Origin: Bacteroidota bacterium
Lineage (GTDB): Bacteria; Bacteroidota; Bacteroidia; AKYH767-A; OLB10
Reading direction: 5' to 3'
Length of the DNA stretch: 43,639 nt
Assembly (NCBI GenBank): GCA_025352785.1
Contig: JANXSD010000137.1
Coordinates: forward strand, 1-43,639
Position 1 is the first letter of the stretch. Every line of letters starts with the position of its first letter. Position numbers and translations under genes: made by a program. Below, piece by piece: positions 1-43,639 of the stretch. The notes under the pieces are model-generated. The model was not told where the DNA came from. It searched no databases and saw only the letters and a program-made list of their open reading frames with translations.

Positions 1-626
1 CTTCCATCACCATAAATTGTAATATCTTGATTATTTAAAGCAGCAGTTAAAAATTTCGACATCACGAAATCAGTACTTTGTTTTGGTCCGTAGGTATTGA
101 AGAAACGGAAGATAGTATACTGCAATCCAAACTCCGTATTAAAAGCACGAAGATATGCTTCACCAACATTTTTTACAATCGCATACGGCAATCGGGAGTT
201 GAGTGGAGTAGTGTGTTCATTTTGTGGAAACTCAACAGGTTCGCCATACACCTCAGAACTTGATGAAAAGAAAATACGTTTAACACCAGTATTTTTGCAT
301 AAGCTAAGAACGTTACGGATTCCATTGAGATCATTTAATACCATTACTGGGTTCGCAATAGTGCGTTTTACACCAACTACGGCTGCATAATGGAATACAT
401 ATTCGAAAGAAAACGTTTGAAATATGGCGGAAATTTCGTTTAAGTCATTAACATCGGCCTTTATAAATCTCAAATTATCGTGAACGGAGATAGGAAGTTT
501 AGCTTCAGAACCTGTTAAAAGGTTGTCCACTACCACTACATAGTTATCTGCATTATCAACGAGGCGCTGTGCTAAGCAACTTCCAACAAAGCCTGCTCCG
601 CCAGTAACGAGGATACGTGTTTGCAT
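1..626 (-). CDS. NAD-dependent sugar epimerase/dehydratase (SDR), 3' end cut by window edge
   Basis: Extended short-chain dehydrogenase that acts on a nucleotide-activated sugar in the cytoplasm. I translated it from the complement. It starts ATG at 626 and stays open to the window edge, giving about 208 N-terminal residues. The first residues MQTRILVTGGAGFVGS contain the Rossmann glycine motif GGAGFVG. Further on are VFHYAAVVGVKRT (cofactor side), FSSSSEVYGEP (catalytic Ser/Thr region) and LPYAIVKN, which supplies the catalytic YxxxK. These identify the family but not the substrate; UDP-glucose/UDP-glucuronate-type epimerase or decarboxylase is most likely. The start lies 4 bp after the rfbA stop, so the two are co-transcribed and probably make one activated sugar for a surface polysaccharide. 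Confidence 0.9.
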   Translation of the reverse strand, partial: MQTRILVTGGAGFVGSCLAQRLVDNADNYVVVVDNLLTGSEAKLPISVHDNLRFIKADVNDLNEISAIFQTFSFEYVFHYAAVVGVKRTIANPVMVLNDLNGIRNVLSLCKNTGVKRIFFSSSSEVYGEPVEFPQNEHTTPLNSRLPYAIVKNVGEAYLRAFNTEFGLQYTIFRFFNTYGPKQSTDFVMSKFLTAALNNQDITIYGDG

Positions 627-630
627 AATT

Positions 631-1494
631 TTAATCGTTAATCAAATTTAGTAAATATTTTCCATATCCGCTCTTAATTAATGGCTCTGCAAGCCGATGT
701 AATTGTTCGCGATTTATAAAGCCCTGGCGAAAGGCAACTTCTTCAATACAACCAATTTTTAATCCTTGTCGTTCTTCAATCACCTGGACGAATTGTCCTG
801 CTTGCATTAGAGATGTAAAAGTGCCTGTATCGAGCCATGCAGTACCTTTATCTAAGATGCCAACTTTCAGCTTTCCAGTGTCGAGATATGCTTTATTGAC
901 ATCAGTGATTTCATACTCACCACGAGAACTTGGCTGTAACGATTTTGCAATTTCAATAACTGAATTATCGTAAAAATACAGACCGGGAACTGCATAATTT
1001 GATTTAGGCTTTAATGGTTTTTCTTCGATACTTAAAGCCTTTTTATTTTCATCAAATTCCACGACACCGTAGCGTTCAGGATCTGAAACGTGATAAGCAA
1101 AGACAATTCCGCCCTCGGCACTTAAATTTTGTTTTAGCAATTGCTCTAATCCTGTTCCATAAAAAATATTATCACCAAGAATGAGCGCTACTTTATCATC
1201 ACCAATAAATTGTTCTCCAATCACAAATGCTTGTGCTAAACCATTCGGTTTCTCTTGTGCTTCGTAATGAAAATGACAGCCCAGATTTTTTCCGTCACCT
1301 AACAATTTTTGAAACATAGGTTGGTCATGTGGCGTTGTGATAATAAGGATTTCATGGATTCCAGCCATCATCAAAATGCTTAAAGGATAATAGATCATCG
1401 GTTTATCAAACACTGGCATTAATTGCTTACTCACAGCAAGCGTTAATGGATGTAATCGTGTGCCAGAACCTCCAGCGAGAATGATGCCTTTCAT
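631..1494 (-). CDS. rfbA: Glucose-1-phosphate thymidylyltransferase
   Basis: Cytoplasmic enzyme that joins dTTP and glucose-1-phosphate to give dTDP-glucose, the first step towards dTDP-rhamnose and other deoxysugars. The 287 residues match the usual length of short RmlA. The nucleotidyltransferase signature [12 protein letters not shown] is at residues 7-18. It is followed by [18 protein letters not shown] (22-39), PNGLAQAF (83-90) and the metal-binding LGDNIFYG (D108). EEKPLKPKS and DTGTF, also typical of RmlA, are present. The gene starts ATG at 1494 and is followed after 4 bp by the sugar epimerase. rfbB, rfbC and rfbD are not in the window. No TAnnTTTG box was found just upstream. Confidence 0.96.
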
Positions 1495-1735
1495 AGTTTA
1501 TTTGCAAGTCCTATTACTGATACTGTTTACATTTTTGGCGATGGTATCGATACGTATTTTTCGATATTATTTGTACTTTATATTTCTTTTACAAATCCTT
1601 ATCTAGATTTGCTTTTATAATAATTTTATGTTTTACGAAATATATCTTTGATCTCTTTTTCTATAATTAATTATAGAAGATGTTTAATGGTTATTAATAT
1701 ATACGATTTATTTAAGAACTGAGATTGTTTAATAG
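1495..1735. other. AT-rich intergenic spacer, nothing convincing
   Basis: Non-coding stretch between the start of rfbA and the stop of the exporter gene. It must hold the rfbA promoter, but I found no good TAnnTTTG box reading leftwards. A TATCTTTG string near 1648 faces right, away from any gene. No stable hairpin with a T-tract was found. Confidence 0.4.
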
Positions 1736-4141
1736 TTAGTGTGTTTCATCGTTAAAAGGTTTCCGAATTTCCAAATCATCGAGTTCAATATCTTCTTCAG
1801 AATCGTGAATTTCGAATAGCGACTCTTCTCTCAAGGCCTTTGCACTTAAACGGCGCTCCATACTCATCAAGAATGCAGGAAGGAGTACCAAATTTGAAAT
1901 CATTGCCATCAGTAAGGTAATACTTATCAATTTACCAAGTGATGCAGTGCCGCCGAATGCAGATGCGCTAAAGATAAAGAAGCCTGCAAATAGGATTACC
2001 GCAGTATAAATCATACTAACACCCGTTTCACGAATCGTTAGCGTTACCGCTTTTGAAATACTCATTACAGGATTTTTCCGCATCTCATAACGAAATTTAG
2101 TAAGAAAATAAATAGTTTGATCAGATGCAATGCCGAAGGCGATACTGAAAATTAAAATGGTAGATGGCTTCAGGGGAATATTAAAGAAACCCATCAATCC
2201 TGCGGTAATAATTAATGGCACAAGACTAGGAACAATAGAAATTAATATCATCCGGAAAGACATAAACAAGGCAACCATAATTAATGAAATCAAAACGATT
2301 GCAAGCAGAATACTCTCCAATAAATTCTTAAATAGATAATCGTTTCCTTTTAAAAATATTAAGCTGTTACCAGTAATTGTTGTCTTGTAATTTTCAGGAG
2401 GGAAAATGGAATCTACTTTTGGACGAAGATCTTTCATGATCACTGCCATTTTTTCGGATCCTACATCAGCCATTTGAACACTCAATCGCGTTACTTGTTT
2501 GTTGCTATCAATAAAACTTTTAAACATGGATTCTTTACCTTTCATATCACCAAGGTAAGATGACATCTCTGCAAGTTCTAACGCCCCAGGTAAGATGTAA
2601 TATTTAGGATCATTATCTTTAAAAGCTTGATAGCCAAATTTAATTCCTTCAACTACAGAAAGTGGTTTTGATAAATCAGGATATTGCAATAAAACTTTTT
2701 GTAATCGATTTATTTTTTGAAGAGTAACTTGTTTCAAAACATTTCCTGGAATCTTTGTATCAATTGCAAATTCTAGAGGTAAAACACCTTTAAAATTATG
2801 CTCAAAAAATTTCATGTCAACATAAACAGGATCTTTCTTTGGCAAGTCGTCAACTACATAACCAATTGTTGTAATCTTAGTCATGCCAAAAAGAGAAATA
2901 ACAAGAATAGCGATTACAGTTCCGTAAATTAATCGTCTGTGACGATGCACCCAGCGATCAACATTTTCGAGAAGGGCGGCCATCCTCGGTGCTTGTAAAT
3001 GTTTTAGATGTTTAACATTGGGAGGGGGTAAAAAACTAAAAACAATAGGGATTAGAATTAACGAAATCAACCATGTAGTAAGTACGTTCATTCCGGCAAC
3101 CATTCCGAATTCTACTAAGAGATTACTCTTGGTAAAATAAAAAACAAAAAAGCCAATTGCAGTTGTAACGTTTGCTAAAAAAGTAGTTAATCCAATACGT
3201 TGCACCATTCGTGAAAGCGATTTCGCTTGACTACCGTGCTTCGCATATTCTGATTGATATTTATTCAACATCAAAATACTATTTGGTATTCCGATAACAA
3301 TTAATAGCGGAGGTATTAAGCCACTTAAAATAGTGATTTTATATCCTAACAATGCAATTGTTCCAAGCGACCAAACAACACCTACTGCTACCACAATTAT
3401 TGAAAAGAATACCACTTGAACTGAACGGAAAAAAATAAATAATACGATAGCTGTTACGAGTACTGCTAACATCAAAAACATCTTCATTTCACCGACTACT
3501 TTTTCGGTAATGGCGGTACGAATGTAGGGCATTCCGCTTAAATGAATTTCAATTTTGTATTTATCGCCGAAAGCTCTTGCAAGGTCACGAATGGTATGCG
3601 TCATCTCAATACGATTCTTGGTATTGATCTTCGCCTTGTCGAAAGTTATTGCCATTACCGAAGCACCTGTTTCGGGATTGAAAACGAAGCCTTTATAAAA
3701 TGGTAGTGATTCAATCTTCAACTTTACAGAATCAAGTTCCGACTGAGAATTAAGTTTGCTAGCTACTAAAGGCTTCACAACAAATTTACGCAAGGTATCA
3801 TCGCGATGGATAGTATATAATCGAGCTGCTGAAACTACAGCTTCGATGCCATCAATCTTTTTAATATCCTCACCGAGCTGCCACCAATCATTAAATTTAT
3901 TTAGTTGGTAAAAATCTTTGTCTTCCACGCCAATAAACATCACCGTTCCATCCTGACCAAATGTTTTTTTAAACTGCTCATATTCTTGAAAATCTGGGTC
4001 TGTGGCGGGTAAAATCTTAGCAAAATCGTAGGAAAGCTGAATTTTGGTGGCATACCAGCCCATAAAAGCCGTAATAATGCCAACGATTACGAGCAAAAAA
4101 TACCGATTGCGAAGAATGAAGCGAGATAGCCAAACAAACAT
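1736..4141 (-). CDS. MMPL/RND-superfamily membrane exporter
   Basis: Large inner-membrane transporter of the MMPL/patched-like branch of RND proteins, 801 residues. A short cytoplasmic N-terminus and a first helix (about 12-30) are followed by a periplasmic domain. Next come five helices (about 215-370) ending in a basic loop, a single helix near 405-420, a second periplasmic domain, and a last helix bundle (about 610-765). This is the duplicated 6+6 topology. The second-half segment FGIASDQTIYFL carries the intramembrane Asp typical of proton-coupled MMPL proteins. The matching first-half segment IVIGIPNSILML has no acid. No membrane-fusion or outer-membrane partner is adjacent, so the substrate (lipid or hydrophobic compound in relatives) is unknown. 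The acidic C-terminal tail is cytoplasmic. Confidence 0.88.
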   Translation of the reverse strand: MFVWLSRFILRNRYFLLVIVGIITAFMGWYATKIQLSYDFAKILPATDPDFQEYEQFKKTFGQDGTVMFIGVEDKDFYQLNKFNDWWQLGEDIKKIDGIEAVVSAARLYTIHRDDTLRKFVVKPLVASKLNSQSELDSVKLKIESLPFYKGFVFNPETGASVMAITFDKAKINTKNRIEMTHTIRDLARAFGDKYKIEIHLSGMPYIRTAITEKVVGEMKMFLMLAVLVTAIVLFIFFRSVQVVFFSIIVVAVGVVWSLGTIALLGYKITILSGLIPPLLIVIGIPNSILMLNKYQSEYAKHGSQAKSLSRMVQRIGLTTFLANVTTAIGFFVFYFTKSNLLVEFGMVAGMNVLTTWLISLILIPIVFSFLPPPNVKHLKHLQAPRMAALLENVDRWVHRHRRLIYGTVIAILVISLFGMTKITTIGYVVDDLPKKDPVYVDMKFFEHNFKGVLPLEFAIDTKIPGNVLKQVTLQKINRLQKVLLQYPDLSKPLSVVEGIKFGYQAFKDNDPKYYILPGALELAEMSSYLGDMKGKESMFKSFIDSNKQVTRLSVQMADVGSEKMAVIMKDLRPKVDSIFPPENYKTTITGNSLIFLKGNDYLFKNLLESILLAIVLISLIMVALFMSFRMILISIVPSLVPLIITAGLMGFFNIPLKPSTILIFSIAFGIASDQTIYFLTKFRYEMRKNPVMSISKAVTLTIRETGVSMIYTAVILFAGFFIFSASAFGGTASLGKLISITLLMAMISNLVLLPAFLMSMERRLSAKALREESLFEIHDSEEDIELDDLEIRKPFNDETH

Positions 4142-4238
4142 AGGGGCGTAAAGGTAACAAATAGCGCGAAAGTTCGAAGGGATTCAGCTTCAAAATGAAA
4201 AACCAATATCCCAATTTTTAAGGTGATTGACGGAAGGA

Positions 4239-4853
4239 CTAGTACAAATAGTTCCTTTTACGCTTGCACAGATAGTGATGCCAAAGCATTTGCGTTGCCG
4301 AAGTACGTAAGGGTGCCCATCTTTCTATATATTTCAAAAGCGAATTTTTATCATTAATACCCGTTAGTTCGCCTGCGGTTTTTATAGCAGCTATATCGCC
4401 TTCTGGAAATATATCAGGATGCTGTAAACAAAATATCAAATACACATCGGTAGTCCATTTCCCAATCCCTTTTACCGATGTTTATTGAGTGCGAATTTCA
4501 TCGATGGATAAAGATTTTAATTCCAATAAATTTATTTTTTTGTTAAGAATATCGGATGCTAATCCATTAACATATTTAATTTTTTGTTTGCTGAAATAGC
4601 ATTGTTTCAATTCATCCTCGCTCAACAATAAAATATTTTCGGGAGAAATAATTTCAATTTTATTTTTCAATTTTTCATTGGCCGCTTTCGCTGATGCTAG
4701 AGAAACTTGTTGTTCTAAAATTATTCGTAGCAATGATTCAAAACCTTCTGGTCGGCTCCATAAAGGTGGAGATCCATACTCTTCGTAAATTAATTGAAAG
4801 AGTTTATCTTTTTCAATTAATTGTTGAATAATTATTAATGAGAGGTGTTGCAT
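4239..4853 (-). pseudogene. DNA-3-methyladenine glycosylase II (AlkA/HhH-GPD type) interrupted by one in-frame TAA
   Basis: Base-excision repair glycosylase, broken by a single stop. Reading leftwards from ATG 4853 (an in-frame TTG at 4883 is the other candidate start), the frame stays open to TAA at 4482-4484. It then continues in the same frame to TAG at 4239. The first part has SPPLWSRPEGFESLLRIILEQQVSLASA, the usual N-terminal signature. The hairpin-helix-hairpin KGIGKWTTDVYL and the GPD-loop FPEGD, with the presumed catalytic Asp, lie only in the second part. The stop replaces the residue just before TSVKGIGKW, where relatives have Leu; TTA to TAA is one change. Without readthrough the product lacks its DNA-binding hairpin and catalytic Asp. 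A sequencing error is the main alternative. Confidence 0.85.
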
Positions 4854-5049
4854 TTTGAGATACTTTTGGCAAATAAAATCCAAATTTTGGTATATTAAAA
4901 TTCCTTCACGCGCTCACGGCCACCAATAAATTACGAATTACGAATTAAAAAAAAATTTTAAAGCAGCAATCTAAATCCTGTTAATTATAGTAATCATTTT
5001 AATCATGCGTGCCAAGAAGACTTGTTCTTCATGGGTTCAAGACGATTAT

Positions 5050-5095
5050 AAATTTTAGACATAGAAGATTAAATAATCTTATATGTCTAAAATTT
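5050..5095. repeat. 46-bp near-perfect palindrome
   Basis: The left arm (22 nt, 5050-5071) and right arm (5074-5095) pair at 21 of 22 positions around an AA centre. The outer core is TTTTAGACATA against TATGTCTAAAA, the inner AAGATTA against TAATCTT. There is no T-tract after it, so it is not an obvious terminator and no gene ends nearby. Confidence 0.85.
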
Positions 5096-5118
5096 GAGCA
5101 TTAGAAGTGTGTTGTGGT

Positions 5119-5241
5119 CAAGCGTAAGAGCGAACTATCAATTGATGTACCGATGAAGAAATTAGAAACTACTACCATTTGTATTTCACTTAATGGCCAT
5201 TGTAGTTAGCACTTTGACAAATTGATAGTTGATTACGCTTG
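5119..5241. repeat. Nested inverted repeat, about 24-nt arms
   Basis: Arm CAAGCGTAAG..AACTATCAATTG (5119-5144) is answered by CAAATTGATAGTT..TTACGCTTG (5218-5241). Inside lies a shorter pair, AACTACTACCATT against AATGGCCATTGTAGTT. The shape is that of a small non-autonomous element or structured repeat. No ORF is inside. Confidence 0.7.
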
Positions 5242-5404
5242 TGTCTTTTTCTTTGGGTTCGTTTCTTTTTATGGCTGATGCGTCTGTTTTTCAAATGTCT
5301 CCATGAGCTCACAAACGTTCGGTTTACACAAAAAAGAAATGAACAAAAAAAGATCAGAATACGAAACCTTTATTTTACTAAAAGTCAATAGAGTTGGAAG
5401 CATC

Positions 5405-5482
5405 AAAACTTTATCGAAGGAATATATTGTAAAAATAGTTTCGTGTTCGTCGCTAGCGACTCATTGTTAGGTAGCGGTAACA
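5405..5482. repeat. Direct repeat copy 1 (CGTCGCTAGCGACTCATTG family)
   Basis: About 75 bp beginning AAAACTTT.TCGAAGG and ending in TAGCGGTAAC. It is repeated with small indels at 5758-5838. The shared core holds a 12-bp perfect palindrome, GTCGCTAGCGAC, followed by TCATTGTTA. Confidence 0.8.
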
Positions 5483-5757
5483 TCATATCTAGCGAACCGC
5501 TTTGGAGCCGCGGAGGCCACCAACCAAAAAAAATTGTCCGCTACACCTTGCGGTATTCTAATTTTCTAAACGAATTATTTTTACTTCAAATATTTCTCTT
5601 GCAACAAACTTATTGTTCGCAAGCTGAGGCGGAAATTTTTATGGTTTGATAATTACAATCATTATTAAAGCCTGTGTCCAAAGAGGATCTAATTCATAAT
5701 CTGTGAACTAAATCCTGTTAATCTTTTTAATCATTTTAATCATAGTTCAGACAATTT

Positions 5758-5838
5758 AAAACTTTTTCGAAGGGAAATCTCAATGCAGAAAAATAATTTC
5801 ATCTTCGTCGCTAGCGACTCATTGTTAATAGCGGTAAC
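5758..5838. repeat. Direct repeat copy 2 (CGTCGCTAGCGACTCATTG family)
   Basis: Second copy of the repeat at 5405-5482, in the same orientation. The AAAACTTTTTCGAAGG start and the CGTCGCTAGCGAC palindrome are both retained. It ends about 90 bp before the radical SAM promoter. Confidence 0.8.
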
Positions 5839-5925
5839 CTCTTCAAGGTTCAAGACCATCTAAAATTTTTCTAATTATCAAACTAACCCTATGCCAAACA
5901 ATTAGGCTATTGCCCCTAATCACCG

Positions 5926-5933
5926 TACCTTTG
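5926..5933 (+). promoter_or_regulatory. -7 promoter box TACCTTTG for the radical SAM gene
   Basis: Exact match to the Bacteroidota TAnnTTTG box, only 2 nt before the first ATG (5936) and 8 nt before a second in-frame ATG (5942). If transcription starts the usual few bases downstream, the mRNA has almost no leader and the second ATG is the likelier start. Confidence 0.6.
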
Positions 5934-5935
5934 CA

Positions 5936-6964
5936 ATGAATATGAACAGGAATTTCCGTGATGGGTTGAATTTTATTTCAAAGGCTAGTCCGAGAAGAGT
6001 GATGAATGCCGTAAAGGTTTTATCAAGTTATTATACTTCTCGTTGGACAGGTAAACCCATGCAATGGGGATTACCAATAGCCATTTCGTTTGAACCAACT
6101 ACTTCTTGTAATTTGCGTTGCCCTGAATGTCCTAGTGGATTGCGATCATTTAGTCGCCCAACTGGAATGTTAGAAGAAGATTTATTTCGGAAAGTGATTG
6201 ATGAGATGTCACGTGATCTTTGGTATTTGATATTTTATTTTCAGGGAGAGCCTTATTTGCATCCTAAATTCACTGAGCTTGTAAAGTATGCTTCCGATCG
6301 TGGAATTTATACTGCAACCTCCACCAATGCGCATTATCTTACGGATATAAATGCAAGAAAAACAGTGGAGTCTGGATTAGATCGTTTGATAATTTCTATT
6401 GATGGAAATTCGCAAGAAGTTTATGAGCAATACCGAAAGGGTGGTAAATTAGAAAAAGTTTTAGAAGGTGCACGAAACATGGTAAAATGGAAGCGTGAAT
6501 TGAAATCAAAAACGCCACATTTAATATTTCAGTTTTTAGTAGTGAAACCAAATCAACATCAAATTGATGAAGTAAAAAAACTCGCTGAAGAAATTGGTAT
6601 TGATGAAGTAGGATTAAAAACAGCACAGATCTATGATTATGAAAATGGTAATGATTTAATTCCTACTATCGATAAATATTCGCGTTATGAATTACAAAGT
6701 GATGGAAAATATGCAATCAAAAATGAATTATTAAATCACTGTTGGAAGTTATGGCATTCCTGTGTAATCACCTGGGATGGAAGTGTTGTCCCTTGTTGTT
6801 TCGATAAAGATGCTTGGTATAAAATGGGAAATCTTCAACAAGAAAGTTTTAAAAGTTTGTGGAACAATGAAGCGTATAAAAATTTTAGAAGTACCGTTTT
6901 ACGTTCACGAAGTGAAATCGAAATGTGTAAAAATTGTACAGAAGGAACAAAAGTTTGGAGTTAA
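5936..6964 (+). CDS. Radical SAM/SPASM domain protein
   Basis: Cytoplasmic iron-sulfur enzyme of the radical SAM superfamily, 342 residues. The SAM-cluster motif CNLRCPEC is at C58, C62 and C65 in the context FEPTTSCNLRCPECPSG. A glycine-rich FYFQGEPYLHP strand and a TSTNAHYL segment complete the half-barrel. The C-terminal SPASM region has C269, C276, C287, C288, C331 and C334, enough for auxiliary clusters; GSVVPCCFDK and MGNLQQESFKSLWNNE are typical of SPASM proteins. Substrate unknown: relatives modify peptides or small metabolites. No peptide precursor or partner enzyme is next to it, so it appears monocistronic. The alternative start at 5942 is favoured by the promoter position. It ends at a strong terminator shared with the facing gene. 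Confidence 0.92.
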   Translation: MNMNRNFRDGLNFISKASPRRVMNAVKVLSSYYTSRWTGKPMQWGLPIAISFEPTTSCNLRCPECPSGLRSFSRPTGMLEEDLFRKVIDEMSRDLWYLIFYFQGEPYLHPKFTELVKYASDRGIYTATSTNAHYLTDINARKTVESGLDRLIISIDGNSQEVYEQYRKGGKLEKVLEGARNMVKWKRELKSKTPHLIFQFLVVKPNQHQIDEVKKLAEEIGIDEVGLKTAQIYDYENGNDLIPTIDKYSRYELQSDGKYAIKNELLNHCWKLWHSCVITWDGSVVPCCFDKDAWYKMGNLQQESFKSLWNNEAYKNFRSTVLRSRSEIEMCKNCTEGTKVWS

Positions 6965-6965
6965 A

Positions 6966-7003
6966 TTACCCAGAAGTCTGACGAAGTCTGTACTTCTGGG
7001 TAA
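6966..7003. terminator. Bidirectional terminator hairpin
   Basis: Perfect 12-bp arms TTACCCAGAAGT and ACTTCTGGGTAA around a 14-nt loop, between two convergent genes (stop at 6964 and stop at 7020). The flanking AT-rich runs allow termination in both directions. Confidence 0.8.
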
Positions 7004-7019
7004 TATTTGATTTTACCAA

Positions 7020-8333
7020 TTAATGTGCGGCTCTCATTTCGGCAGCTTCACGCATGGCTTCTTCAATCTCTTCTACTTCAACAGGAATTGCCGCCATCAA
7101 ATCGATTGGATCTTTCGTAGTGATAAGAATATCATTTTCAATACGGATTCCTAAATTTTCTTGTGGAATATAAATTCCCGGTTCGCAAGTAAAAATCATT
7201 CCTGGTTGCATGGGTTTATAACGATTACCCACATCATGAACATCTAATCCTAAAAAGTGAGAAGTGCCATGCATAAAATATTGTTTGTACAATGGCATTT
7301 CGGGATTTTGATTTCTCACTTCATTTTTATCGAGCAATCCCAATCCAATTAATTCACCTTCCATAATTTTACCAACTTCTACATGATATTTCTCTATCGT
7401 ATTTCCAGGAACTAGCATTTTTGTTGCTTGACGCATCACACGTAGTACAGCATTGTACACCTCACGTTGACGCTCCGAAAATTCTCCACTAACAGGAACG
7501 CAACGCGTTAAATCAGCAGCGTAGTTTGCATATTCAGCGCCGAAATCCATCAAGATCACTTCGCCCGTTTTACACTCTGTATTGTTTTCAATATAATGCA
7601 ACACATTCGCATTTTTTCCAGATGCAATGATTGGAGTATATGCATGTCCGTTTGCACGTTTGCGGATAAACTCATGTGTGATTTCTGCTTCAATTTCATA
7701 TTCCATCACACCAGGCTTCACAAATCGCATCACTCTACGAAAAGCTTTCTCTGTGATATCAATTGCTTTTTGCATTAATTTAATTTCGATATCATGTTTT
7801 ACTGATCTCAACTGTGCCATCATCGGACCAGAGCGATGAAAAGCATGACCTGGATAACGACTTTGTAGTTCTTTAGCAAAACGTAAGTCCCGATAGGGAA
7901 CATCACTTGCAAAACGGTCATTTTCATTGATGTTCACGTAAATATTTTTTACATGATTCATCAACATCGGAAGGATACTATTGTAATCTTCTAACCAATA
8001 AATGCTTTGTATGCCAGATGCAATGCGTGCTTCTTCTTTGGTGTATTTATGTCCTTCCCAAACGGCAATGTGTTCGTTGGTTTTCTTTAAAAATAACAGT
8101 TCACGATATTTCGGAAGTGGAGCATCAGGAAAAATAACAAGGATAGATTGCTCTTGGTCGATTCCTGTTAAATAAAAGATATCTGAATTTTGACGAAAGG
8201 GAAAATTTCCATCACCATTTTTTGGCATTTCATCATTCGAATTGAAGAAAGCAATTGAATCTGCTTGCAGAAGCGTCTTGTAACGATCTCGATTTTCAAT
8301 AAATAGTTTGGAGTCAATGTTTGAATATTTCAT
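7020..8333 (-). CDS. pepP: Xaa-Pro aminopeptidase (aminopeptidase P, M24B)
   Basis: Cytoplasmic dinuclear-metal peptidase that removes an N-terminal residue preceding proline. It has 437 residues, the usual length of AMPP. An N-terminal AMP_N domain (about 1-165, including FPFRQNSDIFYLTG) precedes the pita-bread M24 domain. The five metal ligands are D263 and D274 (LMDFGAEYANYAADLTRCVPVS), H359 (MHGTSHFLGLDVHD), E384 (FTCEPGIYI) and E399 (GIRIENDI). All are present, so it should be active. It starts ATG at 8333 and is transcribed alone, divergent from sdhCAB and convergent with the radical SAM gene. The gene symbol follows the E. coli homologue. Confidence 0.93.
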   Translation of the reverse strand: MKYSNIDSKLFIENRDRYKTLLQADSIAFFNSNDEMPKNGDGNFPFRQNSDIFYLTGIDQEQSILVIFPDAPLPKYRELLFLKKTNEHIAVWEGHKYTKEEARIASGIQSIYWLEDYNSILPMLMNHVKNIYVNINENDRFASDVPYRDLRFAKELQSRYPGHAFHRSGPMMAQLRSVKHDIEIKLMQKAIDITEKAFRRVMRFVKPGVMEYEIEAEITHEFIRKRANGHAYTPIIASGKNANVLHYIENNTECKTGEVILMDFGAEYANYAADLTRCVPVSGEFSERQREVYNAVLRVMRQATKMLVPGNTIEKYHVEVGKIMEGELIGLGLLDKNEVRNQNPEMPLYKQYFMHGTSHFLGLDVHDVGNRYKPMQPGMIFTCEPGIYIPQENLGIRIENDILITTKDPIDLMAAIPVEVEEIEEAMREAAEMRAAH

Positions 8334-8528
8334 GCTGGATTGTTTTAGGTGCTATGAATTATTAATTGTTAAAATACGAATTTCGCATTCTTCGGTACGA
8401 ATCTACGAATTAGCAATGTTCGAATGAAATTGTGGAAGGTAATTTTGAAAATTTTAATGCATTTCAAAAAATAATTAAGATTGTGTCTAATTATTGCAAG
8501 ATTTCGCCGACTCTATTGCTATCAAAGT

Positions 8529-8536
8529 TAAATTTG
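8529..8536 (+). promoter_or_regulatory. -7 promoter box TAAATTTG of the sdh operon
   Basis: Exact TAnnTTTG match, 44 nt before the ATG at 8581. It lies inside a 5' extension of the sdhC reading frame. That rules out the upstream in-frame TTG at 8494 as the start. Confidence 0.6.
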
Positions 8537-8580
8537 TGCTCCCTAAACTCTTGGGGGCTTCAAAATGTTATAATCTTATT

Positions 8581-9354
8581 ATGAATAAATTCTTTGAGTT
8601 TCTAAACTCATCTGTTGGGCGGAAGTGGCTCATGGCGCTCACTGGTCTGTTTCTATGCCTTTTTGTGGTGGTGCACATGTCTGGAAATCTAGCACTCTTC
8701 AAGAGTGATGGAGGTCTGGCATTCAATCAATATGCAGTATTTATGACCACGTTTCCACCCATTAAAGTGGTTTCGTACATAAATTATGCGCTCATCTTAC
8801 TTCACGCATTAAACGGATTTTATTTGGTTTACCGCAATAAAAAAGCGCGTCCTGTCAAATATGAAGGCAAGAAAGACAATGGTCCAGTATCATGGTCTTC
8901 GCGCAATATGGGGTTGCTTGGCTCTATCTTATTTGTATTTATCATCTTACACATGGGAAATTTTTGGAGAGAATTTCACTTTAGTCCAATGGAAGTATTG
9001 AGATACACTACTAATGGCGTTACTGGTGAAACACAAATAGCTGCAATTCCTTACGAGCAATTTGTTGGACCTAAACATTATTATGAAAACGGGAATGAAA
9101 TTGTCATCGTAAAAAATCTTTACGGAGAAGTTGCAGAAGCATTTACTTCGCCACTATACGTTTTGTTTTATGTGATTTCGATGTTTGCTCTTTCGTTTCA
9201 TCTGATGCATGGCTTTCAAAGTGCATTTCAAACATTGGGAATTCGTGCTCAAAACTTTAAAGGCATCATACAAGGCATCGGAACGGCAGTTTTCGGGGTG
9301 CTTATTCCTCTGTTATTCGCTGCCATGCCTGTTTACTTTCTCTTCTTTAAATAA
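8581..9354 (+). CDS. sdhC: Succinate dehydrogenase cytochrome b subunit
   Basis: Membrane anchor of complex II, binding haem b and passing electrons from SdhB to menaquinone. 257 residues from ATG 8581 fit the long single-anchor SdhC of the b558 family found in Bacteroidota. Five hydrophobic helices are visible, starting with [20 protein letters not shown]. Candidate haem ligands are the His residues in [21 protein letters not shown] and HLMHGF. The start 8581 gives the conserved N-terminus [16 protein letters not shown]. The frame is open back to a TTG at 8494, but that segment lies across the promoter. sdhA follows after 11 bp and sdhB after that, so the three form one operon. Confidence 0.93.
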
Positions 9355-9365
9355 CTTTTAACGAA

Positions 9366-11279
9366 ATGACGCTCGACTCTAAAATACCTGCAGGTCCTCT
9401 TTCCGAAAAATGGGATCGCCATAAGTTTAACTTAAAATTGGTTAACCCTTCCAATAAACGCCGTTATGATGTGATCATTGTAGGGACGGGTTTGGCAGGT
9501 GCTTCTGCCGCTGCTTCTCTAGCAGAGTTAGGTTACAATGTAAAAACATTTTGTTTCCAAGATAGCCCTCGGCGTGCACATAGTATCGCTGCTCAAGGGG
9601 GTATTAATGCAGCAAAAAATTATCGTAATGATGGGGATAGTGTTTATCGTCTTTTTTATGATACAGTAAAAGGTGGCGACTATCGCGCACGTGAAGCCAA
9701 TGTACATCGCTTAGCACAAGTGAGTGTAAATATTATTGATCAATGCGTAGCTCAAGGTGTTCCTTTCGCTCGTGAATACGGTGGATTATTGGATAACCGT
9801 TCATTCGGCGGTGCGCAAGTGTCTCGAACATTTTATGCACGAGGCCAAACGGGACAACAATTATTACTTGGTGCCTATTCAGCAATGAATCGCCAAATTG
9901 GAACTGGTATGGTTAAGAGTTTTACGCGCCATGAAATGTTAGAATTGGTAATGGTTGATGGACAAGCTCGTGGTATCATTGCTCGTGATTTAGTAACAGG
10001 TGAAATTGAACGACATAGTGCACATGCAGTTGTACTTTGTACAGGTGGATATGGAAACGTATTTTATCTAACAACGTATGCAAGAGGTTCAAATGGAACA
10101 GCTATTTGGAGGGCACATAAAAAGGGAGCATTCTTTGGCAATCCTTGCTTTACACAAATTCATCCTACATGTATTCCTGTTTCTGGTGATCATCAATCGA
10201 AGCTTACGCTGATGTCGGAATCATTACGTAATGATGGACGTATTTGGGTGCCCAAGAAAAAAGATGATGCACGCCGACCTGCCGATATTCCAGAAGAAGA
10301 ACGCGACTATTATTTGGAACGTATATATCCTTCGTTTGGAAATCTTGTTCCGCGTGATATTGCTTCACGAGCAGCAAAAGGAATGTGTGATAAAGGTTTT
10401 GGCGTAGGTACTACAAAGCTTGCTGTTTATCTTGATTTTAAAGATGCAATTCAACGTTTAGGACAAAAAGCTGTTGAGGCAAAATATGGTAATTTGTTTG
10501 ATATGTACAAACAGATAACTGGTGAAGATCCTTATTCATCACCGATGATGATTTATCCTGCTGTTCATTATACGATGGGTGGTTTATGGGTTGATTATAA
10601 TTTGATGACCACAGTGCCAGGATTATATGCATGTGGCGAAGCCAATTTTAGTGATCATGGTGCAAATCGCTTGGGTGCTTCTGCATTGATGCAAGGATTA
10701 GCCGATGGTTATTTTGTATTGCCTTATACGATTGGTGATTATTTAGCTAGTGAAGAACGTAAGCCCGTTTCGAATGACTCACCAGAATTTATGGAAGCAG
10801 AAAAACAAGTGAAAGATCGTCTTAACAAATTACTTTCTATCAAAGGCAAAAAAACAGTTCATGAATATCATCGTGAATTAGGATTGTTGATGTGGGAGCA
10901 TTGTGGAATGGGTCGTACAGCAACTGGATTAACAGAAGGCATCAACAAAATAAAAGCATTACGTGAAGAATTTTGGCAAAACTTATTGGTGCCAGGAGTT
11001 GATCTTGAGTTAAATCAAAATCTTGAAAAAGCCGGTCGTGTAGCTGACTTTTTAGAATTAGGCGAATTAATGATGCATGATGCCTTGAATCGTAATGAAA
11101 GTTGTGGTGGTCACTTCCGTGAAGAATATCAAACACCAGAGGGCGAAGCATTGCGTGACGATGAAAATTATTGTTACGTTGCTGCTTGGGAATACAAAGG
11201 CGAAAATCAAATGGAAGAATTGCACAAAGAACAATTGACGTTTGATGAAGTACACCTCACTCAACGTTCTTATAAATAA
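9366..11279 (+). CDS. sdhA: Succinate dehydrogenase flavoprotein subunit
   Basis: Catalytic subunit of complex II: it oxidises succinate to fumarate with covalently bound FAD on the cytoplasmic face. 637 residues. The dinucleotide-binding motif [13 protein letters not shown] is at 37-49, and the FAD-attachment motif [14 protein letters not shown] has H72. The active-site regions HPTCIP and [10 protein letters not shown] are intact, as is the C-terminal flavin site [21 protein letters not shown]. The length and the N-terminal extension before the Rossmann motif are usual for the Bacteroidota enzyme. It lies 11 bp after sdhC and 67 bp before sdhB. The same protein family includes fumarate reductases; direction is not decided by sequence. 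Confidence 0.96.
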
Positions 11280-11346
11280 GTTTAGGAAATCGATTATTCG
11301 AAATCGAAAAATTATAGTTCACATTTAAAAACAATCCCTCTTTACC

Positions 11347-12105
11347 ATGAGTGGAAACATGAATATCACACTTAAAGTGTGGAGACAAAAAAATAAATCA
11401 GACGCTGGTCGTTTCGAAACATATCAGGCAAAACATATTTCTCCTGACATGTCGTTTTTAGAGATGATGGATGTGATGAACGAGCAATTAATTAAGGATG
11501 GAAAAGATCCTGTTGCTTTTGATCATGATTGCAGAGAAGGAATTTGCGGCATGTGTAGCATGTACATCAACGGACGTGCGCATGGCCCAAACAAAGGAGT
11601 TACTACTTGTCAATTGCACATGCGTAGTTTTAAGAGTGGTGATACAATAGTTGTTGAACCATGGAGAGCGAGTGCTTTTCCTGTATTGAAAGATTTAATT
11701 GTTGATCGTGCAGCATTTGATCGCATTCAGCAAGCTGGTGGATTCGTTGGAATAAATACAGGCTCAGCGCCAGATGCGAATAGTATTCCTATTCAAAAGC
11801 ATCTTGCAGAAGAAGCTTTCAATGCTGCCGCATGTATTGGATGTGGTGCTTGTGTTGCTGCGTGTAAAAACTCTTCGGCGATGTTGTTTATGTCGGCAAA
11901 AGTTTCTCAATATGCTTTATTACCTCAAGGGCAGCCTGAACGAAAACTTCGTGTATTGAACATGATGAAGGCACACGAAGAGGCGGGGTTTGGCGCTTGT
12001 ACCAATACGGAAGCATGTGAGGCAGAATGTCCGAAGGGAATTTCGGTGACCAATATTGCACGATTAAATCGTGATTTTGTGGCAGCATCTTTCACTGGAG
12101 AATAA
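11347..12105 (+). CDS. sdhB: Succinate dehydrogenase iron-sulfur subunit
   Basis: Electron-transfer subunit of complex II linking SdhA to the membrane anchor. 252 residues from ATG 11347; a second ATG at 11359 ([11 protein letters not shown]) is also possible. The [2Fe-2S] site uses C62, C67, C70 and C88 ([12 protein letters not shown]). The C-terminal ferredoxin domain binds [4Fe-4S] through C163, C166 and C169 ([11 protein letters not shown]) and [3Fe-4S] through C173, C218 and C224/C228 ([14 protein letters not shown]). All ligands are present. It is the last gene of the operon; a U-tract terminator follows 28 bp downstream. Confidence 0.96.
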
Positions 12106-12133
12106 AATATTAACGTTTCTTACATGAACATAG

Positions 12134-12160
12134 AGTCCTGCCTTCGTGGCGGGACTTTTT
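12134..12160 (+). terminator. Intrinsic terminator of sdhCAB
   Basis: Stem AGTCCTGCC / GGCGGGACT (one G-T pair) with a short TTCGT loop, followed directly by TTTTT. Classic rho-independent form, 28 bp after the sdhB stop. Confidence 0.85.
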
Positions 12161-12161
12161 A

Positions 12162-12692
12162 TTGAAGATTGCTTCATATATTTGTGATGTGAGAACAAGT
12201 CGAAAAACATTAACTAGAATACTCTTATTTCTATTGTTGCTAATGGCTCGTGAAGCTTCAGCACAATTTTTTGGTCCTTGTAAAGATTCAACACATTTAG
12301 CACAACCTACTTATTCTTGTCCTATTTATTACGATCCTTATTGTGCTTGTGATGGGAAAACATATCGTAATGATTGTGTAGCGTATTATCAGCAAGGACT
12401 TTTGAATTTTACGCAAGGAGGTTGTGGGGCCTTAGATGTTTTTTTTGCTCCCAATCCTATAGAAATGGGCACCATCAATTTGAATTTTTATGTGAAGCAG
12501 CAAGGGGTTATCAATGTAAATTTTTATGATCCATTAGGTTTCTTAAAGTACTCGAATGTGATTTATGCTCCTGAAGGTGTTACGCGAGATTACTATTTCG
12601 ATGTAAGTAGCTTAAAAACGGGAATTTACATACTTCAATTTAGGAAAGATGGAGAGCAGAAAGTGAGCAAGGTTTTTATCTATAATCTCTAA
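12162..12692 (+). CDS. Secreted Kazal-domain protein with T9SS sorting domain
   Basis: Small exported protein. A basic region and hydrophobic stretch (RTSRKTLTRILLFLLLLMAREASAQ) form a signal peptide. Next comes a Cys-rich segment CPIYYDPYCACDGKTYRNDC...GGC, which fits the Kazal-type serine protease inhibitor fold. The last about 80 residues (from FFAPNPIEMGTINLNFYV to KVSKVFIYNL) resemble a type IX secretion C-terminal sorting domain, which would place it on the cell surface or outside. The start is uncertain. TTG 12162 is the longest option, but a TAnnTTTG box at 12177-12184 points to GTG 12189, which still keeps the whole signal peptide. It follows the sdh terminator and is transcribed separately. 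Role inferred: protection from host or environmental proteases. Confidence 0.78.
   Translation: MKIASYICDVRTSRKTLTRILLFLLLLMAREASAQFFGPCKDSTHLAQPTYSCPIYYDPYCACDGKTYRNDCVAYYQQGLLNFTQGGCGALDVFFAPNPIEMGTINLNFYVKQQGVINVNFYDPLGFLKYSNVIYAPEGVTRDYYFDVSSLKTGIYILQFRKDGEQKVSKVFIYNL
12177..12184 (+). promoter_or_regulatory. -7 promoter box TATATTTG for the Kazal gene
   Basis: Exact TAnnTTTG match, 4 nt upstream of an in-frame GTG (12189) and just after the sdh terminator. It suggests independent transcription with little or no leader. Confidence 0.5.
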
Positions 12693-12820
12693 GACTTTAA
12701 CCATCATAAAAATTGTTTTTTTTAGTTTGATCTTGAGAGAGATGTTCTCATACCATTTATTAGGTAAAATTCTTTTGTAAAAAAAGAAAACGTAGTAACG
12801 GACTTAAATAAAAAAATCAA

Positions 12821-12828
12821 TACATTTG
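12821..12828 (+). promoter_or_regulatory. -7 promoter box TACATTTG for the Asp-box protein gene
   Basis: Exact TAnnTTTG match, 33 nt before ATG 12862. It overlaps an in-frame TTG at 12826, which therefore cannot be the start codon. Confidence 0.6.
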
Positions 12829-12861
12829 ATTCCTACAAAACCAAATTCACCAAACATAACC

Positions 12862-14658
12862 ATGAAGAAAATTTTACTTACAATTATTATTGCATTGAGT
12901 ACACTTGCTACTCAAGCGCAATGGGCAAACCAAACTGTGCCACTAACATATAATGGATATATTAATGATATTAGAGCTGTTGATGCAAATACGGTTTGGG
13001 GTAATACGTATGATGCGACTGCAACTACAGGGGCAGTAGCTACTCGTAATTTTGTTAGAACAACAAATGGGGGAGTAAGCTGGACCTTTAAAGTAATGAC
13101 TGGAACACCTACAAATCACAGAGTTTCCAACATCTTTCCAATCGATTCTAGTGTGTGTTATGCTGCAATGTATAATTCAGCAGGATCAGGTGGAGGTGTT
13201 TATAAAACAGTTAATGGTGGAGCAAATTGGGCTAAGTTAGGTGGTCTGACCATGTTTGGATTGAGCACATCATTTCCAGACTTAGTTTATTTCTGGGATG
13301 CTCAAAATGGGGTTGTAGTTGGTGATCCCGATGGAAATGTAACTGCTAAATACGAAATTTATACTACAAGTGACTCAGGCGCAACATGGGTAAGAGTTCC
13401 AGCAACTAACCTTCCGGTAATAGCTGATCCAGCAGAGTATGGTATTACAAACCTTTATGGAGCTGCGGGTGGTCGTATTTGGTTTGGAACTACCTACGGC
13501 GATGTTTATCGTTCAGATGACATGGGCTTTAATTGGACAAAAAGTGCGACAGGATTACCTGCATTTACAGGAGCAACAGGTCGTAATGATATTTCTAATG
13601 TTACTTTTTGTGATTCCATACACGGTGTTGTGGAACAAGTGGATTCAGCAACGGTAACTTTATTATCTACTAGTGATGGTGGAATAACATGGAGTCCTTT
13701 AATTGCTACTGGTCCTCATTATACTGAATTATCTGCTGTACGAGGCTCACCAATTTATGTAAGTTCTGGATCTAATTCTTTTGGATTTGGCACTTCATTT
13801 AGTGCTGATTTTGGAGCTTCTTGGGTGGCACTTGACAGTTCAATTTCTCATACTTCTATTGATTTCCCTAATGATTCAGTAGGATTTAGTGGTCAATTTA
13901 TTAATGTTGCTACTGCTGGTGGTGCTTGGAAATACAATTCTAAACTGCAAGCAATTCCGTGTGGTTCGCCATTGATTTCTGGAGGTGTAACGACAGTAAA
14001 TAGTTTTGATATTTGTTTTGGTGATACGCTGAAATCTACAAATTTTGGAGCATTGGCTTCAACGGATGGCTCACTTCATGGCTTTAGTATGTTATTCTCC
14101 AGTGCGGACATAAGTGGAAATACAGATCCATTAAATTCAGGATTCGTTTTAGCTGGAACAGGTAATATTTCTCCTTCGACAGTAATAACACTTGTAAATG
14201 ATAATATTAGTTTTCCAGTTGGAACTTATTATTTAACTTCTGTAGTTTATGGTAATGCGGTTGATGGTACTGGCTCAGGAAATGTAACAGCATTTACTTT
14301 GGATCCTTTATGTACACTTACAGGAACATCTGTTTTGGTAAACCTTTTAGGTCCTGGCGCGCCAGGATGTTCTGGCGTTGGAATTGCTGAAAATCATAAA
14401 AATGACTTTTCAATATCTAACCTATATCCTGTTCCTGTAAAAGACATCTTAAACTTTACTGTTAATGCTAAAACATCATCTGCACTTACTGTTTCTGTAA
14501 AAGATATTTTAGGTAGAGAAGTTTATACAAGTTCAATTTCCGTAAATTCAGGTGTAAACAAAGTTTCAATTCCTACTCAAGGTTTATCAAATGCTGTTTA
14601 TATGATTTCATTGGATAATGGCGAATCACAAACAATTTCAAAGTTTGTAAAAGAGTAA
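12862..14658 (+). CDS. Secreted Asp-box (YCF48/sortilin-like) beta-propeller protein with T9SS sorting domain
   Basis: Exported protein of 598 residues. The start at ATG 12862 gives a clean signal peptide, MKKILLTIIIALSTLATQAQ. The N-terminal two-thirds hold repeated Asp-box motifs of the form SxDxGxxW: TTNGGVSWTF, TVNGGANWAK, TSDSGATWVR, SDDMGFNWTK, TSDGGITWSP and SADFGASWVA. These predict a YCF48/sortilin-type beta-propeller. A Ser/Gly-rich module with ICFGDTL, YGNAVDG and DPLCTLTGTS follows. The last about 75 residues (ISNLYPVPVKDILNFTV..ISKFVKE) are a Por/T9SS sorting domain. The module before the sorting domain is also present in the next gene. Function is unknown; surface display is likely. 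A terminator follows. Confidence 0.88.
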   Translation: MKKILLTIIIALSTLATQAQWANQTVPLTYNGYINDIRAVDANTVWGNTYDATATTGAVATRNFVRTTNGGVSWTFKVMTGTPTNHRVSNIFPIDSSVCYAAMYNSAGSGGGVYKTVNGGANWAKLGGLTMFGLSTSFPDLVYFWDAQNGVVVGDPDGNVTAKYEIYTTSDSGATWVRVPATNLPVIADPAEYGITNLYGAAGGRIWFGTTYGDVYRSDDMGFNWTKSATGLPAFTGATGRNDISNVTFCDSIHGVVEQVDSATVTLLSTSDGGITWSPLIATGPHYTELSAVRGSPIYVSSGSNSFGFGTSFSADFGASWVALDSSISHTSIDFPNDSVGFSGQFINVATAGGAWKYNSKLQAIPCGSPLISGGVTTVNSFDICFGDTLKSTNFGALASTDGSLHGFSMLFSSADISGNTDPLNSGFVLAGTGNISPSTVITLVNDNISFPVGTYYLTSVVYGNAVDGTGSGNVTAFTLDPLCTLTGTSVLVNLLGPGAPGCSGVGIAENHKNDFSISNLYPVPVKDILNFTVNAKTSSALTVSVKDILGREVYTSSISVNSGVNKVSIPTQGLSNAVYMISLDNGESQTISKFVKE

Positions 14659-14683
14659 TTTTATTTTTGAAATACGATTGTTT

Positions 14684-14716
14684 AAAATCCCGACTACTAA
14701 AACCAGTCGGGATTTT
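14684..14716 (+). terminator. Intrinsic terminator
   Basis: Perfect 12-bp stem AAAATCCCGACT / AGTCGGGATTTT with a 9-nt loop, then GATTTAAT. It ends the Asp-box gene and separates it from the next secreted-protein gene. Confidence 0.8.
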
Positions 14717-14873
14717 GATTTAATATTAAACCTACTGTCCATTATTAAAAATGTATTGTTAAGAGAATTTTGTTCATTCGCTTAAAAACTACAGCAAAAT
14801 GAATTAAATGTAGTGGGTATAAATCTGTTCACAAAAAAAAAGTAACACTTTTAGTATTTAAGGTTACTTTCCG

Positions 14874-14881
14874 TATACTTG
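14874..14881 (+). promoter_or_regulatory. Candidate -7 box TATACTTG
   Basis: One mismatch to TAnnTTTG, 33 nt before ATG 14915. This is the same spacing as at the previous secreted-protein gene. A small inverted repeat AGTAAC...GTTACT sits just upstream. Confidence 0.4.
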
Positions 14882-14914
14882 TCATTCAATTCTTTATAAG
14901 CAAAATTAAAACGC

Positions 14915-16864
14915 ATGAAAAAAATTACCTTACTACTATTTCTTCTTGTAAGTATTGTGTCGATTCAAGCTCAATCGATACAAAAATCTAAATCAAGAGT
15001 AAAATTATCATCTAATAAAATTCAACCCATTGCTAACAGTTTAAAGTCAACAAATCCTAGCATTTCCTCCTCGGTAATTTTCGCCGACAACATGGAAGGC
15101 GATAATACCGTTGCAGGATTAGTTGCACGAGGATATACAACTTATTTCAGAGGAACGGGAGGTCAAGGTGGTCCTGGTCAAGTCCCAGAATGGATTCAAG
15201 GTGACACAAGCTATTACAAAGCATATAATGGAAGTGATTCAAGTTATGTTTCATCTACCTTCCTATCAGTGGTCGACTCAAACGACATTAATAATTGGCT
15301 AGTACTTCCACAATTTTCCATTACCGCCGGAAATGTGTTTTCATTTTATAGCCGAACAGAAATTGGCACCAGCTTTCTCGATTCAATACGTGTCATGTAT
15401 AATCCAACAGGAGCAACATTGCCTGAAGATTTAAACTGGGTTGAATTGTCAAGATTTCAGTTAGATACTGCTAGTTCTTGGTTACTGCATTCTTTTGCCG
15501 CTCCAACCTCTAATGCTACAGGCGTATTTGCAATTCGTCATGTCATTGTTAATAGTGGTCCAAATGGAACCAATGGTGATGTTATTGGGATTGATGAAAT
15601 TGAAATTAACGATACTTCTACTATTGTGTTAGCACCAGTAAATGATGATTGTATTGGAGCAATAGACCTTAATACGTTATTCGGGCAACCATTAGGTATT
15701 GAACAAGTAGCAGGACCGTATGATAATACTTTAGCTACACACGGCATTACTGATCCAACAACAGGATTTGAATGTTGGGGAGAGCCAAATGGATTAGGAG
15801 GCGCACCCGAAATAAATAATTCATTATGGTTTACATTCGTTGGTGATGGTAATAATTATTTTGTAGAATCAGGAACGTGTGCTGGTGTTACAAATTACCT
15901 TCCATTTGGTGATACACAATTCGCCATGTATACTGGTACATGTGGTGCCTTAGTTCCTGAAAAATGTAATGAAGACGGACCTAATGCAAATAGTACCTTA
16001 AATATTTATCCTGCTGGATTTTCTTTTGGAACTATTCCAGGTGTAACGTATTATTTAATGGTAGATGGTTATAGTGATGCCGGATCTGTTTCTAGAGGAG
16101 AATTTTGTATAAAAGTTACTCGATTGCAATCGATAACCTGTTCAGATACTACGTTAACTTTGGGTACGATAACTCAAACACCAACTAATATTTGCTTTGG
16201 TGATACATTACACGTGAGTGCAATCGGGGCCATTGCTCCCAATACTGGATCATTTAATGGAATTGTGTGGGTTATTTCATCTGCACCAATTACAGGAAGT
16301 ACCGATCCAAGAAGCGATATTTCTTACATTGGAAGTTATGGTTTCCAAAGTCCCGCACCTGATACTTTGACTGCAACATTTGTCAATGATGGAACACTTT
16401 CATTTATACAACCCGGAGCTACTTTTTATTGGACTCCAGTTATTTTTGGTAACGCGGTAAATGCAGGAACAGTTGCAACTCCTACTGTACTTCATAATTT
16501 AACTGCAGATCCAAATTGTACAACAACTGGAACGTCAATTGCCTTTAACCTCTTAGTTGCAGGTGATCCATTATGTTCTGTTGGTATTGATGAAAATACA
16601 GCGAATTCGTATTATGGAATTAGCAACATATATCCAATTCCAGCTAAGAATGATATTACATTTACGATTAATGCAAGAGAAAATACCAATCTAGTTATTG
16701 CATTAAAAGATAATCTTGGCAAAGATGTTTCAAGCAAACAATATCATGCATCAAAAGGTGAAAATAAAATCACTCTTGACTTAAGCAATTTGGCATCAGG
16801 ATTTTATTTTATCAATGTTACAGGTGATAAAGGAAGTTACAATGTTAAGTTTGTAAAGAACTAA
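14915..16864 (+). CDS. Secreted choice-of-anchor J protein with T9SS sorting domain
   Basis: Exported multidomain protein, 649 residues. Signal peptide MKKITLLLFLLVSIVSIQAQ. Residues about 55-230 (FADNMEGDN.., SVVDSNDINNWLVLPQFSI.., GDVIGIDEIEI) match the choice-of-anchor J/cleaved-adhesin jelly-roll type. Residues about 240-405 (NDDCIGAIDL...NNSLWFTFVG...TYYLMVDGYSD..FCIKVTRL) look like the repeat-associated beta-sandwich common in T9SS cargo. Then comes the module shared with the upstream gene (ICFGDTL, FGNAVNAG, DPNCTTTGTS, DPLCSVGIDEN). A Por sorting domain (ISNIYPIPAKNDITFTI..YNVKFVKN) closes the protein. Likely a surface adhesin or binding protein; ligand unknown. Confidence 0.87.
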   Translation: MKKITLLLFLLVSIVSIQAQSIQKSKSRVKLSSNKIQPIANSLKSTNPSISSSVIFADNMEGDNTVAGLVARGYTTYFRGTGGQGGPGQVPEWIQGDTSYYKAYNGSDSSYVSSTFLSVVDSNDINNWLVLPQFSITAGNVFSFYSRTEIGTSFLDSIRVMYNPTGATLPEDLNWVELSRFQLDTASSWLLHSFAAPTSNATGVFAIRHVIVNSGPNGTNGDVIGIDEIEINDTSTIVLAPVNDDCIGAIDLNTLFGQPLGIEQVAGPYDNTLATHGITDPTTGFECWGEPNGLGGAPEINNSLWFTFVGDGNNYFVESGTCAGVTNYLPFGDTQFAMYTGTCGALVPEKCNEDGPNANSTLNIYPAGFSFGTIPGVTYYLMVDGYSDAGSVSRGEFCIKVTRLQSITCSDTTLTLGTITQTPTNICFGDTLHVSAIGAIAPNTGSFNGIVWVISSAPITGSTDPRSDISYIGSYGFQSPAPDTLTATFVNDGTLSFIQPGATFYWTPVIFGNAVNAGTVATPTVLHNLTADPNCTTTGTSIAFNLLVAGDPLCSVGIDENTANSYYGISNIYPIPAKNDITFTINARENTNLVIALKDNLGKDVSSKQYHASKGENKITLDLSNLASGFYFINVTGDKGSYNVKFVKN

Positions 16865-16880
16865 TTGAAATTCATTTCAT

Positions 16881-16920
16881 AAAAAATTCCCAGAAGTACT
16901 CGTACTTCTGGGAATTTTTT
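16881..16920. terminator. Bidirectional terminator with A- and T-tracts
   Basis: Perfect stem AAAAAATTCCCAGAAGTAC / GTACTTCTGGGAATTTTTT around TC. It has an A-tract on one side and a T-tract on the other, so it serves both convergent genes. Its T-tract runs up to the acpH stop codon at 16919. The stem core CCCAGAAGT is the same as in the terminator at 6966-7003. Confidence 0.88.
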
Positions 16921-17500
16921 ATTTAGTTATAAACGTGCTTACAAACAATCTTAACTCCTGAAAAAATTCAGTGAACTCTTTGTCGAAGTCGTTGTAATTT
17001 TCTTGTAATGCAATATGCGCAAATTCCATTTTTGATTCGAAAGTAGTACGGCGTGATAATCCATTCAATGCCTTCTCCATTCCTTCTAGTTGCGCATATC
17101 CTAAAAGCCAATTTTGAGTTTTCATATAATTCAACATGTACTTCGTTCGATCAGGCAAAATAGCTGCATGATTTTCTAAAAGCAGATAAGTGGTTTTAGT
17201 ATATTCTGCTAATGTTAGATGATGATATTTTTCCCAATCACGAGCGAGAAAATGATCGTAAAAAACATCCACAATAACAGGAGCGTATTTTCGAAACTCA
17301 TTTCGTAATCGTAATTTACTTTGCTCAACAAGTGGATGATGATCGGTGAAGTGATCTATAGCTCGATGTAAAATTATTCCCGAACGAATCTCTTCATCAA
17401 AAGTATTTATCAAATTTCCCTTAACATGATCAGCGATGAAATTACCAATCATGATGTTAGGATTATTTCCGCTGAGATATAAGTGTGCTAAATAATTCAA
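16919..17500 (-). CDS. acpH: Acyl carrier protein phosphodiesterase
   Basis: Predicted to remove the phosphopantetheine arm from acyl carrier protein in the cytoplasm. 193 residues, matching the AcpH family. The N-terminus MNYLAHLYLSG is family-characteristic, so the TTG at 17500 is taken as the start. IGNFIADHVKG, IILHRAIDHFTDHHP and VDVFYDHFLARDW carry the conserved His/Asp residues of the HD-like metal site. GLSRRT near the C-terminus is also typical. It lies downstream of gcvP in the same direction, separated by a hairpin at 17528-17568. Confidence 0.9.
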   Translation of the reverse strand: MNYLAHLYLSGNNPNIMIGNFIADHVKGNLINTFDEEIRSGIILHRAIDHFTDHHPLVEQSKLRLRNEFRKYAPVIVDVFYDHFLARDWEKYHHLTLAEYTKTTYLLLENHAAILPDRTKYMLNYMKTQNWLLGYAQLEGMEKALNGLSRRTTFESKMEFAHIALQENYNDFDKEFTEFFQELRLFVSTFITK

Positions 17501-17527
17501 AGTAAATTTTTACGAATAGTTAAGTAA

Positions 17528-17568
17528 TTAGCATACAGATTTTCAGACCTTGAAGATCTGTATGCTAA
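17528..17568. repeat. Perfect 13-bp inverted repeat between gcvP and acpH
   Basis: Arms TTAGCATACAGAT and ATCTGTATGCTAA enclose a 15-nt loop that can itself pair (TTTCA / TGAAG). It lies just after the gcvP stop and before acpH. There is no clear T-tract on either side, so it is a weak terminator, a processing or stability structure, or a repeat. Confidence 0.7.
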
Positions 17569-17617
17569 CGATTATATCGACAATGCAAACTGATAAATAA
17601 TTAGCGTTACAAAAAAA

Positions 17618-20506
17618 TTATGTGTGCTGAACTTCTTCTTCGTAAGCGCTCATATCCGGACAAGTACAAATTAGATTGCGATCACCAAATGCATTATCAA
17701 CACGCTTAACAAATGGCCAGAATTTATTTTCAGCAATCCAAGCTGCAGGATACGCAGCATTTTTTCTGCTATAAGGATGATGCCATTCATCAGCAGTAAC
17801 TTCTGCGGCTGTATGCGGTGCATTCACCAATACATTATCCACACGATCTGCTTTACCTTCTTCTATGGCGCGAATCTCTTCACGAATTGCAATCATTGCT
17901 TCAACAAAGCGATCTAGTTCGTGCAACGATTCACTTTCTGTTGGTTCAACCATTAATGTTCCAGCAACAGGAAATGCTACTGTAGGAGCATGGTATCCAT
18001 AATCCATTAATCGTTTTGCAATATCAGTTACTTCAATTCCTGCTGTTTGTTTAAAGGCTCTGCAATCTAAAATCATTTCATGCGCAACATGGCCATTTTT
18101 TCCTTTATATAAAATAGGATAATGTCCTTCTAAACGTGCCATCATATAATTCGCATTTAAAATTGCATACATCGTTGATGCCTTCACGCCATCTTTTCCA
18201 AGCATTCGAATATAGCCATAGCTGATTAATAAAATACTTGCGCTACCCCAAGGTGCAGCACTTACTGCTGTTCCCTTACGATCTTTTCCAGTACTAATAA
18301 TTGCATGGTTCGAAAGAAATGGTGCTAAGTGAGCAGCCACTCCAATCGGTCCCATGCCAGGTCCCCCACCACCATGTGGAATCGCAAAAGTTTTATGTAA
18401 ATTAAGATGACAAACATCAGCACCAATCATTCCAGGACTTGTTAATCCAACTTGAGCATTCATATTTGCACCATCCATATAAACCTGTCCACCATTTTCA
18501 TGAATAATTTTTGTGAGCTCACGAATACCTTCTTCAAAAACGCCATGTGTACTTGGATACGTAACCATGACTGCTGCAAGAACATCTTTATTTTTTACAG
18601 CCTTTTCACGAAGGTCATTGATATCAACATTCCCATCATCATCACACTTTACAACAACAACATTCCATCCTGCCATGACAGCACTCGCTGGATTTGTTCC
18701 GTGGGCAGATTGTGGAATCAAGACAATATTACGATGTGATTGTCCTTTAGAATGTAGATAACCATGTATTGCCATTAAGCCTGCATATTCACCTTGCGCA
18801 CCAGAATTCGGTTGAAGAGAAACAGCATCGAATCCAGTTACCAAACACAAATATTCTTCCAACTCACGAATAATTTGTTGATAGCCTTTTGTCTGTTCTA
18901 CAGGCGCAAAAGGATGAATGCTACTCCATAATGGCCAACTTAACGGCATCATCTCTGAAGTTGCATTTAATTTCATGGTGCAAGAACCTAAAGCAATCAT
19001 CGAATGATTCAAGGATAAATCACGGTTCTCTAATTTTTTTATATAACGCAACATTTCTGTTTCGCTACGATGTTCGTTAAAAACAGGATGTGTAAAAAAA
19101 GCAGTTTTACGAGCAAGACTTAATTGATCATTGATGACAGGTTTTATTGCTAAATCAATTCCATTTCTTTTGTAGGTTAATCCACCTGCTTGCGCAAAAA
19201 TTTGAATGATTTCGGTAACATCATCATGCAACGTAGTTTCATCTAATGCAATTACAATATGACCATCTTTGGTATAACGAAAATTTATTGCAGCTTTATC
19301 TGCGGCAGCATGAATTGCATCTTGTTTATTTCCCGAAAATACTTTTATAGTATCAAAGAAATTATCATACACAATTTTATAATCCAACTTTCGTAATCCA
19401 TCTGCAAGAGTTGTAGCACGTAAGTGAATAGTTTCTGCAATAGCTTTCACACCTTCCGGACCATGATACACTACATACATTGAAGCCATCACTGCTAGTA
19501 AAACTTGTGCAGTACAAATATTGGAAGTAGCCTTATCTCGTTTAATATGTTGTTCGCGTGTTTGCAATGCCATCCTCAAAGCAGTTTTACCAGCAGCATC
19601 CACACTCACACCAATAATTCTTCCAGGTATGTCACGCTTGTATGATTCGCGAGTAGCAAAAAATGCGGCATGAGGACCACCATATCCTAACGAAACACCA
19701 AATCGTTGTGAATTCCCAACAACAACATCAGCGCCCCATTCACCTGGAGGTGTTAATAAAACCAACGACATAATATCAGCTGCAACAACAATACGAATAT
19801 CATGTGCATGACAATTTTCGGTAAGTTTTTTATAATCTGTAATCTCCCCATCGATACTTGGATATTGCAAAATTATTCCGAAGAAAGATTTATCCGCATC
19901 AAAAGATAAGGGGTCACCAATAATTAATTCGATACCTAGTGGTGCTGATCGTGTGCGAAGAATATCAATAGTTTGTGGATAGCAATTATTGGCTACAAAA
20001 AATTTTACCGCATTATATTTTTGAGATTCTTTACTTCGTGAATGAAATAACATGGTCATCCCTTCAGCTGCAGCGGTGCCTTCATCTAAAAGGGAAGCGT
20101 TCGCTAGTTCCATCCCTGTTAAATCGCAAACCATTGTTTGGAAATTCAAGAGCGCTTCCATCCTTCCTTGAGCGATTTCAGCTTGATAGGGAGTATAAGC
20201 AGTGTACCAACCTGGGTTTTCAAGTATATTACGTTGAATTACCCCTGGAGTAATCGTATTGCTATATCCAAGACCAATGTAGGATCGGTATATTTTATTT
20301 TGAGCAGCAATACTTCTCAGTTCTCGAAGATAACTTGCTTCGTCCATTGCCGCTGGGAGGTCAAGGTCTGCTTTCAGTCGAATATCGGAAGGAATGGTTT
20401 CGCTTATTAGCTGATCAATAGATTTTACTCCGATAACCTGCAGCATTTCAGCTGTTTCGTGAGCGTCAGGACCGATGTGTCGGTCAGAGAATTTATTATG
20501 CGACAT
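17618..20506 (-). CDS. gcvP: Glycine dehydrogenase (decarboxylating), P-protein
   Basis: PLP enzyme of the glycine cleavage system. It decarboxylates glycine and hands the aminomethyl group to lipoyl-H protein. 962 residues from ATG 20506, matching the fused alpha-beta P-protein of about 950 residues. The N-terminus [13 protein letters not shown] is conserved. The PLP lysine is in [18 protein letters not shown], with [12 protein letters not shown] and [13 protein letters not shown] also intact. An in-frame ATG at 20569 would add 21 residues, but a TAnnTTTG box (20527-20534) lies inside that extension, so it is rejected. gcvT, gcvH and lpd are not in the window. Confidence 0.96.
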
Positions 20507-20526
20507 ATACCTATAAAATAAGGCTG

Positions 20527-20534
20527 CAAAGTTA
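20527..20534 (-). promoter_or_regulatory. -7 promoter box TAACTTTG of gcvP
   Basis: Exact TAnnTTTG match on the minus strand, 20 nt before the ATG at 20506. It fixes the start codon of gcvP. Confidence 0.6.
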
Positions 20535-20697
20535 CAGATTAGAAACGCTATAACCTTCATATTGTTCATTATTCGGGTAATTGTTAATTAGTATTTTAAT
20601 TGGAGAAGCGACTGGGGTAAGTGACATAAAATCATTGTGTACAAGAACGATGATTAAGGAACTATATAACAATTGATGATTCAGTTAAAAAAATCCT

Positions 20698-20705
20698 TAG
20701 TTTTG
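20698..20705 (+). promoter_or_regulatory. -7 promoter box TAGTTTTG
   Basis: Exact TAnnTTTG match, only 4 nt before ATG 20710 and 13 nt before a second in-frame ATG at 20719. Confidence 0.5.
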
Positions 20706-20709
20706 AAAG

Positions 20710-21327
20710 ATGAAGAACATGCATATATTAATTGGTTTTACGGTATTTATTCTGATGAATTTGATAACCCATAATTCAGAAGCACAAGTGAAGATCCAGA
20801 TGATTAATGGTAAAGTGATTGATGCTTCAAGTTATACAGTTGGAGATCTTTACATTACTTATATAAAGCTAGGAACCAACAAATCAAGAAGCAAGAAAGT
20901 TGATCGATATGATGTGTTTTCGATTTTAAAAGCGGATAGTTCAGAAGAAATGGTTTATATGCCAGACAGTCTTGATTTTTCAATAAAAGAAGCAAAAGAA
21001 TACATTAAAGGGGAGCAAGCAGCACATTTATTTTATCGCAAACCGGCGAACAGTATTGCTGCTGCTGCTATAGGAGTTGGTTCGAGTGTATTATCCTTTT
21101 ATGCACTTCCTGTTCCCATGATTTACAGTGTGATTATTGGCAGATTTAACTCAAAAAAATTACAATTACCAGATAGTTATGATCAACAACTGGCCAGTAC
21201 GGAACCGTTTCGATTGGGGTATCAAAAATCGGCTCGTAATATTAAGATCCAACAAAGCTTGAAATGGGGGTATATAAGTTTGGGAATTAGTCTTGCCGCA
21301 GTAATTATATACGAGAAAAATAAATAG
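20710..21327 (+). CDS. Unknown exported or membrane protein
   Basis: 205 residues, not recognised. A signal peptide or anchor (MHILIGFTVFILMNLITHNSEAQ) is followed by a soluble part with repeated short beta segments (KIQMINGKVIDASSYTVGDLYITYIKLG..KVDRYDVFSILKADS). This resembles the small N-terminal domain seen in other Bacteroidota envelope proteins of unknown role. Two hydrophobic segments follow: IAAAAIGVGSSVLSFYALPVPMIY and WGYISLGISLAAVIIY. ATG 20719 is an alternative start, given how close the promoter lies. It is divergent from gcvP. No function is proposed. Confidence 0.7.
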   Translation: MKNMHILIGFTVFILMNLITHNSEAQVKIQMINGKVIDASSYTVGDLYITYIKLGTNKSRSKKVDRYDVFSILKADSSEEMVYMPDSLDFSIKEAKEYIKGEQAAHLFYRKPANSIAAAAIGVGSSVLSFYALPVPMIYSVIIGRFNSKKLQLPDSYDQQLASTEPFRLGYQKSARNIKIQQSLKWGYISLGISLAAVIIYEKNK

Positions 21328-21473
21328 CAGAAATTTCAGAATGTTTGTTTGCTAATATGGAAGTATATTAAACAAGTATCAGCAAGGTAAATTTTTGATT
21401 TCTAATTTATTTTAGCTAAACCTTTCGAATAAGAATTATTGAATTGAAAATTTTTAAAACAACCAAAGTTGGG

Positions 21474-22301
21474 ATGATAAGTAAGAACAACTTTCGGATC
21501 ATTCACCATTGTTTACTCGCATTGACGGCTGTTTTTTACGCTTCAACAACATCACTACAACTTTTTAATACTTGGCCTTCGTGGCAATTGCTACTTTTTT
21601 TAGGATCAGCAACATTGCTTGCCTACCGAATAGCTCATTGGAAACCAGTAATTACCCGAGTACCATTCCAAATCAAGCTTCAAGGAAAACATAATAAATT
21701 TGTATTATCATTTTTAGTGTTGATTGTGCTTTTCACATTGATACAACTTCCAATCACTGCAATAATAGGGGCGTTAATGATGGGTTTATTCTCTGGATTA
21801 TATTTTTCACAATGGAACATTCATGGAAAATTAAAAAGTGGATTGCGGTCCATTCCATTAATTAAAAACATGTTACTTGCATTTGTTTGGGCGGCAACAA
21901 CAGTTTGGTTTCCTGCTCATCAATCGGGAAATGCAGGAGGAGAAATGTATTTATTTACTTCAAGATTTATTTATATTCTGGCAATATGTTTTGCAGTTGA
22001 TCTTCGGGATCTTGAAACCGACCGTATACAGAAAACTAAAACACTTCCTGTGATTTATGGTTATCAAAAAATTAAAATACTTTGTGTTATACTTTTGTTG
22101 CTTTTCTTAGCGTTAACAATTATGAGATCAGCATTTGTTGAAATTCCATTCCGTACAGCTTATAATGATAAGGTGCTAATAGGTTCATCGATAATATCTA
22201 TCTTAAGTTTATTCTTCCTTAAAGAAAAGGACACATACAATCGTTACACAATATTGATGGATGGCAATATGTTTCTGCAATCATTCATGCTTGTAGTGTG
22301 A
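21474..22301 (+). CDS. UbiA-like membrane protein with one Asp-rich motif
   Basis: Polytopic inner-membrane protein of 275 residues from ATG 21474 (a TTG at 21444 is also in frame). About seven to nine hydrophobic helices. The sequence DLRDLETDRIQKTKTLPVIYG matches the second Asp-rich motif and following segment of UbiA prenyltransferases. The first motif, NDxxDxxxD, which binds the prenyl diphosphate through Mg2+, is not seen in the corresponding early loop (LLAYRIAHWKP). The protein may therefore be a diverged UbiA relative without normal prenyl transfer. No quinone or haem biosynthesis genes are adjacent. Confidence 0.72.
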   Translation: MISKNNFRIIHHCLLALTAVFYASTTSLQLFNTWPSWQLLLFLGSATLLAYRIAHWKPVITRVPFQIKLQGKHNKFVLSFLVLIVLFTLIQLPITAIIGALMMGLFSGLYFSQWNIHGKLKSGLRSIPLIKNMLLAFVWAATTVWFPAHQSGNAGGEMYLFTSRFIYILAICFAVDLRDLETDRIQKTKTLPVIYGYQKIKILCVILLLLFLALTIMRSAFVEIPFRTAYNDKVLIGSSIISILSLFFLKEKDTYNRYTILMDGNMFLQSFMLVV

Positions 22302-22394
22302 GCAACCTAAAAAAACAAATTAGCTTCACTTAGATCTTAAAAAAAAAATTTTGAACCAGACTAGATCGTATTCTTTAGCATTCTTTCAATCTTA

Positions 22395-23093
22395 ATGAAT
22401 AATCGCTCAAGCCTATTTACATTTGCGATAATGTTTCGCGGTTTCATCATTCTATTATTATTAACTCCATTCTTACTTCAAGCTTCTTCGCCGGGCATGA
22501 GAGTTCCTTTGTCGCCGTATTTTCAATTGGATACTTATTATTCTTTTATTGGAAACAAAAGTGCAGATGTTTGGGGCTTTAAAGCTGGGGTGTCGTACAA
22601 AAAGAAATGGCGTATTGCTTTTGGTTATAATAAAATCAAAGCGGACATTATAGAAAAAGTAGTTTTACCGAAATCTGAATGGAATAATACGTACCACTTC
22701 GACCACCAAGTTTTAGCACAATTATATTTACGTTATTACCCATTGATGGCAGAATATATTTTTTATGATAAAGATGCATGGCAGTTAAGTGTTCCCATGA
22801 GTTTAGGATATGGTAAATCTTATTTTCAATATTACGACAAATCGAATCATCCGAGATCAATTTATAATCATGGAGTACTTGTACATGATGTTGGATTAAA
22901 TGCTTCTTATAAAATAATAAAATGGGTGGGAATAGGCGCTGGCGTTGGAATTCGATTGATGCTTATTAGTAATCCCGAGGTCGATACAAATTTCAATTCG
23001 CCCATGTTTTCATTTCGCATTAAATTGTATTTAGGTGAAATAGCTAAATCGTTATTTCCTGAAAGTAAATTCATTAAAAAATTCAGCAACTGA
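22395..23093 (+). CDS. Predicted outer-membrane beta-barrel protein, unknown
   Basis: 232 residues, not recognised. A hydrophobic N-terminal segment (MFRGFIILLLLTPFLLQASS) looks like a signal peptide; ATG 22431 would start exactly there and is a plausible alternative to ATG 22395. The mature part alternates aromatic and polar residues in short strands (YFQLDTYYSFIGN, WGFKAGVSYKKKWRIAFGYN, VLAQLYLRYYPLMAEYIFYD, VGLNASYKIIKWVGIGAGVGIRLML). This is the pattern of an eight- to ten-stranded outer-membrane barrel. Neighbours give no hint of role. Confidence 0.68.
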   Translation: MNNRSSLFTFAIMFRGFIILLLLTPFLLQASSPGMRVPLSPYFQLDTYYSFIGNKSADVWGFKAGVSYKKKWRIAFGYNKIKADIIEKVVLPKSEWNNTYHFDHQVLAQLYLRYYPLMAEYIFYDKDAWQLSVPMSLGYGKSYFQYYDKSNHPRSIYNHGVLVHDVGLNASYKIIKWVGIGAGVGIRLMLISNPEVDTNFNSPMFSFRIKLYLGEIAKSLFPESKFIKKFSN

Positions 23094-23142
23094 GTTAAAG
23101 TGTATGGATGAAATTTTTGCGTTAGCATTCGGTTCGCTTAAC

Positions 23143-23150
23143 TATCTTTG
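23143..23150 (+). promoter_or_regulatory. -7 promoter box TATCTTTG
   Basis: Exact TAnnTTTG match, 6 nt before the ATG of the deaminase gene, implying an mRNA with almost no leader. Confidence 0.6.
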
Positions 23151-23156
23151 TAGCCT

Positions 23157-23630
23157 ATGAATAAAGTTAGTTTCGACGAAATTTACATGGGTTTGGCAGT
23201 TAATCTGGCCAAAAAATCTCACTGTGTGATGGCGCAAGTAGGAGCAGTACTCTCTAAAGATACTCGAATAGTTTCGCTCGGGTATAATGGTCCGCCAGCA
23301 GGAACCCATAATTGCGATATTGAGTGGCCCGAAACAGGTTGTCCGCGCGATCGCAAAGGCGGTTGTTCATTAGCACTTCATGCAGAAGCGAATGCGATTT
23401 TATATGCAGCAAAAAATCAAATAACATTAGAAGGCGCAACATTATACGTTACCTTATCACCATGTTTGCCTTGTGCTAGAATAATTTATACAACCGGAAT
23501 TAAAAGAGTAGTTTATAAAGATTCGTATGCATCCTACAAAGGAATAAGTGTGGAGGAAGGCGTTGATTTTTTACAACGCTTTGGTGTTGATGTAATACAT
23601 TTTAAGATTGAAGAAGCAAAAATAATATGA
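23157..23630 (+). CDS. dCMP deaminase family protein
   Basis: Zinc-dependent cytidine/deoxycytidylate deaminase, 157 residues. It would convert dCMP to dUMP for dTTP synthesis in the cytoplasm. The catalytic site is complete: H75 and E77 in LHAEANAIL, then C103 and C106 in SPCLPCARI. An insertion with H51, C53, C62 and C70 (THNCDIEWPETGCPRDRKGGC) is typical of the ComEB/dCMP-deaminase group, where it binds a second zinc. Its stop overlaps the start of the S41 protease gene by 4 nt (ATGA), so the two are translationally coupled. Other deaminase substrates cannot be excluded. Confidence 0.92.
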   Translation: MNKVSFDEIYMGLAVNLAKKSHCVMAQVGAVLSKDTRIVSLGYNGPPAGTHNCDIEWPETGCPRDRKGGCSLALHAEANAILYAAKNQITLEGATLYVTLSPCLPCARIIYTTGIKRVVYKDSYASYKGISVEEGVDFLQRFGVDVIHFKIEEAKII

Positions 23631-25219
23631 GCGATACTCCATCAGGAAAAAAAATATTCTTACCACTTATTTTAGGATTCGTACTGGCATCAGGAATTTT
23701 TATCGGAAGCAAAATTGTCCCAGCACCACGTGCGAATTCTTCCAATAAAATTTCAGATATTCTTGATTACATCCAACAAGAATATGTGGATACAGTAAAT
23801 CGTACACAACTAATGAATACCTCCATCGAAAAAATGTTGGAGCAATTGGATCCTCACTCAGCTTACATTCCAGCTGAAGATTTAGCATCTGCTAACGAAC
23901 CCTTAGAAGGAAATTTTGAAGGGGTAGGAATTGAATTTCATTTGCAGCAAGATACCATCATGGTGGTAACAGCAATCTCTGGCGGCCCTAGTGAACGTGT
24001 TGGCGTTATGCCTGGTGATCGTATCATCAAGGTGGATGGCAGGAAGATGACAGGCACTGATATCACCAATGAAAAAGTTTTTAAAGCACTTCGTGGCAAA
24101 GGTGGAACACTAGTAACAGTTTCGATATTCAGAAAAAAATCGCCGAAAGTACTTGACTTTAAAATCACACGTGGAAAAATTCCAATATATAGCGTTGATA
24201 CATATTATATGGCCGATCCCAAAACTGGATACATAAAAATTAGTCGATTTGCGGCAACAACGTATGATGAGTTTATGGTTGCAATGAACAAATTAAAAGA
24301 TCAAGGAATGCAAAAACTTATTCTTGATTTACGAGGTAATCCAGGAGGCTTTTTAGATGCAGCTACAAAAATTGCTGACGAATTTTTAGGCGGAAAAAAA
24401 ATGATCGTATATACACAAGGTAAATCACGACCACGATCTACTTATTATGCGAATCAACCTGGAGTTTTTGAGAGTGGTAAATTAATTGTATTAGTCGATG
24501 AAGGTTCTGCCTCTGCTTCTGAAATTGTTTCAGGTGCTTTGCAAGATTGGGATAGAGCAACAATTGTTGGACGGCGTTCTTTTGGTAAAGGATTAGTACA
24601 AGAGCAAACAGTACTTCCTGATGGATCCGCTATTCGACTAACCATCGCACGCTACTATACTCCTACTGGTAGGTCTATTCAAAAGCCATACTCACATGGC
24701 ATCGAAGCGTACGATGAAGAAGTAATTGATCGTTATAAACATGGTGAATTAGTGAATAAAGATAGTATTCATTTAGTGGATAGCTTGAAGTTTCATACGC
24801 CTGAAGGTAAAACAGTTTATGGAGGAGGTGGAATCATGCCTGATGTGTTTGTGCCTCTCGATACTACTTTTGAAAGCGAATACATGAACCGGTTATTTGC
24901 TATGGGGTTGGTAAATCAATTTGCTTATAATTATGTGGATACCCATCGCGATTATTTAAAGAACTTTAAAAATGCAGAAACTTTTAGAACTACTTTCCAA
25001 ATTGATGATGCCATATTAAATGATTTCACTCAATTTTCTTCGAAAGAAGGTGTTGTTAAAGATGAAAAGGGATTGAAAAAATCAGCACCCATGATTCGCA
25101 ATCAATTGAAGGCGTATATCGCACGTTTGATTTGGCAAAACGGAGGCCTCTATCCTGTACTTCATGATATGGATAATACGTATAAAAAAGCGATAGAGTT
25201 GATTAATCAACCTTCATGA
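23627..25219 (+). CDS. S41 family carboxy-terminal processing protease
   Basis: Periplasmic serine protease of the CtpA/Prc family, 530 residues. One N-terminal signal anchor (FLPLILGFVLASGIFIGSKI, residues 11-30), then a PDZ domain (about 90-175, with NFEGVGIEF and SERVGVMPGDRIIKVDG). The S41 catalytic domain has LDLRGNPGGFLD, the serine motif DEGSASASE (residues 291-299) and the catalytic lysine K321 in GRRSFGKGLVQ. All catalytic residues are present, so it should be active. The C-terminal about 150 residues are helical. It overlaps the deaminase gene by 4 nt, and its own stop overlaps the ATG of the damaged glycosyltransferase gene. This suggests an ancestral three-gene operon. Confidence 0.93.
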   Translation: MSDTPSGKKIFLPLILGFVLASGIFIGSKIVPAPRANSSNKISDILDYIQQEYVDTVNRTQLMNTSIEKMLEQLDPHSAYIPAEDLASANEPLEGNFEGVGIEFHLQQDTIMVVTAISGGPSERVGVMPGDRIIKVDGRKMTGTDITNEKVFKALRGKGGTLVTVSIFRKKSPKVLDFKITRGKIPIYSVDTYYMADPKTGYIKISRFAATTYDEFMVAMNKLKDQGMQKLILDLRGNPGGFLDAATKIADEFLGGKKMIVYTQGKSRPRSTYYANQPGVFESGKLIVLVDEGSASASEIVSGALQDWDRATIVGRRSFGKGLVQEQTVLPDGSAIRLTIARYYTPTGRSIQKPYSHGIEAYDEEVIDRYKHGELVNKDSIHLVDSLKFHTPEGKTVYGGGGIMPDVFVPLDTTFESEYMNRLFAMGLVNQFAYNYVDTHRDYLKNFKNAETFRTTFQIDDAILNDFTQFSSKEGVVKDEKGLKKSAPMIRNQLKAYIARLIWQNGGLYPVLHDMDNTYKKAIELINQPS

Positions 25220-26558
25220 TAAAGCAAGAACGAACATGGCTTTGGTTCAGAAGAAGACGCATGTGCTTTACCATTAATTGCAGAGCGAATTGCTAAAACA
25301 GGTGCTTATGAAGTATCACGTGTAACCCAGACATCCATTGTAGGAATTAATATTTGCTTTGATGTGGAATGCAAGTTCTGTTGCGTATAATTTCTTCACA
25401 CTTTTTATCAGCACAACAGGTATTGCATGCTTTATGTTGATGCTTAAAAAATTCAATCTAAAAAATTGGATGTGGGCAGGAATAGGTATTGCGATTACAC
25501 CAATAATCTATATTAATTCCACTAACGATATGGACTATATGTGGGCATTGGGATTTACATTGATCGTAGCTGTTCATCATCTCAATGTTAGCGCGGGGTT
25601 ATTTCTAGCTTGTGCAATAGGATGTAGAATTACTTCTGGAGCAATGTTAATACCAATGTGTTTATTGGTTTGGCATTGCGCCGAAAAAGAATTTCGAATT
25701 AAAAATATTGCTAGAATAATTTTTTGTACTGCCCTCTTTACTCTATTAATATTCTTTCCTGTATTTCGTAATTATGGATTTAGTTTTTTTACTTATTATG
25801 AACATTTTCCTGTTCCTTTTTTTTCTAAAATTTTTTATAAGGGCGTAATTTCTGTATATGGATTTATAGGAGTGGTAGCACTTTTTATAAGTATTTTATT
25901 CATCGTTTGTAAAAGAAAAACTTATTGTGAAGCAATCATTAATAATAAAAATATAAGCAAAGAAATTGTGATGATAAGTATTCTAACAATCCTTTTATAT
26001 GGATTTTCATTTATGTGTTGTCCTCTTAAAGCTGCATTTGTTATTCCATTAATTCCTTTTGTTTGGTTGATGTTTACACTTCTTATTTTAGATCGATCGT
26101 TTAAAGTATTGGTACTACTGATGGCGGTTTCAACTTTTACTTTTGGAATTAATTTATCTGATCCATTACGTGGTTCGAAAGAAAGCATCTTTAGTATTCA
26201 GAGAAATATTGCTGGTCAAAAAGTGGCCTTTGATCCATTTATTGGTTTATTGATGGCAGACATTACAAAGCGACAACAACGCACTTCCTATGCAATAAAA
26301 GTTTTATCGAAAATTTCATCACTAAAAAAACATACTTTAATAATTGTTGGATGGTGGAATGCAGATCTATTGGTACTACAACGTGGGCACGAGAATCACT
26401 TCGTGAAATTTGCATATTATATTAATGAACCAGATCTTTTAAAATATCAAAAGGATAACTACGAAATATTTTACCTTCCAGAACAAGATACCTTTAACGA
26501 CCTTCGCTATCAGAAAATTTTTACAAAACGATTTGCGAAATTTTTTTATACCAATTGA
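25216..26558 (+). pseudogene. GT-C (GT39-like) membrane glycosyltransferase, damaged at its 5' end
   Basis: Remnant of a polytopic glycosyltransferase. An intact frame of 399 residues with about ten helices runs from 25359 (ATG at 25362). Upstream, 25241-25321 encodes FGSEEDACALPLIAERIAKTGAYEVSR, the conserved first loop of this family, in a different frame. The two frames meet at 25322-25358, where the family's SR-x-PGHPxxE motif should be. One extra A near 25325 shifts the frame, the glycine codon reads AGA (R), and TAG stands where CAG (Q) is expected. The N-terminal helix before the loop is also missing: only about ten codons separate ATG 25216 from the loop. The 3' end runs into an inverted-repeat element that supplies its stop codon. 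Confidence 0.8.
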
Positions 26559-26710
26559 ATATATAAATTAGTTTAAGGACGCAAAGTAATTTTTTATTAA
26601 GACGATTTATAAAAATCGTTGCATAGCCGTCGTCTACAGAACTAGTTTTTTTAAAAAGTATTGGTGAAGCAGATAAGTGTATTCAAATAAATTATATATT
26701 CATTTGGTAT
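26548..26710. repeat. 163-bp inverted-repeat element, copy A (MITE-like)
   Basis: Terminal inverted repeats begin ATACCAATTGAATATATAA and end with the complement ...ATATTCATTTGGTAT, about 30 bp each with few mismatches. The centre holds a short hairpin, ACGATTTATAAAAATCGT, followed by TGCATAGCC. It has no ORF. It matches the element at 43302-43464 in length and in most of its core. It lies between the GT-C remnant and the thioesterase gene. No consistent target duplication could be assigned. Confidence 0.85.
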
Positions 26711-26722
26711 TAGTTGAAGCTC

Positions 26723-27145
26723 TTATCTTTTTAATGAAGGTTCATAGGCAAACACTTTCTGTTTCCATATATCCGGTATTGGAATCGTTGTATTGGTCTC
26801 GTAATCAAAACATACTTGAACAGATTTTCCTTCTGCCACAGTAATTTCTACACCATTAACGATCCGAATGATTTGATACCCTACTTCAAAACTTTTCACA
26901 CCGAAATGAATAATTCCAGTATAAACCCATACTTCATCTGTCAATAAAATAGGGTTTCTATAATCTATTTCCATGTGAGCAAGAATGATCCCTTGCTTGC
27001 TCCAATTAATTGTTTCATTTACCACTTCATTAAAATAGTTAACTCTAGCAATTTCGAAATAGGTGAAATGGTTTGCATTATTGACATGGCCCATGCTATC
27101 TACATCTTTAAAGCGAATTTGAATTTGCGTTTTATGTTTGTACAT
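26723..27145 (-). CDS. Hotdog-fold acyl-CoA thioesterase (4HBT family)
   Basis: Cytoplasmic thioesterase of the YbgC/FadM-like 4HBT family, hydrolysing acyl-CoA or acyl-ACP thioesters. From ATG 27145 it has 140 residues, the normal size. The active-site region FKDVDSMGHVNNANHFTYFE contains the conserved Asp and the N-x-x-x-Y/F pattern; MEIDYRNPILLTDEV and VAEGKSVQVCFD are also typical. The frame extends to ATG 27193, but a near-consensus -7 box (27170-27177) lies within that extension, so the shorter start is preferred. It is transcribed alone and divergent from the GIN lipoprotein gene. Confidence 0.87.
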   Translation of the reverse strand: MYKHKTQIQIRFKDVDSMGHVNNANHFTYFEIARVNYFNEVVNETINWSKQGIILAHMEIDYRNPILLTDEVWVYTGIIHFGVKSFEVGYQIIRIVNGVEITVAEGKSVQVCFDYETNTTIPIPDIWKQKVFAYEPSLKR

Positions 27146-27169
27146 GTATGTGTTTTTTGTTTCAATAGG

Positions 27170-27177
27170 CAAATATC
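27170..27177 (-). promoter_or_regulatory. Candidate -7 box GATATTTG for the thioesterase gene
   Basis: One mismatch to TAnnTTTG on the minus strand, 24 nt before ATG 27145 and downstream of the longer ATG 27193. Confidence 0.35.
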
Positions 27178-27296
27178 GGTAATATTCCAGCAATGAAATG
27201 CACCTATATTATCATCAATACACGAAATCTAGCTATAGCAGTTATAAAAATAACTTTTAGAATGATTAATTGACGTCTGCAATTTAACTCATTTAT

Positions 27297-27304
27297 TATC
27301 TTCG
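27297..27304 (+). promoter_or_regulatory. Candidate -7 box TATCTTCG
   Basis: One mismatch to TAnnTTTG, 16 nt before ATG 27321 of the GIN lipoprotein gene. Confidence 0.35.
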
Positions 27305-27320
27305 CATAAATTCCGTGTTA

Positions 27321-28043
27321 ATGAAAAAGATATCTATTCTCCGAATAGCAACTGCAGGACTTTGCTTTCTTCTTGTTTCCATCTTTTATGGCTGCTTTAA
27401 TAGCATCGAAGGAAGTGGTCCGATCATTACAAAAAGTAGAGATGTTGGTCAGTTTACCAATCTTACCCTTGATATTCCAGCGAAAGTGACATTGGTAATT
27501 TCAGATTCTGCTGGTTGTGTGATTGTTGCACAACAAAATATTATCGATAATATTGAAACCAAACGAAATGGGGACAATTTACGTATCAAGTCAAAAAATA
27601 ATTTCAGATGCGATAAGCAAGTAGAAATCACCATTTCTACTTCGCTTTTGGAGGCAGTAAATATTAATGGTTCTGGAGATGTTCAGGGGATGAATCCTGT
27701 TAAAGGAAATGACCTAAAGCTATCTATAAACGGATCTGGGAATATAACGTTAAATGCTTCTGTGGCAGATCTTGTGTCGAAAATCAATGGATCTGGTGAT
27801 ATTTTTGTATCGGGGAAAGCGGGTCACCATCAAGTGGAGATCAATGGCTCAGGTAATTTAAAAGCGTATGACCTGATAACAGATATCTGCAAAGTAAATA
27901 TTAATGGCTCGGGCGATGCAGAAATAAATGTAAATAGCAACCTTGATGCAAGATTAATAGGTAGTGGAAATATAACGTATAAAGGAACTCCAACGATTAA
28001 ATCTGAAATTACTGGTAGCGGTAGTTTATCAAAAAAAAATTAA
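27321..28043 (+). CDS. Head-GIN domain lipoprotein (DUF2807)
   Basis: Secreted lipoprotein of 240 residues. The hydrophobic segment ends in a lipobox-like FYGC, so the Cys would be lipidated. The mature part is a single-stranded beta-helix-like DUF2807 domain with at least six repeats of a GSG turn: NINGSGDVQG, SINGSGNITL, KINGSGDIFV, EINGSGNLKA, NINGSGDAEI and LIGSGNITY. This repeat gives the head-GIN family its name. Function in the family is unknown; a surface or adhesive role is only suggested. A GTG at 27315 is an alternative start. The next gene begins 12 bp downstream, indicating an operon. Confidence 0.9.
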   Translation: MKKISILRIATAGLCFLLVSIFYGCFNSIEGSGPIITKSRDVGQFTNLTLDIPAKVTLVISDSAGCVIVAQQNIIDNIETKRNGDNLRIKSKNNFRCDKQVEITISTSLLEAVNINGSGDVQGMNPVKGNDLKLSINGSGNITLNASVADLVSKINGSGDIFVSGKAGHHQVEINGSGNLKAYDLITDICKVNINGSGDAEINVNSNLDARLIGSGNITYKGTPTIKSEITGSGSLSKKN

Positions 28044-28055
28044 AATAACCCCATT

Positions 28056-28853
28056 ATGAATAGTAGAAAATATCTGTTAACCTTATTATGCTTCGTTGTT
28101 TCTCTCTCGGTATCTGCACAAGAAAAAGCAAAAGAGAAGACAAAAGATAAAATAACATTAGTAAATGATACGGTATATAAAAATGGTATCGGACAATTTA
28201 CGGTACGTACGAGAGGTTCAAAAACGAATACCGATTTAGCCTTGCATACATTCATCTCCTTTGATAAAAAGATTCAAGCGATGATTACAATGAAGTTGGT
28301 AAATGATACCATTCGTTTCTCAGGTCGTTTTCCGGAAATTTTAGTTGCATACGATTGTTTATATCCTAAAATTGATTTACAAACGATTTTAGAAAGTTAC
28401 ATCAACAATAAAATTATGGTTAACGGAATTGCAAAGAAAGAAGGCTTAGAACTTTATTGCAAGGAGCGTAATTTGCCATTACGAACGATTGTAACCAGAA
28501 CTGTTAGCAAGCCTGGACAAGATGCGAAGCGTGATAGTATTATGGCTATCAGAACAAAAGAACGAATGGCAAAGCAATTTAAATTTGAACTTGCCAATAA
28601 AAGTAATAAGGATGTGAATGTATTTTTAGGAGATACCACCTCATCACCAAATAGAACAATGAGACCGTCAGAAATTCCTTTTCGTCAAGGTCGTTATGAG
28701 ATGATCAAAGCAGGAGAAACCAAACAATTAATTGGCTTTGAAGGAGAATATGTTTGTCTTACTGATAGCCTTCATAAAATTTATGATCTCCATTTATTGA
28801 AGAAGGATTTGAAGTCATTAACGGTAAAAGGTAAGGCTACAAAATTTGACTAA
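28056..28853 (+). CDS. Unknown exported protein
   Basis: 265 residues with a signal peptide (MNSRKYLLTLLCFVVSLSVSAQ) followed by a lysine/glutamate-rich stretch. The rest is soluble with alternating beta strands and helices: DTVYKNGIGQFTVRTRG, MITMKLVNDTIRFSGRFPEIL, AKQFKFELANKSNKDVNVFLGDT and ETKQLIGFEGEYVCLTD. No known family is recognised. It lies 12 bp after the GIN lipoprotein gene and 8 bp before the glycosyltransferase gene, so it is probably expressed with them in the periplasm or on the surface. Confidence 0.75.
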   Translation: MNSRKYLLTLLCFVVSLSVSAQEKAKEKTKDKITLVNDTVYKNGIGQFTVRTRGSKTNTDLALHTFISFDKKIQAMITMKLVNDTIRFSGRFPEILVAYDCLYPKIDLQTILESYINNKIMVNGIAKKEGLELYCKERNLPLRTIVTRTVSKPGQDAKRDSIMAIRTKERMAKQFKFELANKSNKDVNVFLGDTTSSPNRTMRPSEIPFRQGRYEMIKAGETKQLIGFEGEYVCLTDSLHKIYDLHLLKKDLKSLTVKGKATKFD

Positions 28854-28861
28854 GTAGCCTG

Positions 28862-30058
28862 ATGAAATTGTTATTTTTAACTTCTAGGTTTCCTTATCCT
28901 CTTGAAAAGGGAGATAAGTTGCGTGCCTTTCATTTAATTAAAGCGTTAAGCAAGCATGCCGACATTTATCTTTTTGCAATTAATAATCATGAGCCTCATG
29001 CCGATTGGGTGAATGAACTTAAGCCATATTGTAAGGAAATTAAAACGGTAGTAGTAAATCGAAAAGATTCTATGCTTTCAATGTTTAGGATTCTTAATAA
29101 GAGAAGGATGCCTTTTCAAGTAGCCTATTTTTGGAAAGAGGAAGCGATGCAACAGTTGCAATCCTTCTCACTGAAATTTCAACCCGATGCAGTATTTTGT
29201 CATTTGATAAGAATGGCGGAATATGCGAAGCAATTAAATATCCATCCGTCAACGCTCGATTACATGGACACTTTTTCGATGGGGATGAAGCGTATGGTTT
29301 CTACTGCTGATTTCTATTTAAAATTCCCAATTAGAATAGAAGAAAAGCGTTTAGCAAGATATGAACATGAAAGCTTTAAATATTTCGATCATCATTTAAT
29401 TATTTCAAAACAAGATCGAGATTGTATCCCGCATCCAAGTTTTCGAAAAATTGAAGTAGTTGCAAATGGTGTCGACTTTAATTACTATCAACCACAACAA
29501 TTAGAGAAAAAATACGATTTACTTTTCATAGGGAATATGTCGTATAAACCCAATATTGATAGTGTGATTTATGCAGCAGAAAAAATTTTACCAGCATTGC
29601 ATAAATTAAACCCTACAGCTACTTTGATGATAGCAGGAGCCAATCCTACCGCTTCCGTTCGTGATCTAGCCAATAGATATGTTACCGTTAGTGGATGGGT
29701 GGAAGATCCTAGAATTATATTGAGCGAGTCAAAAATCATGGTCGCACCAATGCTTATAAGTATTGGATTACAAAATAAAATCCTTCAAGCTATGGCAATG
29801 AAATTACCATGTGTGATATCGAAGCTTGCTAACAATGCAATTGGAGCTCCTGAAAATGAATGTGTGTTAGTTGCTGATAATCCTGAAGATTATGCTACTA
29901 AAATAAATATGCTTTTAAATAACGAATCATTACGTATTAGTATTGCAGAGAATGCCTATAAATTCGTTGCCGATAATTTTGATTGGGAAAAAAATACAGA
30001 AAATATTATTCCATTTTTTTCAAAAGAAATTGATAAAATCAACAGTGAAGTGCATTGA
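28862..30058 (+). CDS. GT4-type glycosyltransferase (TIGR03087-like sugar transferase)
   Basis: Cytoplasmic GT-B fold glycosyltransferase, 398 residues. The N-terminus LFLTSRFPYPLEKGDKLRAFHLIKALSK contains the glycine-containing acceptor loop usual for GT4 enzymes of the TIGR03087 type. The C-terminal domain has VVANGVDFNYY, DLLFIGNMSYKPNIDSVIYAAE, LMIAGANPT and VSGWVEDPRIILSESKIMVAPMLISIGLQNKILQAMAMKLPCVIS, a donor-binding region in which the usual E-x7-E is not clear. Probably transfers a sugar to a lipid-linked or surface glycan. It follows the unknown exported protein by 8 bp in a likely three-gene operon. Confidence 0.85.
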   Translation: MKLLFLTSRFPYPLEKGDKLRAFHLIKALSKHADIYLFAINNHEPHADWVNELKPYCKEIKTVVVNRKDSMLSMFRILNKRRMPFQVAYFWKEEAMQQLQSFSLKFQPDAVFCHLIRMAEYAKQLNIHPSTLDYMDTFSMGMKRMVSTADFYLKFPIRIEEKRLARYEHESFKYFDHHLIISKQDRDCIPHPSFRKIEVVANGVDFNYYQPQQLEKKYDLLFIGNMSYKPNIDSVIYAAEKILPALHKLNPTATLMIAGANPTASVRDLANRYVTVSGWVEDPRIILSESKIMVAPMLISIGLQNKILQAMAMKLPCVISKLANNAIGAPENECVLVADNPEDYATKINMLLNNESLRISIAENAYKFVADNFDWEKNTENIIPFFSKEIDKINSEVH

Positions 30059-30088
30059 TTTTTTTCTCAACAACTAGTCAGCTAATTT

Positions 30089-30248
30089 ATACGAAAAGTA
30101 TAGTTGGTTTATTTCCTAAACTGAATTGATTTATTGTAAATTCGATTTTTTAACATCGTTGAATAGCCTTTCCAACGTAATTGTTTTTCCAGATGTATGG
30201 GTGAAAAAGACAAGTATATTTGAATAATACCATATAAGTTTATGGTAT
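30089..30248. repeat. Decayed copy B of the 163-bp element
   Basis: The right half keeps the core (ATCGTTGAATAGCCTTTCC, then GGGTGAAAAAGACAAGTATA) and the end GGTAT in register with copies A and C. The left half is strongly diverged and has lost a clear inverted repeat. A perfect 12-bp hairpin, AATAATACCATA / TATGGTATTATT (30223-30252), sits at the right end and overlaps the stop codon of the hybrid kinase gene. Confidence 0.6.
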
Positions 30249-33200
30249 TATTCAGATGGATTATTATTTAGTTGATTTATTTCATTTTGAAAAGCGATAA
30301 TTATTTCTCCTATTATTTCATGAAGCTTAACAAGATCATTTTTCATTTGTTCGAGAGTTCTTTTCTTATCTCTATAGCCTTCAATATTTCGAATTGTTTC
30401 TTTTAAGCTATTAATTCCCGCACTATGCAAGGTGGGTTTAATTTTATGTGCAAGTGTACTAATTGAATCCATTTCTCCCTTATCAAAATGATCAAACATT
30501 TTATCTACGATAGGAGGAATTGTTTCTATAAACAGCACTAGCATTTTGCTAATAAAGTTGGGATTGTCACGCGCATCTCTTCTTAGCAATGAAAGGTTAT
30601 ATAATCCTTCATAAGTAGTTTCTGGCCGTTTTCGTACTGGAAAGCGTGGTTGTTTTAATGTGGCATTTATTTTTTCTTTACCATCAAGATGAGCTAATAT
30701 TTTTTTATAAAGTGCCTCTTCCTGAAAGGGTTTTACTAAGCAATCATTCATTCCTTCTAAAACAAACTTTTTATGTGTTTGCTTAGTAGTATTTGCCGTA
30801 AGTGCAATTATAGGTAGTCGTGCTTTTTCTTTATCTTTCATCCCACGTATAAGATGTGTTGCTTCTACACCATTCATTTCTGGCATTTGAATATCCATTA
30901 AAACAATGTCGTAGTTATTTCGCTCTATTAATTCAACAGCTTCCTTTCCATTAGAAGCAATATCAATTTTAAATCCCCAGTCTTGTAACATTGCCTCGGT
31001 AATAAATTGATTTACGCGATTATCTTCTGCGAGTAAAACACGTAAAGCACCAAGTTGTCCTGGAGCAATTCGCTCCGTTGATTTAACTTCTGGAATCTCT
31101 TTTGCCTTTTTATAGGGGATATAAAAAGTAAAAGTACTTCCTTTCCCAGGCTCACTCACCACACCTATTTTACCTCCTTGTCTCTCAATAAGATTTCTCG
31201 AAATAGTTAATCCAAGGCCAGTGCCTTCTTGCAAATTAGATTTACTCCCTTGAAGTTGAGTAAAGCTTTCAAATATCTTTTCTTGTTCATCATGAGCGAT
31301 TCCTATTCCAGTATCTTTAATAGAAAATTCAATCGTTAAATTCTCAGCATCTTCTTCAATGATTCGATGTGTAAGAACTATTTCACCTTGTTCGGTAAAT
31401 TTAATCGCGTTACTTATTAAGTTCAACAGAATTTGATTTAATCGTAAGGGGTCACCTATTACCGCAGGAAGTGGCGATGCATCAATCATGTGACGAATAA
31501 ATAAATCTTTTTCTTCGGCCTTATACAATTGTGTTTGTACAACGGTATCTGCAACACGAGCAGGCTCGAAAACAATTTTATCGAATGATAATTTTCCCGA
31601 CTCCATTTTTGCGGTATCTAATATATCATTGATGATCACTAATAGATTATCCGCTGTACGCGTGAGAATATCCATATAGCTTCTTTGTGTAGAAGACAAC
31701 TCCGTTTTTTGAAGTAGTCGAGCCATCCCTAATACACCATTTATGGGTGTTCGTAGTTCATGACTTACATTGGCAAGAAAATATTCTTTAGTTCGTAACG
31801 ATTCTCCAGCACTTATATTTGCTTGAATAAGTTCATTTTCAAAATTTTTCGATTCGGTTATATCTAAAACAGTTCCATAGAGGCGTATTACTTCTCCATT
31901 TTTATTACGCTCTACTTTTCCTCTCGCATTAATATTTTTTATTCGATTTCCGCTTAATTTAATTTTATATTCTAAATCGAATGGAAGTCCTTCTTTAAAA
32001 GATTTTATAACGATCTTAATTATTCTTTCACGCTCTTCATCATCAATCGTATTGTAAAATTCCTGAAGGGATGGTGGCGGTTTACCAGCATCTAACTCCC
32101 ATATTTTATACGTCCCATCGGACCATTCAGCAACTCCAGTTTTAAGGTCTATTTGCCAAGAGCCAAATCTTGCAACTTCTTGAGCTTCTATTAAGCGAAG
32201 CTCAATCAATTTTAATCGTTCTTCGTGGTTTCTTCTTTCCGTAATATCTAAAACAGTACCATATATTCGAATAGAAGTTCGTGATAAATCCATCTCTACA
32301 AGTGCCCTTGAATACATTACTTTATTATTGCCTTTATAGGTTGTAATACGATATTCAATTGAATATTCTTCACCAGTTCTAATTGACTTTTTCATGGCAT
32401 TCTCTACCTTAAATCGGTCATCGGGATGTATCGTTAAAAGAAATTCTGGAAAGCTTGGAATGGGAAGATCTCTTTCCAATTCCCATAATTTAAAATGCCC
32501 TGCTGACCAAATATTTTTTCCTGACTTTAAATCGCATTCCCAACTTCCCGATTTAGCAAGTTCTTGTGCTTCAACCAATCTTTGCTCATTAAGCTTTAAA
32601 ATTTCTTCTGTCTTTTGTCTTTCAGTAATATCTGCAATACTGCCAACAACTTTTATTATTTGACCATTATCATCAAAGTGTGGCTTATGGATAATATGTA
32701 ACATTTTTACTTCCTGATCACTACAAATAATTCGATAAAACATTTCAAATGGTTTATCCCTCGTAGATAGGACCCCCATCATTTCTAAAAAGAAATCTTT
32801 ATCTTCTGGATGTACATAGTGTAAGAATTCATCAAAACTAGGAGCACCCAATGCTGGGTCACGTTTAAATATTTTAAAGCTCGCAGGCGACCAGTGAATA
32901 ACATTCGATGCAACATCGAAACTAAAACTTCCCATGGATGCCAATTCTTGGACTTCATTTAATCGCATCTCATTTTCGCGAAGTAAATCCTCGTTAATCT
33001 TTTCAATAGTAATATCCCTCACAGTTCCAAAGAGGCAACATACATCACCGGTATCGCTAAAAATAGGTTTGGTCATGCTACGCAAATATTTTATGCCAGA
33101 TGGAAGAAGTAGTCGAAAATCTAGAATCATTCCTGTCTTACTGATTTTCGCATTTTCAATAGCATTTTTTAAAATAATTGCATCTGCTGGATACATACTT

Positions 33201-34138
33201 TTATAGCTCTCTTCGACTGTTGGTAACCCAAGATTTTCGTCAATTTCCCAAAGTCGGTACATCCCTGACGACCACTCAATTACACCTGTTAAATAATCAA
33301 TTTGCCAATTACCAGATTTTGCCAATTCTTCTGCTGCAATTAAGCGTTCTTTATTATTTCTATTCCGCTCATCCGCTATGCGTCGATCTGTAATATCAGT
33401 TGAAATTCCCAAAACCTTCACACTTCCTTCTTGTTCTATTAATGGTACTTTAATAGTGTCGAACCAAATAATTGAACCATCACTTTTAGTAAATGGTTCA
33501 TCTCTTCGAATAGGTTTTAAGGAGTTGATCACGTTATGATCAACTATTGAATAATCATTAACCTCTTCTTGATTAGTATGTACTTCATCATTTGATCTTT
33601 TTATTAATCCCTTAATATCGGTATTGAACAAATCAGCCATCGCTTGGTTAACAAGTAAAAATCGACCTTCATTATCTTTAACAAAAATTAAATGCGGACT
33701 AGTATTTAAAACCTTATCAATAAATCCTGTTCTTGTATCTAATTCAGTCTGTAAAACAACGCGTTCCGTAATATCTATGCCATATCCAATTACAAAAGAA
33801 ATCTCGCCGAAGCTTGAAAAAACTGGTGTAAGCCTTCGTAAATAATGTCGCTTTTCTCCATTATGATCAAGCATAGTTTCTTCCCACTCTCGCTCTCGTT
33901 TCTCCGCTATAACCTTATCGAAAACTTCAAATCTTTTTGTCGCAATCTCCATATCGACATTCCGATATTTGCAATATTCAATATCTGTTTTACCTATAAT
34001 CCATTCTCTGATTTCGGGATTTTTTATTGCTTGCGGATTAACATAAATATACCGATGTTCAATATCAAAGACTGCGATGTCACCTGGCAATTCAGCCAAT
34101 ATTGATTCATAAAAAACTTCTTTATTACTTAATGGCAT
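30248..34138 (-). CDS. Six-PAS hybrid sensor histidine kinase with receiver and Hpt domains
   Basis: Soluble multi-domain kinase of 1296 residues with no membrane helix. Six PAS domains run at about 8-125, 137-253, 265-380, 391-507, 519-635 and 647-763, each ending near a DIT motif. The last four are clearly duplicates (RLxxxQELAxxGSWxxDxxxGxxxWS). The kinase core follows: H793 in VSHELRTPINGVLG, N-box ISNAIKFT, G1 DTGIGI and G2 GTGLGL. The receiver (about 1032-1150) has D1082 and K1136. The C-terminal Hpt has H1231 in LAHKIKPTLHSAG. It can in principle carry out a full His-Asp-His relay. It is transcribed downstream of the NtrC-type regulator, 44 bp apart. Confidence 0.94.
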   Translation of the reverse strand: MPLSNKEVFYESILAELPGDIAVFDIEHRYIYVNPQAIKNPEIREWIIGKTDIEYCKYRNVDMEIATKRFEVFDKVIAEKREREWEETMLDHNGEKRHYLRRLTPVFSSFGEISFVIGYGIDITERVVLQTELDTRTGFIDKVLNTSPHLIFVKDNEGRFLLVNQAMADLFNTDIKGLIKRSNDEVHTNQEEVNDYSIVDHNVINSLKPIRRDEPFTKSDGSIIWFDTIKVPLIEQEGSVKVLGISTDITDRRIADERNRNNKERLIAAEELAKSGNWQIDYLTGVIEWSSGMYRLWEIDENLGLPTVEESYKSMYPADAIILKNAIENAKISKTGMILDFRLLLPSGIKYLRSMTKPIFSDTGDVCCLFGTVRDITIEKINEDLLRENEMRLNEVQELASMGSFSFDVASNVIHWSPASFKIFKRDPALGAPSFDEFLHYVHPEDKDFFLEMMGVLSTRDKPFEMFYRIICSDQEVKMLHIIHKPHFDDNGQIIKVVGSIADITERQKTEEILKLNEQRLVEAQELAKSGSWECDLKSGKNIWSAGHFKLWELERDLPIPSFPEFLLTIHPDDRFKVENAMKKSIRTGEEYSIEYRITTYKGNNKVMYSRALVEMDLSRTSIRIYGTVLDITERRNHEERLKLIELRLIEAQEVARFGSWQIDLKTGVAEWSDGTYKIWELDAGKPPPSLQEFYNTIDDEERERIIKIVIKSFKEGLPFDLEYKIKLSGNRIKNINARGKVERNKNGEVIRLYGTVLDITESKNFENELIQANISAGESLRTKEYFLANVSHELRTPINGVLGMARLLQKTELSSTQRSYMDILTRTADNLLVIINDILDTAKMESGKLSFDKIVFEPARVADTVVQTQLYKAEEKDLFIRHMIDASPLPAVIGDPLRLNQILLNLISNAIKFTEQGEIVLTHRIIEEDAENLTIEFSIKDTGIGIAHDEQEKIFESFTQLQGSKSNLQEGTGLGLTISRNLIERQGGKIGVVSEPGKGSTFTFYIPYKKAKEIPEVKSTERIAPGQLGALRVLLAEDNRVNQFITEAMLQDWGFKIDIASNGKEAVELIERNNYDIVLMDIQMPEMNGVEATHLIRGMKDKEKARLPIIALTANTTKQTHKKFVLEGMNDCLVKPFQEEALYKKILAHLDGKEKINATLKQPRFPVRKRPETTYEGLYNLSLLRRDARDNPNFISKMLVLFIETIPPIVDKMFDHFDKGEMDSISTLAHKIKPTLHSAGINSLKETIRNIEGYRDKKRTLEQMKNDLVKLHEIIGEIIIAFQNEINQLNNNPSE

Positions 34139-34182
34139 TTGAATATTTTCTTGAAATGAAATTAAAATAATTGAAATTCGTT

Positions 34183-35553
34183 TTACAATTTATTTTCTTT
34201 TAACAGACGGTAAATTGTCGACTTTCCTACGTTCAGTTTTTTTGCAACTTCAATAACATTATTTTGATAACGATTTAAATAATGTCGTATAATTTGCAAT
34301 TCATATTCTTCAAGTGTTAGATCTTGATCTAATAAACTTAATGTTTGTTGTGCCGAATTAAACGTGATATCCTTTTGGTTTATGGTATTTCCATCAACCA
34401 TAACAGCAGCGAGTTCCATTATAGCTTTTAACTCACGTACATTTCCCGGATAACGATAGGTCAATAACTTCTCTCTTGTCTCATGAGCGATACTCTTACT
34501 GGAAAAATTATTTTCTAAACAAAAATTATCAAGAAAATATTTTGCAAGCAATAAAATATCTGTTGATCTTTCACGTAATGGTGGTAACAGAATTGGCAAA
34601 CCTAATAATCGATAATATAAATCTTCTCTAAAATTACCTTTCTGTGTTTCTTCTGCTAAATTTTTATGTGTAGCAACAATTATTCTCGCATCTATTGCCA
34701 TCACTTGATTGCTTCCAATTCTTGTAATTTCTTTTTCTTGAAGTACTCGCAAGAGTTTCGCTTGTAATCCAAAATCGAGTTCTGCTATTTCATCCAAAAA
34801 CAAAGTTCCTTGATGTGCTTCTTCAAATTTTCCAACACGTCGCGCAATCGCACCAGTGAAGGCTCCTTTTTCATGTCCGAAAAGTTCACTCTCTATTAAG
34901 TCTCGTGGTATGGAAGCTACATTTACTGTAATAAACGGTTTCTTTGCTCGTGTAGAATTAAAGTGTATTGCTTTTGCAACAAGCTCTTTCCCTGTTCCCG
35001 TTTCACCAGATAATGAGATAGTGATATTTGTTCTCGCAGCTTTTCCCACCAAATGATAAACCTGTTTCATCACCTCACAATTACCTATAATTAAATTCGA
35101 TAAATCATATTTCAGATTCATCTCTGCACGTAAGAAATCAACTTCTTTACGTAACTCAACATTTTTCCGAATATTATTGACGGTATTCCATAATCGTTCA
35201 CGAGTATCATCATCCTTAACATGGTAATCATAGGCTCCCTTGTGCAATAAATCAATTGCTATAGAAACGTTTTCTTGTCCCGAAATAATTACAACCGCAG
35301 TATTTGGCGATTCTAACTTAACACGTTTAAGAACCTCGTCACCTTGTAAATCTGGTAATGAATAATCAAGGGTAATCACATCAGGTTGAAGATGCAATTG
35401 GCTTAAAGCCTCCCTTGCCGATTCAAATCTTGTAACCTCATTGTCTGGATTCATCGTGAGGTGATGAACAAGTAATTCACCATACCATAAGTCATCTTCG
35501 ACAACGAATATTCGAAAACATTTTTCCTGCGACTTTGGTTGTTCAACTGACAT
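34183..35553 (-). CDS. Sigma-54-dependent response regulator (NtrC family)
   Basis: Cytoplasmic transcription activator, 456 residues. The receiver domain (about 12-130) has the phospho-acceptor D63 in TLDYSLPDL. The AAA+ domain has Walker A GETGTGKE (183-190), the sigma-54 contact loop GAFTGA (230-235) and Walker B LFLDEI (251-256), all intact. A Fis-type helix-turn-helix ends the protein (NNVIEVAKKLNVGKSTIYRLLKENKL). It is therefore expected to open sigma-54 promoters when phosphorylated. The downstream hybrid kinase is the obvious partner. Targets are unknown: no clear -24/-12 promoter was found in this window. Confidence 0.95.
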   Translation of the reverse strand: MSVEQPKSQEKCFRIFVVEDDLWYGELLVHHLTMNPDNEVTRFESAREALSQLHLQPDVITLDYSLPDLQGDEVLKRVKLESPNTAVVIISGQENVSIAIDLLHKGAYDYHVKDDDTRERLWNTVNNIRKNVELRKEVDFLRAEMNLKYDLSNLIIGNCEVMKQVYHLVGKAARTNITISLSGETGTGKELVAKAIHFNSTRAKKPFITVNVASIPRDLIESELFGHEKGAFTGAIARRVGKFEEAHQGTLFLDEIAELDFGLQAKLLRVLQEKEITRIGSNQVMAIDARIIVATHKNLAEETQKGNFREDLYYRLLGLPILLPPLRERSTDILLLAKYFLDNFCLENNFSSKSIAHETREKLLTYRYPGNVRELKAIMELAAVMVDGNTINQKDITFNSAQQTLSLLDQDLTLEEYELQIIRHYLNRYQNNVIEVAKKLNVGKSTIYRLLKENKL

Positions 35554-35560
35554 TAGCTCT

Positions 35561-35568
35561 CAAATTTA
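35561..35568 (-). promoter_or_regulatory. -7 promoter box TAAATTTG of the regulator-kinase operon
   Basis: Exact TAnnTTTG match on the minus strand, 7 nt before the ATG at 35553, implying a leaderless or nearly leaderless mRNA. Confidence 0.55.
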
Positions 35569-35684
35569 CTACCTAATCCGTATATATTGTGCAAATACTA
35601 TTTATCCTTTAAAAATATTTTCATTAAGTCACGAAAGAAAGTTCAATTTTCTTGGAAACAACTTACAGAAACCCTTGAGTTAAC

Positions 35685-35692
35685 TACTTTAG
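35685..35692 (+). promoter_or_regulatory. Candidate -7 box TACTTTAG for the MFS gene
   Basis: Imperfect TAnnTTTG match (TA and TT kept, final G kept), 10 nt before ATG 35703. It would again give a very short leader. Confidence 0.3.
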
Positions 35693-35702
35693 CCAAATTC
35701 TA

Positions 35703-36923
35703 ATGGAGATCAGACACGACCCTTATTCAGCACTTCGTTTTCGTGAGTTTCGCTTTTTTGTTACTGGTAAATTAATTCTAACCGTGGCAGTATTAATGCA
35801 AGAAATCATCGTTAGCTGGATGATCTATGCACAAACAAAAGATCCCTTTTCCCTCGGACTGATCGGCCTAACGGAAGCTATTCCAGCATTATTACTCGCA
35901 CTTCCAGGCGGGCATCTTGCTGATCGTTTTAATCGACGGCATTTAATGATGTTGGCAACCTGCTTAATGTTAATAGCATCTTTTATCCTCACATTGTATG
36001 CATATTATTGGACTAGTCAAGGCACTTGGCCAGCTTATGCAGTAATATTCATGATTGGTGTTGCAAGAGGATTATACAACCCTGCTCAATCTTCCTTTTG
36101 GACGCAGTTAGTGCCTCGAGAAAATTATGTAAATAGTTCAGTTTGGAATAGTAGCATGTGGCAGATAGGCGCTGTAACTGGACCTGCATTAGGTGGGTTG
36201 TGTTACGGATGGATAGGACCTGGAGAGTCATTAATCATTGTTTCCTGTTTGATTTTAGTTGCCTTATTTTTTTATTCGTTAATTGGTAATAAACCAATTC
36301 CACCTGCCATTAAAGGTGAAACTGTAAGAGAATCATTGCAAGCAGGACTGAAATTTTTCTTCTCTCAACCAGTATTAATTTCAGCCATTACACTTGATTT
36401 ATTCGCGGTGCTCTTTGGCGGAGCAGTAGCTTTATTACCCGCTTTCGCCGATCAAATTTTGCATGTCGGCCCCGAAGGAACTGGGATATTGCGTTCGGCA
36501 CCAGCGGTTGGTGCTGTTATCATGTCGGTGATACAAGCTTTTTATCCGCCAAGAAAAAATGCAGGAAGAAAAATGCTTTTTTGCGTAGCGATGTTTGGCT
36601 GTTGTATGATTGGATTTGCATTGTCAACAGTTTTCTGGATTTCATTTTTAATGCTATTACTTTCGGGAATGTTTGATAATGTAAGTGTTGTAATTCGTTC
36701 TACTATTTTGCAAATTTATACTCCCGATCAAATGCGAGGAAGAATATCTGCAGTGAACAGCATTTTTGTTGGAAGCTCTAATGAAATCGGTGCTTTCGAA
36801 TCAGGTTTCGCTGCTCGCCTTTTAGGATTAGTTCCTTCCGTAATTTTTGGTGGAACAATGACATTACTCGTAACGGCAATCACTTATAAACTTGCTCCAA
36901 TCATGAAAAAATTGGATCTGTAA
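35703..36923 (+). CDS. MFS exporter (EntS-like)
   Basis: Inner-membrane major facilitator of 406 residues with 12 predicted helices. The loop 2-3 signature GGHLADRFNRRHLM matches the MFS motif G-x3-D-R-x-G-R-R. The N-terminal HDPYSALRFREFRFFVTGKLI and the PALLLALPGGHLADR / VARGLYNPAQSSFWTQLVP segments resemble the EntS/multidrug group that exports small hydrophilic molecules and siderophores. The second half has ILRSAPAVGAVIMSV and MRGRISAVNSIFVGSSNEIGAFESG, the latter also typical. No biosynthesis genes are adjacent, so the substrate is unknown. It starts ATG at 35703, divergent from the regulator operon. Confidence 0.9.
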   Translation: MEIRHDPYSALRFREFRFFVTGKLILTVAVLMQEIIVSWMIYAQTKDPFSLGLIGLTEAIPALLLALPGGHLADRFNRRHLMMLATCLMLIASFILTLYAYYWTSQGTWPAYAVIFMIGVARGLYNPAQSSFWTQLVPRENYVNSSVWNSSMWQIGAVTGPALGGLCYGWIGPGESLIIVSCLILVALFFYSLIGNKPIPPAIKGETVRESLQAGLKFFFSQPVLISAITLDLFAVLFGGAVALLPAFADQILHVGPEGTGILRSAPAVGAVIMSVIQAFYPPRKNAGRKMLFCVAMFGCCMIGFALSTVFWISFLMLLLSGMFDNVSVVIRSTILQIYTPDQMRGRISAVNSIFVGSSNEIGAFESGFAARLLGLVPSVIFGGTMTLLVTAITYKLAPIMKKLDL

Positions 36924-37487
36924 TTTGAAAATATTTTAGACTATTCAATGGATTTCGTTACTATAAATGTTCGTGATAAATACCGTTTATAATTATTTAA
37001 TCACCCAATTTTTTCTAATTAAATTTCATCCATTTTCATTGATTATGAATCCCGATCTAATGGGTATGATTTTAGAAGCGTGAAGCATTTTGTGAGCAAC
37101 TCATTTTTTTCTGTTGGGAGGTTCATTAAAGTTTCCGCCTTAGCAAATTCCAAAAACATCTAGTCGCTTGCTCCCATTAAAGCCATTATTTTTTTATAAA
37201 TTTGAGCTGGGGGATACGAAGTATCCCACGAAAAAAAATTAATGTATAATAATTTATTCCTAAAAATGTGTTCGGTTTATTAGGAAGAAATAAATTTAGG
37301 TAATCTAAAATACTTTTATTTTTTTACTGCTGCTACTTCTTTTTAAAATAAATCTGTAATAAAGGAGAATACAACGATTTTTAAAAATATCGTATCAAAA
37401 GTTATAGCCTAGTTTAGGAATAGAACAGGGATTGATAGTTACAAAGACTTATAGTCGTTTGCTCCCATTAAGACCATTTTTTTTTAT
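36924..37487. other. Gene-free spacer upstream of the IS, with a direct repeat
   Basis: AT-rich, no convincing ORF. It contains the first copy of a 65-bp repeat (37162-37228) and most of the second (37452-37517), sharing GCTCCCATTAA and TATAAATTTGAGC. GTTTCCGCCTTAGCAAA (37130 region) is related, in inverse orientation, to a GCTGAGGCGGAAA string near 5625. Confidence 0.6.
37162..37228 (+). repeat. REP-like repeat copy 1 with GGGATAC-GAA-GTATCCC hairpin
   Basis: Runs GTCGCTTGCTCCCATTAA ... TATAAATTTGAGC and ends in the perfect hairpin GGGATACGAAGTATCCC. It is repeated in direct orientation at 37452-37517, where the hairpin reads GGATGCCATGCATCC. Confidence 0.75.
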
Positions 37488-37534
37488 AAATTTGAGCAAG
37501 GATGCCATGCATCCCCATAGGCGTCGGGCTAAGG
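37452..37534 (+). repeat. REP-like repeat copy 2 at the left end of the IS
   Basis: Same lead-in as copy 1, then the hairpin GGATGC-CAT-GCATCC and the tail CCCCATAGGCGTCGGGC. From 37488 on it is matched in reverse complement by 38961-39010 beyond the transposase. Confidence 0.75.
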
Positions 37535-37625
37535 AATTAACAAAGCGAGGTTAATAAATTTCAGTAAATAAAAAGCAGTGCATTCAATTTAACTCATACC
37601 ATAGTGTTGTCTATTCCAGAATACT

Positions 37626-38966
37626 ATGAGAAAATCAAATGCACTGCAAAACAAAAGTAAATTAGTTGATCAGATTATCAGATTTTTCGACAAAAAATTT
37701 GTTAACAAAACGGCACGATCTAGAAAATTTGTTCAGCGAGCAAGTACATTCACTGGAATGGATCTTTTGCTTCTGAGTGTATTTTCTCATCAACAAAACA
37801 ATGCCAGTAGTTTACAAGGGTACATAAGTGAGTTGCTTTTTAGAGGGAAAGCGATGGCTAAGCAAAGTCTTCATGACCGTTTTAACAAATATTCGGTTGA
37901 TTTTATGCAAAAGATGCTCGCTCATTCATTAGCACAGAAACTAGCCATTCAAAAAGCCTTTCAAACAACGTGTTTTAAAAGGATAATCATAGGAGATGCT
38001 ACTTCATACCAATTATCATCCCATTACGTGGATAAATATAAGGGCAATGGTGGACACGCATCTATCTCTTCCATTAAAATTCAATATAATTACGATTTAC
38101 TTTCTAATAAAATAATATTGTAATCCCCCAAGTCGGGTCACCACGCCGATTTAAAGTCAGAGCTTGGAGAAATAAAGAAAGACGATTTACGGATTGATGA
38201 CCTAGGGTATTTCCATATCAACCGATTTTTATGGATACAAAAAGCAGGAGCATATTTTTTATCTCGACATAGATATGATGTACACCTTTATAGACATCAG
38301 AGTGGGAAATTTGAATTAATTGATATAGTGAAATTAAAAAGAGGAATGAGGGAGGGAGAACAAAGAAGCATAATTTGTTATGTTGGAAAAAATGAATTAA
38401 TGAAAATACGGGTGGTGATAGAAAAAGTTCCACAGCGAATAGTAGCAGAAAAAAGAAGAAAGTTAAAATTTATAAGTGAAGGAAAATCAAAATTTATTTC
38501 TAAAAAAAGGCTGGAATTATGCGCAATCAATACCTATCTAACTAATGCTAGTACAGTACAATTTCCGACAAAGGAAGTTAGGAAATATTATAGTTTACGA
38601 TGGCAAATTGAAATTCTATTTAAAGCGTGGAAATCAACCTATAATATTGATAAAATTAAGGACATGAAGATCAAGCGATTTGAATGCATCACCTATGGAA
38701 CACTCATGTTAATTGTCATAACTTCCCATCTATTAGCGCACTATAAAAGTAAATTGTTTGTTAAAACAAATAGAGAAATTAGCGAATTGAAATTTTTCAA
38801 AATAATTAAACAAAATTGCAACTTATTGAAAATTGCATTACAAGAATCAACGACTAAACTCTTGTCATTAATTTTAACCTTAGACAAGATTATAGTACTC
38901 ACATGCAGCAAAGAACTTAAAAAACGGATACTTCCTCCTTTTAAAATACTTAAAATCATTCCTTAG
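37626..38966 (+). pseudogene. IS4-family transposase interrupted by one in-frame TAA
   Basis: DDE transposase of 446 codons with a single TAA at 38121-38123; the frame is otherwise continuous. The first catalytic Asp is in IIGDATSYQL, the second in RIDDLGYF. The C-terminal YSLRWQIEILFKAWK fits the IS4 signature Y-(2)-R-(3)-E-(6)-K exactly, with E as the third catalytic acid. The stop falls between the two Asp motifs, so both halves alone are dead. There is no frameshift, and every catalytic residue is retained. Either the nonsense change is recent, the stop is read through, or it is a sequencing error. Confidence 0.85.
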
Positions 38967-39010
38967 CCTGACGCTTAAGGGGATACTACGTATCCCCTTA
39001 AGCAAGTTTA
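38961..39010 (-). repeat. Right inverted copy of the REP-like/IS-end repeat
   Basis: Starts CCTTAGCCTGACGCTTAAGG, overlapping the transposase stop (TAG, 38964-38966), and continues into the palindrome CTTAAGGGGATAC-TAC-GTATCCCCTTAAG. In reverse complement it matches 37488-37534. The palindrome could also end transcription of the transposase. Confidence 0.75.
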
Positions 39011-39193
39011 AAAATTGTACCAATTTTTTTTCTCCCAAAAAATATTCTCAGTTGCTTATATGCAATATATTTCTATTTTTTTTCATTACTACTTGGCATT
39101 CACACGATTTTTTAAAATCGACCTGATCAAAAAATACAGTTTAATTACATACTCAATCATGAATATATTTGGTGCAAATTAAAGTGTTGTTCT

Positions 39194-39241
39194 AAAACAA
39201 AAAATCCTTGAAGTAAAATTACTTCAAGGATTTTTTGTTTT
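39194..39241 (-). terminator. Terminator of korAB
   Basis: Perfect stem of about 23 bp (core AATCCTTGAAGTAA / TTACTTCAAGGATT) with an AA loop, A-tract on the left and T-tract on the right. It lies 14 bp after the korB stop (39255). It can act in either direction. Confidence 0.85.
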
Positions 39242-39254
39242 AATAAAATGCTTA

Positions 39255-40301
39255 TCAATGTATTTCCCAGATCTCTCTTCCTTGTAAAAGTTTATCAAGA
39301 TTACCAGCACCTTTCTTTGCAATTGCTTCCACCACTTGATCATTCATTGCTTCCTCGTAACACTTACGGTCTTCCTTGTAAAAAACACCAAATGGTCGTG
39401 GTAAATGATCGACACCTTTTTCATGGCGATCAAAGAATCGAGAAAGAATTCCTGCCTTCACTCGATCACTTTCATCATGGATCCATAAATCATTTGCTGA
39501 ATTTCCTTCAACAGTTAAATCAACAATCTTAGGATGGAAACCGTCTAGCTTGATTCCTTTCGTTCCATCTTGTCCGTAAATAAGTGGCATCCCATTTTCA
39601 ACAAAAATCGCTTCTTCTTTCTTCGATGATTTCTCTGTAAAGATTTCAAAAGCACCATCGTTAAACACATTGCAATTTTGATAAATTTCTAAGAAAGATG
39701 TTCCTTGATGTGAATTGGTACGACGTAACATTTCTTTTAAATGTACAGGATCACGATCCATGGATCGTGCGATAAAAGATCCTTCAGCTCCCATCGCTAA
39801 TGCAAACGGATTGAAAGGATGATCTATTGATCCCATCGGTGTTGACTTTGTTACTTTTCCTTCTTCCGATGTTGGAGAATATTGCCCTTTGGTTAGTCCG
39901 TAAATTTCGTTGTTGAACAATAAAATATTTACATTGAAATTTCTTCTCAATAAATGAATAAAATGATTTCCTCCAATCGACATAGAATCACCATCACCAG
40001 TAACGATCCAAACACTTAAGTCGGGACGACTAGCTTTTAATCCACTCGCAACAGCAGTTGCTCGACCGTGAATAGAATGCATTCCGTATGTTTCCATATA
40101 ATAGGGGAAACGAGAGGAGCATCCAATACCAGAAATGAATACAATGTTTTCACGAGGTATTCCTAACTCAGGTACCACTGTTTGAACTTGTTTTAATATG
40201 GAATAATCGCCGCATCCTGGACACCAGCGTACTTCCTGGTCGGTAACAAGATCTTTACTAGTAAATTTCGGAGATTCCGGATTTTGAGTTGTTGTTTCCA
40301 T
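39255..40301 (-). CDS. korB: 2-oxoglutarate (2-oxoacid):ferredoxin oxidoreductase, beta subunit
   Basis: TPP-binding subunit that, with KorA, oxidatively decarboxylates a 2-oxoacid to the acyl-CoA while reducing ferredoxin. 348 residues. WCPGCGDYSIL and SGIGCSSRFPYYM carry Cys residues typical of the beta subunit. GDGDSMSIGGNHFIHLLRRN and NNEIYGLTKGQ form the TPP/Mg2+ site (GDGD...NN). MHSIHGRATAVASGLK is also conserved. It is the second gene of the korA-korB operon, 79 bp after korA, and is followed by a strong terminator. Pyruvate as substrate cannot be excluded, but the two-gene form with a fused gamma-alpha subunit favours 2-oxoglutarate. Confidence 0.92.
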   Translation of the reverse strand: METTTQNPESPKFTSKDLVTDQEVRWCPGCGDYSILKQVQTVVPELGIPRENIVFISGIGCSSRFPYYMETYGMHSIHGRATAVASGLKASRPDLSVWIVTGDGDSMSIGGNHFIHLLRRNFNVNILLFNNEIYGLTKGQYSPTSEEGKVTKSTPMGSIDHPFNPFALAMGAEGSFIARSMDRDPVHLKEMLRRTNSHQGTSFLEIYQNCNVFNDGAFEIFTEKSSKKEEAIFVENGMPLIYGQDGTKGIKLDGFHPKIVDLTVEGNSANDLWIHDESDRVKAGILSRFFDRHEKGVDHLPRPFGVFYKEDRKCYEEAMNDQVVEAIAKKGAGNLDKLLQGREIWEIH

Positions 40302-40380
40302 CAGTTGGGGATGGTTATGTTTTTAGGTTTATCAGCAATCACAATAACAATTCAAGCATTGCAAACAAACGGTTTTGAAA

Positions 40381-42228
40381 TTATTTTTTTTGAAGTTCTT
40401 CGATCTTAACAAGAATCTCACTCGAACTAAATGGCATTCCTTTAACTTTATTTAATCCAATTGCAGGGATCATATATTTATCACGGATGATCGATAACAA
40501 TTGTCCTGTATTCATTTCAGGAATTAATACTTGATCGAAACTATATAGGATCTCGCCAAGATTTTTAGGCAATGGATTCATGTAACGTACTTGAGCATGA
40601 CTCACATCATACCCTTTTTCTCTCGCATCACGCACAGCACCTTTGATTGGTCCGTAAGTAGAGCCCCATCCAAGAATTAATAATTTTCCTTTTTCATTTC
40701 CACTATCTAATTTTTGTGGAGGAGTAAAATCAGCAATCCTCGCAACTTTAGCAGCACGCATCTTCACCATGAATTCGTGATTCTCCGGATCATAACTGAT
40801 GTTACCTGTTTCATGTTGTTTTTCTAGGCCACCAATACGATGCTCTAATCCTGCGGTTCCTGGTAAAGCCCACGGACGAGCAAGTTTTTCATCACGCTTG
40901 TAAGGAAGATATCTTTCACCATCATTTTTCTCTGTTGCAAATTTTGTTGTGATAGGAGTTAAATCATCCGCTTTTGGAAATCTCCAAGGCTCAGAACCAT
41001 TCGCTAAAAAACCATCACTAAGAAAAATAACGGGAGTCATAAATTCAATTGCTAAGCGACAAGCTTCATACACTGCATGAAAACAATCAGCTGGCGACAT
41101 AGAAGCAATAACTGGAATGGGCGCTTCACCATTACGACCATATAATGCTTGGAAAAGATCACTCTGTTCTGTTTTTGTTGGAAGACCTGTTGAAGGTCCA
41201 CCACGTTGAACGTTAATAATTACTAATGGTAACTCTAACATGAGTGCAAGTCCCATTGCTTCCGCTTTAAGCGCAATACCAGGTCCAGAAGAAGCGGTGA
41301 CAGCTAATTTACCTCCGAAAGAAGCACCAATTGTAGCACAGATAGCAGCAATTTCATCTTCTGCTTGAAAAGTTTTGACACCAAAATTTTTATACTTCGC
41401 GAGTTCATGCAAAATATCTGTTGCAGGAGTGATCGGATAGGTGCCATAAAATAATTCGAGACCAGATTTTTGTGATGCAGCAACTAATCCAATCGCGGCA
41501 GCTTGGTTTCCCATAATGTTGCGATAAACTCCAGGAGGCATCTGCGCCGGATTTACAGTAAAGCGAGTAGTAGCAGTTTCTGTAGTATCACCATAATTAT
41601 AACCTGCTTGCAAAACTTTTAAATTTGCATCGAGAATATCCTGTTTCTTGCTGAATTTTTCTGTTAAGAACTTAAAAGTAAAATCCATGTTACGATTGTA
41701 CATCCAATAAAGGAAGCCAAGTACAAACATGTTTTTCGCACGATCAATTTCTTTTATTCCAAGTGTTGACTCCGCTAAGGCAGCGCGCGTCATTTTTGTA
41801 ACATCAATCGTTATCAGGTGATAACTATCGAGTGTGCCATCGACAATTGGATTAGCGCCATCGGTGTAATTAGCCAGACGTAAATTTTTATGATCAAAGC
41901 CATCGGAATTAGCGATAATAGTTCCACCTTTTTTCAGATGACGCATATTCGCTTTGAGTGCTGCTGCATTCATCGCTACTAGTACATCACATTCGTCGCC
42001 AGGGGTAAAAATATTTACACTGCCAAAGTGTAATTGATAGCCCGATACGCCCGGAATCGTTCCTTGCGGTGCGCGAATCTCCGCTGGAAAATCAGGGAAA
42101 GTACTAAGATCATTGCCAAAAAGAGCAGCCGTATTGGTAAATTGTGTTCCTGTAAGTTGCATCCCGTCACCTGAATCACCTGCAAATTTGATGATTACAT
42201 TGTCGAGAACCTGATTTCGTTGTTCCAT
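40381..42228 (-). CDS. korA: 2-oxoglutarate (2-oxoacid):ferredoxin oxidoreductase, fused gamma-alpha subunit
   Basis: 615-residue subunit combining the gamma domain (about 1-200; [35 protein letters not shown]) with the pyrimidine-binding alpha domain (about 230-430; [78 protein letters not shown]). A C-terminal transketolase-like domain (about 500-600) follows. It works with KorB to exchange 2-oxoglutarate, CoA and ferredoxin for succinyl-CoA, CO2 and reduced ferredoxin. No ferredoxin or delta subunit gene is adjacent, so a separately encoded ferredoxin is needed. It starts ATG at 42228. Confidence 0.94.
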
Positions 42229-42260
42229 AATGTTCTAATTCTGCTGAAAGATAATGAATG

Positions 42261-42268
42261 CAAAAATA
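42261..42268 (-). promoter_or_regulatory. -7 promoter box TATTTTTG of korAB
   Basis: Exact TAnnTTTG match on the minus strand, 32 nt before the korA ATG. Confidence 0.55.
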
Positions 42269-42340
42269 CAGTTTTTAAGGCTGATTCTTGAATTGTGAAA
42301 AATAGAAAATACAATTGAATTTTGAACAATCTTTAGCATA

Positions 42341-42369
42341 AAAAAACCGCAGCTTACGGGCTACGGTTT
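42341..42369 (-). terminator. Terminator of the DUF4476 gene
   Basis: Read on the minus strand: AAACCGTAG, loop, CTGCGGTTT (one mismatch), then a run of T. It lies 26 bp after the gene's stop and 72 bp before the korA promoter. Confidence 0.7.
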
Positions 42370-42394
42370 AACTTATAGGAATAAATCACGGGGT

Positions 42395-43120
42395 TTATGA
42401 GTGATGGTCGATGAAACTACTTAGTTCAGTAACACTGCTTTCGAAGCTAAATGAATCATAAAGCAAATAATAGTTTTGAGGATCAACGGAATATCGGTAA
42501 GCGAACTTTGCTAATTCCATACGGCTTGATTCGAAAGAGAGCACGTTCATTAATTCTGCAATCTGTTGACTATTCATTGGATTTGTTCGAACAGCTTGAC
42601 GCGCGAGTAGCAATTGCGTACTATCGAAATTTTTATTGCCTATTGAATATTTAATTTGATTGAATTGCGCATTTGAAATTGCACGGGGAATAAAATTTTG
42701 ATGATCATGGCAAAAATTATTTTGATTCCAATAATGTGTATCATAAGAATTAGATGTTATTTGTTGAACAAACTTCGCTTGTATGTTTTCTATTCTTAAT
42801 GAGTTATTATGCGTAATTATTGATGATGTAATTGAAGCGCTATACAAATCAATAAAGCCATTGTAAACCAAAACGGGTGCTGAATTATATCCATAGTTAA
42901 AACGAGTTGGAGTTGACCAAACTGCTAACCGGTGACGACCAGGAGCAACGCAATTGATAGAAAAAGTTTCCGATGGATTACTGTAACTAGTTTGATCAAA
43001 CTGAACGATGATGGGTTCGTAATTATAAAGGTGGAGGTTTAAGTCAGCATCAAGTGGAGATGCATTTAAAGTGGTTAGAAAAAGCGTACTGATTGCGAGA
43101 GAAGTAATGAATGTTTTCAT
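42395..43120 (-). CDS. Secreted DUF4476 protein
   Basis: Exported protein of 241 residues. Signal peptide MKTFITSLAISTLFLTTLNAS, then a beta-rich N-terminal half (IIVQFDQTSYSNPSETFSINCVAPGRHRLAVWS, a turn-rich binding-type fold). The C-terminal helical domain of about 90 residues (ISNAQFNQIKYSIGNKNFDSTQLLLARQAV...NVLSFESSRMELAKFAYRY...DSFSFESSVTELSSFI) matches DUF4476, a Bacteroidota domain of unknown function. An unusually strong Shine-Dalgarno (GGAGGA) stands 7 nt before the ATG. A TAnnTTTG box lies 62 nt upstream. Transcribed alone, with its own terminator. Confidence 0.87.
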   Translation of the reverse strand: MKTFITSLAISTLFLTTLNASPLDADLNLHLYNYEPIIVQFDQTSYSNPSETFSINCVAPGRHRLAVWSTPTRFNYGYNSAPVLVYNGFIDLYSASITSSIITHNNSLRIENIQAKFVQQITSNSYDTHYWNQNNFCHDHQNFIPRAISNAQFNQIKYSIGNKNFDSTQLLLARQAVRTNPMNSQQIAELMNVLSFESSRMELAKFAYRYSVDPQNYYLLYDSFSFESSVTELSSFIDHHS

Positions 43121-43127
43121 GATGTAG

Positions 43128-43133
43128 TCCTCC
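43128..43133 (-). promoter_or_regulatory. Strong Shine-Dalgarno GGAGGA
   Basis: Minus-strand CGGAGGACTACATCATG: a perfect GGAGGA with 7 nt spacing to the ATG of the DUF4476 gene. No other start I examined in this window has a comparable site. Confidence 0.75.
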
Positions 43134-43182
43134 GTTTTTATTTTTTATTGATTTCTAAAAAGCGGAAAGACAATCATAATGC

Positions 43183-43190
43183 CAAAAATA
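43183..43190 (-). promoter_or_regulatory. -7 promoter box TATTTTTG of the DUF4476 gene
   Basis: Exact TAnnTTTG match on the minus strand, 62 nt upstream of the ATG, leaving a leader of roughly 55 nt that contains the Shine-Dalgarno. Confidence 0.55.
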
Positions 43191-43301
43191 AATAATCGAA
43201 AAATCTATTCATATTTTATTCATAGAAGAGAATATTCTTCAAACCTGAAATTTGGGATAATTGAGTAATTAGATGCATCGATTTTAATTCTTTTATCAAT
43301 A

Positions 43302-43464
43302 ATACCAATTGCAAATATATTTTAGTCCAAAGATGCGATGTAATTTTTTTATCCAGACGATTTAAAAAATCGTTGCATAGCCTTTGCCTACGAAACTATT
43401 TTTTTAAGAAGTATTGATGAAAAAGTACAAGTAGATTGGACTAAAATATATTGGCAGTTGGTAT
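43302..43464. repeat. 163-bp inverted-repeat element, copy C (best preserved)
   Basis: The outermost 29 bp pair at 27 of 29 positions: left ATACCAATTGCAAATATATT and onward against the complement of TATATTGGCAGTTGGTAT. The stem continues through TAGTCCAA / TTGGACTA. The core contains the perfect hairpin ACGATTT-AAA-AAATCGT and then TGCATAGCC. No ORF. It has the same length as copy A. Confidence 0.88.
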
Positions 43465-43613
43465 AATATATGGTCGGTTGTAATATTAATTTTCAAAAAA
43501 GGGTATTAAGTATAGAAAAGTTTATTTACATTCACCAAAGTATTAGTAAACTCTTTAGTTTTTGTTTGAAATTTCATTCTAACCCTATAAAATTTATTTG
43601 CTATGAAAACGTT

Positions 43614-43639
43614 CAGTCACCAGTCACCAGTCACCAGTT
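43614..43639. repeat. Tandem heptamer CAGTCAC, at least 3.7 units
   Basis: Three exact CAGTCAC units followed by CAGTT, running to the last base of the window. The array may continue beyond it. Confidence 0.85.

Follow-up and report, generated by a model that had tools for sequence, protein, structure and literature searches.

Two palindromic segments in a 43,639-nucleotide stretch of a Bacteroidota genome (contig JANXSD010000137.1, the window in what follows) have arms that differ in sequence between the segments and yet stay complementary within each of them. What keeps the arms paired, and in whose interest? The original prediction considered two answers, selection on a folded RNA or cruciform, including a terminator or stability structure at gene ends, and gene conversion from arm to arm; it did not recognise a mobile element with target-site duplications. 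Here, we found that the segments at 43302-43464 (copy C) and 26548-26710 (copy A) both belong to one multi-copy element of ~161 bp, and that the pairing of the arms is held in the propagating lineage and not in each insertion.

A mobile hairpin element in the window

The element begins with TACCAA, ends with TTGGTA and contains no open reading frame of at least 80 aa within its 161 bp, i.e. it is non-coding. The following features were delimited in the window:

43303..43463, + strand: copy C of the element, which measures 161 bp from one target duplication to the other; ~42 genome copies at 89-98% identity
43300..43302: left target-site duplication of copy C, TAA
43464..43466: right target-site duplication of copy C, TAA
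43302..43328, + strand: outer left arm of copy C, pairs with 43438-43464; covaries between lineages
43438..43464, + strand: outer right arm of copy C, pairs with 43302-43328; covaries between lineages
43372..43396, + strand: apical motif of copy C, GTTGCATAGCCTTTGCCTACGAAAC; family form GTTGCATAGC-n-GCTACGGAAC with a constant G.G mismatch
26549..26709, + strand: copy A, older and diverged, with its own paired arms; 78% identity to copy C
26546..26548: left target-site duplication of copy A, TTA
26710..26712: right target-site duplication of copy A, TTA
30129..30250, + strand: copy B, a decayed remnant, ~70% identical to copy A over 125 nt; outer arms lost
39017..39173, - strand: possible fourth copy, badly decayed; inner match of 32-34 nt at 39104-39137

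The span 43302-43464 given for copy C in the original prediction thus takes in one base of each of its target duplications. End-like motifs, TACCAA and TTGGTG, lie at the two sides of the possible fourth copy, as judged by eye. Being short, non-coding and multi-copy, with terminal inverted repeats and a target-site duplication, the element has the generic traits of a MITE, and we consider it likely that the feature is an inserted MITE-like transposon of ~161 bp, non-autonomous and non-coding, that is flanked by a TNA duplication and forms over its entire length one imperfect hairpin.

The stems described in the original prediction are indeed present. In copy C, TTTTAGTCCAA at 43320-43330 and TTGGACTAAAA at 43436-43446 are perfect complements, with 91% complementarity along the 32 nt of the full outer arms (43299-43330 and 43436-43467); in copy A, 11 of 14 positions pair between ATAAATTAGTTTAA at 26563-26576 and TTCAAATAAATTATAT at 26682-26697, as do 25 of 29 along the entire outer arm. 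Compared with shuffled sequences, the DNA fold of copy C has a z-score of -6.9 (none of 200 shuffles folds as well) and that of copy A a z-score of -3.2 (1 of 200). The claim that the arms changed and remained complementary also stands above chance (see the covariation below), with the refinement that pairing spans the whole 161 bp and not just the stem below the terminus. The stop codon TAA of a 399-aa open reading frame at 25359-26558 comes from copy A, whose insertion may have taken the place of the original gene end (26548-26558).

Copy number, target sites and distribution

A DNA search of the window's genome (G000) returned the about 42 copies at 89-98% identity, many of them cut by contig ends, together with several older copies at 70-80%; overall we count ~45 copies. 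The main set comprises 38 full-length copies (35 from the window's genome and 3 from relatives); 29 of them have the same triplet, either TTA or TAA, at left and right, and the middle base agrees in 29 of the 31 copies that have TWA on both sides (p = 5e-7). A second subfamily from a distant genus (G153-II, see below) has matched triplets in 10 of 10 copies, comprising TTA, TGA, TCA and TAA, and the duplication is thus TNA.

All copies with resolved neighbours are intergenic, in both orientations, and lie in 11 convergent, 17 tandem and 4 divergent gaps, genes being taken as long, uncurated open reading frames; copies in tandem gaps are sense in 7 cases and antisense in 10. This placement in all gap types is consistent with tolerated insertions without a fixed orientation. 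The assemblies are drafts broken exactly at these repeats: several contigs of the window's genome begin or finish within a copy, so that some flank pairs are assembly chimeras, and two contigs (C74:13552 and C26:25395) have the same left flank of a copy.

Is the element confined to this genome? Within its own family, for which 24 genomes were examined, it is present in three genera, and widening the search from family to order gave no further carriers. In a class-wide sample it was found again in one distant genus (G153, G239, G290, G313, G334 and G392; weakly in G319), from which full copies were recovered in ~1.5 Mb of sampled genome sequence. Length, ends and duplication are retained in these distant copies, as is the apical motif GTTGCATAGC-n-GCTACGGAAC, whose G.G mismatch is nearly constant. 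One of these genomes, G153, holds two subfamilies whose arms are unrelated: the outer arms of G153-I are nearly perfect, and G153-II has wholly different arms of ~38 nt with the same ends, inner T-run, apex and duplication. Between genera, the interior is more conserved than the arms. When insertions of the window's genome were compared with those of the two other genera (G010 and G022), no common neighbourhood emerged except for two matches of a flanking protein, one weak (23%) and the other moderate (52%). No homologue was found in phage, plasmid and viral-contig collections, and a search of open-licence papers did not turn up this hairpin family.

Covariation between lineages

The original prediction held that selection on pairing would be contradicted if, with many copies aligned, the arms covaried at chance level. 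We ran this comparison and found covariation above chance that reaches the apex. Among 13 copies or lineages from the first three genera, both partners had changed in 15 of the 27 outer pairs, versus 6.0 +/- 1.7 in shuffles, and in 4 pairs of the inner stem, versus 1.4. The shuffle control does not account for sequence relatedness; controls with the partner slid keep relatedness and yet fall far below the observed value, with ~41% of outer-pair cells paired at most versus 92% in the same 13 sequences. With 18 lineages, two-sided changes were seen in 16 of 26 outer pairs (shuffles 6.9; 42 cells versus 10.7), 9 of 21 inner pairs (5.4; 23 cells versus 9.5) and 4 of 15 apical pairs (1.7; 10 cells versus 2.3). 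While the arms covary across these 18 lineages, the ends and the apex GTTGCATAGC-n-GCTACGGAAC stay constant.

Pairing is kept between founders and lost in place

Does the same hold for single insertions? In 29 young copies of the window's genome we found 26 singleton substitutions within the 27 outer pairs; 24 of them broke a Watson-Crick pair, and in none of these 24 had the partner changed. Where the window's genome is set beside the two other genera, in contrast, outer pair changes were two-sided in 7 of 14 cases (Fisher p = 0.0003 against 0 of 24), a comparison of singleton counts with pairwise lineage differences. Likewise, all 18 substitutions at paired positions of G153-II break the pair and none is compensated. 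Compensated changes thus separate lineages, not single insertions. Private changes are uncompensated, and old, decayed copies form poorer folds than young ones do; from one founding copy to the next the pairing is thus preserved, and it decays where a copy has been inserted. It seems to matter for the spread of the element and not for neighbouring genes. The proposed selection on a folded structure is hence supported for the lineage of propagating elements, and fails for single copies.

These data bear directly on a host-beneficial RNA selected at each locus, be it a terminator, an mRNA stabiliser or a regulatory RNA. The fold is stable, the + strand folds better and shows more G-T than A-C states (see below), and ERIC and Correia elements are known to affect mRNA (PMC2229807). 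Yet private changes are not compensated, old copies decay, and no orientation preference exists in tandem gaps. A role at gene ends is not supported either: the criterion of an intrinsic terminator, a G+C-rich stem followed by a T-run, identified no site on the element or its flanks, the stem being followed only by the TNA duplication, and copies occupy convergent, tandem and divergent gaps in both orientations. A search with Rfam 15 of the window and three loci gave no match on the element, only weak leader matches outside it. We consider selection for such an RNA improbable. The leader matches are Phe-leader-like hairpins on the minus strand, below the gathering score, that adjoin the G010 and G022 copies (L079:2337-2413 and L081:2017-2083).

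Arm-to-arm gene conversion, or template switching across the hairpin, would transfer changes between arms and could account for subfamilies that differ at both arms (A-T to G-C at pair 18) and for the nearly perfect outer arms of G153-I, but is quite unlikely, as specific interior mismatches persist across genera and private changes were copied to the other arm in 0 of 26 outer singletons and 0 of 18 substitutions in G153-II, with one doubtful inner case (L076).

Hairpin recognition or ordinary terminal repeats?

A competing explanation is that the arms are ordinary terminal inverted repeats, which covary because one transposase binds both ends, and that the hairpin has no role. Indeed, TNA duplications and fixed TACCAA ends would be expected of such repeats, and mismatches in the outer arms of the window's genome and its near relatives are unbiased by strand (G-T 13 : A-C 11, and 15:11 in a second count), as for sites in double-stranded DNA. 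However, compensated changes also occur 38-52 bp in and at the apex, beyond the usual 15-30 bp of a transposon end; the outer arms diverge faster than the interior, whereas a plain repeat should have slow ends; and the two G153 subfamilies have no arm sequence in common beyond the end. Recognition of a hairpin explains the slow interior, the compensation at the apex and the two arm sets better, and we regard ordinary terminal repeats as possible but rather unlikely; plain terminal repeats served by a different transposase in each subfamily are a live rival.

Because the G153 subfamilies combine unrelated arms with identical end hexamers, apex and TNA duplications, recognition probably concerns the ends together with the hairpin and its apex, and not a long specific terminal repeat. 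We infer that the element is moved by a trans-acting DDE transposase of the TNA-duplicating kind (IS1031 group of IS5), and that only copies with an intact hairpin would be mobilised or amplified. The selection on arm pairing would then act on the copies that found new subfamilies and would end upon insertion; mobilisation of paired copies only would explain why pairing is kept between founders and lost in place.

Strand asymmetry

Is one strand the folded one? The + strand gives the better fold in 15 of 16 lineages. Across lineages, one-sided changes left G-T in 30 and A-C in 12 cases on the + strand (p = 0.008), states being counted once per pair and lineages being not fully independent. For the inner stem of the window's genome and its near relatives, the ratio was 19:7 at first and 20:11 (p = 0.15) with two more decayed copies; as this count weakened, the strand bias rests on the cross-lineage 30:12. 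The loss of significance in the near relatives would suit a strand-biased mutation or chance in place of folding of that strand, though the transition bias runs the other way in columns outside Watson-Crick pairs (7 versus 20 kinds), so that a general strand bias is not seen; we regard strand-biased mutation or chance as possible but rather unlikely. A strand-specific fold, as RNA or single-stranded DNA, is accordingly a lead and not a result. One tentative and more far-reaching reading is that these mobile hairpins of Bacteroidota are recognised for mobility as a folded single strand (RNA or ssDNA, of one strand) with its apical motif, the arms being free to change if paired; we hold it to be possible, on balance doubtful.

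Search for a mobilising enzyme

A TNA duplication by itself does not name the enzyme. Searches for an autonomous partner by transposase families, end patterns and isolated ends in G000, G010, G022 and ~530 kb of G153 found none, which is weak evidence because these drafts are broken at these very repeats. None of the DDE_Tnp_1 (PF01609) loci of the three genomes has TACCAA ends, DDE_Tnp_4 (PF13359) had no match in the three genomes, and none of the examined isolated ends led to a transposase. G010 has one weak DDE_Tnp_1_2 (PF13586) match, below the cut-off and with three in-frame stops.

A TACCAA-like match at G000:C163:15832 was rejected as a partner. It belongs to an AAA/ATPase_2-like gene of 383 aa (G000:C163:15832-17193; L092:1333-2694) with TATACC..GGTATA palindromes on both sides, which are perhaps its own operators or mobile ends. 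Other repeats were noted in the window: an IS4-like element at 37500-38995, which has inverted ends and whose DDE_Tnp_1 frame is interrupted by a single TAA; a pair of 47-bp direct repeats (83% alike) at 37148-37485, close to a palindrome of the GGGATACGAAGTATCCC type, of which a similar form appears again at ~38980-39000; and a 39-bp direct repeat, 92% alike, at 5431-5469 and 5789-5827, which contains TCGTCGCTAGCGACTCATTG.

Relation to known systems

How does the element compare with known mobile hairpins? The multi-copy, hairpin-forming, MITE-like family with covariation at the level of lineages is real, and ERIC, REPIN and Correia elements are built alike. The ERIC/IRU elements of enterobacteria (127 bp) are likewise short, non-coding, intergenic mobile repeats that form a full-length imperfect hairpin and carry a target duplication (PMC2229807; PMC10969869). 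By description, the element is set apart from ERIC by phylum, length and its TNA instead of a TA-type motif, and its arms vary between lineages while ends and apex stay. REPINs, with their RAYT transposases, are also mobile hairpin units, for which hairpin recognition was proposed and compensatory changes were noted (PMC3116915). They have conserved outer REP sequences, a variable interior and a linked tyrosine transposase, whereas the element has fixed ends and apex, free arms and a 3-bp TNA duplication. The TNA duplications argue against membership in REPINs and point to a DDE-type enzyme and not RAYT. The Correia/NEMIS and RUP elements are similar as MITEs of 100-200 bp whose transcripts form long stem-loops (PMC2229807), and differ in their conserved terminal repeats and TA-type sites and, for Correia, in a known link to RNase III.

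A 3-bp TNA target duplication is reported for the IS1031 group of IS5 (PMC12016507) and a TWA duplication for PIF/Harbinger-type (Tourist-like) MITEs (PMC4482050). The former is common to the element; for neither group was such a transposase with matching ends found. Since a matching IS5-type transposase and ends were not found, we do not file the element as an IS1031 derivative.

In these palindromic repeats, two selections that are usually confused come apart: pairing is kept along the lineage and not in the inserted copies, and covariation in a genomic repeat thus need not mean a function for the host. If the proposed recognition of a folded strand is true, it would join structure-based recognition to a DDE-like TNA target duplication. 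With two arm sets in one genome, the family offers a natural set of lineages for testing whether transposition reads the structure of the hairpin or the sequence of its ends.
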